Assembly: GCA_016125975.1 (NCBI GenBank)
Contig: JAEFCZ010000070.1
Location: 1-41,363, forward strand
DNA length: 41,363 bases
Direction: 5' to 3'
Origin: Candidatus Nitrosopumilus sp.
GTDB lineage: Archaea > Thermoproteota > Nitrososphaeria > Nitrososphaerales > Nitrosopumilaceae
A program made the translations under genes and the position numbers. Below are positions 1 through 41,363 of the stretch, one piece after another. Below the pieces are notes generated by a model. The model was not told where the DNA came from and made no database searches. It saw only the letters and a list, made by a program, of their open reading frames with translations. Each line of letters begins with the position of its first letter. Position 1 is the first letter of the stretch.

Positions 1-562
1 TTGCTGCAAATACTACAGCGAAATCATCTTGTGTACCAATTACACTTGCTTGTCTTGCGATTTGTGCTGCTAAGAGGTTGTGTGACATACCAGAACCTGA
101 AAAGATTGGAAGTTTTTGTCCTCTAACTAGAGTAATCATTCCATCAATTACAGATACACCAGTTTGAATGAAATCTTTTGGATATTCACGTTGTTCTGGG
201 TTCATTGGTTCACCGTTAATGTCAATAAATGAATCAGCAATTGGATCTGGAAGTCCATCTTTTGGTCTACCTAAACCATCAAAGACCCTACCAAGTACTT
301 CTCTTGATACTGGCATTTCCATAACTTTGCCTACAAATTTTGCATTTGTTGCAGCAATAGATAATCCAGTTGTTCCCTCAAAAACTTGGACGATTGCTTT
401 ACCGTTTCCAACTTCGAGAACTTTACCTAATCTTCTTTCACCATCTTTAGTTTCAATTTCAACTAATTCGTCAAATGCTGCATTATCAACATCATCTACA
501 ATAACTAGAGGACCTTTGATTTCTGCAATCTTACTGTATTGAACTCCGCCTTCTGCTGTCAA
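1..562 (-). CDS. atpB: A/V-type ATP synthase subunit B, C-terminus cut by window edge
   Basis: This is the non-catalytic nucleotide-binding subunit of the archaeal membrane ATP synthase, alternating with subunit A in the A3B3 head. Reading leftwards, the visible part (187 codons) begins [20 protein letters not shown] and includes the typical beta-barrel and hinge stretches [31 protein letters not shown] and [18 protein letters not shown]. The last segment holds the degenerate P-loop position of B subunits. The start is a TTG at 560-562 that overlaps the TGA stop of atpA, so translation is probably coupled. Roughly the C-terminal 60 percent lies outside the window. The order E-A-B is typical of archaeal ATP synthase operons, so subunit D would be expected further left, but this is not visible. 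Identification is secure; only the start codon is inferred. Confidence 0.95.
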
Positions 563-2337
563 TTTGATACTTTAACTCCTGTAATTGATTTGAATTCTGC
601 TTGCATATCTGCATCTAGTTGATCAAGTTTTGGCATCTCATCATCTTTGATATCCATTCTTGCTTTGAGAATTGATGCAATGCTTGACATTGCACGAATG
701 TCAGCCAAAGGAGTTCCTTCCTTGATTGCTTGTTGGCCTTTCTTGTAAAAGTCAACTAGTAATTTCATTAGATTGTATTGTTTTTCTGGACTACAATAAG
801 TATCAACATCATCAAATGAGTTTTGTTGTAAGAGACCAATCTTTACCATTCTTGCAACTTCAAGAATTAATTTTTCTTCATCTGGAAGTGCTTCAGGTCC
901 TAAGAGTCTAACAATTTCTTTTAGTGTATCTTCTCTTTGCAAGACACCATAAACTTCACTTCTTAGAGTCAACCAATCTTCGTTAATGTTCTCACCCCAC
1001 CACTTTGCAATGTCTGCAAGATAACCAGAATAGCTGTTCATCCAGTTAATTGATGGGTAGTGTCTAGAATATGCTAGCTTTGCATCCAAAGCCCAGAAAG
1101 TTTTGATAAATCTCATGGTGTGAGTTGTAACTGGTTCTGTAAAGTCACCACCAGATGGTGAAACAGCACCAATCAAAGTTACAGAACCATCACGGTCTGG
1201 ACTTCCTGCTGCTCTAACACGACCTGCTCTTTCATAAAATTCTGCTAATCTTGATGCAAGATATGATGGATAACCTTCTTCTGCTGGCATCTCTTCTAAT
1301 CTACCACTCATTTCTCTGAGTGCTTCGGCCCATCTACTTGTTGAATCTGCTACAAGTACAACGTCTTTACCCATATCTCTGTAATATTCTGCAATTGTTA
1401 CACCAGTATAGATACTTGCTTCTCTTGCTGCTACTGGCATGTTACTGGTATTTGCAACAAGTACAGTTCTATCCATAAGTGGTTTTCCACTTCGTGGGTC
1501 TTTGAGATGTGGGAACTCGACAAGTACTTCTGTCATTTCGTTTCCTCTCTCACCACAGCCGATGTAAACTACAACTTGAGAATCTGCCCATTTTGCAATT
1601 TGGTGTAATGTAACAGTCTTTCCTGTTCCAAATGCTCCAGGAATTGAACCTGTTCCTCCTTTTGCAATTGGGAAGAATGTATCAATTACACGTTGACCAG
1701 TAAGTAGTGGAACTGTTGGATCGTATCTGTTCTTGTATGGACGTGGTTTTCGTACAGGCCATCTATGATACATTTTGAGTTCAATGTTTTGACCATCGCT
1801 CTCAGTTGTTGCCAATACAGTTTCTAAATCATAATCTCCTTCTGATACCAAGTTTGCAATTTTTCCACCTTTGTGGTCTGGTGGAACCATGATAGAGTGT
1901 TCAATAAGATCAGTTTCCTGAACAATTCCAATAACATTTCCTGCTGCAACTTCATCACCGTTACTAACTGATGGAACAAAATGATATTTTTTGGTCATGT
2001 CAACTGGAGTAGTTGTAATACCTCTTCCGATAAAGGAACCAGAAGCTTCAGATAATGCTCTTAGTGGTCTTTGAATTCCATCATAAAGTTGTCCAATAAT
2101 TCCAGGACCTAACAAAACACTGAGTGGGTTTCCAGTACCAACTACAGGTTCACCTGGTTTTAATCCACTTGTTGATTCGTAAACTTGGATAAATGCTACA
2201 TCTCCAGTTAATCTAATTACTTCACCGACTAATTTTGAATCTCCAACAGTTACAGTTTCGTACATCTTTGCTTCAGACATACCGTCAGCCCTAACTGCAG
2301 GACCGCTTACCCAAACAATTCTACCCTGAGCTGCCAT
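559..2337 (-). CDS. atpA: A/V-type ATP synthase catalytic subunit A
   Basis: Catalytic subunit of the archaeal ATP synthase (592 aa, normal for the family); it makes ATP at the A/B interface using the ion gradient built by ammonia-oxidation respiration. The N-terminal barrel (1-75) is followed by the non-homologous insertion (about 115-190) that separates A from B subunits. Walker A is GAFGTGKT at 234-241, followed by [11 protein letters not shown] and the Walker B stretch [17 protein letters not shown]. The P-loop reads GAFGTGKT, whereas archaeal A subunits usually read GPFGSGKT; its alanine resembles eukaryotic V-ATPase A (GAFGCGKT). It lies 9 bases after atpE and overlaps atpB by 4 bases, so E-A-B form one operon. 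ATG start. Confidence 0.98.
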
Positions 2338-2346
2338 TCTATTCTC

Positions 2347-2955
2347 CTATACCCCGAATTTGGATGCAATCTCTTTCCTTATTAAAGGCTTCAGACGTTC
2401 AATTCTTGCATCGATCGTATTGTCAAATGTCATTGCACCATCTTTTGATTTTACAATTATTCCACCAAGACAATCAATTGTTTCAGAATACATTACAGCT
2501 CCTGAGAATTGAGATAAAGTTGATTGAACTACGTCTTTGTCTTTTGTATTTGTAGAAACTGTAATTTCTGAAGTTCCCAAAATTTGAGTTGCTTCTTCAA
2601 TCATAGTCTTAATCAAATTAGAATAATCACCACTGCGATCAGCATTTGCAATTTGATCGAGTGCTTTAGAAAATACCTTGTTAACTGCCTCTTCTAATGC
2701 CATTAATTGTTTATTTCTAGCCTCAATATCGGCACTTCCAATAATCTGTTTTTCAATTTTTTCTGCCTCTTTTTTACCATCTGAGAGAATTTTATCATAT
2801 TCAGATTCTAATTTAGGAATAGAATCATCAAGGTTTTCTTGTGAGTCATCAAGGGCGGATTTGATATTTGAAAGGACATCATTTTCGGTGTTTTTTAGGA
2901 TTTTATCAATTGTAACTTCTAAAGAATTAGATGCCAATGGGTGCCGTTCATCCAT
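2347..2955 (-). CDS. atpE: A/V-type ATP synthase subunit E (peripheral stalk)
   Basis: Subunit E pairs with a helical partner to form the peripheral stalks that hold the A3B3 head against the membrane sector. The protein (202 aa) shows the family layout: a long charged helix at about 15-110 (KSALDDSQENLDDSIPKLE, SEYDKILSDGKKEAEKIEKQ) predicted to form a coiled coil, then an alpha/beta C-terminal domain with the conserved GGIIVKSKDGAMTFDNTIDARIERL-type end (described from about 163-190). It is the first gene of the minus-strand ATP synthase operon. The start ATG is 73 bases from the divergent atpI start. The length is typical and the assignment rests on this fold pattern plus position next to atpA. 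Confidence 0.92.
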   Translation of the reverse strand: MDERHPLASNSLEVTIDKILKNTENDVLSNIKSALDDSQENLDDSIPKLESEYDKILSDGKKEAEKIEKQIIGSADIEARNKQLMALEEAVNKVFSKALDQIANADRSGDYSNLIKTMIEEATQILGTSEITVSTNTKDKDVVQSTLSQFSGAVMYSETIDCLGGIIVKSKDGAMTFDNTIDARIERLKPLIRKEIASKFGV

Positions 2956-2989
2956 AATAGATTTTAATGTTTGGGAAAGATGCCATCAG

Positions 2990-3003
2990 AAAGATATTAA
3001 ACT
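2990..3003. promoter_or_regulatory. Shared TATA-like element between divergent atpE and atpI
   Basis: The sequence AAGATATTAAAC (about 2992-3003) is A/T-rich and nearly symmetric. Its centre is about 27 bases before the TTG start of atpI at 3028, which fits a leaderless atpI transcript. On the other strand the same element would give an atpE transcript with a leader of about 15 bases. This is inferred from spacing only. Confidence 0.4.
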
Positions 3004-3027
3004 CAATGAAAATACCCAAAATTTGTC

Positions 3028-5127
3028 TTGGGAACAGCCGATCTAAAACTTGGAAGCGTAATTTTGCCAAGAAGTGAATCTCCAAAAGCAATTTCGAGAT
3101 TGACTGAGTTTGAATGGTATCATAAAGTAGATTCTGCAGATGATCTGGTAACCCCTGAAATAGACGATCTTCTGTTAAAAGCACAGCAAACATTCCAATC
3201 AATTGATGATGTAATCAAAGGAATGGGAATTCCTCAGACAGTAGGAATAATGGAGATTATGTTCAAGGGAACTGTAATCAAGAAAAAAGATTATGAAATT
3301 AATGAAATTGAAGAGATGGTAGCAGACATAGAAAAAGAAACACCATCAATTATTGATGAACCAGCAAAATTACTAGAAGATGCTGCAAATACTAGAACGT
3401 CAATTGACGAATACACTTCGCTCAAAGAAACTCTAGAAATCATCAAGAAGTTAAACATGGATATTTCTGGATTTGGTTTAATGAAGTACTTTTTCACAAA
3501 TCTCTTTGTTATTGACACTGCAAACTATGAAGAGATTAGCCGCTCACTTGAAGGAGTTACAATTAGCAAATATGATTTAGATAGTAAAGAGAAATCAGCA
3601 ATTCTAGTAATTGCAGACAATAATGATTCTGAGAAAGTTCTCAAAGTCCTAAGAAGTTTCAACTCAAATTCATTTAAAATTCCAGAGGGATTCCCACAGG
3701 TTCCTAGTGAAGCATATGCACTAGCCGAATCAAAAATCAAAGAATTAACTGAAAAACAGGCATCAATCAAAAAACAATTGGCCAAATTAACAAAGAAGAG
3801 CAGACGCGATATTTTGGCCATTCATGAAAAAGCAATGGTTGCAAAAGATGTTCTTGAGACTTTGAGAAAACCTGGTGGAACCAAAAATTTTGCAGTTATT
3901 CAAGGATTCATCCCAGCAAAGATGGAATCAAAGTTCAAAGATTCTACAAAACAATGGACGTCAATCGTAGAAGAGATTACTGATCCAAAACTAAAGGAAC
4001 AAGTTCCAACATTATTAGATAATAAAAAATTCGTTAGAACCTTTGAGGTTATTACAAAAAGTCAGGGAATTCCAAAGGCAGGAGAACCAGACCCAACACC
4101 TATGATTGCACTCATGTGGCCAATATTCTATGGACTGATGTTTGCAGATATGGGTCACGGATTGTTACTCATGGGAATGGGACTTTTGTTCAAAGTAAAG
4201 GGACAAGGAGAACTTTCTAGATGGGGAATGCTCATTGCAATCTCTGGTGCTGCAGCAGCAATAGCTGGTGTTGGAACAGGAGAAGCGTTTGGTTATCACC
4301 TTGATCATATGGGTCCATTTGAAGGATTACTAGAAGAAGGTGGAGCATTACATTCAGTTAGTTTCTTAGTTGGAATTTTGAGTGTTGCAGAATTAACATT
4401 TGAACAAGTAATTGACATTCTCAAAGTTTCATTATTCTTAGGAATTGTACATCTGTTATGGGCAATGACTTTGAGAATTATCAGATTAATTAAACAAGGA
4501 CATAAGATGGTAGCATATACTGAAGCAATTCCAAACATCACACTTTATGGTGGAATTGTTGTCATTATGATGTGTGCAATTGGTTCTCAGTATGATGTAA
4601 TGAACATGTATTCCAAAGTTCACACAGAATCAGTACCATGGGTTACAATATTCTTAGGAGAATGGGCTCAAGTTTGGATTATTACTAGAATTGCAGTGGT
4701 TACAGTAATTGCATCAGTAGTAATTATGATGGTTGGAGGTATAATGCATGCAAAGAAGCATCCAGAAGATGGAGCGGATCCTGCAAGTGTCATCATGGAA
4801 GTATTCCTTGGAAAGACAGTAGAGTGTCTTGCGCACACGATTAGTTATGCTCGACTCGGAATCATGTTACTGGTGCACGCAGCACTGTTGTTGACTGTTA
4901 ATAATGCATTTACTTCACTTGGAGGAGCATCATCAGGTGGCGCAATGGCATTGATCATTGGAGGAAACTTGGGAATTATGATGATTGAAGGATTAATTGT
5001 GTATATCCAGTCTCTCAGATTGCACTTGTATGAATTCTTTACAAAGTGGTATACTGGTGGTTCTCAACCATTTAGACAAATTAGACCAGAATTGATTTAC
5101 AACCAATTCATTTGGAAAAGAAAATAA
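3028..5127 (+). CDS. atpI: A/V-type ATP synthase subunit I (a-subunit)
   Basis: Membrane stator subunit that carries the ion half-channels next to the proteolipid ring. The 699 residues divide into a cytosolic half (1-350, long helices and the globular part with ISKYDLDSKEKSAILVIADN) and a membrane half of about seven to eight helices from roughly residue 360. The membrane half begins with the family motif PTPMIALMWPIFYGLMFADMG..HG (split here) and contains GKTVECLAHTISYARLGIM, where the key arginine of the half-channel sits. The C-terminus LRLHLYEFFTKWYTGG is characteristic. The start is TTG at 3028: an in-frame TGA lies at 3007-3009 and no ATG or GTG intervenes. It is transcribed away from atpE-A-B, so the complex is made from at least two units. 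The identification is secure; the TTG start is likely. Confidence 0.95.
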   Translation: MGTADLKLGSVILPRSESPKAISRLTEFEWYHKVDSADDLVTPEIDDLLLKAQQTFQSIDDVIKGMGIPQTVGIMEIMFKGTVIKKKDYEINEIEEMVADIEKETPSIIDEPAKLLEDAANTRTSIDEYTSLKETLEIIKKLNMDISGFGLMKYFFTNLFVIDTANYEEISRSLEGVTISKYDLDSKEKSAILVIADNNDSEKVLKVLRSFNSNSFKIPEGFPQVPSEAYALAESKIKELTEKQASIKKQLAKLTKKSRRDILAIHEKAMVAKDVLETLRKPGGTKNFAVIQGFIPAKMESKFKDSTKQWTSIVEEITDPKLKEQVPTLLDNKKFVRTFEVITKSQGIPKAGEPDPTPMIALMWPIFYGLMFADMGHGLLLMGMGLLFKVKGQGELSRWGMLIAISGAAAAIAGVGTGEAFGYHLDHMGPFEGLLEEGGALHSVSFLVGILSVAELTFEQVIDILKVSLFLGIVHLLWAMTLRIIRLIKQGHKMVAYTEAIPNITLYGGIVVIMMCAIGSQYDVMNMYSKVHTESVPWVTIFLGEWAQVWIITRIAVVTVIASVVIMMVGGIMHAKKHPEDGADPASVIMEVFLGKTVECLAHTISYARLGIMLLVHAALLLTVNNAFTSLGGASSGGAMALIIGGNLGIMMIEGLIVYIQSLRLHLYEFFTKWYTGGSQPFRQIRPELIYNQFIWKRK

Positions 5128-5144
5128 AATTTTAAAAAAAGAAT

Positions 5145-5309
5145 TTAGTCACCTTTAGCTTTATCGTGTCCTTTTTTGGCAGCATCCTTTGTTCCCTCAT
5201 ATCCTTTGGTTCCAAGTTCTGCACCTTTCTCAACACCTTTTTTGCCAAGGTCGGTTCCTTTTTCAACACCGGATTCAGCGGTATCTTTGAGTTTCTTTAG
5301 AAATTCCAT
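5145..5309 (-). CDS. 54-residue LEA-like 11-mer repeat miniprotein
   Basis: A short open frame of 54 codons starts at ATG 5307-5309 (MEFLKKLKDTAE) and ends with TAA. From residue 13 it is made of consecutive 11-residue units: SGVEKGTDLGK, KGVEKGAELGT, KGYEGTKDAAK and a last partial KGHDKAKGD. Such alternating Lys/Glu/Gly/Ala 11-mers resemble group 3 LEA (late embryogenesis abundant) proteins, which are disordered in water and become helical on drying or at membranes. A TATA-like stretch (TTTTATG on the minus strand, about 5334) sits 25-27 bases upstream, supporting a real leaderless gene. It converges with atpI, with 17 bases between stops. Function in desiccation or salt stress is inferred from the repeat alone; no neighbouring gene proves it. 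Confidence 0.75.
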   Translation of the reverse strand: MEFLKKLKDTAESGVEKGTDLGKKGVEKGAELGTKGYEGTKDAAKKGHDKAKGD

Positions 5310-5363
5310 GAGTTTTTAGAGATTTTTTAACATAAAAGATTGTTAGAAATTTCCTAAAAGTGG

Positions 5364-6140
5364 TTATGTCTCGGTAAGTTTAACAGAAATTTTTGTCATA
5401 GGTCTTGACAATTCATCAGGAATCACAATCAATAATCCTCCGTTTTTATCTATTCCATTACATTGTCCAGAGAATTTTTGATAGTTATTTGCAAAACATC
5501 CATCATCAGAATAATATTCAAAATTTGCAGGATACAAGAAATAGTACCATTGCTGAACATATGATGGAACAAAATAGACATCAAAGCCTATAGTATCATC
5601 ATTTACTGATACATCATACTTGTAATTTGTTGATTCTTTAGATGTACAAATTGGGACAAATTGTGCAAATCCATTTTGAAGTTTTTGTTTTTGAGATTCA
5701 TCTGAATATGCAGAATTTGGAATGGAGTCATTTTCTCTAAACATATCTAATTGATATCCAAGAAAATCTAGGCTGGTTTTTGCATAATGGAACCACTGAG
5801 ATTCACAATCTCTGTAATCGTATTGTACTGCAACTACTGGTTTGCTGTTAATGTATTGAAGGCCATTTTGTCTTTGTTTTGCACCATGTTTTGAGATATC
5901 AGATTGTTCTTCTTCTCCAGGAATGACTTCACGTTCCCATGTTGTTGTAACATCAACAATGAGATTTCTAGGATAGCTTTTCCATTCTGGTTGGAAGTGG
6001 ACATAGTTTGCATATTCATTTGTTTGATTAATTTTGATAGTATTCCTTGATTCTCTAAAAGTTCCAAATGCATCATCTACAGCAAGTACTGAAAACAAAA
6101 TTGTAAAACCAACTATTAAGGACACACCAAGCAAATTCAT
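5364..6140 (-). CDS. Secreted or membrane-anchored protein of unknown function
   Basis: I do not recognise the family. The 258-residue protein begins with a clear export signal (MNLLGVSLIVGFTILFSVLA, cleavage probably shortly after DDAFG). The rest looks like a soluble, aromatic-rich extracellular domain: many Tyr/Trp residues (SQWFHYAKTSLDF, YVQQWYYFLYPANFEYY) and four cysteines in DCESQW, PICTSK, DDGCFAN and SGQCNG, enough for two disulfides. There is no C-terminal membrane anchor. Its ATG overlaps the stop of the upstream zinc-ribbon miniprotein (ATGA), so the two are translationally coupled and probably work or are regulated together. The coding region is convincing; any function would be a guess. 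Confidence 0.85.
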   Translation of the reverse strand: MNLLGVSLIVGFTILFSVLAVDDAFGTFRESRNTIKINQTNEYANYVHFQPEWKSYPRNLIVDVTTTWEREVIPGEEEQSDISKHGAKQRQNGLQYINSKPVVAVQYDYRDCESQWFHYAKTSLDFLGYQLDMFRENDSIPNSAYSDESQKQKLQNGFAQFVPICTSKESTNYKYDVSVNDDTIGFDVYFVPSYVQQWYYFLYPANFEYYSDDGCFANNYQKFSGQCNGIDKNGGLLIVIPDELSRPMTKISVKLTET

Positions 6141-6277
6141 TCTTTCATTACATCTCCCATGTTTTTTGCTATCGTAAAACTACAAAAAGATAATCCACAA
6201 TTTCCACAAGAGAATTTATCATCATCAAAGGTTATGTTTTGTGAACCGCATTTCAGGCAGTTTTTACTTGAAATCAT
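6137..6277 (-). CDS. 46-residue zinc-ribbon miniprotein
   Basis: Short open frame MISSKNCLKCGSQNITFDDD, continuing with KFSCGNCGLSFCSFTIAK and ending MGDVMKE. Two CxxC knuckles (C7-LK-C10 and C24-GN-C27), each followed by Gly, define a zinc ribbon; the order knuckle, beta turn with SQNITF, knuckle is the classic one. A TATA-like GATATATTTTTC on the plus strand (about 6299-6308) is centred 27 bases before the ATG, supporting a leaderless start. The stop overlaps the ATG of the secreted protein downstream. Zinc ribbons of this size may bind nucleic acid or protein; the partner is unknown. Confidence 0.75.
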   Translation of the reverse strand: MISSKNCLKCGSQNITFDDDKFSCGNCGLSFCSFTIAKNMGDVMKE

Positions 6278-6335
6278 GATATAGTATACGTGGAAATGGA
6301 TATATTTTTCACGGAAAAATATTTTATCGAAAATG

Positions 6336-6397
6336 TCCAGATTGGATATAAAAATAGGCTAAATTATTTGAAATCAGCATAATATGTCCAATTTGGA
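6336..6397. promoter_or_regulatory. Two matching inverted-repeat operators before the Lrp-GAF gene
   Basis: Two copies of a dyad occur: TGTCCAGATTGGATA (core 6336-6346) and TGTCCAATTTGGAAA (core 6387-6397). Each is a TCCA-N3-TGGA palindrome, and both are preceded by ATG. Their centres are 51 bases apart, close to five helical turns, so one protein could hold both on the same face of DNA. The second lies directly before the A/T-rich box (about 6401-6409) of the regulator gene. Autoregulation by the Lrp-type product is the simplest reading, but that is an inference. Confidence 0.5.
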
Positions 6398-6430
6398 AAA
6401 TCATAATTAATAGCAATCAATATTTGAACT

Positions 6431-7423
6431 ATGGTAGATGAAATCGATAAGATCATTCTAACAGAGTTAGGAAAGAATGCTAGAAAATCATCTAAAGACA
6501 TTACAAAGATTTTACAAAATATGAATTACCACATAACAGATAGGGGGATAAGACACAGGTTACAAAGATTAGAAAAAAATAACACAGTTGTGGGTTATTC
6601 TGTTACATTAAACCCAGAATTAATTTCAGAAAAAGTCAATCGTACAATAGTTTTGAAATTCAAATTTACTAAAGATACACCAGAATTGATCAATAGACTT
6701 ACAGAATATGTTAATGAATCACATTTTTGTACATATTCCAGCAGACTAAATGGAGATTTTGATTGGGTTTGTCACTTTATTTTTGATTCTATAGAACAGT
6801 TTGATTTAGAGACAAATAATTTTCTAAACAAATTTTCAGAATTGATATCAGACTATAGATCTTATGAATCAAATTTAATCAAAAGTATCCCATATACTAT
6901 TTTTGATCAAGAACACATTAATGAAAAGAAACTTCAAGCTTTGAAGATACTTCAACAAATAAAAAAATACGATACACTAAATGAAAGACTTCAATCAATA
7001 GTAGAAAGTCTTGTAAAATATTTTGATGCAACGTTTGCAAGAGTTTGGTTTGTGGACAAATCTGAGAAATCATTAATTTTACGATTTAGTGCTGGAAAAT
7101 ACAAAAATGTTGAAGGTGAATTTTCCAAAGTTCCAATAAAATCATTAAAGATAGGAGCAATAGTTACTACGAAAAAACCGATTGTTTCTAATGATGTAAT
7201 ACATGATCCACGAATAAAATATCATGATTGGGCAAAAAAAGAGAAACTCAAGTCATTTGCAGGTTACCCTTTGATATACAACAGAAAAGTAGTTGCAGTA
7301 CTTGCTTTGTTTAGCAAAAAACAATTTTCGCCCTCAGATTTTGAGATTTTAGGCATGTTTTCAGACCAAATATCAAAGGAATTAACAGGGTTTTTTGAAA
7401 CAAAAGATTTTCTTTCTGAATGA
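6431..7423 (+). CDS. Lrp/AsnC-type regulator with C-terminal GAF sensor domain
   Basis: Transcription regulator of 330 residues. The N-terminus (1-60) is an Lrp/AsnC helix-turn-helix: VDEIDKIILTELGKNARKSS, then ITKILQ and the recognition part DRGIRHRLQRLEKNNTVVGY. A RAM-like alpha/beta segment follows (about 65-160, NRTIVLKFKFTKDTPELI). The C-terminal half (about 180-325) is a GAF domain: LQSIVESLVKYFDATFARVW, EGEFSKVPI, GAIVTTKKPIVSNDVI and GYPLIYNRKVVAVLALFS. GAF domains bind small molecules or act as redox sensors, so this protein probably links an unknown signal to transcription. It is divergent from the zinc-ribbon/secreted pair, and its promoter carries paired TCCA-N3-TGGA dyads. The ligand cannot be told from the sequence. 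Confidence 0.85.
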   Translation: MVDEIDKIILTELGKNARKSSKDITKILQNMNYHITDRGIRHRLQRLEKNNTVVGYSVTLNPELISEKVNRTIVLKFKFTKDTPELINRLTEYVNESHFCTYSSRLNGDFDWVCHFIFDSIEQFDLETNNFLNKFSELISDYRSYESNLIKSIPYTIFDQEHINEKKLQALKILQQIKKYDTLNERLQSIVESLVKYFDATFARVWFVDKSEKSLILRFSAGKYKNVEGEFSKVPIKSLKIGAIVTTKKPIVSNDVIHDPRIKYHDWAKKEKLKSFAGYPLIYNRKVVAVLALFSKKQFSPSDFEILGMFSDQISKELTGFFETKDFLSE

Positions 7424-7424
7424 T

Positions 7425-8027
7425 TTAGAATTTATCAGTAAAGACAATTTTGTCTAATGGGAGTTGTCCACCACGAGGCATAGCAGGTTTGATTTGTTTT
7501 CCTACTACTAGCATCATAGATATCACATGATCTTCTGGTAAATTGATTAGTTCTGCAACTTTCTCTGGATCAAATCCTATCATTGGATTTGAATCATACC
7601 CCATTGATTTTGCTGCAAGCATTAACGTCTGAGCAGCAATTCCACAAGACCTCATTGCTTCGTCTCTTTGTAATTGATCTTTTCCCTCGTAAAACATTCC
7701 CATTGCAGGTACCAAAAAGTCCTGAGCTTCCTTTGGAGCATCTTTCCAGTATTGTGCAGGATTTTTCTTCCAGGATTTCAAATCAGCACAAAGAACTAAC
7801 AATAATGAAGAATCGGTTACTTGATCCTGATCCCAAGATGCCGCACAAATCTTCTTTCGAATTTCAGGATCTTTTACCAAAACAAATCGCCAATTTTGCA
7901 TGTTAAATGAAGTTGGAGATAAAACTGCCAAAGACATCAATTTCTCAATTTCTTCATCAGAGAGTTTACGATTTGGATCATAGTGCTTTACTGAACGACG
8001 TTCTCTAATTACATCAAAAGTATTCAT
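7425..8027 (-). CDS. Nitroreductase-family FMN oxidoreductase
   Basis: NAD(P)H-dependent flavoprotein of the nitroreductase fold, about 200 aa. Family marks are the N-terminal FDVIRERRSVKHYDP, where RRS contacts FMN phosphate, then LSPTSFNMQNWRFVLVKD and the GYDSNPMIGFDPEKVAELI stretch near the end. The chosen start is ATG 8025-8027 (MNTFDVIRERRSV), which matches the usual N-terminus. The frame is open up to an ATG at 8084, directly preceded by GGGAG, so a GTG or ATG start up to 19 residues upstream is possible. It follows osmC on the same strand within a few bases and is probably co-transcribed from the palindrome-rich promoter, which suggests a role in redox or electrophile stress. The substrate is unknown. 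Confidence 0.88.
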   Translation of the reverse strand: MNTFDVIRERRSVKHYDPNRKLSDEEIEKLMSLAVLSPTSFNMQNWRFVLVKDPEIRKKICAASWDQDQVTDSSLLLVLCADLKSWKKNPAQYWKDAPKEAQDFLVPAMGMFYEGKDQLQRDEAMRSCGIAAQTLMLAAKSMGYDSNPMIGFDPEKVAELINLPEDHVISMMLVVGKQIKPAMPRGGQLPLDKIVFTDKF

Positions 8028-8090
8028 AATTTTGATTGATTCTATGTCGTTATTTTGTTTTTGCAAAGAACTCACCAAAATCATCTCCCT

Positions 8091-8654
8091 CTAGTTATCC
8101 AATTTTACATTAATTGGAGTGGGTCTTGAAACAGTATTTGCTACAGGGGAGGCTTTTTTTGCAAGTTCAATTAATTCTTGCAAAGTTTCTTCTGATGCAT
8201 CAGATTCTATCTTAAAGTCAATATTGATTCCCTGATATCCAGGATTGACATTCTTATCTAATTGGAATAATCCTTGAAGATCAATATCTCCTTCTAGAGT
8301 AGATTCAATTGAATCAATTTTTATTCCTCTTGCAGCTGCATGTGCAACTAAGCTAGTTGTCACACAACCAGCAAGTCCTGCTAATAGATATTCTACAGGA
8401 TTTGCACCATTATCATTTCCTAAGAGAACAGATGGTTCATCTTTTACAAAGACATGAGGATTTTCTCTTGTGTGAGTTTTGCATGCTCCATAAAAATTAC
8501 TTACAGTTGTTTGATTTTTGGTTCCATCAATCCATTTGTTTTTTGCACGAAAATTGAACTTTGCAATTTTCTTGTTTTCTTTGATGCTGTCAATCGTTTC
8601 AAAAAGTTGAGAGACATTTACACCATTTACTATTGTTTGGGTTTGTGTTTTCAT
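8091..8654 (-). CDS. OsmC/Ohr-family peroxiredoxin-like protein with a single family cysteine
   Basis: OsmC-fold protein (187 aa). The central helix NPVEYLLAGLAGCVTTSLVA carries the first conserved cysteine (C97), followed by HAAARGIKIDSIESTLEGDID. Classical OsmC/Ohr enzymes use a second cysteine in a CPV-type motif; here that place reads KKASPVANTVSRP, with Ser169 instead. A further cysteine at 58 (GACKTHTREN) lies in the N-terminal region. The protein therefore belongs to the one-cysteine OsmC subgroup, whose catalysis is less clear. The start ATG lies inside an inverted repeat, with a TATA-like TAATATAA about 27 bases upstream, so the transcript is likely leaderless. It is divergent from the ribbon-helix-helix regulator gene, whose product probably represses it. 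Confidence 0.9.
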   Translation of the reverse strand: MKTQTQTIVNGVNVSQLFETIDSIKENKKIAKFNFRAKNKWIDGTKNQTTVSNFYGACKTHTRENPHVFVKDEPSVLLGNDNGANPVEYLLAGLAGCVTTSLVAHAAARGIKIDSIESTLEGDIDLQGLFQLDKNVNPGYQGINIDFKIESDASEETLQELIELAKKASPVANTVSRPTPINVKLDN

Positions 8655-8748
8655 GATATTGATATCATGATATCATTATATTAAGATTACTTTATTTGAT
8701 ATCATGATATCATAATTTATATAATCATGCGCACAAACGATATCATGA
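8652..8748. promoter_or_regulatory. Cluster of GATATCATGATATC palindromes in the osmC/RHH intergenic region
   Basis: The perfect 16-bp palindrome TGATATCATGATATCA occurs twice, at 8660-8675 and 8697-8712. A third dyad, CATGATAT-TG-ATATCATG at 8652-8669, overlaps the first and covers the osmC start codon. A fourth half-site GATATCATGA at 8739-8748 overlaps a candidate ATG of the regulator. TATA-like boxes lie between them: about 8676-8686 for osmC and 8714-8723 (TTTATATAAT) for the regulator. This layout, with sites over or next to both promoters, is what a repressor controlling itself and osmC would use; ribbon-helix-helix proteins bind such short tandem palindromes. Confidence 0.8.
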
Positions 8749-9407
8749 CAAAAGATGTTCTGGTTCGTGGATTTGATAAATCCACACACTCGAATCTAGG
8801 AAAAAAGGCAGAACAAATGGGGGTTTCAATTAATTCAATTGTAAAAGATGCAGTAGATCAATGGCTTGACAAAAAGACTGATGCACCACATGTTCATGAT
8901 TTGTTAATTTATTCAGATGAAAAATCAATGAATAATTTTCTAAAGTCTTTGGATAGAATGACAAGTGGTACAGAATGGTTCAAGTCATTTGCCGCCCCCC
9001 CAAAGCACCATGCAGAAAAAATTCTATCAAAACTTGATTGGTTCAATGGAACAATAAAACCATACAATCCACATGATAGAACCGATGGTTCAAAATATTG
9101 TGGAAGGGTCATTCAAAATATTGTCAAAGAATCAAAAAAGCAACCACTTTGCTGTGTTGATTTTGTAATTACTGATGTCGCAAACAATTCCTTTACTCAT
9201 GCCATGAAACTAGAGCAAAGTTATGATGATGCACGGCTACCGGGATTGATGTTTTGTCCATACAAAGCAAGTGATCTAATGAATTCAGATATTACAGATA
9301 TGATTGAGTTATTTTTAATGCATGACAGAATTTTTGTTCTAAAAAATGATGATATCTACAAATTGCATTTAACAAAAGAAAGTATTCATAAAATTTTCTT
9401 AAATTAA
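8745..9407 (+). CDS. Ribbon-helix-helix regulator with an unrecognised C-terminal domain
   Basis: The N-terminus is a ribbon-helix-helix (CopG/Arc/MetJ type) DNA-binding domain: strand DVLVRGFDKSTHSNLGKKAE, then GVSINSIVKDAVDQWLDKK. About 170 residues follow that I cannot assign. They contain Cys125, the pair Cys142-Cys143 (PLCCVDF), Cys177 (MFCPYK) and HH at 94-95, candidates for thiol or metal sensing (numbered from the ATG at 8727). Two in-frame ATGs exist, at 8727 and 8745. I prefer 8745 because the TATA-like box 8714-8723 lies about 27 bases before it; the longer form adds six residues. The gene is divergent from osmC across a palindrome cluster and converges on the rhodanese gene with overlapping stops. 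It is likely an autoregulated repressor of the redox genes; its signal is unknown. Confidence 0.8.
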   Translation: MTKDVLVRGFDKSTHSNLGKKAEQMGVSINSIVKDAVDQWLDKKTDAPHVHDLLIYSDEKSMNNFLKSLDRMTSGTEWFKSFAAPPKHHAEKILSKLDWFNGTIKPYNPHDRTDGSKYCGRVIQNIVKESKKQPLCCVDFVITDVANNSFTHAMKLEQSYDDARLPGLMFCPYKASDLMNSDITDMIELFLMHDRIFVLKNDDIYKLHLTKESIHKIFLN

Positions 9408-10180
9408 CTTTCTACAGGTAGTTCCAGGCGATTTCCCCATTCACCCCAAGAACCTAGATAGACTTTGACGTTTGAGAATCCTAGTTTTTTGAGAACCAAA
9501 AATGTATTAGCTGCTCTATATGCTCCTTGACAATAAGTTATAATTTCAGTGCCTTTTGGATAATCATACATTTTTGATAATTCCTCATCACTTTTGAATG
9601 TCCCATCTTCTTTGATGTTCTGATTCCAATCAATATTGACAGCATTTGGAATATGACCAGACTGGGCAGCACGAACTGTACTGCCATCATATTCCCCAGG
9701 TGAGCGGGCATCAAGAATTTTCACATTTTCAAGATTATCCTGAATATATTCAAATCCTGTAATTATGTCAGGATTAGTTTTGCCTGAAAAATCAGATGGT
9801 TTGAATCCATTAGGTTTTGTCTCAAGTGGAAGGTTTTCTTTTTTCCATTTTGTGATTCCACCATCAAGCATCATGGTATTTTCATGAGAAAAATACATCA
9901 ACATCCATACACCTCTAGCTGCAAGCATTCCAGATACTGAATCATAAAAGATGACTTTCTTTTCAGGATAAACACCAAGAAAAGATAGCAATGATTTTGA
10001 TTGGTTATTGAAATTCTCAATTCCTTGTTTTGAAGTATCAATCCAGTGAAATGCAAATAGGTCTAAATGAACTGCTCCTGGAATATGACCTTCAGAATAT
10101 TCTTTGAAAGAACGAGTATCAGCTAGAATCACGTCAGGGTCATTTAGAATTGAATTTAGTTCATTTGTGGAAATTATCAT
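9404..10180 (-). CDS. Thiosulfate/3-mercaptopyruvate sulfurtransferase, two rhodanese domains
   Basis: Moves sulfane sulfur between donors such as thiosulfate or mercaptopyruvate and thiol acceptors. The protein (258 aa from the ATG at 10178-10180) has two rhodanese domains. The first, inactive one has ADTRSFKEYSEGHIPGAVHL and DGGITKWKKENLP and no cysteine in its loop. The second has LDARSPGEYDG, GHIPNAVNIDW and the catalytic loop YCQGAYRAAN, with Cys at about position 217. It ends WGNRLELPVES, close to the usual end of SseA-type enzymes. A TTG five codons upstream could also start it. The stops of this gene and the ribbon-helix-helix gene overlap tail to tail. Proximity to OsmC and nitroreductase suits sulfur or thiol homeostasis. 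Confidence 0.93.
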   Translation of the reverse strand: MIISTNELNSILNDPDVILADTRSFKEYSEGHIPGAVHLDLFAFHWIDTSKQGIENFNNQSKSLLSFLGVYPEKKVIFYDSVSGMLAARGVWMLMYFSHENTMMLDGGITKWKKENLPLETKPNGFKPSDFSGKTNPDIITGFEYIQDNLENVKILDARSPGEYDGSTVRAAQSGHIPNAVNIDWNQNIKEDGTFKSDEELSKMYDYPKGTEIITYCQGAYRAANTFLVLKKLGFSNVKVYLGSWGEWGNRLELPVES

Positions 10181-10249
10181 AAAATGTAATTTCAATAATC
10201 AAATTAATTTCTTTGATTTATGACAGATTTAGGCGTAAAGTTCCCCTAT

Positions 10250-10459
10250 TCACATGATAACTCTATGAGATATAGGAATTCCAACTTTAGGTTTTTTTGT
10301 AATTCTACGAGATTTTGTTCCCTTTTGAATTGTTAGTTTCAGACCTTCTTTTGAGAATCGTGTGTTATTATGATCATTTTTTGCAAATCTATTGTTATGG
10401 AATTTGTTAGAACTAAATGATGAGGTTCCTCTTTGATTGTTCATTAGAACAAGACTCAT
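10250..10459 (-). CDS. Small basic protein of unknown function (possible)
   Basis: An open frame of 69 codons from ATG 10457-10459 (MSLVLMNNQRGTSSFSSNKF) to the stop at 10250. The product is strongly basic and rich in Asn, Ser, Arg and Lys (HNNRFAKNDHNNTRFSKEG, then TIQKGTKSRRITKKPKVG), so it may be disordered and could bind nucleic acid. No family is recognised. It stands alone between the rhodanese gene and amt, with A/T-rich sequence upstream. Composition resembles coding DNA, but a chance frame cannot be excluded. Confidence 0.45.
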   Translation of the reverse strand: MSLVLMNNQRGTSSFSSNKFHNNRFAKNDHNNTRFSKEGLKLTIQKGTKSRRITKKPKVGIPISHRVIM

Positions 10460-10559
10460 GCGATTATTTATCAAGTATTTAGGTATTTCATATCATATGA
10501 ATTTATGTAATAATGAAAAATAAATTACAAAAAAATTTCTAATCATAGATTAAAGAGTG

Positions 10560-10590
10560 AATAATAAAAAGAAGAAAAGAAAAGGGTTTT
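10560..10590 (-). terminator. U-rich terminator after amt
   Basis: Immediately after the amt stop the transcript reads a pyrimidine tract: CCCTTTTCTTTTCTTCTTTT followed by TATTATT. No strong hairpin precedes it. Uridine-rich 3' ends without hairpins are the known archaeal type, and are the substrate of aCPSF1 (FttA), which is encoded at 35650-37590 in this window. Confidence 0.6.
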
Positions 10591-10592
10591 TT

Positions 10593-12155
10593 CTATTCGT
10601 TTACGTATGCTCTTTCTCCGTGCTGAGCCAAATCGAGACCAATCTCCTCTTCTTTAGGAGTGACTCTGATTCCGCCAGGCCATACGGCATCCATTACCTT
10701 GAGAATTACAATGGTTACACCAAATGCATAAGCAATTGACATTGCTGCTGCAATAATGCTGATTGCTTGCTGTTCCATTCCTTCTGCAGTGCCAGTCCAT
10801 GCACCAATACCGTCTCCAGTATCCCATACATGTGGACTTGCTAAGGTACCAGTCAAAATTGCACCTGTAAGACCACCCATTCCGTGTATTCCCCATACAT
10901 CTAATGCGTCATCCCACTTACGTGAGTTTTTGAATGCTACACTTGCATAACAAATTGTACCAGCTGCAATACCGATTATAATTGCGGCCATTGGACCTAC
11001 CCAACCTGAGGCTGGTGTAATTGCTACCAATCCTCCTACTGCACCTGATGCTGCACCAACAATACTTGGTTTTCCTGTATGTGCCCATGACATCAAGACC
11101 CAAGTAACTGCGGCCATACCAGTTGAGGTATTAGTAACAGTCCATGCGCTGACGGTAATGCCGTCTACCATTACTTCACTTCCTGCGTTGAAACCAAACC
11201 ATCCAAACCATAGGATACCTGCTCCGAGGACAACCAATGGGATGTTGTGTGGTTCCATTGGCACTTTGCCATATCCAAGTCTTCTGCCAAGGACCATAGC
11301 TCCTGCCAATGCAGCGAATCCGGAAGAAATGTGTACTACAGTACCACCAGCAAAGTCTAATGCATACGATGGTGATAGATCTGGATCAAGGTCTAACGAA
11401 CCTCCTCCTATGTATCCGCCTCCCCAGACCCAATGTGCTATTGGATCATAAACGAAGGTTCCCCATAAGAGTACGAATATGACTAATGCGCTGAATTTGA
11501 TTCTGTCAATCAAACCACCAATAATTAGAACTGGTGTGATGATTGCAAAGGTTCCTTGGAACATTGCAAATAGTTGGTGAGGTACTGTACCTGGCCAACT
11601 TAGACTACAATATTCGCCTTCCTTAAACTCATTCATCTGGTACGCTGCAGACCATGTGTCATGACAAGGACCTAGTTCACCTAACGGTGCCCAAGCCGAT
11701 ACCATGTTGAATCCAACATAATCTAAGTTACCCATGAACAGGTTTGCATCAGAATCAATTCCACCAAATGCTAGTGAGTATCCCCATAGAACCCATTGTA
11801 CAGCCATAAGGCCCATAACAATGAGAGTCATTCCAAGTACATTGACGACGTTCTTTGATCTGGCTAAACCGCCATAAAAGAAACCGACACCTGGAGACAT
11901 GAAGAGTACCATTGATGTTGCTGTTAGCATCCATGCCATGTCACCTGTATCAACCATACAAGGTAGCATGCCGCCTTCGCCGTCATCAAACCAACACTCT
12001 GCTGGATTGCCAGTGTAAATTCCACTGGTTCCTTTTACATATCCGTCCATACCATCTTCAACACTTTGTGCATATGCCTGTGACATTGCACCTGCTGCTG
12101 TGATGGATACTGCGGCTACAAGTAATAGAGCATACTTGTAGTTCCTAGAATTCAT
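10593..12155 (-). CDS. amt: Ammonium transporter of the Amt/Rh family
   Basis: Membrane channel or transporter for ammonium, the energy and nitrogen source of these organisms. The 520-residue protein starts with an export signal (YALLLVAAVSITAAGAMSQA, cut near AYAQ) and an extracellular lead with two cysteines (AECWFDD, LPCMVD). About eleven membrane helices follow. Diagnostic motifs are GVGFFYGGLARSKNVV, TFVYDPIAHWVWGGGYIGGG (first pore histidine), DFAGGTVVHISSG and VWGIHGMGGLTGAI (second pore histidine). An external loop carries another cysteine pair (GPCHDTW, EYCSLSWP). Base composition is more G/C-rich than its neighbours, as expected of a highly expressed gene. It is monocistronic, with a TATA-like box near 12180 and a U-rich terminator. 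No GlnB gene lies next to it. Confidence 0.97.
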   Translation of the reverse strand: MNSRNYKYALLLVAAVSITAAGAMSQAYAQSVEDGMDGYVKGTSGIYTGNPAECWFDDGEGGMLPCMVDTGDMAWMLTATSMVLFMSPGVGFFYGGLARSKNVVNVLGMTLIVMGLMAVQWVLWGYSLAFGGIDSDANLFMGNLDYVGFNMVSAWAPLGELGPCHDTWSAAYQMNEFKEGEYCSLSWPGTVPHQLFAMFQGTFAIITPVLIIGGLIDRIKFSALVIFVLLWGTFVYDPIAHWVWGGGYIGGGSLDLDPDLSPSYALDFAGGTVVHISSGFAALAGAMVLGRRLGYGKVPMEPHNIPLVVLGAGILWFGWFGFNAGSEVMVDGITVSAWTVTNTSTGMAAVTWVLMSWAHTGKPSIVGAASGAVGGLVAITPASGWVGPMAAIIIGIAAGTICYASVAFKNSRKWDDALDVWGIHGMGGLTGAILTGTLASPHVWDTGDGIGAWTGTAEGMEQQAISIIAAAMSIAYAFGVTIVILKVMDAVWPGGIRVTPKEEEIGLDLAQHGERAYVNE

Positions 12156-12246
12156 TAAATTTATCGAAATTGGATTTTATTTAAGGGTTGGAGACTCCAA
12201 AACATTCAAAAAAGTAAATTATTATATTTTAGTATATTCTGATAGT

Positions 12247-12270
12247 AACATAAAATATGAAAATTATGTT
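12247..12270. promoter_or_regulatory. Inverted repeat in the leader of the winged-helix-like gene
   Basis: AACATAA (12247-12253) and TTATGTT (12264-12270) form a perfect 7-bp inverted repeat with a 10-base spacer, just before the ribosome-binding-like AAGGATGTG (12271-12279) and the ATG at 12285. It could be an operator for the gene's own product or a weak RNA hairpin; spacing favours a protein-binding site. Confidence 0.35.
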
Positions 12271-12284
12271 AAGGATGTGCGAAT

Positions 12285-12950
12285 ATGGGAAAATCAGAAA
12301 CTAAACTAGCAATTTTTGATACTTTCAAAACTAAAGGAGAAGAGCTAACTGGAGAAGCTCAAAGACAAAGAGCAATAATTGGAATTCTTGCAAGCAATGC
12401 AAATCCTGCTGAAAGAACTAGAACAGGGATTTCACAAAAAATGGCAAAAAAACAGGGTATTGCCTGGAAGAATATCTATTCAGGAATTTTTAGGGATCTA
12501 GATGAGATTCTTCTTCCAATGGGGATTGCAGAAGAGGATGGAAGGCTACCTCTCCAGAGAGGCCCCAAAGCACTTCAAGAAAAGGGAATTCCATACTATC
12601 ATCTTACAAGAAAAGGTATTTTGATCGCTCTTTCAATTAATGATATCAAAAATAGAGAAAATTTGTTGGGAGAGTTTTTCTCAAAGTCAGAATCTAAAGA
12701 AAAAGAGTTTGAGCAGATTTTAGCTAGTCTTTTGGAGACTAGTCCGAATTTCACGTATTCAATTTTTCAGAAATATGTAAAGGCATTTTGCGACAATAAA
12801 ATCAAGGAATTACTTCCATTTGATCTCTCAAAATTAAGAGAGATTTCAGATGAATCATTAGTAATCCAAAAGGAGATTCTGACAGCTTTTGTGAATCTCT
12901 CAAAGCAGGAAAAAGAAGATGCCATCAAATTCCTTGATAAAATCACCTAG
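12285..12950 (+). CDS. Conserved-looking protein with winged-helix features, function unknown
   Basis: A 221-residue soluble protein that I cannot name. The part 45-115 looks like a winged helix: ERTRTGISQKMAKKQGIAW, KNIYSGIFRDLDEILLPMG, then a basic wing-like PYYHLTRKGILIALSI. The C-terminal half is helical and charged (LLGEFFSKSESKEKEFEQIL, LSKQEKEDAIKFLDKIT). An AGGATGTG ribosome-binding-like sequence precedes the ATG, and the leader has a 7-bp inverted repeat, consistent with a self-regulating DNA-binding protein. It stands just upstream of atpC, but a TATA-like box before atpC suggests separate transcription. The coding call is firm; the DNA-binding role is tentative. Confidence 0.8.
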   Translation: MGKSETKLAIFDTFKTKGEELTGEAQRQRAIIGILASNANPAERTRTGISQKMAKKQGIAWKNIYSGIFRDLDEILLPMGIAEEDGRLPLQRGPKALQEKGIPYYHLTRKGILIALSINDIKNRENLLGEFFSKSESKEKEFEQILASLLETSPNFTYSIFQKYVKAFCDNKIKELLPFDLSKLREISDESLVIQKEILTAFVNLSKQEKEDAIKFLDKIT

Positions 12951-13011
12951 AATTTGTTCCTAAACTAGATCGCCAAACATTAAAATCAGTTGCCCATTGA
13001 GATTGATCGAA

Positions 13012-14049
13012 ATGGGCGGTTCTAAGAATGTTTATGCTTCTGTTAAAGCCTACAGCAAAAAGGGCAAATTATTAACCAAAGCAGATTTTCAAACATTAGC
13101 AGAATCTAGAGATTTAGAAGAATTGATGACTAGAATCAAAAATACCGTTTATGGAGATGCAGTATCTGATGTTCAAAAACCATTTACTTCTCAGAGTATT
13201 GAATCTGCCCTAAGAAGCAAACTAGCAGATATCCATTATTCAATTGCAAAGACATCAGGAAACTCTGGTGTTCTTGATGCTTATTACATGAAATTCATTA
13301 TCTCAAATCTTAAACTAATTCTTAAGGGCAAAGCACTAGGAAAAGAACAAGAGGACATTGAAACTCACGTAAATTTACACGCTGAAGAACTTATCAAGCA
13401 AAGAGACGTCGTTGTCAAAGCTCTAGTTGCCAAAGATTTTGAAGAAGCAGTTGCGAGTTTGAACTCTGGTAAGTTTGGAGAAGAAATTGCAAAAGCAGCT
13501 GCATTATACAATGAGAAAAAGAATGTCCAAATAATTGATACATATTTTGATAAAATTCTATACCAACATCTTGCTGGCGCCATGAAAAATTTTTCTGATA
13601 AAGAAGCAACACAATTAGTCGCAATGGATATTGACTTTTACAATATTCTCAGTGTAATTAGAGGAAAGTTTTGGGGATTACAAGAGGACCAAATTCAAGA
13701 TTTGATAATTCCTGCTAGTCCACCTGCAAGAGAATTACTTGGAAGGATGATGGCAGCAGGAACTGTAAGGGATGCATTCAATGAACTAGCTAGTACAAAA
13801 TACAAAGATCTTGTACCACAAGTTGAAAATGAGTTAGATGCCATTGCTGAATTTGAGAGAGCATTTGAGATGATGATTTACAGAACATCACTTAGGTCAT
13901 TTGCAAAGATGTTTAGCTTTGCAACAGTTGTTGGAATTACCAAATTAACCTCATTTGAGGTGAGAAATCTAGCAGCAATTGCTTTTGCAGTTGAGCAAAA
14001 GATCCCAACTGAGACAACAATGTCAAAATTAATCCTAGAAGAAGAATAG
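13012..14049 (+). CDS. atpC: A/V-type ATP synthase subunit C (central stalk socket, AC39-like)
   Basis: Subunit C (the d/AC39 homologue) couples the central rotor stalk to the membrane proteolipid ring. The 345-residue all-helical protein shows the family signs: an N-terminal YASVKAYSKKGKLLTKADFQ, a middle AYYMKFIISNLKLILKGKAL and a C-terminal AEFERAFEMMIYRTSLR...FSFATVVGITKLTSFEVRNL block ending in the typical Lys/Glu-rich KLILEEE. The start chosen is ATG 13012; a TATA-like ACATTAAAATC lies about 27-30 bases before it. A TTG at 12997 would add five residues. It lies about 8 kb from atpE-A-B and atpI, so the complex is encoded at several sites. A small membrane protein gene follows 10 bases later. 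Confidence 0.9.
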   Translation: MGGSKNVYASVKAYSKKGKLLTKADFQTLAESRDLEELMTRIKNTVYGDAVSDVQKPFTSQSIESALRSKLADIHYSIAKTSGNSGVLDAYYMKFIISNLKLILKGKALGKEQEDIETHVNLHAEELIKQRDVVVKALVAKDFEEAVASLNSGKFGEEIAKAAALYNEKKNVQIIDTYFDKILYQHLAGAMKNFSDKEATQLVAMDIDFYNILSVIRGKFWGLQEDQIQDLIIPASPPARELLGRMMAAGTVRDAFNELASTKYKDLVPQVENELDAIAEFERAFEMMIYRTSLRSFAKMFSFATVVGITKLTSFEVRNLAAIAFAVEQKIPTETTMSKLILEEE

Positions 14050-14059
14050 AAATTTTGAG

Positions 14060-14296
14060 ATGATTAATTTTTTTAATAAGAAATCAAATATTTCTTCTGA
14101 AGTTCTATTCAAGATGGTTTGGGTTAGTTCATTCTTGGCGATGATCTTCGCATTACCTCCATTAGGGTTATTCCTAGGAATTTATTTTTTGACAGGAGAA
14201 TTGATAGTTGGAGCAGTCATTGGTTTTGGAGTTCATTTTGTTATACTAGCCTTTTCTGGAAGAATCTCAAAATTTGTTACCAGATTAATAAGCTAA
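14060..14296 (+). CDS. Small two-helix membrane protein downstream of atpC
   Basis: 78 residues with two hydrophobic segments, about 18-45 (MVWVSSFLAMIFALPPLGLF and LGIYFLT) and 48-66 (LIVGAVIGFGVHFVILAFS), and a basic end GRISKFVTRLIS. The family is not recognised. It begins 10 bases after the atpC stop on the same strand and is therefore probably co-transcribed with it. In bacterial ATP synthase operons a small membrane protein (AtpI/Atp1 type) helps ring assembly; a similar role here is only a suggestion from position. It lacks the carboxylate-bearing helix pattern expected for the proteolipid itself. Confidence 0.75.
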   Translation: MINFFNKKSNISSEVLFKMVWVSSFLAMIFALPPLGLFLGIYFLTGELIVGAVIGFGVHFVILAFSGRISKFVTRLIS

Positions 14297-14330
14297 ACTA
14301 TAAGAAGAGATACAAGAAATTGATGTTATT

Positions 14331-14978
14331 ATGATGGGAGATAGAGATTATCGAACTACTATTCAAAATGCCGTAAAATCAATTGGAGATGAATTAGAAA
14401 TTGATATAGATTCTAAGAATATCCAAACCATTCATCTTCAAGAAGTGGTCAGATGTATGAGACGTGCATACTATGATAGAATAGATCCTCAAGAGGTTGA
14501 AAGAAGAGGATTCAACGAGCTTCTTTCAGGATTACTAAGAAAATTACAGTATGGTAGTGACCCAAAGGATTTTGATATTAACGATCTCAAGCTACGTGGC
14601 CAAGCAGATATGATTGTAGATGATGCAATTCTATTATTTAGACCAGGTACAGAAGAATTAGAAAATCCTCATGCAAGTGATGTATTGTATCTTAATGCAT
14701 GTATGTGGATATATGACAAAGAAGATGGAATTGTGGTATACATTACTGGAGACAGAAAAGAAACAACATTTTCACTGACACGTAACAAAAAGATGTTTGA
14801 AGATATTATACGCAGAGTTCGAGTTCTAAACAACCTACTCAAAGAACAAAAGACACCAATCTTAGAACCGTCAACTGAGTGTAACGAATGCCAATATTAT
14901 GAAAGATGCTTTACACAAAGAAAGAACACCAAACAGACATCCCTAGCAGACATGTTAGGATTGGGCAAGAAAGACTAG
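14331..14978 (+). CDS. Cas4/RecB-like Fe-S protein with apparently lost nuclease motif
   Basis: A 215-residue protein laid out like Cas4 and related PD-(D/E)XK exonucleases with an iron-sulfur cluster. One cysteine is near the N-terminus (VVRCMRRAYYDRIDP, C42) and three form a C-terminal cluster (STECNECQYYERCF, C184, C187, C193), matching the C...C-x2-C-x5-C cluster. The middle has LRGQADMIVDDAILLFRPG: the aspartate (D93) is present, but the E-x-K that should follow is not visible (ILLFRP instead). SDVLYLNACMWIY then corresponds to the helix after the active site. No other cas gene or repeat array is nearby. It may be an inactive, structural or DNA-binding relative. Fold assignment is by pattern only. 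Confidence 0.7.
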   Translation: MMGDRDYRTTIQNAVKSIGDELEIDIDSKNIQTIHLQEVVRCMRRAYYDRIDPQEVERRGFNELLSGLLRKLQYGSDPKDFDINDLKLRGQADMIVDDAILLFRPGTEELENPHASDVLYLNACMWIYDKEDGIVVYITGDRKETTFSLTRNKKMFEDIIRRVRVLNNLLKEQKTPILEPSTECNECQYYERCFTQRKNTKQTSLADMLGLGKKD

Positions 14979-15001
14979 TCTAGATAAATGAAAAATATTG
15001 T

Positions 15002-15018
15002 AAAGGAAAAATTCCTTT
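15002..15018. terminator. Short inverted repeat between convergent genes
   Basis: AAAGGAA-AAA-TTCCTTT is a perfect 7-bp inverted repeat lying between the stops of the Cas4-like gene (14978) and the minus-strand miniprotein (15021). It could form a small hairpin in either transcript and act as a two-way terminator; it is weak and A/T-rich, so this is tentative. Confidence 0.35.
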
Positions 15019-15020
15019 GA

Positions 15021-15131
15021 TTAATCTAGTGGTTCAGGGTGTCCTTTACCACGAAGAGCGAAACACACTACTGCTAGTGCAATTGCGACTCCTGCTGCTG
15101 CGCCGAATGCGGCCATTCCTGCTTCTGCCAT
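15021..15131 (-). CDS. 36-residue Ala/Gly-rich single-helix membrane peptide
   Basis: A short frame from ATG 15129-15131 to TAA 15021-15023 encodes MAEAGMAAFGAAAGVAIALA then VVCFALRGKGHPEPLD. Residues 7-26 form one transmembrane helix packed with Ala/Gly, followed by a basic then acidic tail (RGKGHPEPLD). A strong TATA box (TTATAAAAG on the minus strand, about 15153-15162) is centred 27 bases from the ATG. The codons are as G/C-rich as those of amt. Both points suggest strong expression. The Ala/Gly helix resembles the packing helices of proteolipids and respiratory-complex accessory subunits, but a full c-subunit would need a second helix with a carboxylate. A small subunit of a membrane energy complex is a reasonable guess, not a finding. 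Confidence 0.7.
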   Translation of the reverse strand: MAEAGMAAFGAAAGVAIALAVVCFALRGKGHPEPLD

Positions 15132-15152
15132 TTGATAAAATCCCAATGAAAT

Positions 15153-15162
15153 GGCTTTTATA
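15153..15162 (-). promoter_or_regulatory. Strong TATA box for the 36-residue membrane peptide
   Basis: AGTTATAAAAG on the minus strand stands out from its surroundings and is centred 27 bases before the ATG at 15131, the standard place for a leaderless archaeal transcript. Confidence 0.6.
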
Positions 15163-15230
15163 ACTTTGCCAATATTTTATCTCTAAAAACAAATTATCAT
15201 AATTTTATGATTTTGTGATACTATTGAAGT

Positions 15231-15785
15231 TTATTGAGTGAATTCAAAGAAGAGTTCATTTTCTTGTCCACTTGTCATAGAACTCAAATTGTAAAACACA
15301 ACACCTGAAACTTTCCAAGTATTAGTATTAGATTCAAAGTTGGACCATAATTCAGGAGTGTTACCAGAATTCTTCAATACAATTTCATCTCTGAGTATGA
15401 TAGAGTTTCCACCAAGTAGAGTATAGTAGTTTGAACCAAATTCTACCATTCCTTCAGCCCTATGTCCAATTTGTCCTCCACCTAGTTGTTCAGATTGAGA
15501 ATATCCAGTTTCAAATAATTGATAATCCATAGTTGTAACAATCATAGAACGATCATTAGGATTTTTAATTTCAAATGCAACATCAATTGTGACAGAACGT
15601 TCTGATATTTTTGAAATAGCGATCTCTTCTAATTCAATTTCAATAGGTCTGATTTGTGGAACGTCTGAAGAGCCATTAGGTTGTACCGGAGATTCTAGAT
15701 CAATTGAAGGTCCCATAAGTAGAATTCCACCTAATATTGCAGCAAGTGCTACCGCGGCAATTCCAACAAAAATTTTAGGATTCAT
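15231..15785 (-). CDS. Membrane-anchored WHy/LEA14-type protein
   Basis: 184 residues: an N-terminal signal anchor (KIFVGIAAVALAAILGGILL) and an extracellular domain of the LEA14/WHy (water stress and hypersensitive response) type. The diagnostic part is IAISKISERSVTIDVAFEIK then NPNDRSMIVTTMDYQLF, where NPN and the following strands define the fibronectin-III-like fold, followed by GYSQSEQLGGGQIGH. The domain ends ELFFEFTQ. WHy proteins are linked to desiccation and osmotic stress and to lipid or ligand binding, but the exact function is unsettled. Its neighbours are the 36-residue peptide downstream and a divergent unknown gene upstream. It forms a possible stress theme with the 11-mer repeat protein at 5145-5309. 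Confidence 0.82.
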   Translation of the reverse strand: MNPKIFVGIAAVALAAILGGILLMGPSIDLESPVQPNGSSDVPQIRPIEIELEEIAISKISERSVTIDVAFEIKNPNDRSMIVTTMDYQLFETGYSQSEQLGGGQIGHRAEGMVEFGSNYYTLLGGNSIILRDEIVLKNSGNTPELWSNFESNTNTWKVSGVVFYNLSSMTSGQENELFFEFTQ

Positions 15786-15854
15786 AATTTTGCAAACTCT
15801 TTTGATTTCTTAAATGTTGAGATAGTTATTATACCATTGGGGAGGAGAAAAATT

Positions 15855-16205
15855 ATGCAGTACTTTCAAGCAGTACAACAAGGAAAACAAAGAGCAGGAA
15901 AGTCTCAAATGAAGATGTTTGAGGCAGCAGGATTTGGAATGTTGACTTTAACCACAAAAAAAGTGGATGGTAATTTTCAGCCTGTAGGAGATGAAGATTT
16001 TACTGCAGTAATTAATTCAGAAGAAGGGCATGTGACTATTATCGTAGACAAAGATGGGTACACCAAGGCTCAGTCAAAGGCAGTTGAAAAAGATGAAGCC
16101 TTGACAATCTACAAGAAACTTCGAGATTCAGGGGTTGAAGAGTATCCTGGAAAAGAGATCCTGATATGGACTGAAACTAGACCTACAATTCAAAACGAAT
16201 CTTAA
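15855..16205 (+). CDS. Small soluble protein of unknown function
   Basis: 116 residues starting MQYFQAVQQGKQRAGKSQMK, with an alpha/beta-looking remainder (FTAVINSEEGHVTIIVDKDG, then ALTIYKKLRDSGVEEYPGKE). I do not recognise the family. The ATG at 15855 is preceded by GGGGAGGAG (15839-15847), one of the strongest ribosome-binding sequences in the window. A TATA-like TTATTATA (15826-15833) lies so close that a standard start site would fall at the ATG and exclude that site. Either the TATA reading or the ribosome-binding reading is therefore wrong. An upstream TTG at 15837 would place the purine run inside the gene, so I chose the ATG. The gene converges with pyrH. Confidence 0.75.
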   Translation: MQYFQAVQQGKQRAGKSQMKMFEAAGFGMLTLTTKKVDGNFQPVGDEDFTAVINSEEGHVTIIVDKDGYTKAQSKAVEKDEALTIYKKLRDSGVEEYPGKEILIWTETRPTIQNES

Positions 16206-16210
16206 AGAAA

Positions 16211-16894
16211 TTATTTTGATGGAATAATTATCTCAGTTCCTAAATTACCGCCTTTAATGGCCTTTTCAATAATTTTTGGACTAGCTTTGAGAATTCTTGT
16301 TTTAATTTTGGAGCGTTCAATAATTTTTAGAGCAACTATATCCATTAGATCATATCCACCTGCAACAGAATCCTCATGGACTAACATATTTTTGAGATTT
16401 TTCAATTCAATTCGTCTGAATTTTTTTGCTTTTTTGAATTTGTTTGGATCCATATCATATACCCCATCGACATCAGTAGCGTTAAGAAATTGCTCAGCTT
16501 TTACTTTTTCTGCAATCAATGCTGCCGTTCCATTAGTACTCTGACCAGGATGAAGGCCTCCAGCAACAACAATTAGTCCATCATCTACAGCATGTCTAAC
16601 TTCTTGTAGAGTAGCTGGAGGATGAGAATATGCTTTATTTTTTAGAGCATAAATTAGTAATTTTGCATTTAATCTAGAAATTTCAATTCCTAATTCATCA
16701 AGTGTTGATTCATCAGCACCAGAAGATCTTGCATGATTGATGTAGTGTCTAGCAATATTTCCACCACCAGCAATGATTATTGGTTGACATACATTGCTAA
16801 TTTTTACTAGAAATTCTGCCCAGTCTTTTAGAAGCTTGACATTATCCATGGCAAAAACCCTACCAGATAATTTGATTACAATTTTCTTTTTCAA
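16211..16894 (-). CDS. pyrH: UMP kinase, archaeal type
   Basis: Phosphorylates UMP to UDP with ATP, feeding all pyrimidine nucleotides. The 227-aa length matches the archaeal branch of the amino-acid-kinase fold. Motifs: [17 protein letters not shown] (phosphate-binding N-terminus), [15 protein letters not shown] (glycine loop), [20 protein letters not shown] (UMP site) and [20 protein letters not shown]. Its start overlaps the end of the HD phosphohydrolase gene by 4 bases. The operon tmk, HD, pyrH therefore brings dTMP and UMP phosphorylation together with a likely dNTP-degrading enzyme. Confidence 0.95.
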
Positions 16895-18126
16895 TCTAGT
16901 TCACCAATGATTGATTTTGCGGCAATTTCAACTTTTTTTCTGTTCTTTTGATAGGTATAGATTCTAAGAATATTCATGAATCCCGAAATTGCCGAAACTA
17001 CAGGAATTTCTGATATAGGCATCTCTTTTGCAGAGGATTTACCACCATCGTTAGTAATTAGAATGACAGATTTTGACTCATTTTTGGAAGGTGCAAGTGG
17101 AATTGATGGAGTTACAGAACTATCAACAAAAATCTCATTTTCTTCAACTTTGGATTTTTTAGAAATGGATGTTCTGAGTTCATTTGTTTTTATTTTCTTT
17201 AGATTTTTTCTGCTTGTCATAATGCTCTCAAATACACATTTTAGTAATTTTCTATTTTGGTAGTCTTGTGCAAATTTTCTTGCTCGTTTTAGTTTAGGAG
17301 ACTTTGATGAAACTAAACTAGATAGAACATGTTCATCTGTTAGTTGAATAAACTCATCTAGATTAAAGCTAGAAAAACCAAATTCGTCATCTGAAGTTCT
17401 TAATGCTTCAAGTAACATAACTTCTGCTGCTCTTACTGTTTTATGAAAATAAACTGCTTTGAACATTTGATATCGGGAATGCATCATTGATTCAAAAGAG
17501 TACAATGCAGAGCGTTCTAAGGCAAGTTTCTTTTGATGTACATCAAGTGACTGTGTAATTCTTTTATGATCTATTTTTGCATGCTCTGCTCCTGTAAAAT
17601 AGCCATCTCTAAGCAAATAGTCCATCATATCTGCGCTAAGTGCACCTGAAACAATTTCATTCATATATTGAAATTTTGAATCACCAAATGCAATTTTTGT
17701 TATTAATTTTTTATCAAATCCATTTTTTGTTAGAATGTCACCAATTTCAGATTTTAGAATAATCTCTTTACCAAAATCCTCATGAGAAATTTTTTTTTCT
17801 TGGATTATCTCTTCAAATAGATGTGAAAATGGTCCATGCCCAATATCATGTAAAAGACCTGCTAAGCGGAGAATCTTAATGTCATCAGACGTGAAAAATC
17901 CTTTTTCATTTAATGCATTACCTGCCTGACTTGCAATATGCATAACCCCAAGTGAGTGTTCAAATCTTGTATGTTGAGCTGCAGGATATGTTAGATGTGC
18001 TCCAGACAATTGTCTTATTCTTCTTAATCTCTGAAAAATAGGATTATCAATTATTAATAATTCATGGTCATAGACGCGTATAAAATCATGAATCGGATCT
18101 ATTATGTCTAAATAGTTTTTTTTCAT
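16891..18126 (-). CDS. HD-domain phosphohydrolase, SAMHD1/dGTPase-like
   Basis: A 411-residue HD protein of the dNTP triphosphohydrolase (SAMHD1) superfamily. The N-terminus [20 protein letters not shown] and [20 protein letters not shown] are family marks. The metal site is provided by H56 ([10 protein letters not shown]), H93-D94 ([19 protein letters not shown]) and, further on, [18 protein letters not shown]. The C-terminal third (about 290-400) is divergent, with a basic, Ser/Lys-rich region ([20 protein letters not shown]) that may be a linker or regulatory part. It overlaps tmk upstream and pyrH downstream by 4 bases each. That position makes a dNTP or nucleotide-pool role likely; the substrate is unproven. 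Confidence 0.9.
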
Positions 18127-18704
18127 AACCCTATTTTCTTTGAAAATGTTTTCAAAATTTCTTCATGTACTTTCTGTTTAGATTGGGACGCATCAATTAT
18201 TTTCCAGTGTTTTTTCTTAGCAGTGATTTTATAGATTTTAGAAATTTTTCTTAAAAATTCTTCATTTTTTTCAAATTTATCTCGGTGAGTTTTTTGTCTA
18301 CTAAAGGATTCTTTCTGAGTAACATCAAGCAATATTACAAGATCTGCTTTTGGTAGTCCTACATCTAGATTTTCTAGCCATTTTTGTTTCATTCCATTTG
18401 CTAAACCATAGATAAGGTTTGAATGATAATATCTATTCATTATAAGAACAGAATTTTTTTCTTGTGCATCTAATATTTGATCTAATTTCTCCCATCTATT
18501 TGCAGCTAAAAGACAATGAATCACTTGTGGTGGAAATTTTCTTTTTCCATCAAGATATTTTCTAATCTCTTTACCAACAGGGGTTTTGTAATCTGGAAAA
18601 TGAAATAATTTAGTTTTAATTTTTCTTTTTTTGAGTGCTTTTTCTAACATTGTTGATTGTGTTAGTTTTCCTGCTTGATCTCCACCCTCTAGTACAATTA
18701 TCAT
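18123..18704 (-). CDS. tmk: Thymidylate kinase with an unusual P-loop
   Basis: Makes dTDP from dTMP. The 193-residue P-loop kinase shows IIVLEGGDQAGKLTQST (P-loop 7-16), FHFPDYKTPVGKEIRKYLDG (dTMP-binding arm with the DYxxP motif), IMNRYYHSNLIYGLANG (substrate Arg-Tyr) and DLVILLDVTQKESFSRQ. In most kinases of the family the P-loop ends GK-S/T-T; here it reads GKLT, with Leu14 in place of the usual Ser/Thr that helps bind magnesium. The codon is CTA, so this is not an ambiguity of reading. First gene of the tmk, HD, pyrH operon; TATA-like ATTAATTGAT near 18725-18734. Confidence 0.9.
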   Translation of the reverse strand: MIIVLEGGDQAGKLTQSTMLEKALKKRKIKTKLFHFPDYKTPVGKEIRKYLDGKRKFPPQVIHCLLAANRWEKLDQILDAQEKNSVLIMNRYYHSNLIYGLANGMKQKWLENLDVGLPKADLVILLDVTQKESFSRQKTHRDKFEKNEEFLRKISKIYKITAKKKHWKIIDASQSKQKVHEEILKTFSKKIGL

Positions 18705-18803
18705 AAGTTACCAAAACAGAGAAATTAATTGATTAAAAATCTATCAAAGTCAATTCTGAATAATTTACGAATTGTTTAATATCTGCTTAAAATAATTCAA
18801 AAT

Positions 18804-18920
18804 ATGGCTGAAGAATACTCATGTCCTTATTGTGAATCAGTTTTTGAGAGTAAAGATGACCTTTCAAAGCATATAGACAGAATTCACGGTGATTCTGGAG
18901 TTTTAGAAGGCTTAAAATAA
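18804..18920 (+). CDS. 38-residue single C2H2 zinc finger protein
   Basis: A short frame from ATG 18804 to TAA 18918-18920 encodes MAEEYSCPYCESVFESKDDL then SKHIDRIHGDSGVLEGLK. It contains one complete eukaryote-like C2H2 finger: C7-x2-C10-x12-H23-x4-H28, with the hydrophobic phenylalanine and leucine in the right places (VF, DDL). A TATA-like TTTAATAT at 18775-18782 is about 27 bases before the ATG, supporting a leaderless gene. It stands between tmk (divergent) and the hsp20-type gene. Such single-finger miniproteins could bind DNA, RNA or protein; the target is unknown. Confidence comes from the perfect finger spacing in so short a frame. Confidence 0.8.
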   Translation: MAEEYSCPYCESVFESKDDLSKHIDRIHGDSGVLEGLK

Positions 18921-18993
18921 TCCCAAACCTTTTTGTTTTTTTATCAAAATTTCTATCAAGATTTATAACCAAAAATTTGTCACATAACATGAA

Positions 18994-19374
18994 ATGGGTT
19001 TAGTAAAAGAAGTGATAAAAGAGATTGGAAACAAATCACGAGAATTCTATGAATTTGTTTTACCACCAATTGACATGTATCTTAGTTCTGATAATCTCAA
19101 AGTAATTATCGATATTCCAGGATTTTCAAAAAAAGATATCAAACTTACATTATGTGGAGATATTCTTTCAATTCAAGCATGTAAAGAAGTAGATGAGAAG
19201 GAATCTGAATCACTAATTTCAAAGCAAAGACCAAACATCATTGATAAAAAAGTACGACTTCCAATTGATATCAAACAAGGAGAAGAAAAAATAGATTCAG
19301 CAAAATACGAAGATGGCGTTTTAACATTAATTATTCCTGTTACTAAGAAAGGAAAAGATATCTCAATAGAATAA
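18994..19374 (+). CDS. Small heat-shock protein, Hsp20/alpha-crystallin family
   Basis: An ATP-independent chaperone that holds unfolding proteins. The 126 residues are mostly the alpha-crystallin domain: PPIDMYLSSDNLKVIIDIPG, KDIKLTLCGDILSIQA and the closing SAKYEDGVLTLIIPVTKK. The end ISIE resembles the I-x-I motif that links subunits into oligomers. The N-terminal arm is short. A TATA-like TTTATAACC (18962-18970) is centred about 27 bases before the ATG. It converges with the UbiB-type kinase gene, with stops 1 base apart. Confidence 0.93.
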   Translation: MGLVKEVIKEIGNKSREFYEFVLPPIDMYLSSDNLKVIIDIPGFSKKDIKLTLCGDILSIQACKEVDEKESESLISKQRPNIIDKKVRLPIDIKQGEEKIDSAKYEDGVLTLIIPVTKKGKDISIE

Positions 19375-19375
19375 A

Positions 19376-20920
19376 CTAGTGTTTTCTAAAAATTGCAGAA
19401 CCTATCATTATCAAACCAGAAGCAATCATTCCGCTCATGCCAAGGGTATCATTTGTTGGGTATAGTAACACTGAACCAATAAAAATTGCTGATGCAAATA
19501 TACTTCCACTAAGAAAAACCATAGGCTTTCTTTTTTGCATAAAGATTTCAGATTCATCCATGAATTTTTCCATTTTAGGTCCCAAACGCAAGGCAGAATC
19601 AATGGATTTTGAGAATTTCTCAAATGAAATCTTTAGTTCTTCAACGTAAGCTTTTGGGATCATATTTTCTTCTTGAAGAATATTTCTTAGAACTTTGACA
19701 AATTTGAAATCAACATCATGTGTTTTGTAAATTCCTTCAATAATGGATGCCATTCTCATGTACAAAGCTAGGTTTTTTGGCAAAACAAAAGGGAATTTGC
19801 TCATTGTTTGATTTGCAAGCTCCATTAGACTCTGGACTTCCATTTCATCAGGTTTGTTTCCATGCATTGCACGAATTGATAACTCAATTCCTTTTTCGAT
19901 AACTTGTCTATTGTATCCAGGAGTAAGCATTCCTAATTCGGCCATTGCATTAACTACTCGAGGAGGATTTTTTTCAACTAGTGCAAGATACAATCTAATG
20001 AGTTTGTATCTTGTTTCGTTGTTTATTCGACCTACCATTCCATAGTCATATAGAATCAATTTTCCATCATCAGTTACTGAAATATTTCCTGGGTGAGGAT
20101 CTGCATGGAAGAGAGAATGTTTGAGAAGCATTGTAAAGAATACTTTGTGAACATCAATGACTAATTGTTCTCTGTCTACACCTTTTTCATCAAGTGCCTG
20201 CACGTTTGTGACCTTTATTCCTGGTAGGTATTCCATCGTTAGAACATTTTTTGAAGAATAATCATCATAAACTGACGGAACTATAACTTGTTCATTACTT
20301 TGCATATCTTGCTTGATTTTTTTAAGATTTTCAGATTCATTTGTGTAATCCATTTCTTCACGAATGGTTTCGATAAACTGAGAAAGCATTGCTTTTGCAG
20401 AATATCTAAGATTTGGATCAACAAATCTCAAAGCTAAAGGTAAAATTTTCTTTAAGACTTTGAGATCTTCTCGTACTATTTCCTCAATCCCAGGTCTTTT
20501 GACTTTAATAACAATCTGCTGCCCAGAAATTGAACCACGGTAAACCTGTCCTAGAGACGCCCCAGATATAGAATTTGTATCAATATCATCGAATTTTTCA
20601 TTAATTGGTCCCAAATCTTTCTCGATAATCGGTTTTACTTGTTCAAATGGTGCTGAAGGAACGCTATCTTGTAGTTTAGATAGTTCTTCAAGATAAGGTT
20701 GAGGCAAAATATCTGCTCTAGATGAAAGCCATTGTCCTAGTTTGATATACACAGGTCCCAAGGAAACAAAAGTGTCAAGAGCTTTTCGTGCATTTTTTCT
20801 AAATTGTTCTGAATCAATTGTATTTTTTTCTTGTTGTGTCCATTTTTTTCTATCTTTTCGCAGAGCCAAGATAGAGGGTAATAGTTTGATTAGTACATAG
20901 ATTGTTCTTCCAGCTGACAT
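19376..20920 (-). CDS. ABC1/ADCK/UbiB-family atypical kinase
   Basis: A membrane-associated protein-kinase-like ATPase of the UbiB family, elsewhere needed for isoprenoid quinone or lipid homeostasis. The 514 residues show the family-specific K-x-G-Q loop (YIKLGQWLSSRAD, 59-70), the alanine-rich loop replacing the glycine loop (ISGASLGQVYRG), the lysine in IVIKVKRPG, the catalytic HADPHPGNI and the metal-binding LYDYGMVGR. Two C-terminal membrane helices follow (about 470-510: MVFLSGSIFASAIFIGSVLL, then GMSGMIASGLIMIGSAIF). It begins 3 bases after the 127-residue membrane protein gene, so they form an operon. Thaumarchaea use menaquinone-type quinones, so a quinone role is plausible but unproven. 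Confidence 0.93.
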   Translation of the reverse strand: MSAGRTIYVLIKLLPSILALRKDRKKWTQQEKNTIDSEQFRKNARKALDTFVSLGPVYIKLGQWLSSRADILPQPYLEELSKLQDSVPSAPFEQVKPIIEKDLGPINEKFDDIDTNSISGASLGQVYRGSISGQQIVIKVKRPGIEEIVREDLKVLKKILPLALRFVDPNLRYSAKAMLSQFIETIREEMDYTNESENLKKIKQDMQSNEQVIVPSVYDDYSSKNVLTMEYLPGIKVTNVQALDEKGVDREQLVIDVHKVFFTMLLKHSLFHADPHPGNISVTDDGKLILYDYGMVGRINNETRYKLIRLYLALVEKNPPRVVNAMAELGMLTPGYNRQVIEKGIELSIRAMHGNKPDEMEVQSLMELANQTMSKFPFVLPKNLALYMRMASIIEGIYKTHDVDFKFVKVLRNILQEENMIPKAYVEELKISFEKFSKSIDSALRLGPKMEKFMDESEIFMQKRKPMVFLSGSIFASAIFIGSVLLYPTNDTLGMSGMIASGLIMIGSAIFRKH

Positions 20921-20923
20921 GAC

Positions 20924-21307
20924 TTACACCAAATAATCTTTGATCTTTTTTGATGCAACGTATCCAATGTATCCAGAAATAATTGATGAGGCCAATCCGG
21001 ATGTTAAAGAAAGTTTTTTTGAATTATTATTAAAAACAGATTTTGCAATTTTAGAGCCTCCAAAAATTGCACAAGCTAAACCAATCAAAACTTCTGGTGC
21101 ATCATATACAAGATGACCAACTGGATCTTTTCGTGGATCAATTTTATCAGTGTGTACTAGAAATTTATTATCATACTCTCTAATGTGTAAATTACCATAA
21201 CGATATTGTTTTTGTGCACCATTTTTTTGTCCAAGAATAGTTTCTTCTGCGCCATCAATCATAAATTCACGTAATTCTTTTGGGACTTCAATCTCATCAA
21301 ATGGCAT
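20924..21307 (-). CDS. Membrane protein of unknown function, partner of the UbiB-type kinase
   Basis: 127 residues: a soluble N-terminal half (PFDEIEVPKELREFMIDGAE, KQYRYGNLHIREYDNKFLVH) and a hydrophobic C-terminal half with two probable helices (APEVLIGLACAIFGG at about 72-86; SLTSGLASSIISGYIGYVAS at about 99-118) ending in a lysine-rich tail. The family is not recognised. It is the first gene of a two-gene operon with the UbiB-family kinase, 3 bases apart, with a TATA-like CTTATATTC near 21330-21338. The spacing suggests a functional link, perhaps a membrane tether or substrate of the kinase. Confidence 0.75.
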   Translation of the reverse strand: MPFDEIEVPKELREFMIDGAEETILGQKNGAQKQYRYGNLHIREYDNKFLVHTDKIDPRKDPVGHLVYDAPEVLIGLACAIFGGSKIAKSVFNNNSKKLSLTSGLASSIISGYIGYVASKKIKDYLV

Positions 21308-21362
21308 GATCGCAAGATCTAGTAATTGCTTATATTCTTAGTGTAAAAAATGAAATTCTAAA

Positions 21363-21551
21363 TTAATCTTTGAGCCTATCTTTTGTGAAAATTATAAAAC
21401 TAATACCAAATGCTATGAGCATTCCAATTCCTGTAACATATGCATAGTTGAAGCCAACACCAGGATGAGTTTCTTGATAATAATTATGAATCAGAAATGT
21501 TGCAACTAGTAAAATAGATCCAATTATTGTTAATTTTCTATGAGTTTCCAC
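21363..21551 (-). CDS. Small two-helix membrane protein
   Basis: 62 residues METHRKLTIIGSILLVATFL through IFTKDRLKD, with helices at about 7-22 and 38-56 and charged ends on the same (cytoplasmic) side. No family is recognised. A TATA-like CATATAG centred near 21577 lies about 27 bases before the ATG, which supports a real, separately transcribed gene. Confidence 0.65.
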   Translation of the reverse strand: METHRKLTIIGSILLVATFLIHNYYQETHPGVGFNYAYVTGIGMLIAFGISFIIFTKDRLKD

Positions 21552-21593
21552 TAATCAGGGTTTTAATAATTACTATATGAATTTAGAAAAAAA

Positions 21594-21674
21594 TTACAAG
21601 AGAGGTGTAGTAATAAATCCCACAATACTACCAGTTAGAAATAGAAATATTCCCTTTGCCATACCGATTCCCAA
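21594..21674 (-). CDS. Possible 26-residue membrane peptide
   Basis: A frame from TTG 21672-21674 reads MGIGMAKGIFLFLTGSIVGF then ITTPLL and stops at TAA 21594-21596. It is a single hydrophobic helix. A TATA-like CTTATATCA (21693-21701, minus strand) is positioned for a leaderless transcript starting at that TTG. It lies between two other small membrane-protein genes on the same strand. The evidence is promoter position plus hydrophobicity only; a chance frame is possible, and an ATG three codons later could also start it. Confidence 0.35.
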   Translation of the reverse strand: MGIGMAKGIFLFLTGSIVGFITTPLL

Positions 21675-21720
21675 TTTAGTATCATACAATTATGATATAA
21701 GTTTTAAATTGATTTTCAGA

Positions 21721-22053
21721 TTAAGGATTAGATTTCATTTTAGCTAATTTTTGAATAACTTGTTCAAGTTCTTCTTTATTGTCATTAATGACACGTTTTA
21801 CAACTTCGATTTCTTCATTAATTTGCTCTAGTTGTTCATTGTCAGAATTTTTTATTTGATTTTCTAGATCTTTTAGAACTTGTTGATTATATTGATTGAT
21901 TTTTTCTAATTCATTTTTGTATTTTTCTAATTTTGTATATTGATCAGTAATTTCAGAGATTTCAGAAATTGATTGATTTGTAACAAAACCAGAAATGGCA
22001 ACAATTCCCCCAACTACTATAGCTGCAATAATAATAACAATACTTAATCTCAT
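21721..22053 (-). CDS. Membrane-anchored coiled-coil protein
   Basis: 110 residues. The N-terminal helix RLSIVIIIAAIVVGGIVAIS (about 2-22) anchors the protein. The rest, from about 30 to 105, is a continuous charged heptad-like helix (ITDQYTKLEKYKNELEKINQ, NEQLEQINEEIEVVKRVIND, KEELEQVIQKLAKM) predicted to form a coiled coil, probably outside the cell. Function is unknown. It lies next to the exporter operon and has A/T-rich sequence (AATATTAAAA, 22081-22090) where a TATA box is expected. Confidence 0.7.
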   Translation of the reverse strand: MRLSIVIIIAAIVVGGIVAISGFVTNQSISEISEITDQYTKLEKYKNELEKINQYNQQVLKDLENQIKNSDNEQLEQINEEIEVVKRVINDNKEELEQVIQKLAKMKSNP

Positions 22054-22092
22054 TTCGAATTGACCTTAATTCTCCAAAACAATATTAAAAAT

Positions 22093-23400
22093 TTAATCAC
22101 TGGCCTCAATTGCAGATTTCTTACGCTTGCGCATTATGTAAATTCCTGCAGCAATAGCAATTACAATTGGAACAATAATCATTGTAGAGTCTGGACCAGA
22201 TTCATCACCATTTAATGGCTCATTTACAAGAATAGTAGTGTCTTCAATGACAAAGAGTTCATCTCTAACACCGTCTTTGTATCTTACAGTTATTGTGATA
22301 TCATGTTCTCCATATTCTGGTTCGCCATCAAACTCAATTGGAATGTTAAATGGTACAGGTGCATCAATTTCAATTTCGTCAATAAATTGAGTATTTGCTT
22401 TAATGTTTGAATCACCACGTGGCGCTACACTTACAAAGCCGAACAAACCATCTTCATTTCCTTCATTGATGATTTCTCCAATTACCATCTGTGTTCCAGA
22501 TAACTCAATTACATCAATATTGAAAATTGTAAGATCTATCAATCCTTTAATGTAAAAATCAACAATTTTTGAAATTACATGTTGATCACCATGAGCATTA
22601 TAGTATGATATTATCAAAGGGATTCGTAATGTGTCATCTTTTAGTCCTTCTGGGACATACACTGTTGCAGTAAGATGTCTAGCAGATTTTGGATCAATAT
22701 TTCCAACATCCCAATTAGATTCTAAGATTACAACATTTTCAACATTAGTAGTAGATGATGTAGTTGATGCACGTTCTGTTTGCGTATTAGATGCAACTAT
22801 ATCTACACTTGAAATTGGAGCTGTTCCATCATTTGCAATTTCAATTACTACATTGTTTGTTCTTAGAGAAGTAAGGAATGGTTCTAATGCTCTTACATTG
22901 ATCACACTATCACCTGTTACCTTAAACTGAAAGTCTTCAAATGCAGTTCGAACACCAGATTCTCTTAATCTAGAATAATCAACTTTAACAGTTCCAGGAT
23001 ATTGTTGAATATTGACATTTTTATCGATATTTACAAAGAATGTAAGATGGAAATTCTCTCCAGCCAAAGAGTTTGAATCACTATCAGCTTTAATTATTGA
23101 GCCTGGTCCATCAGATGCAGAGAAACCAAAAGGTAATGACAATTGTCCTTTTATTCCTGTGATGTCTTGTGTTCCAACATTTGCAAAGACTACAGTAAAT
23201 GGAACATTGCTATCTCCAGCTTCAACTTCTATTTTCTCATTTAATGTACCAAAATATGCATCTAAGAATTTGACATCACCAAAGTCTCTTTCAAAAGGAG
23301 AGTCACCAAATCCGCCAGATGTAATTTGTGCGTATGAATTTCCTATGAATAACGGTACTAACAAAACTCCAAGCAACATAAAGAACAGTTTTTGATTCAT
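22093..23400 (-). CDS. Exported membrane-anchored beta-domain protein of an ABC export operon
   Basis: 435 residues with an N-terminal signal (MNQKLFFMLLGVLLVPLFIG, cut near NSYAQ) and a C-terminal helix with basic stop (TMIIVPIVIAIAAGIYIM, then RKRKKS), so the bulk is outside the cell. The exterior consists of repeated immunoglobulin-like beta domains of the COG1361/CARDB kind: PFTVVFANVGTQDITGIKGQ, NNVVIEIANDGTAPISSVDI, MVIGEIINEGNEDGLFGFVS. Its ATG overlaps the ATPase stop by one base. In archaea such proteins accompany MacB-like permeases and ATPases; it probably acts as the extracellular partner of the exporter. The cargo is unknown. Confidence 0.85.
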   Translation of the reverse strand: MNQKLFFMLLGVLLVPLFIGNSYAQITSGGFGDSPFERDFGDVKFLDAYFGTLNEKIEVEAGDSNVPFTVVFANVGTQDITGIKGQLSLPFGFSASDGPGSIIKADSDSNSLAGENFHLTFFVNIDKNVNIQQYPGTVKVDYSRLRESGVRTAFEDFQFKVTGDSVINVRALEPFLTSLRTNNVVIEIANDGTAPISSVDIVASNTQTERASTTSSTTNVENVVILESNWDVGNIDPKSARHLTATVYVPEGLKDDTLRIPLIISYYNAHGDQHVISKIVDFYIKGLIDLTIFNIDVIELSGTQMVIGEIINEGNEDGLFGFVSVAPRGDSNIKANTQFIDEIEIDAPVPFNIPIEFDGEPEYGEHDITITVRYKDGVRDELFVIEDTTILVNEPLNGDESGPDSTMIIVPIVIAIAAGIYIMRKRKKSAIEASD

Positions 23401-24104
23401 TATGCTAAAACCTCCATTTCAGGTGGCATATCTCCTTCAAAGGCCTTACCATCTTTTATTGTAATCACTTTGTCTACATCACCAAAATGTTGACGATCGT
23501 GTGTAACAATTACAAATGTTTGATTAAGTTTTTTTGCCATAGATTTCATTAGTTGAACTATAGTTTCTGATGTAACAGAATCAAGGTTTCCTGTTGGCTC
23601 ATCTGCCAAAACAATTGATGGTTTGTTAATTAATCCTCTTGCAATTGCTGCTCTTTGAGCTTGACCACCTGAAATTTTGTTTGCTCGTTTGTACATTTGA
23701 TCTTCTAATCCAACTGCTTTTAGCAAGTCTTTTGCATCCTTTTCAGCAGTACTATTTGTTCCTCCAATTTGTCTTGGTAGCAACACATTTTCTAAGACTG
23801 TTAGATCAGTAAGCAAATTTGATAATTGGAAGATAAATCCTAGTTTTGTATTTCTAAATGAAGAAATTTTGTCATCATTAAGAGTAGTAGTATCAGTTCC
23901 ATCAATGAATATTTTTCCATTTGTAGGACGGTCAAGCAAACCAATCATGTTAAGTAATGTAGATTTTCCAGAACCAGAACTTCCTACAATTAAGACAATT
24001 TCGCCTTGTTCTACTGAAAGGGTTGCATTATCAAGAGCTTTGACTTTATTCTCGCCTTCTCCATAGACTTTGGTTAAATTATTTATCTCTAATACTTTAG
24101 ACAG
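23400..24104 (-). CDS. ABC transporter ATPase, MacB/LolD type, with apparent CTG start
   Basis: Drives the permease encoded next to it. Full-length translation gives 234 residues, the usual LolD/MacB ATPase size: SKVLEINNLTKVYGEGENKV, Walker A GSSGSGKST (41-49), Q-loop FIFQLSNLL, signature KISGGQAQRAAIARGLI, Walker B IVLADEPTGNLD and the H-loop VIVTHDRQ. The frame has a TGA two codons before CTG (24102-24104) and no ATG, GTG or TTG before Walker A. The first ATG, at 23948, would delete it. CTG at exactly the family start (xSKVLEINNLTKVYG), overlapping the permease stop by 8 bases, is therefore the best start. A sequencing error or another rare start are the alternatives. Confidence 0.9.
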   Translation of the reverse strand: MSKVLEINNLTKVYGEGENKVKALDNATLSVEQGEIVLIVGSSGSGKSTLLNMIGLLDRPTNGKIFIDGTDTTTLNDDKISSFRNTKLGFIFQLSNLLTDLTVLENVLLPRQIGGTNSTAEKDAKDLLKAVGLEDQMYKRANKISGGQAQRAAIARGLINKPSIVLADEPTGNLDSVTSETIVQLMKSMAKKLNQTFVIVTHDRQHFGDVDKVITIKDGKAFEGDMPPEMEVLA

Positions 24105-25284
24105 TTCTCATCGCCTCCACTGGTAATAGTTTAGTTGCCCTATACGACGGATATAGTGATGCAATAATTGCTAAAATAAATGAAGTTAGAGCTGTTTGGA
24201 TTATTTTCTCCCAATTGTAAGTTACTTCAAGAGGTAAACTGTTGTTAAATGACATCTTTGTTACATCAGCATAAAATGTGTAGCCCAGGCCTGCAGCAGT
24301 TCCCACACAGGCACCAATTGCTCCAATAATCATTCCTTGGAAAATAAAGATAACAAGAATATCTTTTCTTTTTGCTCCAATTGAACGCATTACACCAATT
24401 TCACGAGTTTTTCCATTTACTAACATCATCTGAATTGTTACAATTGCAAAAGCCGAAGACATCATTCCAAAATAACCAATCATGCTAATCATAGCAATAC
24501 CAGATCTAAAACCTGCAAGTTGTTCTTCAGCTGATTCTTCTATAGTTTCAGCTTTAAAATCATCATTTGGAAATGAACGCAAGAAAAATTCCTTTACTTC
24601 AAATGCTTTTGCAGGATCATTTAGTTTTACCATAAAAGAACCTGTATCACCTTGTCTGTTCATCATATCACGTAAAGTATCAATATGAATAACTGCGGTA
24701 TACTCAAATCCTTGACTACCAGGTGATTTTGCAATTCCTGAAACAGTAAATCTTCTAATTTGATCTTCTCCCCATCTATCAACTACTAGAACTTTTACAC
24801 TATCACCAACTTGAGCTCCTCCAAGATCTTCTGCAACATTAGAACCTAATACAATAGAGTTTCTTGAAAAAACATAACTTCCATCTACAACAGTTTCATG
24901 AACAGTCGATGCCCTAATATCTCTAAATGGATCAACACCAACTATAGGGACTCGTGTTTCTTCAATTAATTTTCCATTTTTTGTCATATTCATTTCGGCA
25001 GTTGATGAAAGCCGCGGTGTTGCCGCCTCAACATATGGAATTCTTTCAAACCAACTTACAACTGATAAATCTGATTTGTCGATATAGTCTGCTTCATCAG
25101 TTACAAGAATGTCACCATTTCTGTAATCACTAATGTCTCTAACAATTGCATCAAACAATCCTTGGAAAATTACAAAATTTACATGAATTACCAAAATTCC
25201 AATAGTAACAGCTAGTACTGCTCCAATCAAACTTCCTTTTTTGTTGAATAGCATTCTTTTTGCTAATCTTAATCGGTATTCCAC
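24097..25284 (-). CDS. ABC transporter permease, MacB/FtsX family
   Basis: 395 residues in the MacB/LolC layout: one N-terminal helix (GSLIGAVLAVTIGILVIHVN, about 18-38), a large extracellular domain (about 45-250, with PYVEAATPRLSSTAEM, IVGVDPFRDIRAST and DGSYVFSRNSIVLGSNVAED) and three C-terminal helices (MISMIGYFGMMSSAFAIVTI, ILVIFIFQGMIIGAIGACVG, TALTSFILAIIASLYPSYRA). The motif KTREIGVMRSIGAKRKDIL is the typical FtsX coupling loop. The start is GTG. It is the first gene of permease-ATPase-exoprotein, and a divergent tandem Lrp regulator faces it across a promoter with two dyads. It is likely a mechanotransmission-type exporter or a lipid/protein releaser at the cell surface. Confidence 0.93.
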   Translation of the reverse strand: MEYRLRLAKRMLFNKKGSLIGAVLAVTIGILVIHVNFVIFQGLFDAIVRDISDYRNGDILVTDEADYIDKSDLSVVSWFERIPYVEAATPRLSSTAEMNMTKNGKLIEETRVPIVGVDPFRDIRASTVHETVVDGSYVFSRNSIVLGSNVAEDLGGAQVGDSVKVLVVDRWGEDQIRRFTVSGIAKSPGSQGFEYTAVIHIDTLRDMMNRQGDTGSFMVKLNDPAKAFEVKEFFLRSFPNDDFKAETIEESAEEQLAGFRSGIAMISMIGYFGMMSSAFAIVTIQMMLVNGKTREIGVMRSIGAKRKDILVIFIFQGMIIGAIGACVGTAAGLGYTFYADVTKMSFNNSLPLEVTYNWEKIIQTALTSFILAIIASLYPSYRATKLLPVEAMRTV

Positions 25285-25309
25285 GATATCAGTAAAATAG
25301 TCTGATATT
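25285..25309. promoter_or_regulatory. Inverted repeat over the permease promoter
   Basis: GATATCAG (25285-25292) and CTGATATT (25302-25309) form a near-perfect 8-bp inverted repeat with a 9-base spacer. The right arm overlaps the TATA-like TTAAATATC of the permease gene and the left arm abuts its GTG start. A repressor bound here would block the ABC operon; the divergent Lrp-type regulator is the obvious candidate. Confidence 0.5.
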
Positions 25310-25361
25310 TAATGTATATGATGTCTAGTGCTAACAATATAGACAATTTTATATGATATTG

Positions 25362-25397
25362 GTTATCTATGAATTATAGAATAGTATTGGAGATAAC
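25362..25397. promoter_or_regulatory. Inverted repeat flanking the TATA box of the tandem Lrp gene
   Basis: GTTATCT (25362-25368) and AGATAAC (25391-25397) are perfect 7-bp arms on either side of the TATA-like AATTATAGAAT (25371-25381), ending three bases before the ATG at 25401. This fits autoregulation, but the dyad differs from the one over the permease promoter. Confidence 0.4.
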
Positions 25398-25400
25398 AAA

Positions 25401-26303
25401 ATGGACAATTTAGACATGAAAATTCTAAGCAGATTGCTGAATAATTGTAGGGAATCAGATAGACAGATAGGAAAAGAATTAGGAATTTCTGGAGGGGCAG
25501 TACATGTTAGAATAAAAAAAATGCAAGAGAGTGGAGTCATTGAGAAATTTATCATCAAAATCGAACCACCAATTTTGGGTCATGGTGTCTTGTACTTTGT
25601 AGTATCAGGAGAAAATATTCAAGAAATTTTAGAACAAGTTAGTTTAGTAGGTGAACCCTACATCGTGGTTCCATGTGTTGGAGGAGTGACAGTATGTGGT
25701 ATTGCTATTCAAGAAAATTTAGAACAAAAGATAGCGCTTGCAAAAAAATTAATGAAAGATCTTAGAGTGTTGTCAATTTTTGAAGCTGAAAATTCAATAT
25801 TTAATTCTAATTTAACAAAAACAGATTTAGAAATTTTAGAAGAATTAATTAAAGAACCAAGACAAAAGATTGAAAAAATTGCAAAGAATACAAATCTATC
25901 CACTAAAACAATAACAAGATGTATAGAAAAATTACATAATAATGAAGGTTTTCAATTTACTTTAGTTTATGATCCAACAAAAATTGAAGACTTTATTCCA
26001 CATGCAGTATTAACCTGGATTGAAGGAGATTTGAAAGAAACATTAGAAAATCTAAATAATATATTTTCAGAATCTTATTTACAAATTCCTTTTATTGCAA
26101 AAAATCAAATTGTATTATTTTTGTATAGTGATAGTATTTTCAAAATGGATGAATTAACCCAAAAAATTAGATCAAGTAAAAATATAAAATCAGCAGATTT
26201 GTTTATTCCTAAAAAAATCTCATTTTATACAAATTGGGTTAAAAAAGCAATTGCAAAATCTAAAAAATCATCAAAACTACATTTAACATATCAAACAAAT
26301 TAA
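25401..26303 (+). CDS. Lrp/AsnC-type regulator with duplicated HTH-RAM unit
   Basis: 300 residues consisting of two Lrp-like halves. The first has HTH DMKILSRLLNNCRESDRQIG, then ISGGAVHVRIKKMQESGVI (1-50), followed by a RAM-like sensor (GHGVLYFVVSGENIQEILEQ through AKKLMKDLRVLSIFEAE). The second has HTH LTKTDLEILEELIKEPRQKI, then LSTKTITRCIEKLHNNEGF (about 138-185), and another alpha/beta part (HAVLTWIEGDLKETLENLNN) with a lysine-rich end. A single chain may thus mimic an Lrp dimer. It is divergent from the MacB-like operon, with dyads over both promoters, and probably controls that operon and itself. The effector is unknown. Confidence 0.85.
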   Translation: MDNLDMKILSRLLNNCRESDRQIGKELGISGGAVHVRIKKMQESGVIEKFIIKIEPPILGHGVLYFVVSGENIQEILEQVSLVGEPYIVVPCVGGVTVCGIAIQENLEQKIALAKKLMKDLRVLSIFEAENSIFNSNLTKTDLEILEELIKEPRQKIEKIAKNTNLSTKTITRCIEKLHNNEGFQFTLVYDPTKIEDFIPHAVLTWIEGDLKETLENLNNIFSESYLQIPFIAKNQIVLFLYSDSIFKMDELTQKIRSSKNIKSADLFIPKKISFYTNWVKKAIAKSKKSSKLHLTYQTN

Positions 26304-26327
26304 ATAATAATAATTTCATAGAATTAT

Positions 26328-26843
26328 ATGAAGAAAAAGAAAATCTATGAAGGTAAAATTTTAGGTCTTAGTGTTTATGATGGAAAAATAGAAGGAAGAA
26401 AAGTAAAACGGGAAGTTATAGAACATAGAGGTGCTGCTGCTATGTTAGCCTTTGATGAAGACAAAAAAGTAATTCTTGTTAAACAACATAGATTTCCACA
26501 CGGATATGTTCTAGAGATTCCTGCAGGAACATTAGAAAAAAGAGAACAGCCCATCAAATGTGCATTTAGAGAATTAGAAGAAGAAACAGGATACAGAGCA
26601 AAGAAAATGACTCCTCTAATCACATATTACCCGTCAATTGGCTATAATTCAGAGATAATTCACTGCTTTGTAGCCTCAGGATTAAAGAAAATTGTAGATT
26701 TGAAGCTTGATGAGGATGAGATTTTATCAGTAGAAAAAGTCGACATGAAAAAACTACTCAATATGATAAAGTCTGGAAAAATTCAAGATTCTAAGACCAT
26801 ATGTGCAGTTTTGACATATGCTGCAAAAAAGAAGCTATACTAA
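26328..26843 (+). CDS. Nudix hydrolase, ADP-ribose pyrophosphatase-like
   Basis: Cleaves nucleoside diphosphates linked to another group, most likely ADP-ribose, giving AMP and ribose phosphate. The Nudix box runs from 67 to 89: [12 protein letters not shown], then [11 protein letters not shown], matching G-x5-E-x7-R-E-x2-E-E-x-G exactly. Upstream, [14 protein letters not shown] and [16 protein letters not shown] are typical of the ADPRase branch, as is the downstream [20 protein letters not shown]. Length (171) is normal. It follows the tandem Lrp gene by 25 bases on the same strand and converges with the PhoU-type gene. Confidence 0.93.
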
Positions 26844-26847
26844 ATTA

Positions 26848-27825
26848 TTAATTATAGATTGGTTGTACAAGATCTGCTACATCAGCCCAAGATTGAGTTA
26901 TTCTTTCAAACATAAACACCATATCAAGAAAATCAATTGGAATATCTTTTTTATTTCCTAATGTGATTCGGAGTTTACCAAGTTTTTCTTCAAAATTTTT
27001 GTGTAATGATATTGCTTCAATTGCTAAAAGTCTATCAGGTTGTGTAAAAGCATCAATTGATTTTTCTGCTAATTTACCAAAATCCTTTACAATATCATAG
27101 ATTTTTTTGGATTGTTCTTTTGATAGTGAAGAATTGTAAATAAAATTAGCAAGTTCTACAATAGAGTCACCAGCATTTTCGAGAAGATTTGCTGCAACTC
27201 TATAATCAAGAACGTCAATGTTTTCTAAGTTAAAGGCATTTGCTAATCTCTTATCAACAAGTGTACTACGAATTAATCTAACAAGTAAGAAATATTGTCT
27301 ATTTACTTCTGCATCACGTTTTGATAATGTTTGCAAATTTGATTTGTCATCAGAGATCAACCCATTTGATGCATCATTATACATTCCAAGTGCAATTGAA
27401 CTCATACGTTTGAGAATTTTTTCAGGATTAAGTGTTGTAGCATCTAATAGAAATTGCATGTTAATGTGTGATGCATCTTCTTCAATAATTTCCATTCCAA
27501 CAAGTCTTCTCATAGAATTACGAATTTTTTCTCTATCTTCTCCTGGAATTATAGAGTCAGATGTAATTTCAATAATATCATACCCCAAAAGATAAGCACC
27601 TGTAATGTCAGCTACAATATTTTCTTCTTTTGGTAATGGATAAGAGATTACAAGTTCTTTTGTTGGACGTGTTTCCCTATTTGCAGAAATTGAGATGCTA
27701 TCCTGACCAGTTTCAATTTCAACTTGACTACTTTTGTCTAGCTTGTTTGCGTCAACCCATTCTTTTGGTAGTGAAACTAGAATACTACTTCCAATTCTTT
27801 GTAGGCGTCTAACAAATTTAGTCAA
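26848..27825 (-). CDS. AbrB-PhoU protein, archaeal phosphate-uptake regulator type
   Basis: 325 residues in two parts. The N-terminus (about 1-50) is a SpoVT/AbrB-like swapped-hairpin DNA-binding domain: KFVRRLQRIGSSILVSLPKE then DKSSQVEIETGQDSISI. The rest is helical and PhoU-like (ILKRMSSIALGMYNDASNGL, DAEVNRQYFLLVRLIRSTLV, YRVAANLLENAGDSIVELAN, ISLHKNFEEKLGKLRI). Archaea commonly fuse these domains in regulators of phosphate uptake. No pst transporter genes are in the window, so the target is inferred from the family. The start appears to be TTG at 27825, with A/T-rich TATA-like sequence about 27 bases upstream in the region shared with the divergent pantoate kinase gene. Confidence 0.9.
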   Translation of the reverse strand: MTKFVRRLQRIGSSILVSLPKEWVDANKLDKSSQVEIETGQDSISISANRETRPTKELVISYPLPKEENIVADITGAYLLGYDIIEITSDSIIPGEDREKIRNSMRRLVGMEIIEEDASHINMQFLLDATTLNPEKILKRMSSIALGMYNDASNGLISDDKSNLQTLSKRDAEVNRQYFLLVRLIRSTLVDKRLANAFNLENIDVLDYRVAANLLENAGDSIVELANFIYNSSLSKEQSKKIYDIVKDFGKLAEKSIDAFTQPDRLLAIEAISLHKNFEEKLGKLRITLGNKKDIPIDFLDMVFMFERITQSWADVADLVQPIYN

Positions 27826-27890
27826 TTTATACTAATTTAATTAATTTAACCCATATTCTTATATTTTATGTAAAATTTAAACTCAGATCA

Positions 27891-28802
27891 ATGGAGGGAA
27901 TAGCATTTTGTCCGGCACACATCACAGGTTTCTTCAAGGCACACTTGGAGAATAATCAAGATAATTTAGAGAGTTTAGGCTCAATGGGAGCAGGTTTCTC
28001 AATCAAACAGGGAGTAACAACTAGAGTTAAGATTGATACAAAAAACAATCATGATTCAAACTTTAGAATTATAACAAAAGGATATCAATCAGATAAAACA
28101 GATGTTTCAGAATTTGTACTAAATGAATTTCTGAAAATTGGAGATTTTGAAGACAAATTCTTTGATATGGAACATGAAATTTCAATTCCAGTTGGATATG
28201 GTTTAGGTTCTAGTAGTGCAGTAGCATTATCATTATCATTTGCATTAGATCAAGCACTTGATACAAAATTAGACAGAAACATAATTGGAAAAATTGCACA
28301 TAATGCAGAAGTAAATTGTAAAACGGGATTAGGTGATGTGTTAGCTTCATTTCATGGCGGATTTGAGATTCGTGTTAAAGCTGGAGCCCCAGGAATTGGA
28401 ACAGTAGAAAAAATTTCTACAGATAGAATTTCAGTCATTATGATTTGTTTCTTACCAATTTCAACTAACAAATTCATTAAAGAACGATTATCACAAATTA
28501 ATGGTCTTGGTGGTAAGATGGTTAACAGACTATTAGAATCAAAAGATTATGAACACTTTCAAGATATGTCATTAGAATTTGCAAAATATGTAGATGTCAT
28601 GACACCACGAATGCAAAAACTAGTAGATGAATTAACTCAAAACAACATCAAATGTGGAATTGCACTTTTTGGAGAAACAGTTTTTTCAATGATTCCAAAA
28701 GAATATGAAAATAAAGTTTTAGAAATTTTACAAAAGTATTCTGATGGTATGATAATAAATTCAGAATTAGATGATATTGGAGCAAGAGTTCTTAATAATT
28801 AA
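27891..28802 (+). CDS. Pantoate kinase (archaeal CoA pathway, GHMP family)
   Basis: Phosphorylates pantoate to 4-phosphopantoate, the archaeal replacement for pantothenate kinase chemistry. The 303-residue protein has the GHMP kinase ATP motif ISIPVGYGLGSSSAVALSLS (98-117), the N-terminal AFCPAHITGFFKAHLE and the family-specific NAEVNCKTGLGDVLASFHGG, with a C-terminal KCGIALFGETVFSMIP. Specific assignment to pantoate kinase is supported by the next gene, phosphopantothenate synthetase, which uses its product, followed by panB and coaBC. It is first in the run, with a TATA-like ATATTTTATG (27861-27870). Confidence 0.92.
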   Translation: MEGIAFCPAHITGFFKAHLENNQDNLESLGSMGAGFSIKQGVTTRVKIDTKNNHDSNFRIITKGYQSDKTDVSEFVLNEFLKIGDFEDKFFDMEHEISIPVGYGLGSSSAVALSLSFALDQALDTKLDRNIIGKIAHNAEVNCKTGLGDVLASFHGGFEIRVKAGAPGIGTVEKISTDRISVIMICFLPISTNKFIKERLSQINGLGGKMVNRLLESKDYEHFQDMSLEFAKYVDVMTPRMQKLVDELTQNNIKCGIALFGETVFSMIPKEYENKVLEILQKYSDGMIINSELDDIGARVLNN

Positions 28803-28812
28803 TTGAAGTTTC

Positions 28813-29577
28813 ATGTCATTAATTCCAAAATCACATCCAAGAGCAAAGTCACTTTTAATTCGTGAAAAGTTAGTTATTGGTTTTGATAAAGGACTAGTTG
28901 CAAAAGAAGGACTCTTGGCTCAAGGCAGAGGAGAAGCATTTGATTATTTACTTGGAGAAAAGACTGGCAAGGCTGCAAAACAGGCCATAAAAGCAGCAGC
29001 TGCACAATTACTACAGGCTCAAAGACCAGTTATCTCAGTTAATGGGAATATTGTAGCATTGTGTCCAAAGGAGATTATCAGATTATCAAAGCAGATCAAG
29101 GCAAAACTTGAGGTAAATCTATTCTATACAAATGAAAAGAGAAAACAAGCAATCATCAAGACTTTGAAAAAAAATGGCGCAAAAGAAATCTTAGGTACAA
29201 ATTCAGCAAATTCCACAAAATTACCAGGAATTGATTCAGCTAGAAGAATAGTAGACAAGAATGGAATTTTTGCAGCTGATGTCGTAGTTGTCCCTCTAGA
29301 AGATGGAGATAGAACAATGGCACTAAGAAATGCAGGTAAAACAGTAATTACATTTGATCTAAATCCACTTTCACGAACTTCACAGACTGCTAATATCACA
29401 ATTGTAGATAATGTAACAAGAGCAATAGAATTACTAATTTCTGAATCCAAAAAACTAGCAAAAAGAAATGAAAAGAGTCTTCAAAAAATAATTTCAGATT
29501 TTGATAACAAGAAAAATCTAACAGAAAATGTGATTCAAATAAAAAATAATCTCACAAGGAGGGCAAGAGTTGCATAA
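28813..29577 (+). CDS. 4-phosphopantoate-beta-alanine ligase (phosphopantothenate synthetase)
   Basis: Joins 4-phosphopantoate and beta-alanine using ATP to give 4'-phosphopantothenate, the archaeal counterpart of bacterial PanC. The 254 residues match the archaeal family: SLIPKSHPRAKSLLIREKLV, KGLVAKEGLLAQGRGEAFDY, VNGNIVALCPKEI, DVVVVPLEDGDRTMALRNAG and the closing TFDLNPLSRTSQTANITIVD. It lies 10 bases after pantoate kinase and its last bases overlap the panB start, with the GGAGG for panB inside its coding end. Confidence 0.95.
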   Translation: MSLIPKSHPRAKSLLIREKLVIGFDKGLVAKEGLLAQGRGEAFDYLLGEKTGKAAKQAIKAAAAQLLQAQRPVISVNGNIVALCPKEIIRLSKQIKAKLEVNLFYTNEKRKQAIIKTLKKNGAKEILGTNSANSTKLPGIDSARRIVDKNGIFAADVVVVPLEDGDRTMALRNAGKTVITFDLNPLSRTSQTANITIVDNVTRAIELLISESKKLAKRNEKSLQKIISDFDNKKNLTENVIQIKNNLTRRARVA

Positions 29578-30409
29578 ATCAGTACAAGACATTGTAAATA
29601 TGAAAAAAGAGAAAAAGAAAATCTCAGTAATTACAGGTTATGACTATACACTAGCATCATTATGTGACAAAGCTGGAATTGATGTAATGTTAGTTGGAGA
29701 CAGTGCAGGAATGGTGATGCTTGGCTATGAGAATACAATTCCTGTAACAATGGATCAAATGTGTATGTTTACTGAAGCAGTAAGTAGAGCACGAAATAAT
29801 GCATTACTAGTAGCTGATTTACCATTCATGTCATATCAAGCAAGCATAGAAGATGCAATTAACAACTCTGGCAGATTAATCAAAGCAGGAGCTGATGCAG
29901 TTAAACTAGAAGGTGGCTCAATCATGGCTGAAACAATTAGTGCAATTGTTGATGTTGGAATTCCTGTAATGGGACATATTGGATTACAACCTCAAACTAC
30001 AATGCTTTCACAAGGTTACAAAGTTCAAGGAAGAACAAAAGATTCGGCAATGAAACTAATTCAAGATGCAAAAGAACTTGAAGAAGCTGGAGTGTTCAGT
30101 ATTGCATTAGAAATGGTAAGTAATGAGGTTGCACAAATAATTTCAGAAACTGTTAGTGTTCCTACAATTGGAATTGGTTCAGGAGTAAATTGTGATGGAC
30201 AGGTCCTAGTGGTTCAAGATTTACTAGGAATGTATGACAAGATAAAGCCAAAATTTGCAAAAAGGTACATGAATCTTTCAGATGACATTGTAAAATCACT
30301 TGAAGATTACAAAAGTGATGTAGAATCAAGTACATTTCCTGCTGAAGAAAATTGGTTTTCAATGGATCCTGAAGAATTAAAAAAATTACGTGAGCAAATT
30401 GGTAGCTAA
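29570..30409 (+). CDS. panB: Ketopantoate hydroxymethyltransferase
   Basis: Transfers a hydroxymethyl group from methylene-tetrahydrofolate (or -methanopterin type cofactor) to 2-oxoisovalerate to make ketopantoate, the first committed CoA step. The 279-residue TIM barrel shows VITGYDYTLASLCDKAGIDV, MLVGDSAGMVMLGYENTIPV (metal and substrate site), GADAVKLEGG, VMGHIGLQPQTTM and TIGIGSGVNCDGQVLVVQDL. The start is TTG at 29570, chosen because GGAGG (29558-29562) stands 7 bases before it; it overlaps the preceding gene by 8 bases. It follows PPS and precedes coaBC, so the operon order is not the reaction order. Confidence 0.95.
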   Translation: MHKSVQDIVNMKKEKKKISVITGYDYTLASLCDKAGIDVMLVGDSAGMVMLGYENTIPVTMDQMCMFTEAVSRARNNALLVADLPFMSYQASIEDAINNSGRLIKAGADAVKLEGGSIMAETISAIVDVGIPVMGHIGLQPQTTMLSQGYKVQGRTKDSAMKLIQDAKELEEAGVFSIALEMVSNEVAQIISETVSVPTIGIGSGVNCDGQVLVVQDLLGMYDKIKPKFAKRYMNLSDDIVKSLEDYKSDVESSTFPAEENWFSMDPEELKKLREQIGS

Positions 30410-31643
30410 AAAGAAAGTAAATGATCATCCATCATTAGATATTGTTTCTTCACACGGTGTAGAATTAACAGGAAAGAAGATTGTGTTATGTGTAGCAGGT
30501 AGTGTTGCTGCATACAAAGCAATAGAATTAGCAAGATTACTCATGAGACATGGCGCAGATATAACATGTGTAGCAAGTGGTGCAGTAACAAAGCTAATTC
30601 AGCCTGATTATTTTAAATGGGCTACTGGAAATGACGTAATTACAAAACTTACAGGTAAACTTGAGCACATAAAATTAGCTGACTATAACCAATCAGATTT
30701 AGTTATTGTATATCCTGCAACTGCAAATACACTGGGAAAACTTGCAAACGGTATTGATGATACTCCAATTTCAACAGTATTAACTGTAGGATTTGGCTCT
30801 AAAATTCCAATTTTGATGTGTTTAGCAATGCATGAATCAATGTATGATAATTCAGCTGTAAAAAAGAACATTGAATTTCTAAAAAACAAGATACAATTTC
30901 TTTCTCCACAAATGATTGAAGGAAAAGCAAAAGCGCCAGAGCCTGAAGATGTTTTAGAATTTGTATTAAAGAAATTTGGTTTCTCATCTGTACTGCAAAA
31001 TAAAAAAATCCTAATGACTGCAGGACCAACAATAGAATACATTGATCCGGTCAGAGTAATAACAAATCTTAGTTCAGGAAAAACAGGAGTGTTGTTAGCT
31101 TCAGAATTAATTTCAGCTGGAGCCAAAGTTACTTTGATTTATGGTCCAGGAAATGAAAAACCTCCAAGAGGTGCTAAAATAATCAATGTTGCAACAAACA
31201 AAGAGATGTTTGATGCAACAAAAAAAGAATTAAAGAAAAAATATGATATTGTAATTATGGCAGCTGCTGCCTCAGACTATACTCCTGAGAATACATCAAA
31301 ATCCAAGATAAAGAGTAACAAAAAATCACTCACAATTAGGCTCAAAAAAGCGCCAAAAATCATTAATCAAGTAAAAAAATCCCAAAAAAATACCATACTA
31401 GTTGGATTCAAGGCTGAAACTAATCTATCAAAATCTACTCTAATCAAATCAGCAAAAACAAAACTAAAAGAATCTAATGCAGATTTAATCATTGCAAATG
31501 ATATTGGTACAAAATATCAAAAAAATCCAGACAGCAATCAAATCATAATTGTTGATAATCAAAAAACAACATCATCAGGATGGAAGAAAAAGGAAAAGAT
31601 TGTGAAAATAATTAGAAAAGAAATTGAAAAGAAAATAAAATGA
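30390..31643 (+). CDS. coaBC: Bifunctional phosphopantothenoylcysteine synthetase/decarboxylase
   Basis: Adds cysteine to phosphopantothenate (CoaB) and decarboxylates it (CoaC), giving 4'-phosphopantetheine. The N-terminal flavoprotein CoaC (about 25-190) has KKIVLCVAGSVAAYKAIELA, IVYPATANTLGKLANGIDDT and CLAMHESMYDN. The bacterial LACG cysteine motif is not visible, its place reading MIEGKAKAPEPEDV. The C-terminal CoaB (about 205-417) starts KILMTAGPTIEYIDPVRVIT and NLSSGKTGVLLASEL and contains VGFKAET and LIIANDIG. The start is GTG at 30390, overlapping panB by 20 bases. The C-terminus is very lysine-rich. Confidence 0.95.
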   Translation: MSKLVAKKKVNDHPSLDIVSSHGVELTGKKIVLCVAGSVAAYKAIELARLLMRHGADITCVASGAVTKLIQPDYFKWATGNDVITKLTGKLEHIKLADYNQSDLVIVYPATANTLGKLANGIDDTPISTVLTVGFGSKIPILMCLAMHESMYDNSAVKKNIEFLKNKIQFLSPQMIEGKAKAPEPEDVLEFVLKKFGFSSVLQNKKILMTAGPTIEYIDPVRVITNLSSGKTGVLLASELISAGAKVTLIYGPGNEKPPRGAKIINVATNKEMFDATKKELKKKYDIVIMAAAASDYTPENTSKSKIKSNKKSLTIRLKKAPKIINQVKKSQKNTILVGFKAETNLSKSTLIKSAKTKLKESNADLIIANDIGTKYQKNPDSNQIIIVDNQKTTSSGWKKKEKIVKIIRKEIEKKIK

Positions 31644-31819
31644 AAAATTCTGAACTAAGAAAACTAGTATCACAATACAAAGAAATTACAAATAAACAAC
31701 AAAAGAAACATGCAGATAACTTCAAACTAGCTGAAAAACTAAAAGAAATAGAACATAGATATTTTCATGAGACAGGAAGAACATTAAAATCAGATCTAAA
31801 AGGGTTTAAAGAAAATTGA
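31640..31819 (+). CDS. 59-residue charged helical protein in the CoA operon
   Basis: A frame of 59 codons starts at ATG 31640, overlapping the coaBC stop (ATGA), and ends TGA 31817-31819, which overlaps the TTG start of the methyltransferase. It reads MKNSELRKLVSQYKEITNKQ and continues HADNFKLAEKLKEIEHRYFH, ending LKGFKEN. It is highly charged and probably forms a single long helix or coiled coil. No family is recognised. Overlaps at both ends make translational coupling, and so a real gene, very likely. Confidence 0.75.
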   Translation: MKNSELRKLVSQYKEITNKQQKKHADNFKLAEKLKEIEHRYFHETGRTLKSDLKGFKEN

Positions 31820-32658
31820 AAGTAAAACCATTTGATTATAAAAAACGAAACATGTCAGTTTGGAATGAGGTTGCACCAAGATATCATAAAAGATGGGCAA
31901 CAGCTAAAAAAGGTCCATTTCAAAGCACAAAAAAATTAGTTGAATTAATTGGTGTGAAAAAAGGAGATCATGTTTTAGATATTGCAAGTGGAACAGGTGT
32001 TGTTACAAAATTACTAAATCAAAAGGTGGGAAAATCTGGATTTGTAGTTGGTGCAGACACATCAACTACCTCAATTAAAGTTGCAAAAAAATGGAATAAA
32101 AAATCATCAAATGTTTTATTTGTAAATGCTGATGCTGAAAATTTTTCATTCAAAGAGAAATTTGATATCATAACATGCCAGTATGCACTGTTTTTTTTTC
32201 CAAATGCCAAAAAGGCACTAAGAAATATGAAAAATAGCCTCAAAGAATCAGGTAGATTAGGAATATCTGTACATGGACATCCTGATAGAGTTCCATATTT
32301 TAATAGTATTTTTGAGGCTGTAACTCAGTTTATCCCAAATTATGTACCACATGGAACTCCTGATTTTGATAGATTTGGGACAAAAAAATCACTCAAAGAT
32401 GAAATAAAAAAATCAGGTTTTAGAAAAATCACAGTAAAAGATTACAATTTCCCATACAGTCCAGGTACCTTTGAGCAATACTGGAATAATTATCTCAAAT
32501 ATGTGGCAAAGCCAATCAAAGAAAAATTAGATACGCTTGAAAGATCTCAAAGAAAAGAGCTTAGAGAGATGGTAAAAGAGAACACAAAACCATACACAAA
32601 AAGGAATGGAATAATTCAATTTCCTTGGGAAGTTTTAATTTTAACAGCAAAACACTAG
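31816..32658 (+). CDS. SAM-dependent methyltransferase, UbiE/Methyltransf_11 type
   Basis: Class I methyltransferase of 280 residues. The SAM motif I is DHVLDIASGTGVVTKLLNQ; motif II-like VVGADTSTTSIKVAKKW and NADAENFSF follow, and motif III is KEKFDIITCQYALFFFPNAK, then LKESGRLGISVHG. The N-terminus SVWNEVAPRYHKRWATAKKG is common among UbiE-like and related enzymes. The substrate is unknown. The TTG start at 31816 overlaps the preceding miniprotein stop (TTGA); ATG at 31852 is an alternative. It follows the CoA genes, though no CoA role is evident. A menaquinone-type methyltransferase is possible. Confidence 0.88.
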   Translation: MKVKPFDYKKRNMSVWNEVAPRYHKRWATAKKGPFQSTKKLVELIGVKKGDHVLDIASGTGVVTKLLNQKVGKSGFVVGADTSTTSIKVAKKWNKKSSNVLFVNADAENFSFKEKFDIITCQYALFFFPNAKKALRNMKNSLKESGRLGISVHGHPDRVPYFNSIFEAVTQFIPNYVPHGTPDFDRFGTKKSLKDEIKKSGFRKITVKDYNFPYSPGTFEQYWNNYLKYVAKPIKEKLDTLERSQRKELREMVKENTKPYTKRNGIIQFPWEVLILTAKH

Positions 32659-32673
32659 AAATTAGGAAACAAA

Positions 32674-33153
32674 ATGGTCAAAGACAAGAAGAAAGAAGAA
32701 GAGAAACCAAAAAAATCAGGTTTAAAGGCATTTCTTAAAAAAAGAGCACCATTTTATCTTGCAGCTGTTGCATTAATTGTGATTTCAGCTCAAAGTATAT
32801 TGTCAGAGAAAAATTTTGAGAATAGTCTACCAGATATATCTGAAGAAGAACAATTGGTTGTAGATACTTTGCTAAATTATAATGCAGGTGTAGAATCGAA
32901 ACTATCAGTAAAAGAAGTAATAAAAAATCAAATAGATGAAGAGTATCCTGATGAAAAAATTTATGGACACAAGAAAACTGTTCTTGATTTGTCTGTAACA
33001 AATGTAAATTCGGATGAATACAATGTAATTTTGAATTTTAAATCATACAAAGGAGAAATGAATTTTGATTGGAATGTCAATATTGATTCTAATGAAATTA
33101 CAGCAAACAATCCTGAATCAAAACACGTTATTGATGTAGTTACCTTTTCCTAG
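32674..33153 (+). CDS. Membrane-anchored protein of unknown function
   Basis: 159 residues. A very basic cytoplasmic start (VKDKKKEEEKPKKSGLKAFL, KKR) precedes one membrane helix (APFYLAAVALIVISAQSIL, about 25-43). An acidic extracellular part of about 115 residues with mixed strands follows (SVKEVIKNQIDEEYPDEKIY, NVILNFKSYKGEMNFDWNVN). No family is recognised. It begins 15 bases after the methyltransferase with an AGGAAAC-like site, so it is the last gene of the co-directional run. Its stop is 2 bases from that of the convergent peptidase gene. Confidence 0.8.
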   Translation: MVKDKKKEEEKPKKSGLKAFLKKRAPFYLAAVALIVISAQSILSEKNFENSLPDISEEEQLVVDTLLNYNAGVESKLSVKEVIKNQIDEEYPDEKIYGHKKTVLDLSVTNVNSDEYNVILNFKSYKGEMNFDWNVNIDSNEITANNPESKHVIDVVTFS

Positions 33154-33155
33154 GC

Positions 33156-34220
33156 TCAAATTGTAACTAAATCTTTAGTAAATTTGTGCATTACAACAGG
33201 TTTTTTCTTAACAATCAAAGAGTCTTCTATTCTAATTCCAAATTTATTTTCAATATAGATTCCAGGTTCTACTGTAATTGCCATATTTTCTTTAAGTTTA
33301 GTATCACTTCTGTACGAAACTGTTGGAAGTTCATGTACTTCCAATCCAATTCCATGTCCAGTTGAATGAATAAAATATTGACCATAATTTTTTTCATCAA
33401 TGTATTTTCTACATGCAAAATCAACATCTTTACAATTTGCATTTGGTTTTACAGCTTTTAGTCCAAGTTTTTGTGACTCTTTAACAATTTCATATGCTTC
33501 TTTTGCTTGTGATGAAATGTTTCCTATTGCAAATGTTCGTGTTGCATCAGAAACATATCCTTTGTATCTTAATGTAAGATCAGTTACAACAAGATCGCCT
33601 TTCTTAAATTTTCTTTGTGTTACTTGAGCATGTGGTAACGCACCATTAGGACCTCCAGCAATGATTAGAGGATTAAGAGTAGATTTGTATCCAGTATCAA
33701 ACATTTGTTGTTCTATTGCATAAGTCATCAAAATTGTCTGTAATTCTGATTCTTTTTGGCCCACTTTGATCTTTTTTGAGCAGATTTCAAACATTTCATC
33801 AATGATTTTGGATGCTTTTTTGAGTATTTTGATCTCATTTTCGTCTTTGACTATACGAGCATTGTAAAATGATTCTGTAGAGGATTTTATTTTTGGGACA
33901 GATTTTTTCAGAGATGTCATTATAGAGTAATTTTGGCAGTCAGTACAAACACGATTTTTCTTTATTTGCTTTACAAGCGAAGATACAAGACCTGTTCCTC
34001 GTTCTGCAGTTATTACGTTACAATCTTCAGATTCATCTTTGGCTCTTCCCACTTCAAGTTCTGGAGCAATTATGGTGGTTTTTCCATTTTTTTCTAGCAA
34101 ACCAATTGCTTCTCCCCAAAATCCAGTCATGTAATAAAGATTTTCAGGCTCAAAAGTAACCAAAGTGTCACAACCGATCTTTTGAGCATGTTTCAGTAAA
34201 TTTTTTCTACGTTGCTTCAC
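33156..34220 (-). CDS. M24B metallopeptidase, Xaa-Pro aminopeptidase/prolidase-like
   Basis: Removes N-terminal residues before proline or splits X-Pro dipeptides. The N-terminal creatinase-like domain includes DTLVTFEPENLYYMTGFWGE. The C-terminal pita-bread domain has all five metal ligands: two Asp in DLVVTDLTLRYKGYVSDATR, His in HSTGHGIGLEVHE, Glu in ITVEPGIYIE and Glu in IRIEDS. I chose GTG 34218-34220 (VKQRRKNLLKHAQK, 354 aa), which agrees with the family N-terminus and lies about 27 bases from a TATA-like box. A TTG at 34244 would add eight residues including an odd CFLC. It is divergent from the PP-loop gene. Confidence 0.9.
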   Translation of the reverse strand: MKQRRKNLLKHAQKIGCDTLVTFEPENLYYMTGFWGEAIGLLEKNGKTTIIAPELEVGRAKDESEDCNVITAERGTGLVSSLVKQIKKNRVCTDCQNYSIMTSLKKSVPKIKSSTESFYNARIVKDENEIKILKKASKIIDEMFEICSKKIKVGQKESELQTILMTYAIEQQMFDTGYKSTLNPLIIAGGPNGALPHAQVTQRKFKKGDLVVTDLTLRYKGYVSDATRTFAIGNISSQAKEAYEIVKESQKLGLKAVKPNANCKDVDFACRKYIDEKNYGQYFIHSTGHGIGLEVHELPTVSYRSDTKLKENMAITVEPGIYIENKFGIRIEDSLIVKKKPVVMHKFTKDLVTI

Positions 34221-34244
34221 ACACAAAAAACACTCGTTTCTCAA

Positions 34245-34271
34245 TTTATGTATGATGCAAAGTTTGTATAT
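34245..34271. promoter_or_regulatory. Paired TATA-like boxes between the divergent M24 and PP-loop genes
   Basis: On the minus strand CATACATAAATT (about 34243-34254) is centred about 27-29 bases before the GTG at 34220. On the plus strand GTTTGTATAT (about 34262-34271) is centred about 27 bases before the GTG at 34293. Both fit leaderless transcripts, and together they support the two GTG start choices. Confidence 0.45.
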
Positions 34272-34292
34272 GGAAATTCAGCCTAGATCGCT

Positions 34293-35306
34293 GTGACTGA
34301 AGAAAAAGAGAAGAAAAAGGTAGTTGCGTTATTGTCAGGAGGTTTAGACAGCCAACTAGCTGTTAGAATGATGCAAGAACAAGGATTTGACGTTTCTGCA
34401 GTTGCAATAAAGACTCCATTTTGTGATTTTGATTGTGGAAGAGGTTGTGGATTTGAAATTAGAGAAAGAGCCGATGATCTTAATGTAAATTTGAAGACAG
34501 TATATCTTGGTGATGAATACATTGAGATGCTAAAGAAACCAAAGCATGGAATTGGTGCAGGATTTAATCCATGTATTGATTGCAGGGCTATGATGTTTGA
34601 TGCTGCAAAAAAACACATGGAAGAAATTGGAGCTGAATTTATTGTATCAGGAGAAGTATTAGGTCAACGTCCAATGAGTCAACATGGACCTGCATTAAGA
34701 ACTATTGAAAAAGAATCTGAACTTGTTGGAAAGATTGTAAGACCATTATCTGCTGCATTACTACCAGAAACAATTCCTGAAAAAGAGGGATTGATCAAAA
34801 GAGAAAATCTTGGAATGATAAGAGGTAGAACAAGAAGAAATCAATTAGACATGGCAAAAAAATATGGAATTGAAAATCCACCTAACGCTGGTGGTGGATG
34901 TTTGTTAACAGAACCACAATTTGGAATTAAAGCTAAAGATCTTTTTAGTCATGTTGAAACTCCAACAATTAATGACATTGATTTGTTGAAAATTGGTAGA
35001 CATTTTAGATTAGATGAAGAAACAAAATTAGTTGTTGGGAGAAACAAAGATGAAAATGAAATGATCAAAGCAATTGCATTACCAAATGATATTTTACTTG
35101 AAGCAAAAGATCATGTTGGACCAACATCAATTCTAAGAGGTAATAACGCAAAGAATCATACAGAATTTGCATCATCAATCACACTAAGATATTCAGATGC
35201 TCCAAAAAATCAATCAGAGATTGTGTTAGTAAAAAGTGGAGAGGTTAGCGAAGAAATTAGTGCAGAAAGTATTGAAGAAGATGCCTACATTAAATTTAGA
35301 ATTTAG
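34293..35306 (+). CDS. PP-loop ATP pyrophosphatase, tRNA-thiolation (MnmA/ThiI-like) family
   Basis: A 337-residue adenylating enzyme probably acting in tRNA sulfur modification. The PP-loop is VVALLSGGLDSQLAVRMMQE (SGGLDS at 15-20). Cysteines occur in FCDFDCGRGCGFEIRE, PCIDCRAMMFDAAKKH and AGGGCLLTEPQFG, positions suited to an Fe-S cluster or persulfide relay; FIVSGEVLGQRPMSQH is also typical of this group of MnmA-related proteins without the usual insert. The C-terminal third (from about 215) carries an extra domain like that of NFACT/DUF814-type relatives. The exact tRNA position is not predictable. The start is GTG at 34293. Confidence 0.85.
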   Translation: MTEEKEKKKVVALLSGGLDSQLAVRMMQEQGFDVSAVAIKTPFCDFDCGRGCGFEIRERADDLNVNLKTVYLGDEYIEMLKKPKHGIGAGFNPCIDCRAMMFDAAKKHMEEIGAEFIVSGEVLGQRPMSQHGPALRTIEKESELVGKIVRPLSAALLPETIPEKEGLIKRENLGMIRGRTRRNQLDMAKKYGIENPPNAGGGCLLTEPQFGIKAKDLFSHVETPTINDIDLLKIGRHFRLDEETKLVVGRNKDENEMIKAIALPNDILLEAKDHVGPTSILRGNNAKNHTEFASSITLRYSDAPKNQSEIVLVKSGEVSEEISAESIEEDAYIKFRI

Positions 35307-35379
35307 GCGTGAATTTTTTAAAAAATTAGTTAAAACTAAGGAAGAGTTTTTGAGGGAGTAGATCGCATTTTTAATCAGA

Positions 35380-35658
35380 ATGCAAAAACAAGAAAATACG
35401 ACATTTCTAAAGGCTATCACCATTAGAGATATCAGTGATGTTCATTCGATTCAAGAAGATATCAAAAAAGATATGATTTTGATTCTAAGAGTAACACCAC
35501 TAGCTCAAAAAGATGTAGAACAACTCCGAAAAGTTGTTGAAGAATTGTATTCTATTGCAAAAAGTGCTGGTGCAGATATTGCAAGATTGGGTGAAGAGAG
35601 AATTATTGTTGCTCCATCTAACGTAAAGATCTGGAAACCAGAGTACGATCTAAAATAA
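35380..35658 (+). CDS. sepF: SepF-like cell-division protein
   Basis: 92 residues forming the SepF core: FLKAITIRDISDVHSIQEDI, DMILILRVTPLAQKDVEQLR and GADIARLGEERIIVAPSNVK. Archaeal and bacterial SepF anchors FtsZ to the membrane through an N-terminal amphipathic helix. Here the N-terminus before the core is only about 8 residues (MQKQENTTFLK), short for a membrane anchor. No ftsZ is in the window. Thaumarchaea divide mainly with the CdvABC system, so the role is open. Its last 9 bases overlap the end of the convergent aCPSF1 gene. Confidence 0.85.
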   Translation: MQKQENTTFLKAITIRDISDVHSIQEDIKKDMILILRVTPLAQKDVEQLRKVVEELYSIAKSAGADIARLGEERIIVAPSNVKIWKPEYDLK

Positions 35659-37590
35659 TTTTATTCCTTCTTGAATTTGAGGATAATGAGCAGGTACTCT
35701 GTGCATTCTTCTAATATTCATAGCAAGATTTTCTGATTTCTTTCTTTCACCGTGATTAACCAATACTCTTCGTAGTTTTGGTCTTAGTCTTTGTACAAAT
35801 GACATTAGTTGATTGTAATCACTGTGTCCACTAAATCCATCAAGTTTTTCTACACCACAATTGATCGTTACAACTTCAACTTTGCCTTCTTTTCCTAACA
35901 TAGTTGCTTGTTTTGATCCATTAAGAACTCTTCTTCCCAGAGTTCCATTTACCTGATAAGATACAAACAACACCTTACTCTTTTTATCAGGTGCAATATT
36001 TTTGAAATATTCTAAAACTGGTCCGCCTTCTAGCATTCCAGATGTTGCTAAAATAATACAAGGAGAGTTTTCTCTCATAGGTTCTTCTCTAGCATCTGCG
36101 TGCTCAATATTTGTGAAATATTCAGAATCAAATGGATTATCATCAGTCTCTAAGATTTTTTGTTTGAGTTCACGTGCAAGGTATTCAGGATATGATTCAT
36201 GAATAGCTGATGCCTCTGAAATCATTCCTTCAGTAAATACTGGAGCCTCAATCATTTCTCCAGATTTCATATAGTGATCAATTACCATCATAATTTCTTG
36301 TGCACGACCAACTGCTGGAATAGGAATCAAGACTTTACCACCATCTGCAAGAGTGTTGTTTACTGCATTAATGAAAGCAGATTCAACTTCTTGTCTGCTA
36401 GGTTGAATGTCTTCTTTAAGACCATACGTACTTTCGATAAGCAAAGTCTCAACTCTAGGGAAATTCCAGCTAGCTGCTTCAAACAAAATACTTTTTCCAA
36501 ATTTAATGTCACCAGAATAAACAAAGTTGTGATCACCATTTCCAATATGGAAATGACACAATGCAGAACCTAGAATATGACCTGCATTTGCTAGTACCAG
36601 TTTAATGTCAGGAGAAATATCAGTTACAGTTACGTATGGTAAAGTAATTGTTTGTCTCATGATTTGCTTTACATCACGTTCAGAATAGATTGGGGTTCTT
36701 CCTTGAGCAGCAGCGACTTTGATTGCATCTAATTGAATTAGATTCATCATAGGTAATGTTGGTTCAGTACAGTAGATTGGTCCCTTGTATCCATATTTGC
36801 ATAATGTGGGTAAGAATCCAGTATGATCCAAGTGTGCATGACCAATAACTACTGCATCAAGATCATCTAATGTGATATTCAAAGAGTCTAGTCTAGGAAA
36901 TGCATCCATTGGAGAACGTGCTCCGGGGTTTATTCCACAATCAATGAGGATTTTACTTTCAGGTGTTGATAATAATAATGAAGAACGTCCAACTTGACCA
37001 AATCCACCAAGAGTATAAAGTGAAACTTCAGTTCTTTGAGTTAGTCGTGGTCTGAATATTTCATCGCCAACTTGCTTTAGTTGCTTACTTCTTTCAGCAG
37101 AAGCTTGTTTTAGAGTGGCGTTAATTGTTTGAATAGTACGAGAAGGAACAGTTGCAGCCTTTCTTACACGTATTTTCCAGCCTGTTTGCTCAGTTACTTC
37201 AGCATGATTGAATTCTTTTGCATTTCTCTGTAACAACCAAGGTCGTTTTGCTTCAATTGAGACTTCACCAGTTGCAGTATCAAAGAGGGTTCCTTGTAAT
37301 TTTGCATCATCTGGAACCAAACTTGCAATGATTTTTCTAGCTTCATCTTCAGGTTTTCTGATTGATTCATCTGTTCTAACAACAATTCGTTTTTTGATAA
37401 CGCTAACAAGATTTGAGATTGTTTGATTATTTTCCATAAGATAACGAGGAGAGTTTGTGTAAAGTGCAATTCTAGGTCCTTCGTATTCAATTTTTGTAAC
37501 ATTTGCTTCTTTGGGTATACTTTGCAGTATGGTGGCCATTATATTCTGGCTGCTAGGGGGTAATTCTTTTTGTTGTTGTTTTCTTTGCAT
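35650..37590 (-). CDS. fttA: aCPSF1/FttA, beta-CASP ribonuclease and transcription terminator
   Basis: Archaeal homologue of the eukaryotic CPSF73 cleavage factor; it cuts nascent RNA 3' ends and terminates transcription at U-rich sites. The 646 residues comprise N-terminal KH-like domains (about 1-140), then a metallo-beta-lactamase core with VVIGHAHLDHTGF (H251, H253, D255, H256), ANAGHILGSA and FVYSGDIKFG. The beta-CASP part has LIESTYGL, GKVLIPIPAVGRAQEIMMVI and SPCIILATSGMLEGGPVLEY. A final GFSGHSDYNQLM and VLVNHGERKK close the active site. It is 7 bases downstream of psmB and likely co-transcribed. An ATG at residue 18 (MATILQSIP) is an alternative start. Confidence 0.96.
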   Translation of the reverse strand: MQRKQQQKELPPSSQNIMATILQSIPKEANVTKIEYEGPRIALYTNSPRYLMENNQTISNLVSVIKKRIVVRTDESIRKPEDEARKIIASLVPDDAKLQGTLFDTATGEVSIEAKRPWLLQRNAKEFNHAEVTEQTGWKIRVRKAATVPSRTIQTINATLKQASAERSKQLKQVGDEIFRPRLTQRTEVSLYTLGGFGQVGRSSLLLSTPESKILIDCGINPGARSPMDAFPRLDSLNITLDDLDAVVIGHAHLDHTGFLPTLCKYGYKGPIYCTEPTLPMMNLIQLDAIKVAAAQGRTPIYSERDVKQIMRQTITLPYVTVTDISPDIKLVLANAGHILGSALCHFHIGNGDHNFVYSGDIKFGKSILFEAASWNFPRVETLLIESTYGLKEDIQPSRQEVESAFINAVNNTLADGGKVLIPIPAVGRAQEIMMVIDHYMKSGEMIEAPVFTEGMISEASAIHESYPEYLARELKQKILETDDNPFDSEYFTNIEHADAREEPMRENSPCIILATSGMLEGGPVLEYFKNIAPDKKSKVLFVSYQVNGTLGRRVLNGSKQATMLGKEGKVEVVTINCGVEKLDGFSGHSDYNQLMSFVQRLRPKLRRVLVNHGERKKSENLAMNIRRMHRVPAHYPQIQEGIKLF

Positions 37591-37597
37591 TAAATCA

Positions 37598-38239
37598 CTA
37601 AAGTTCTATGACTGCTTTCTTTTGTTCTTCAGTCAAAAGACGGAATCCATCTTTATCCATTATTGCGATGTTAATTCCATCGCCGGTACCAATGTTTCTA
37701 ACTATTGCTGCCTTTACAGCTCTCAAAGCAATCTTTTTTGCTTCTTCAACTGTAAGATCTTCTTTATACTCTTCTTCAAGTAAACCATAAGCTACTGGTG
37801 AACCGCTACCGGTTGTAACGTATGATTTTTTCTCAACTGAACCAAACATGTCAACATTATACAATGCAGGACCTTCTGCATCATAACCGCCAAGCAAAAT
37901 ATCAGCCATGAATGGATAGCCCCTATTTTGATGGAAAATCAATGAGCAGAGTCTTGCAAGTGAATGAATTGAGATTGGTCCATGTTTTTCAACTCTATGA
38001 AGATTAGAATGATAACGTAAAATGTCAACAATGTTTTGTGCGTCAGCAACACCACCTGCAAGGGTTAGTCCTGCATGATCATCTATTTTTTGGATTTTCA
38101 TTGTGTTGTTGTTTGCAATGAAATATCCAGCACTTGCTCTCATATCTGCACATAAAACTACACCATCCTTTGCCTTGATACCTACAGTGGTTGTCCCGTG
38201 CAGAATTTTTTCTTCGACATTATTTGACAAAAAATACAC
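37598..38239 (-). CDS. psmB: Proteasome beta subunit with cleavable propeptide
   Basis: Catalytic subunit of the 20S proteasome. The precursor has 213 residues: a 15-residue propeptide ending ILHG, then the mature catalytic threonine (T16) in TTTVGIKAKDGVVLCADMRA. In mature numbering the key residues T1, D17 and K33 are all present (K33 in NNTMKIQK). The family part YVTTGSGSPVAYGLLEEEYK and TGDGINIAIMDKDG follow. The start is GTG at 38239. It lies just upstream of aCPSF1, forming a two-gene unit of protein and RNA turnover, and is divergent from the glycerol-1-phosphate dehydrogenase gene. Confidence 0.96.
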   Translation of the reverse strand: MYFLSNNVEEKILHGTTTVGIKAKDGVVLCADMRASAGYFIANNNTMKIQKIDDHAGLTLAGGVADAQNIVDILRYHSNLHRVEKHGPISIHSLARLCSLIFHQNRGYPFMADILLGGYDAEGPALYNVDMFGSVEKKSYVTTGSGSPVAYGLLEEEYKEDLTVEEAKKIALRAVKAAIVRNIGTGDGINIAIMDKDGFRLLTEEQKKAVIEL

Positions 38240-38307
38240 CTATTAAGATAAAGTAAATGGCATTTCACCCTTTTAAATAACTTTTTGATCTCTGGAAATC
38301 ATAAATA

Positions 38308-39372
38308 ATGACAAAAAATCAAGATCGCATGAAATCACATACAATGGAATTACCTAGGCAGATTGTTGTAGGTGAAAAAAACATAAATGAATTTGGGGAA
38401 TTTTTACACAATTTAACAAAACCAAAAAAAATTTCTCTAATTTCAGGAATTCATGTTAAAAAAGTTCTTAGACAAAGAATTGAAAAATCATTAAAAATTA
38501 AAAAAACCAAATTTGTGTGGCATACATCAAAAGATAATCAAATTAGTACTCTAAATAGAATTGAAAAAGAAGTAAAAAAGGATCATAGTGATATTATTGC
38601 AGGTATTGGTGGTGGACGTTCTGTTGATACTGCAAAATTAATTTCTTTTAATTTAGATATACCATTTGTTAGTGTACCAACTGCAGCATCACATGATGGA
38701 GTCTCAAGTCCATTTGTTTCAGTTAAAAGTGACAAACCACATTCTATTGTTGCATCTGCACCATTAGGGGTTTTTGTTGACATAGATATTATCAAAAAGG
38801 CACCATCAAGATTGCTTGCTAGTGGTTGTGGGGATCTAATAGCAAATATCATTGCAGTCAAAGATTGGCAATTAGGTCATCAAAAAACTGGAGAATATTA
38901 TGGAACTTACTCAGCAGAATTAGCTATGATGAGTGCCATGATGGTACTAGATAATTCAAGGAAATATGCAAAAAATGGATTAGATGCAAGAGTGATTACT
39001 GAGGCTTTGATTAGTGCAGGAGTTGCTTCATGTATTGCAGGAAGTAGTAGGCCATGTTCAGGAGCTGAACATCTCTTTTCACATGCATTAGATAAAATTG
39101 CTCCAGGAATTGGACTTCATGGAGAAAAATGTGGAATAGGTTCCATTATGATTGCAAAATTACAAGGACAAAATTGGAAGAAAATTATTAAAACATTGAA
39201 AGATGTTGGAGCACCTACTACTGGAAAACAAATTGGATTAAAGCCAGATGTAATTGTACAAGCTCTAACTATGGCACAAGAATTACGACCTGAAAGGTAC
39301 ACAATTTTAAAAGAAATTAAAATGACTGAGAAAAGAGCATTTAATCTTGCAAAGAGTACTAAAGTGATTTAA
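38308..39372 (+). CDS. egsA: sn-Glycerol-1-phosphate dehydrogenase (archaeal lipid backbone)
   Basis: Reduces dihydroxyacetone phosphate to sn-glycerol-1-phosphate with NAD(P)H, setting the stereochemistry of archaeal ether lipids. The 354-residue protein shows the nucleotide-binding GIGGGRSVDTAKLISFNLDI, the PFVSVPTAASHDGVSSPFVS substrate stretch and the zinc ligands Asp in ASGCGDLIANI and His in SGAEHLFSHALDKIA and GLHGEKCGIG. The length is typical. The ATG follows A/T-rich sequence shared with divergent psmB. It is not in a lipid operon; its stop is 1 base from that of the convergent FKBP gene. Confidence 0.96.
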   Translation: MTKNQDRMKSHTMELPRQIVVGEKNINEFGEFLHNLTKPKKISLISGIHVKKVLRQRIEKSLKIKKTKFVWHTSKDNQISTLNRIEKEVKKDHSDIIAGIGGGRSVDTAKLISFNLDIPFVSVPTAASHDGVSSPFVSVKSDKPHSIVASAPLGVFVDIDIIKKAPSRLLASGCGDLIANIIAVKDWQLGHQKTGEYYGTYSAELAMMSAMMVLDNSRKYAKNGLDARVITEALISAGVASCIAGSSRPCSGAEHLFSHALDKIAPGIGLHGEKCGIGSIMIAKLQGQNWKKIIKTLKDVGAPTTGKQIGLKPDVIVQALTMAQELRPERYTILKEIKMTEKRAFNLAKSTKVI

Positions 39373-39373
39373 T

Positions 39374-40120
39374 TTAAGCAGCCTTTTGTTCAGGTGCTTT
39401 TTCTTTTGTTTCAGGTTTCTTTTCCTGAGTTTGTTTGTTGACATGAGTCTCAACAAAGTTTACTTTTTCTAAAGTAGAAACAAATTTGAAGACATCTAAT
39501 TGAATAAAGTGTTTCATAATTTGTAAACCGTCTGCACGAAGAATTTCTTCAGGAATAGTAATACTAACTTCTTTATCTTTCAAATCAAATGAAATTTTTG
39601 AATCTTCTACTGGAAGTCTATTTTTTAGGATTCCATCAACTTTATCGTTTGGGGAATCAAGAGATTTGATAACATTTACATCAAAAAGAATTGTTTTTCC
39701 TGCATATCTATGATTATAATCAATTTGAACTCGTCCTGAACCAATAAAACGAATTATTCCACGCTTATTATCAACTTCAATTGTATCACCAACTGAAACT
39801 TTTTCTGCATCCTCACCTAGTTTTCTAATTGGAATCATTCTAACTTTACCGGTATCTCTTTCGCCAAATCCTTTGTCAGGTGTAACTTCAACTGTAAGTT
39901 TGTCACCAACAGCTGTTTTTGCAAGAGCCTCATCAAGTCCTTTTAGAACAGGATATGAAACTTCACCAATTGAAACTAGTTTTGGTTGATACTTGACATT
40001 TTGTTCATGAATAGAATATTTTTTTGCATCTTCTTCAAGAGTTGTGTCAAACACTTCTTCACTATCTTTGACCTTAGCTGTATAATCAACTAGGATTAGT
40101 GAACCTTTATTGAAAGTCAA
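39374..40120 (-). CDS. FKBP-type peptidyl-prolyl isomerase, SlyD-like with extra C-terminal domain
   Basis: Speeds proline isomerisation during folding. Of 248 residues, about 1-150 are the FKBP fold with an inserted flap (GSLILVDYTAKVKDSEEVFD, VLKGLDEALAKTAVGDKLTV, DKGFGERDTGKVRMIP, then VQIDYNHRYAGKTILFDVNV). The insert is the chaperone-like domain of SlyD. About 160-230 form a further alpha/beta domain, and the tail (QEKKPETKEKAPEQKAA) is charged and probably disordered. Archaeal long-type FKBPs have this layout. A TATA-like AATATAAG (near 40141-40149, minus strand) is centred about 27 bases before the ATG. Confidence 0.93.
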   Translation of the reverse strand: MTFNKGSLILVDYTAKVKDSEEVFDTTLEEDAKKYSIHEQNVKYQPKLVSIGEVSYPVLKGLDEALAKTAVGDKLTVEVTPDKGFGERDTGKVRMIPIRKLGEDAEKVSVGDTIEVDNKRGIIRFIGSGRVQIDYNHRYAGKTILFDVNVIKSLDSPNDKVDGILKNRLPVEDSKISFDLKDKEVSITIPEEILRADGLQIMKHFIQLDVFKFVSTLEKVNFVETHVNKQTQEKKPETKEKAPEQKAA

Positions 40121-40180
40121 TGTGATCGGTCTCGAATTTCCTTATATTAAGTTAAACCTAGAATACTCCTACAATTTAGC

Positions 40181-40211
40181 ACCCGTAAAACCCGTAAGAT
40201 CGCAAACGGGT
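40181..40211. repeat. Direct and inverted ACCCGT repeats before the integrase
   Basis: ACCCGT occurs at 40181-40186 and 40190-40195 (direct repeat, 9-base step), and its complement ACGGGT at 40206-40211. The second and third copies make a stem with a 10-base loop. G/C-rich against an A/T-rich surround, this block lies 36 bases before the recombinase reading frame. It could be a recombinase arm site, an operator or an RNA hairpin; no second copy of the whole block is visible in the window. Confidence 0.45.
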
Positions 40212-40246
40212 ATTTTATCAAAATTTGTCATCAGAGGTAAGAGAAA

Positions 40247-41358
40247 ATGAGTATACTTACCAAAAAGAAAACAACAAAGGATTTTGAGGAAAAATTAGTC
40301 TTGCTACCTACAAACTCGAGGGAAAATATTCAAGCTGCACTCAACAATTTCAAGAAATTTATTCGTGAAAAGCATGAAAGTACTCCTGATGAGATTTGCG
40401 GGGAATTAATTGTAGTCAAAAAACAACAAGGAGATGAAGAATACGAAAATGCATTATGCAATTTTCTTCAAGAATGGATAGACTGGAATATCTCAATGAA
40501 AGCAGGAGCATATACCATTAGAACTAATTCAGCATACTCAGAACATTTCTTTATTCGCTAGGAATAAAAACCAATCCTCAAGATATCAAACAGATACTAA
40601 AATTTCCAAGAAAGATTGTTGAAGAAAAATATCCGTTGAAAAAACAAGAACTAAGAGATTTGGTAGTAGCTCAGGCACGTAATCCAAATAGACAGGCATT
40701 GTATTTAGCTTGTAGCAGTTCGGGAATGAGATCAGGAGAAGCATTACACATTAAGAAAAAAGATTTGGATTTGTCATTAGATAGAATAACAATTCGAATT
40801 AATGCTGAATACACAAAGACTAAAGCTGGTAGAACAACATTTGTCTCAAAAGAATGTGGAGAAAAAATCATGACATATCTTCACAGATTAGATGATGATG
40901 ATTATGTTTTTACAAACAGTACGGGAGATTTTAAAACTAGAGGTAGAGCAGAGCAAATGGCATTGGCCAGTGCTTTAGAAAGATTAGGATTTAATGAAAA
41001 ATATTCATCAAATGGATTTTACAAAATTACTTCTCATAGTTTTAGAGCATACTTCTTTACATTAGCTACAAGAAAACATGATGAAAACTATGCACATAAA
41101 ATGACAGGACATGGTGGTTACTTGATGCAATATGATCGAATGGATGACAAGAAAAAATTGGAGATGTATTTGGAATTAGAACCAGACTTGGTCGTGTTTG
41201 ATCAAACAAAAAATGAAATAAAAATTAAAAAACTACAAAGAGAAAATGAATCTATTGAACAATTAAGAGATGAAATTCAGAAATTAAGAGAGGTTCAGGC
41301 ACAATACGACAAGAACATCATACAAAATCTAAAGAATGAAGGTGTAATAATTGAATAA
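40247..41358 (+). pseudogene. Tyrosine recombinase (integrase) split by one frameshift
   Basis: Two adjacent frames together make one archaeal phage-type integrase. The first (40247-40561, 104 residues) is the N-terminal core-binding part, with LQEWIDWNISMKAGAYTIRT, and ends in TAG. The second frame is open through the same point: from about 40531 it reads SILRTFLYSLGIKTNPQDIK and PRKIVEEKYPLKKQELRD, then the catalytic domain to 41358. All active residues are visible: Arg in SSGMRSGEALH, Lys in the TKTKAGRTT hairpin, H-x-x-R in ITSHSFRAYF, His in MTGHGGYL and the Tyr in MQYDRM. A coiled coil ends the protein. Loss of one base near 40525-40531 (expected TNFSILRTF) explains the break. It may be a decayed mobile-element integrase, a sequencing error or programmed frameshifting. 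Confidence 0.85.
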
Positions 41359-41363
41359 AAATA

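Follow-up and report, generated by a model that had tools for sequence, protein, structure and literature searches.

The window (the whole 41,363-nucleotide stretch of archaeal DNA analysed here) carries an osmC-like gene for stress defence and, divergent from it, the gene of a putative transcription regulator, with short palindromes between the two (Table 1). Close relatives of this locus were found in Nitrosopumilus and other ammonia-oxidising archaea. The osmC product belongs to the OsmC family by its Pfam match (PF02566); it also comes close to the OsmC_like_Se profile, but stays below that profile's cut-off. The nitroreductase-family gene behind osmC is probably the second gene of the controlled operon, and such a gene likewise follows osmC in three further loci (L004, L007, and L009). 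Beside it, at 6431–7423, we noted an unusual-looking regulator that fuses an Lrp/AsnC-like HTH to a GAF domain. At 9404–10195, a two-domain rhodanese gene stands tail to tail with the regulator gene (4 nt overlap) and is its neighbour in L004, too. An RNA element, a tRNA, and a phage origin were considered and set aside: there was no Rfam match, no tRNA was found, and phage records gave no match.

Table 1 Features of the osmC–regulator locus (window coordinates; block and box functions are predicted)
Feature	Position	Strand	Remarks
Nitroreductase-family gene	7425–8084	−	6 nt behind osmC; Pfam Nitroreductase, E 1.4e-37
osmC-like gene	8091–8654	−	187 aa; start 5 nt after distal block; Pfam OsmC PF02566, E 1.5e-23
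Distal operator block, TGATATCA+TGATATCA	8660–8675		Between osmC TATA box and osmC start; same place in 58 of 70 relatives
osmC TATA box, TTAATATAA on − strand	8676–8684	−	Read from sequence; AT-only column run here in relatives
Proximal operator block, TGATATCA+TGATATCA	8697–8712		Just upstream of regulator TATA box, over BRE position
Regulator TATA box, TTTATATAA	8716–8724	+	Read from sequence; conserved AT run, positions 4–11 after proximal block
Single box over regulator start, CGATATCA	8738–8745		41 bp from proximal block start in 15 of 15 osmC-clade members
Regulator gene	8745–9407	+	220 aa; RHH domain (residues 1–45) and putative RecA/KaiC-like C-terminal domain

The regulator most likely starts at the ATG at 8745, since the alignment with homologues begins there and the spacing to the TATA box is suitable; the upstream ATG at 8727 finds no support among homologues. 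Its N-terminus has the anatomy of a ribbon-helix-helix (RHH) protein, with a D4-x-L6-x-R8 strand (D4-V5-L6-V7-R8), two helices (residues 12–25 and 29–43), and a G-x-S motif (G26-V-S28), the strand being unassigned in the single-chain model (AlphaFold2, pLDDT 87). FitA-like, ParG, and RHH_1 profiles match members of the family (best E 3e-4 to 3e-6), the nearest being FitA-like (best E 1.7e-4) and ParG (2.7e-6), with the match of the window's own regulator below Pfam cut-offs. We assign the family to the RHH proteins on these weak matches together with the anatomy. For the C-terminal domain, the Pfam search gave no significant match, and a check by eye found no Walker A motif (GxxxxGK[ST]) in the window's regulator. 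Foldseek matched the modelled domain to CobU, Rho, and KaiC (E 1.8e-5 to 1e-3, TM about 0.4–0.5), modestly suggesting a RecA/KaiC-like fold. The MEDS profile gave no significant match: it reached an E of 0.12 in one of 25 members and did not figure among the 25 families listed for 26 diverse members. Arg8, His51, Tyr56, and Trp99 are invariant in all 70 relatives compared, as are Cys171 and His193 in the 67 relatives in which those positions are present.

The intergenic region holds two perfect copies of TGATATCATGATATCA, 37 bp apart, each made up of two directly abutting 8-bp palindromes. These copies had been reported in the original prediction, as had their placement, and both observations stand: one block fills the osmC TATA-to-start space and the other borders directly on the TATA box of the regulator. 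The half-site that it saw at a start candidate of the regulator proved to be a regular feature of the osmC clade, where its 41 bp spacing is kept throughout (15/15). Its third dyad, over the osmC start, is present (8651–8670, about 18 of 20 positions symmetric by eye); it is not conserved in relatives, and thus is probably a chance occurrence or a local extra.

Pattern searches of the 1.79 Mb genome recovered no exact TGATATCATGATATCA outside this locus, and none for the reversed control. Frequent copies at random places, which would have counted against the original prediction, were therefore not seen, the nearest site (C1:112865, one mismatch) lying within an ORF. The same two results speak against the wide regulon that a genome-wide scan had been expected to reveal, and we dropped it; with no further exact 16-mer in the genome, the regulon looks local, comprising osmC, the regulator itself, and probably the nitroreductase gene behind osmC. 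With up to three mismatches allowed, the window contains five matches against 0.84 expected (no shuffle reached five), and the whole genome 23 against 7 for the reversed control.

Distribution of the regulator and layout of its putative operators

In a phylum sample of 398 genomes, regulator matches were confined to the order of the ammonia-oxidising archaea. A match was present in 24 of 200 genomes of the family and in 78 of 400 of the order (weak partial matches included), and on these counts the regulator is an accessory gene. Sixteen family genomes encode a close OsmC (at least 55% identity), and in 13 of them the regulator lies adjacent; the other three comprise a genome with remnants of both genes, one in which the contig ends, and G071, whose OsmC is 82% identical and has neither regulator nor operator upstream. 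At L013 (G149:C120) osmC is split, and at L021 (G041:C101) osmC and the regulator are both remnants. Judging from the sequences, the osmC–regulator cassette is decaying in some lineages.

The putative sites follow the regulator. Fourteen of the 200 family genomes contain the exact TGATATCATGATATCA 16-mer, which in eleven sits in the promoter of a family regulator; in the remaining three it lies upstream of the regulator's operon (G034), next to osmC where a contig ends (G063), and at an unexplained place (G008). Two variant 16-mers named below for the regulator's residue 6 behaved alike, TGGTACCATGGTACCA occurring in all three H-type genomes and G008 among 200, and AGATATCTAGATATCT in six F-type genomes and G202 among 390, where the exact 16-mer of the AGATATCT type in G202 is unexplained. 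Since these variants were first discovered in those very genomes, the informative part of both searches is their near-absence elsewhere. G008 holds an exact copy each of TGATATCATGATATCA and TGGTACCATGGTACCA (C1:411789, L042, and C1:225619, L165), both single and unpaired, and a regulator of this family was not detected there; the two may be chance occurrences or sites of a distant regulator.

To describe the layout, we used 70 distinct regulators with upstream DNA from ammonia-oxidising archaea and a block pattern in which bases 3 and 6 of each box were left free (maximum score 12). A block scoring 11 or 12 lay upstream in 62 of the 70 relatives, compared with 1.5% of dinucleotide shuffles. 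Two blocks 35–39 bp apart—most often 37—were found in 58, with TATA boxes and starts arranged around them in the same way. At these 58 loci, a TATA-like run on the divergent strand adjoins the distal block, the ATG of the divergent gene follows that block by 5–6 nt in 40, and a second TATA-like run lies 4–11 nt after the proximal block, with the regulator start about 30–34 nt after that block in most. Thus, the distal block fills the divergent TATA-to-start space and the proximal block is placed on that side of the regulator's TATA box where the BRE lies. The layout is constant although the divergent gene changes: OsmC in 23 loci, methyltransferases in 12, small ArsR-like HTH proteins in 11, alkyltransferase-like proteins in seven, alpha/beta hydrolases in five, and single cases of others.

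The extra single box of the osmC clade is exact in nine of its 15 members, has one mismatch in five, and two in one. It overlaps or abuts the regulator start codon at two different reading-frame offsets, and protein coding thus cannot explain its conservation. Directly upstream of the regulators at L020 and L030 we found no blocks; for L020, they lie upstream of its operon instead. At five loci (L007, L009, L017, L027, and L028), a short ORF of 51–63 aa (e.g., MKTQPTLQTKLADWTEAFNS...) comes first behind the operator (divergent start −91) and precedes osmC or a methyltransferase gene; a Pfam search gave no match for it. At L043 (G034, 1123–1516), the regulator is the last gene of an operon with an ArsR-like gene, and the paired blocks upstream of that operon are shared with a divergent gene for a probably secreted protein.

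In AT-rich DNA, palindromes of A and T are no rarity, and the blocks might accordingly be chance or structural palindromes (a cruciform, a terminator, or an RNA element) to which no regulator binds. Against this, the 16-mer is unique in its genome, its geometry is conserved, and Rfam gave no match; the conservation in effect refutes such an origin, whose probability we consider negligible.

Recognition residue 6 and the box variants

Residue 6 is the middle one of the three outward-facing residues of the RHH recognition strand, and the box sequence changes with it. Regulators with Leu at this position mostly have TGATATCA, those with His TGGTACCA, with Ser TGCTAGCA, and with Tyr TGCAAGCA; Phe, together with D4, goes with AGATATCT, and with Val or Ile, together with T4, TGCTAGCA/TGATAGCA is tolerated or preferred. 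Among 212 protein columns, residue 6 best explained the operator base spectrum (adjusted 0.70; next 0.52), and it kept the top rank when the set was thinned to 80, 65, and 55% identity (n = 40, 25, and 19). None of 5000 permutations matched it, in a test that ignores ancestry and was run on a residue singled out beforehand. Position 4 does not stand out once redundancy is removed. For the outer box base alone, residue 6 ranks fourth, making that particular link less certain. A tree-aware covariation test had four independent pairs on well-supported branches, three to four of them concordant and none opposite (p 0.125–0.25); it was underpowered, with too few independent changes, and types H, Y, and S each have a single origin, or nearly so. 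Two genomes carry paralogues with different boxes (G003, L014 and L027; G101, L009 and L028).

Structural precedents agree with this picture. In AmrZ, strand residues i, i+2, and i+4 (Lys18, Val20, and Arg22) contact bases, and a strand valine of FitA touches a thymine methyl group (PMC3325190). The box G is nearly invariant across relatives, as Arg8 is fully invariant, and the chemistry would fit: an aliphatic residue 6 would suit A-T, a His would suit G-C, and Arg8 would suit the box G. Since residue 6 came out best of 212 columns at every redundancy level tried, direct binding of the palindromes by the regulator is strongly supported on comparative grounds, and the joint change of protein and DNA site hints at a readable recognition code.

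The palindromes might instead be bound by a different factor—for example, a general nucleoid or stress regulator—with the RHH gene as a bystander. Nothing speaks for this directly, save perhaps the exact 16-mers that occur once each in G008. In the 200 genomes, however, the sites go with the regulator gene; they stay in position when another partner gene takes over, and their boxes change with strand residue 6. The osmC of G071 has neither regulator nor operator upstream. We therefore regard a different factor as very improbable.

Proposed control of both promoters

We think it highly probable that the divergent regulator uses both 16-bp blocks as its operators and would repress osmC and itself until a signal releases it. 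One RHH dimer would occupy each 8-bp palindrome and insert its antiparallel strand into the major groove, so that a block would accommodate two dimers. Protein on the distal block would cover the osmC TATA-to-start stretch and block RNA polymerase; protein on the proximal block, aided by the single box, would cover the TFB-recognition side of the regulator's own TATA box and its start, so that the regulator limits itself. The signal would be sensed by the RecA/KaiC-like domain, perhaps through Cys171 with His51, Tyr56, Trp99, and His193, whereupon the regulator would leave the DNA and osmC and the nitroreductase gene would be switched on. The original prediction of a repressing RHH protein thus fares well as regards binding, for which the geometry in 58 of 70 relatives, the tracking of sites and regulator, and the covariation with the strand argue strongly; we infer repression itself (rather than activation), along with the dimer stoichiometry, the leaderless starts, and the signal. 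It is the geometry that suggests autoregulation, repression of both promoters, and a leaderless osmC transcript.

In archaea, an operator adjoining the BRE can also have an activating role, which makes positive autoregulation conceivable, and some archaeal activators, such as Ptr2 and members of the Lrp family, bind just upstream of the TATA box, precisely where the proximal block lies. This block could thus activate the regulator's own promoter through recruitment of TBP/TFB, with the distal block repressing osmC. We consider this arrangement unlikely: the third box that members of the osmC clade have at the regulator start fits repression, and the majority of RHH proteins are repressors (PMC3325190).

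The invariant Cys171 of the regulator is a candidate sensor residue. The partner genes (OsmC, nitroreductase, alkyltransferase-like, and hydrolase) suggest reactive or electrophilic small molecules as the signal, and sensing of such compounds by Cys171 is a tentative proposal that we rate as somewhat doubtful. On a wider scale, we may be looking at an RHH-sensor family limited, within the sampled phylum, to the order of the ammonia-oxidising archaea and spread as cassettes with a single target each (regulator, paired operator, and a defence or modification gene that differs between loci). Operator specificity would then depend largely on one strand residue, paralogues within one cell would be orthogonal, and beta-strand DNA readers would follow a natural recognition code; the case for this seems to us evenly balanced.

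To our knowledge, operators are known for few transcription factors of ammonia-oxidising archaea. The operator predicted here is recognisable in dozens of genomes; the promoter layout is fixed, and the proposed single-residue specificity switches are testable. It may help to identify the signal to which these nitrifiers respond with OsmC, nitroreductase, methyltransferase, or alkyltransferase-like proteins, and would supply archaeal genetics with small, orthogonal, predictable repressors.

Comparison with known systems

In the literature accessible to the search, no paper joined OsmC, ribbon-helix-helix proteins, and archaea; one paper with both OsmC and Nitrosopumilus only lists OsmC as a peroxiredoxin. 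The C-terminal domain could be related to MEDS sensors such as DcmR (the non-significant match of one member, E 0.12) and is RecA-like by Foldseek; the described MEDS examples are paired with helix-turn-helix or kinase domains (PMC11507031, PMC11784639), whereas the archaeal regulator carries an RHH domain. FitA/VapB and ParG provide the nearest RHH profiles, but the archaeal regulator has a large C-terminal domain of its own, no toxin partner was seen, and the locus is not a partition system.

With OhrR, the regulator of bacterial OsmC/Ohr genes, the locus shares a dedicated regulator beside an OsmC-family gene and a conserved cysteine. OhrR is a winged-helix MarR protein, however, and its fold and operator are unrelated to those of the archaeal protein.

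MetJ, the methionine repressor of E. coli, is likewise an RHH protein on abutting 8-bp palindromic boxes, an arrangement that the archaeal blocks reproduce as tandem boxes. One MetJ dimer occupies each met box (AGACGTCT), which has the same outer bases as the F-type archaeal box AGATATCT. The box sequences otherwise differ, the two archaeal blocks serve divergent TATA promoters, and where MetJ has a SAM-binding part, the archaeal regulator has its RecA/KaiC-like domain. Searches of Pfam, NCBIfam, and the PDB gave no match to MetJ. By analogy, then, the archaeal regulator works like MetJ on its met boxes, yet is not MetJ by sequence.
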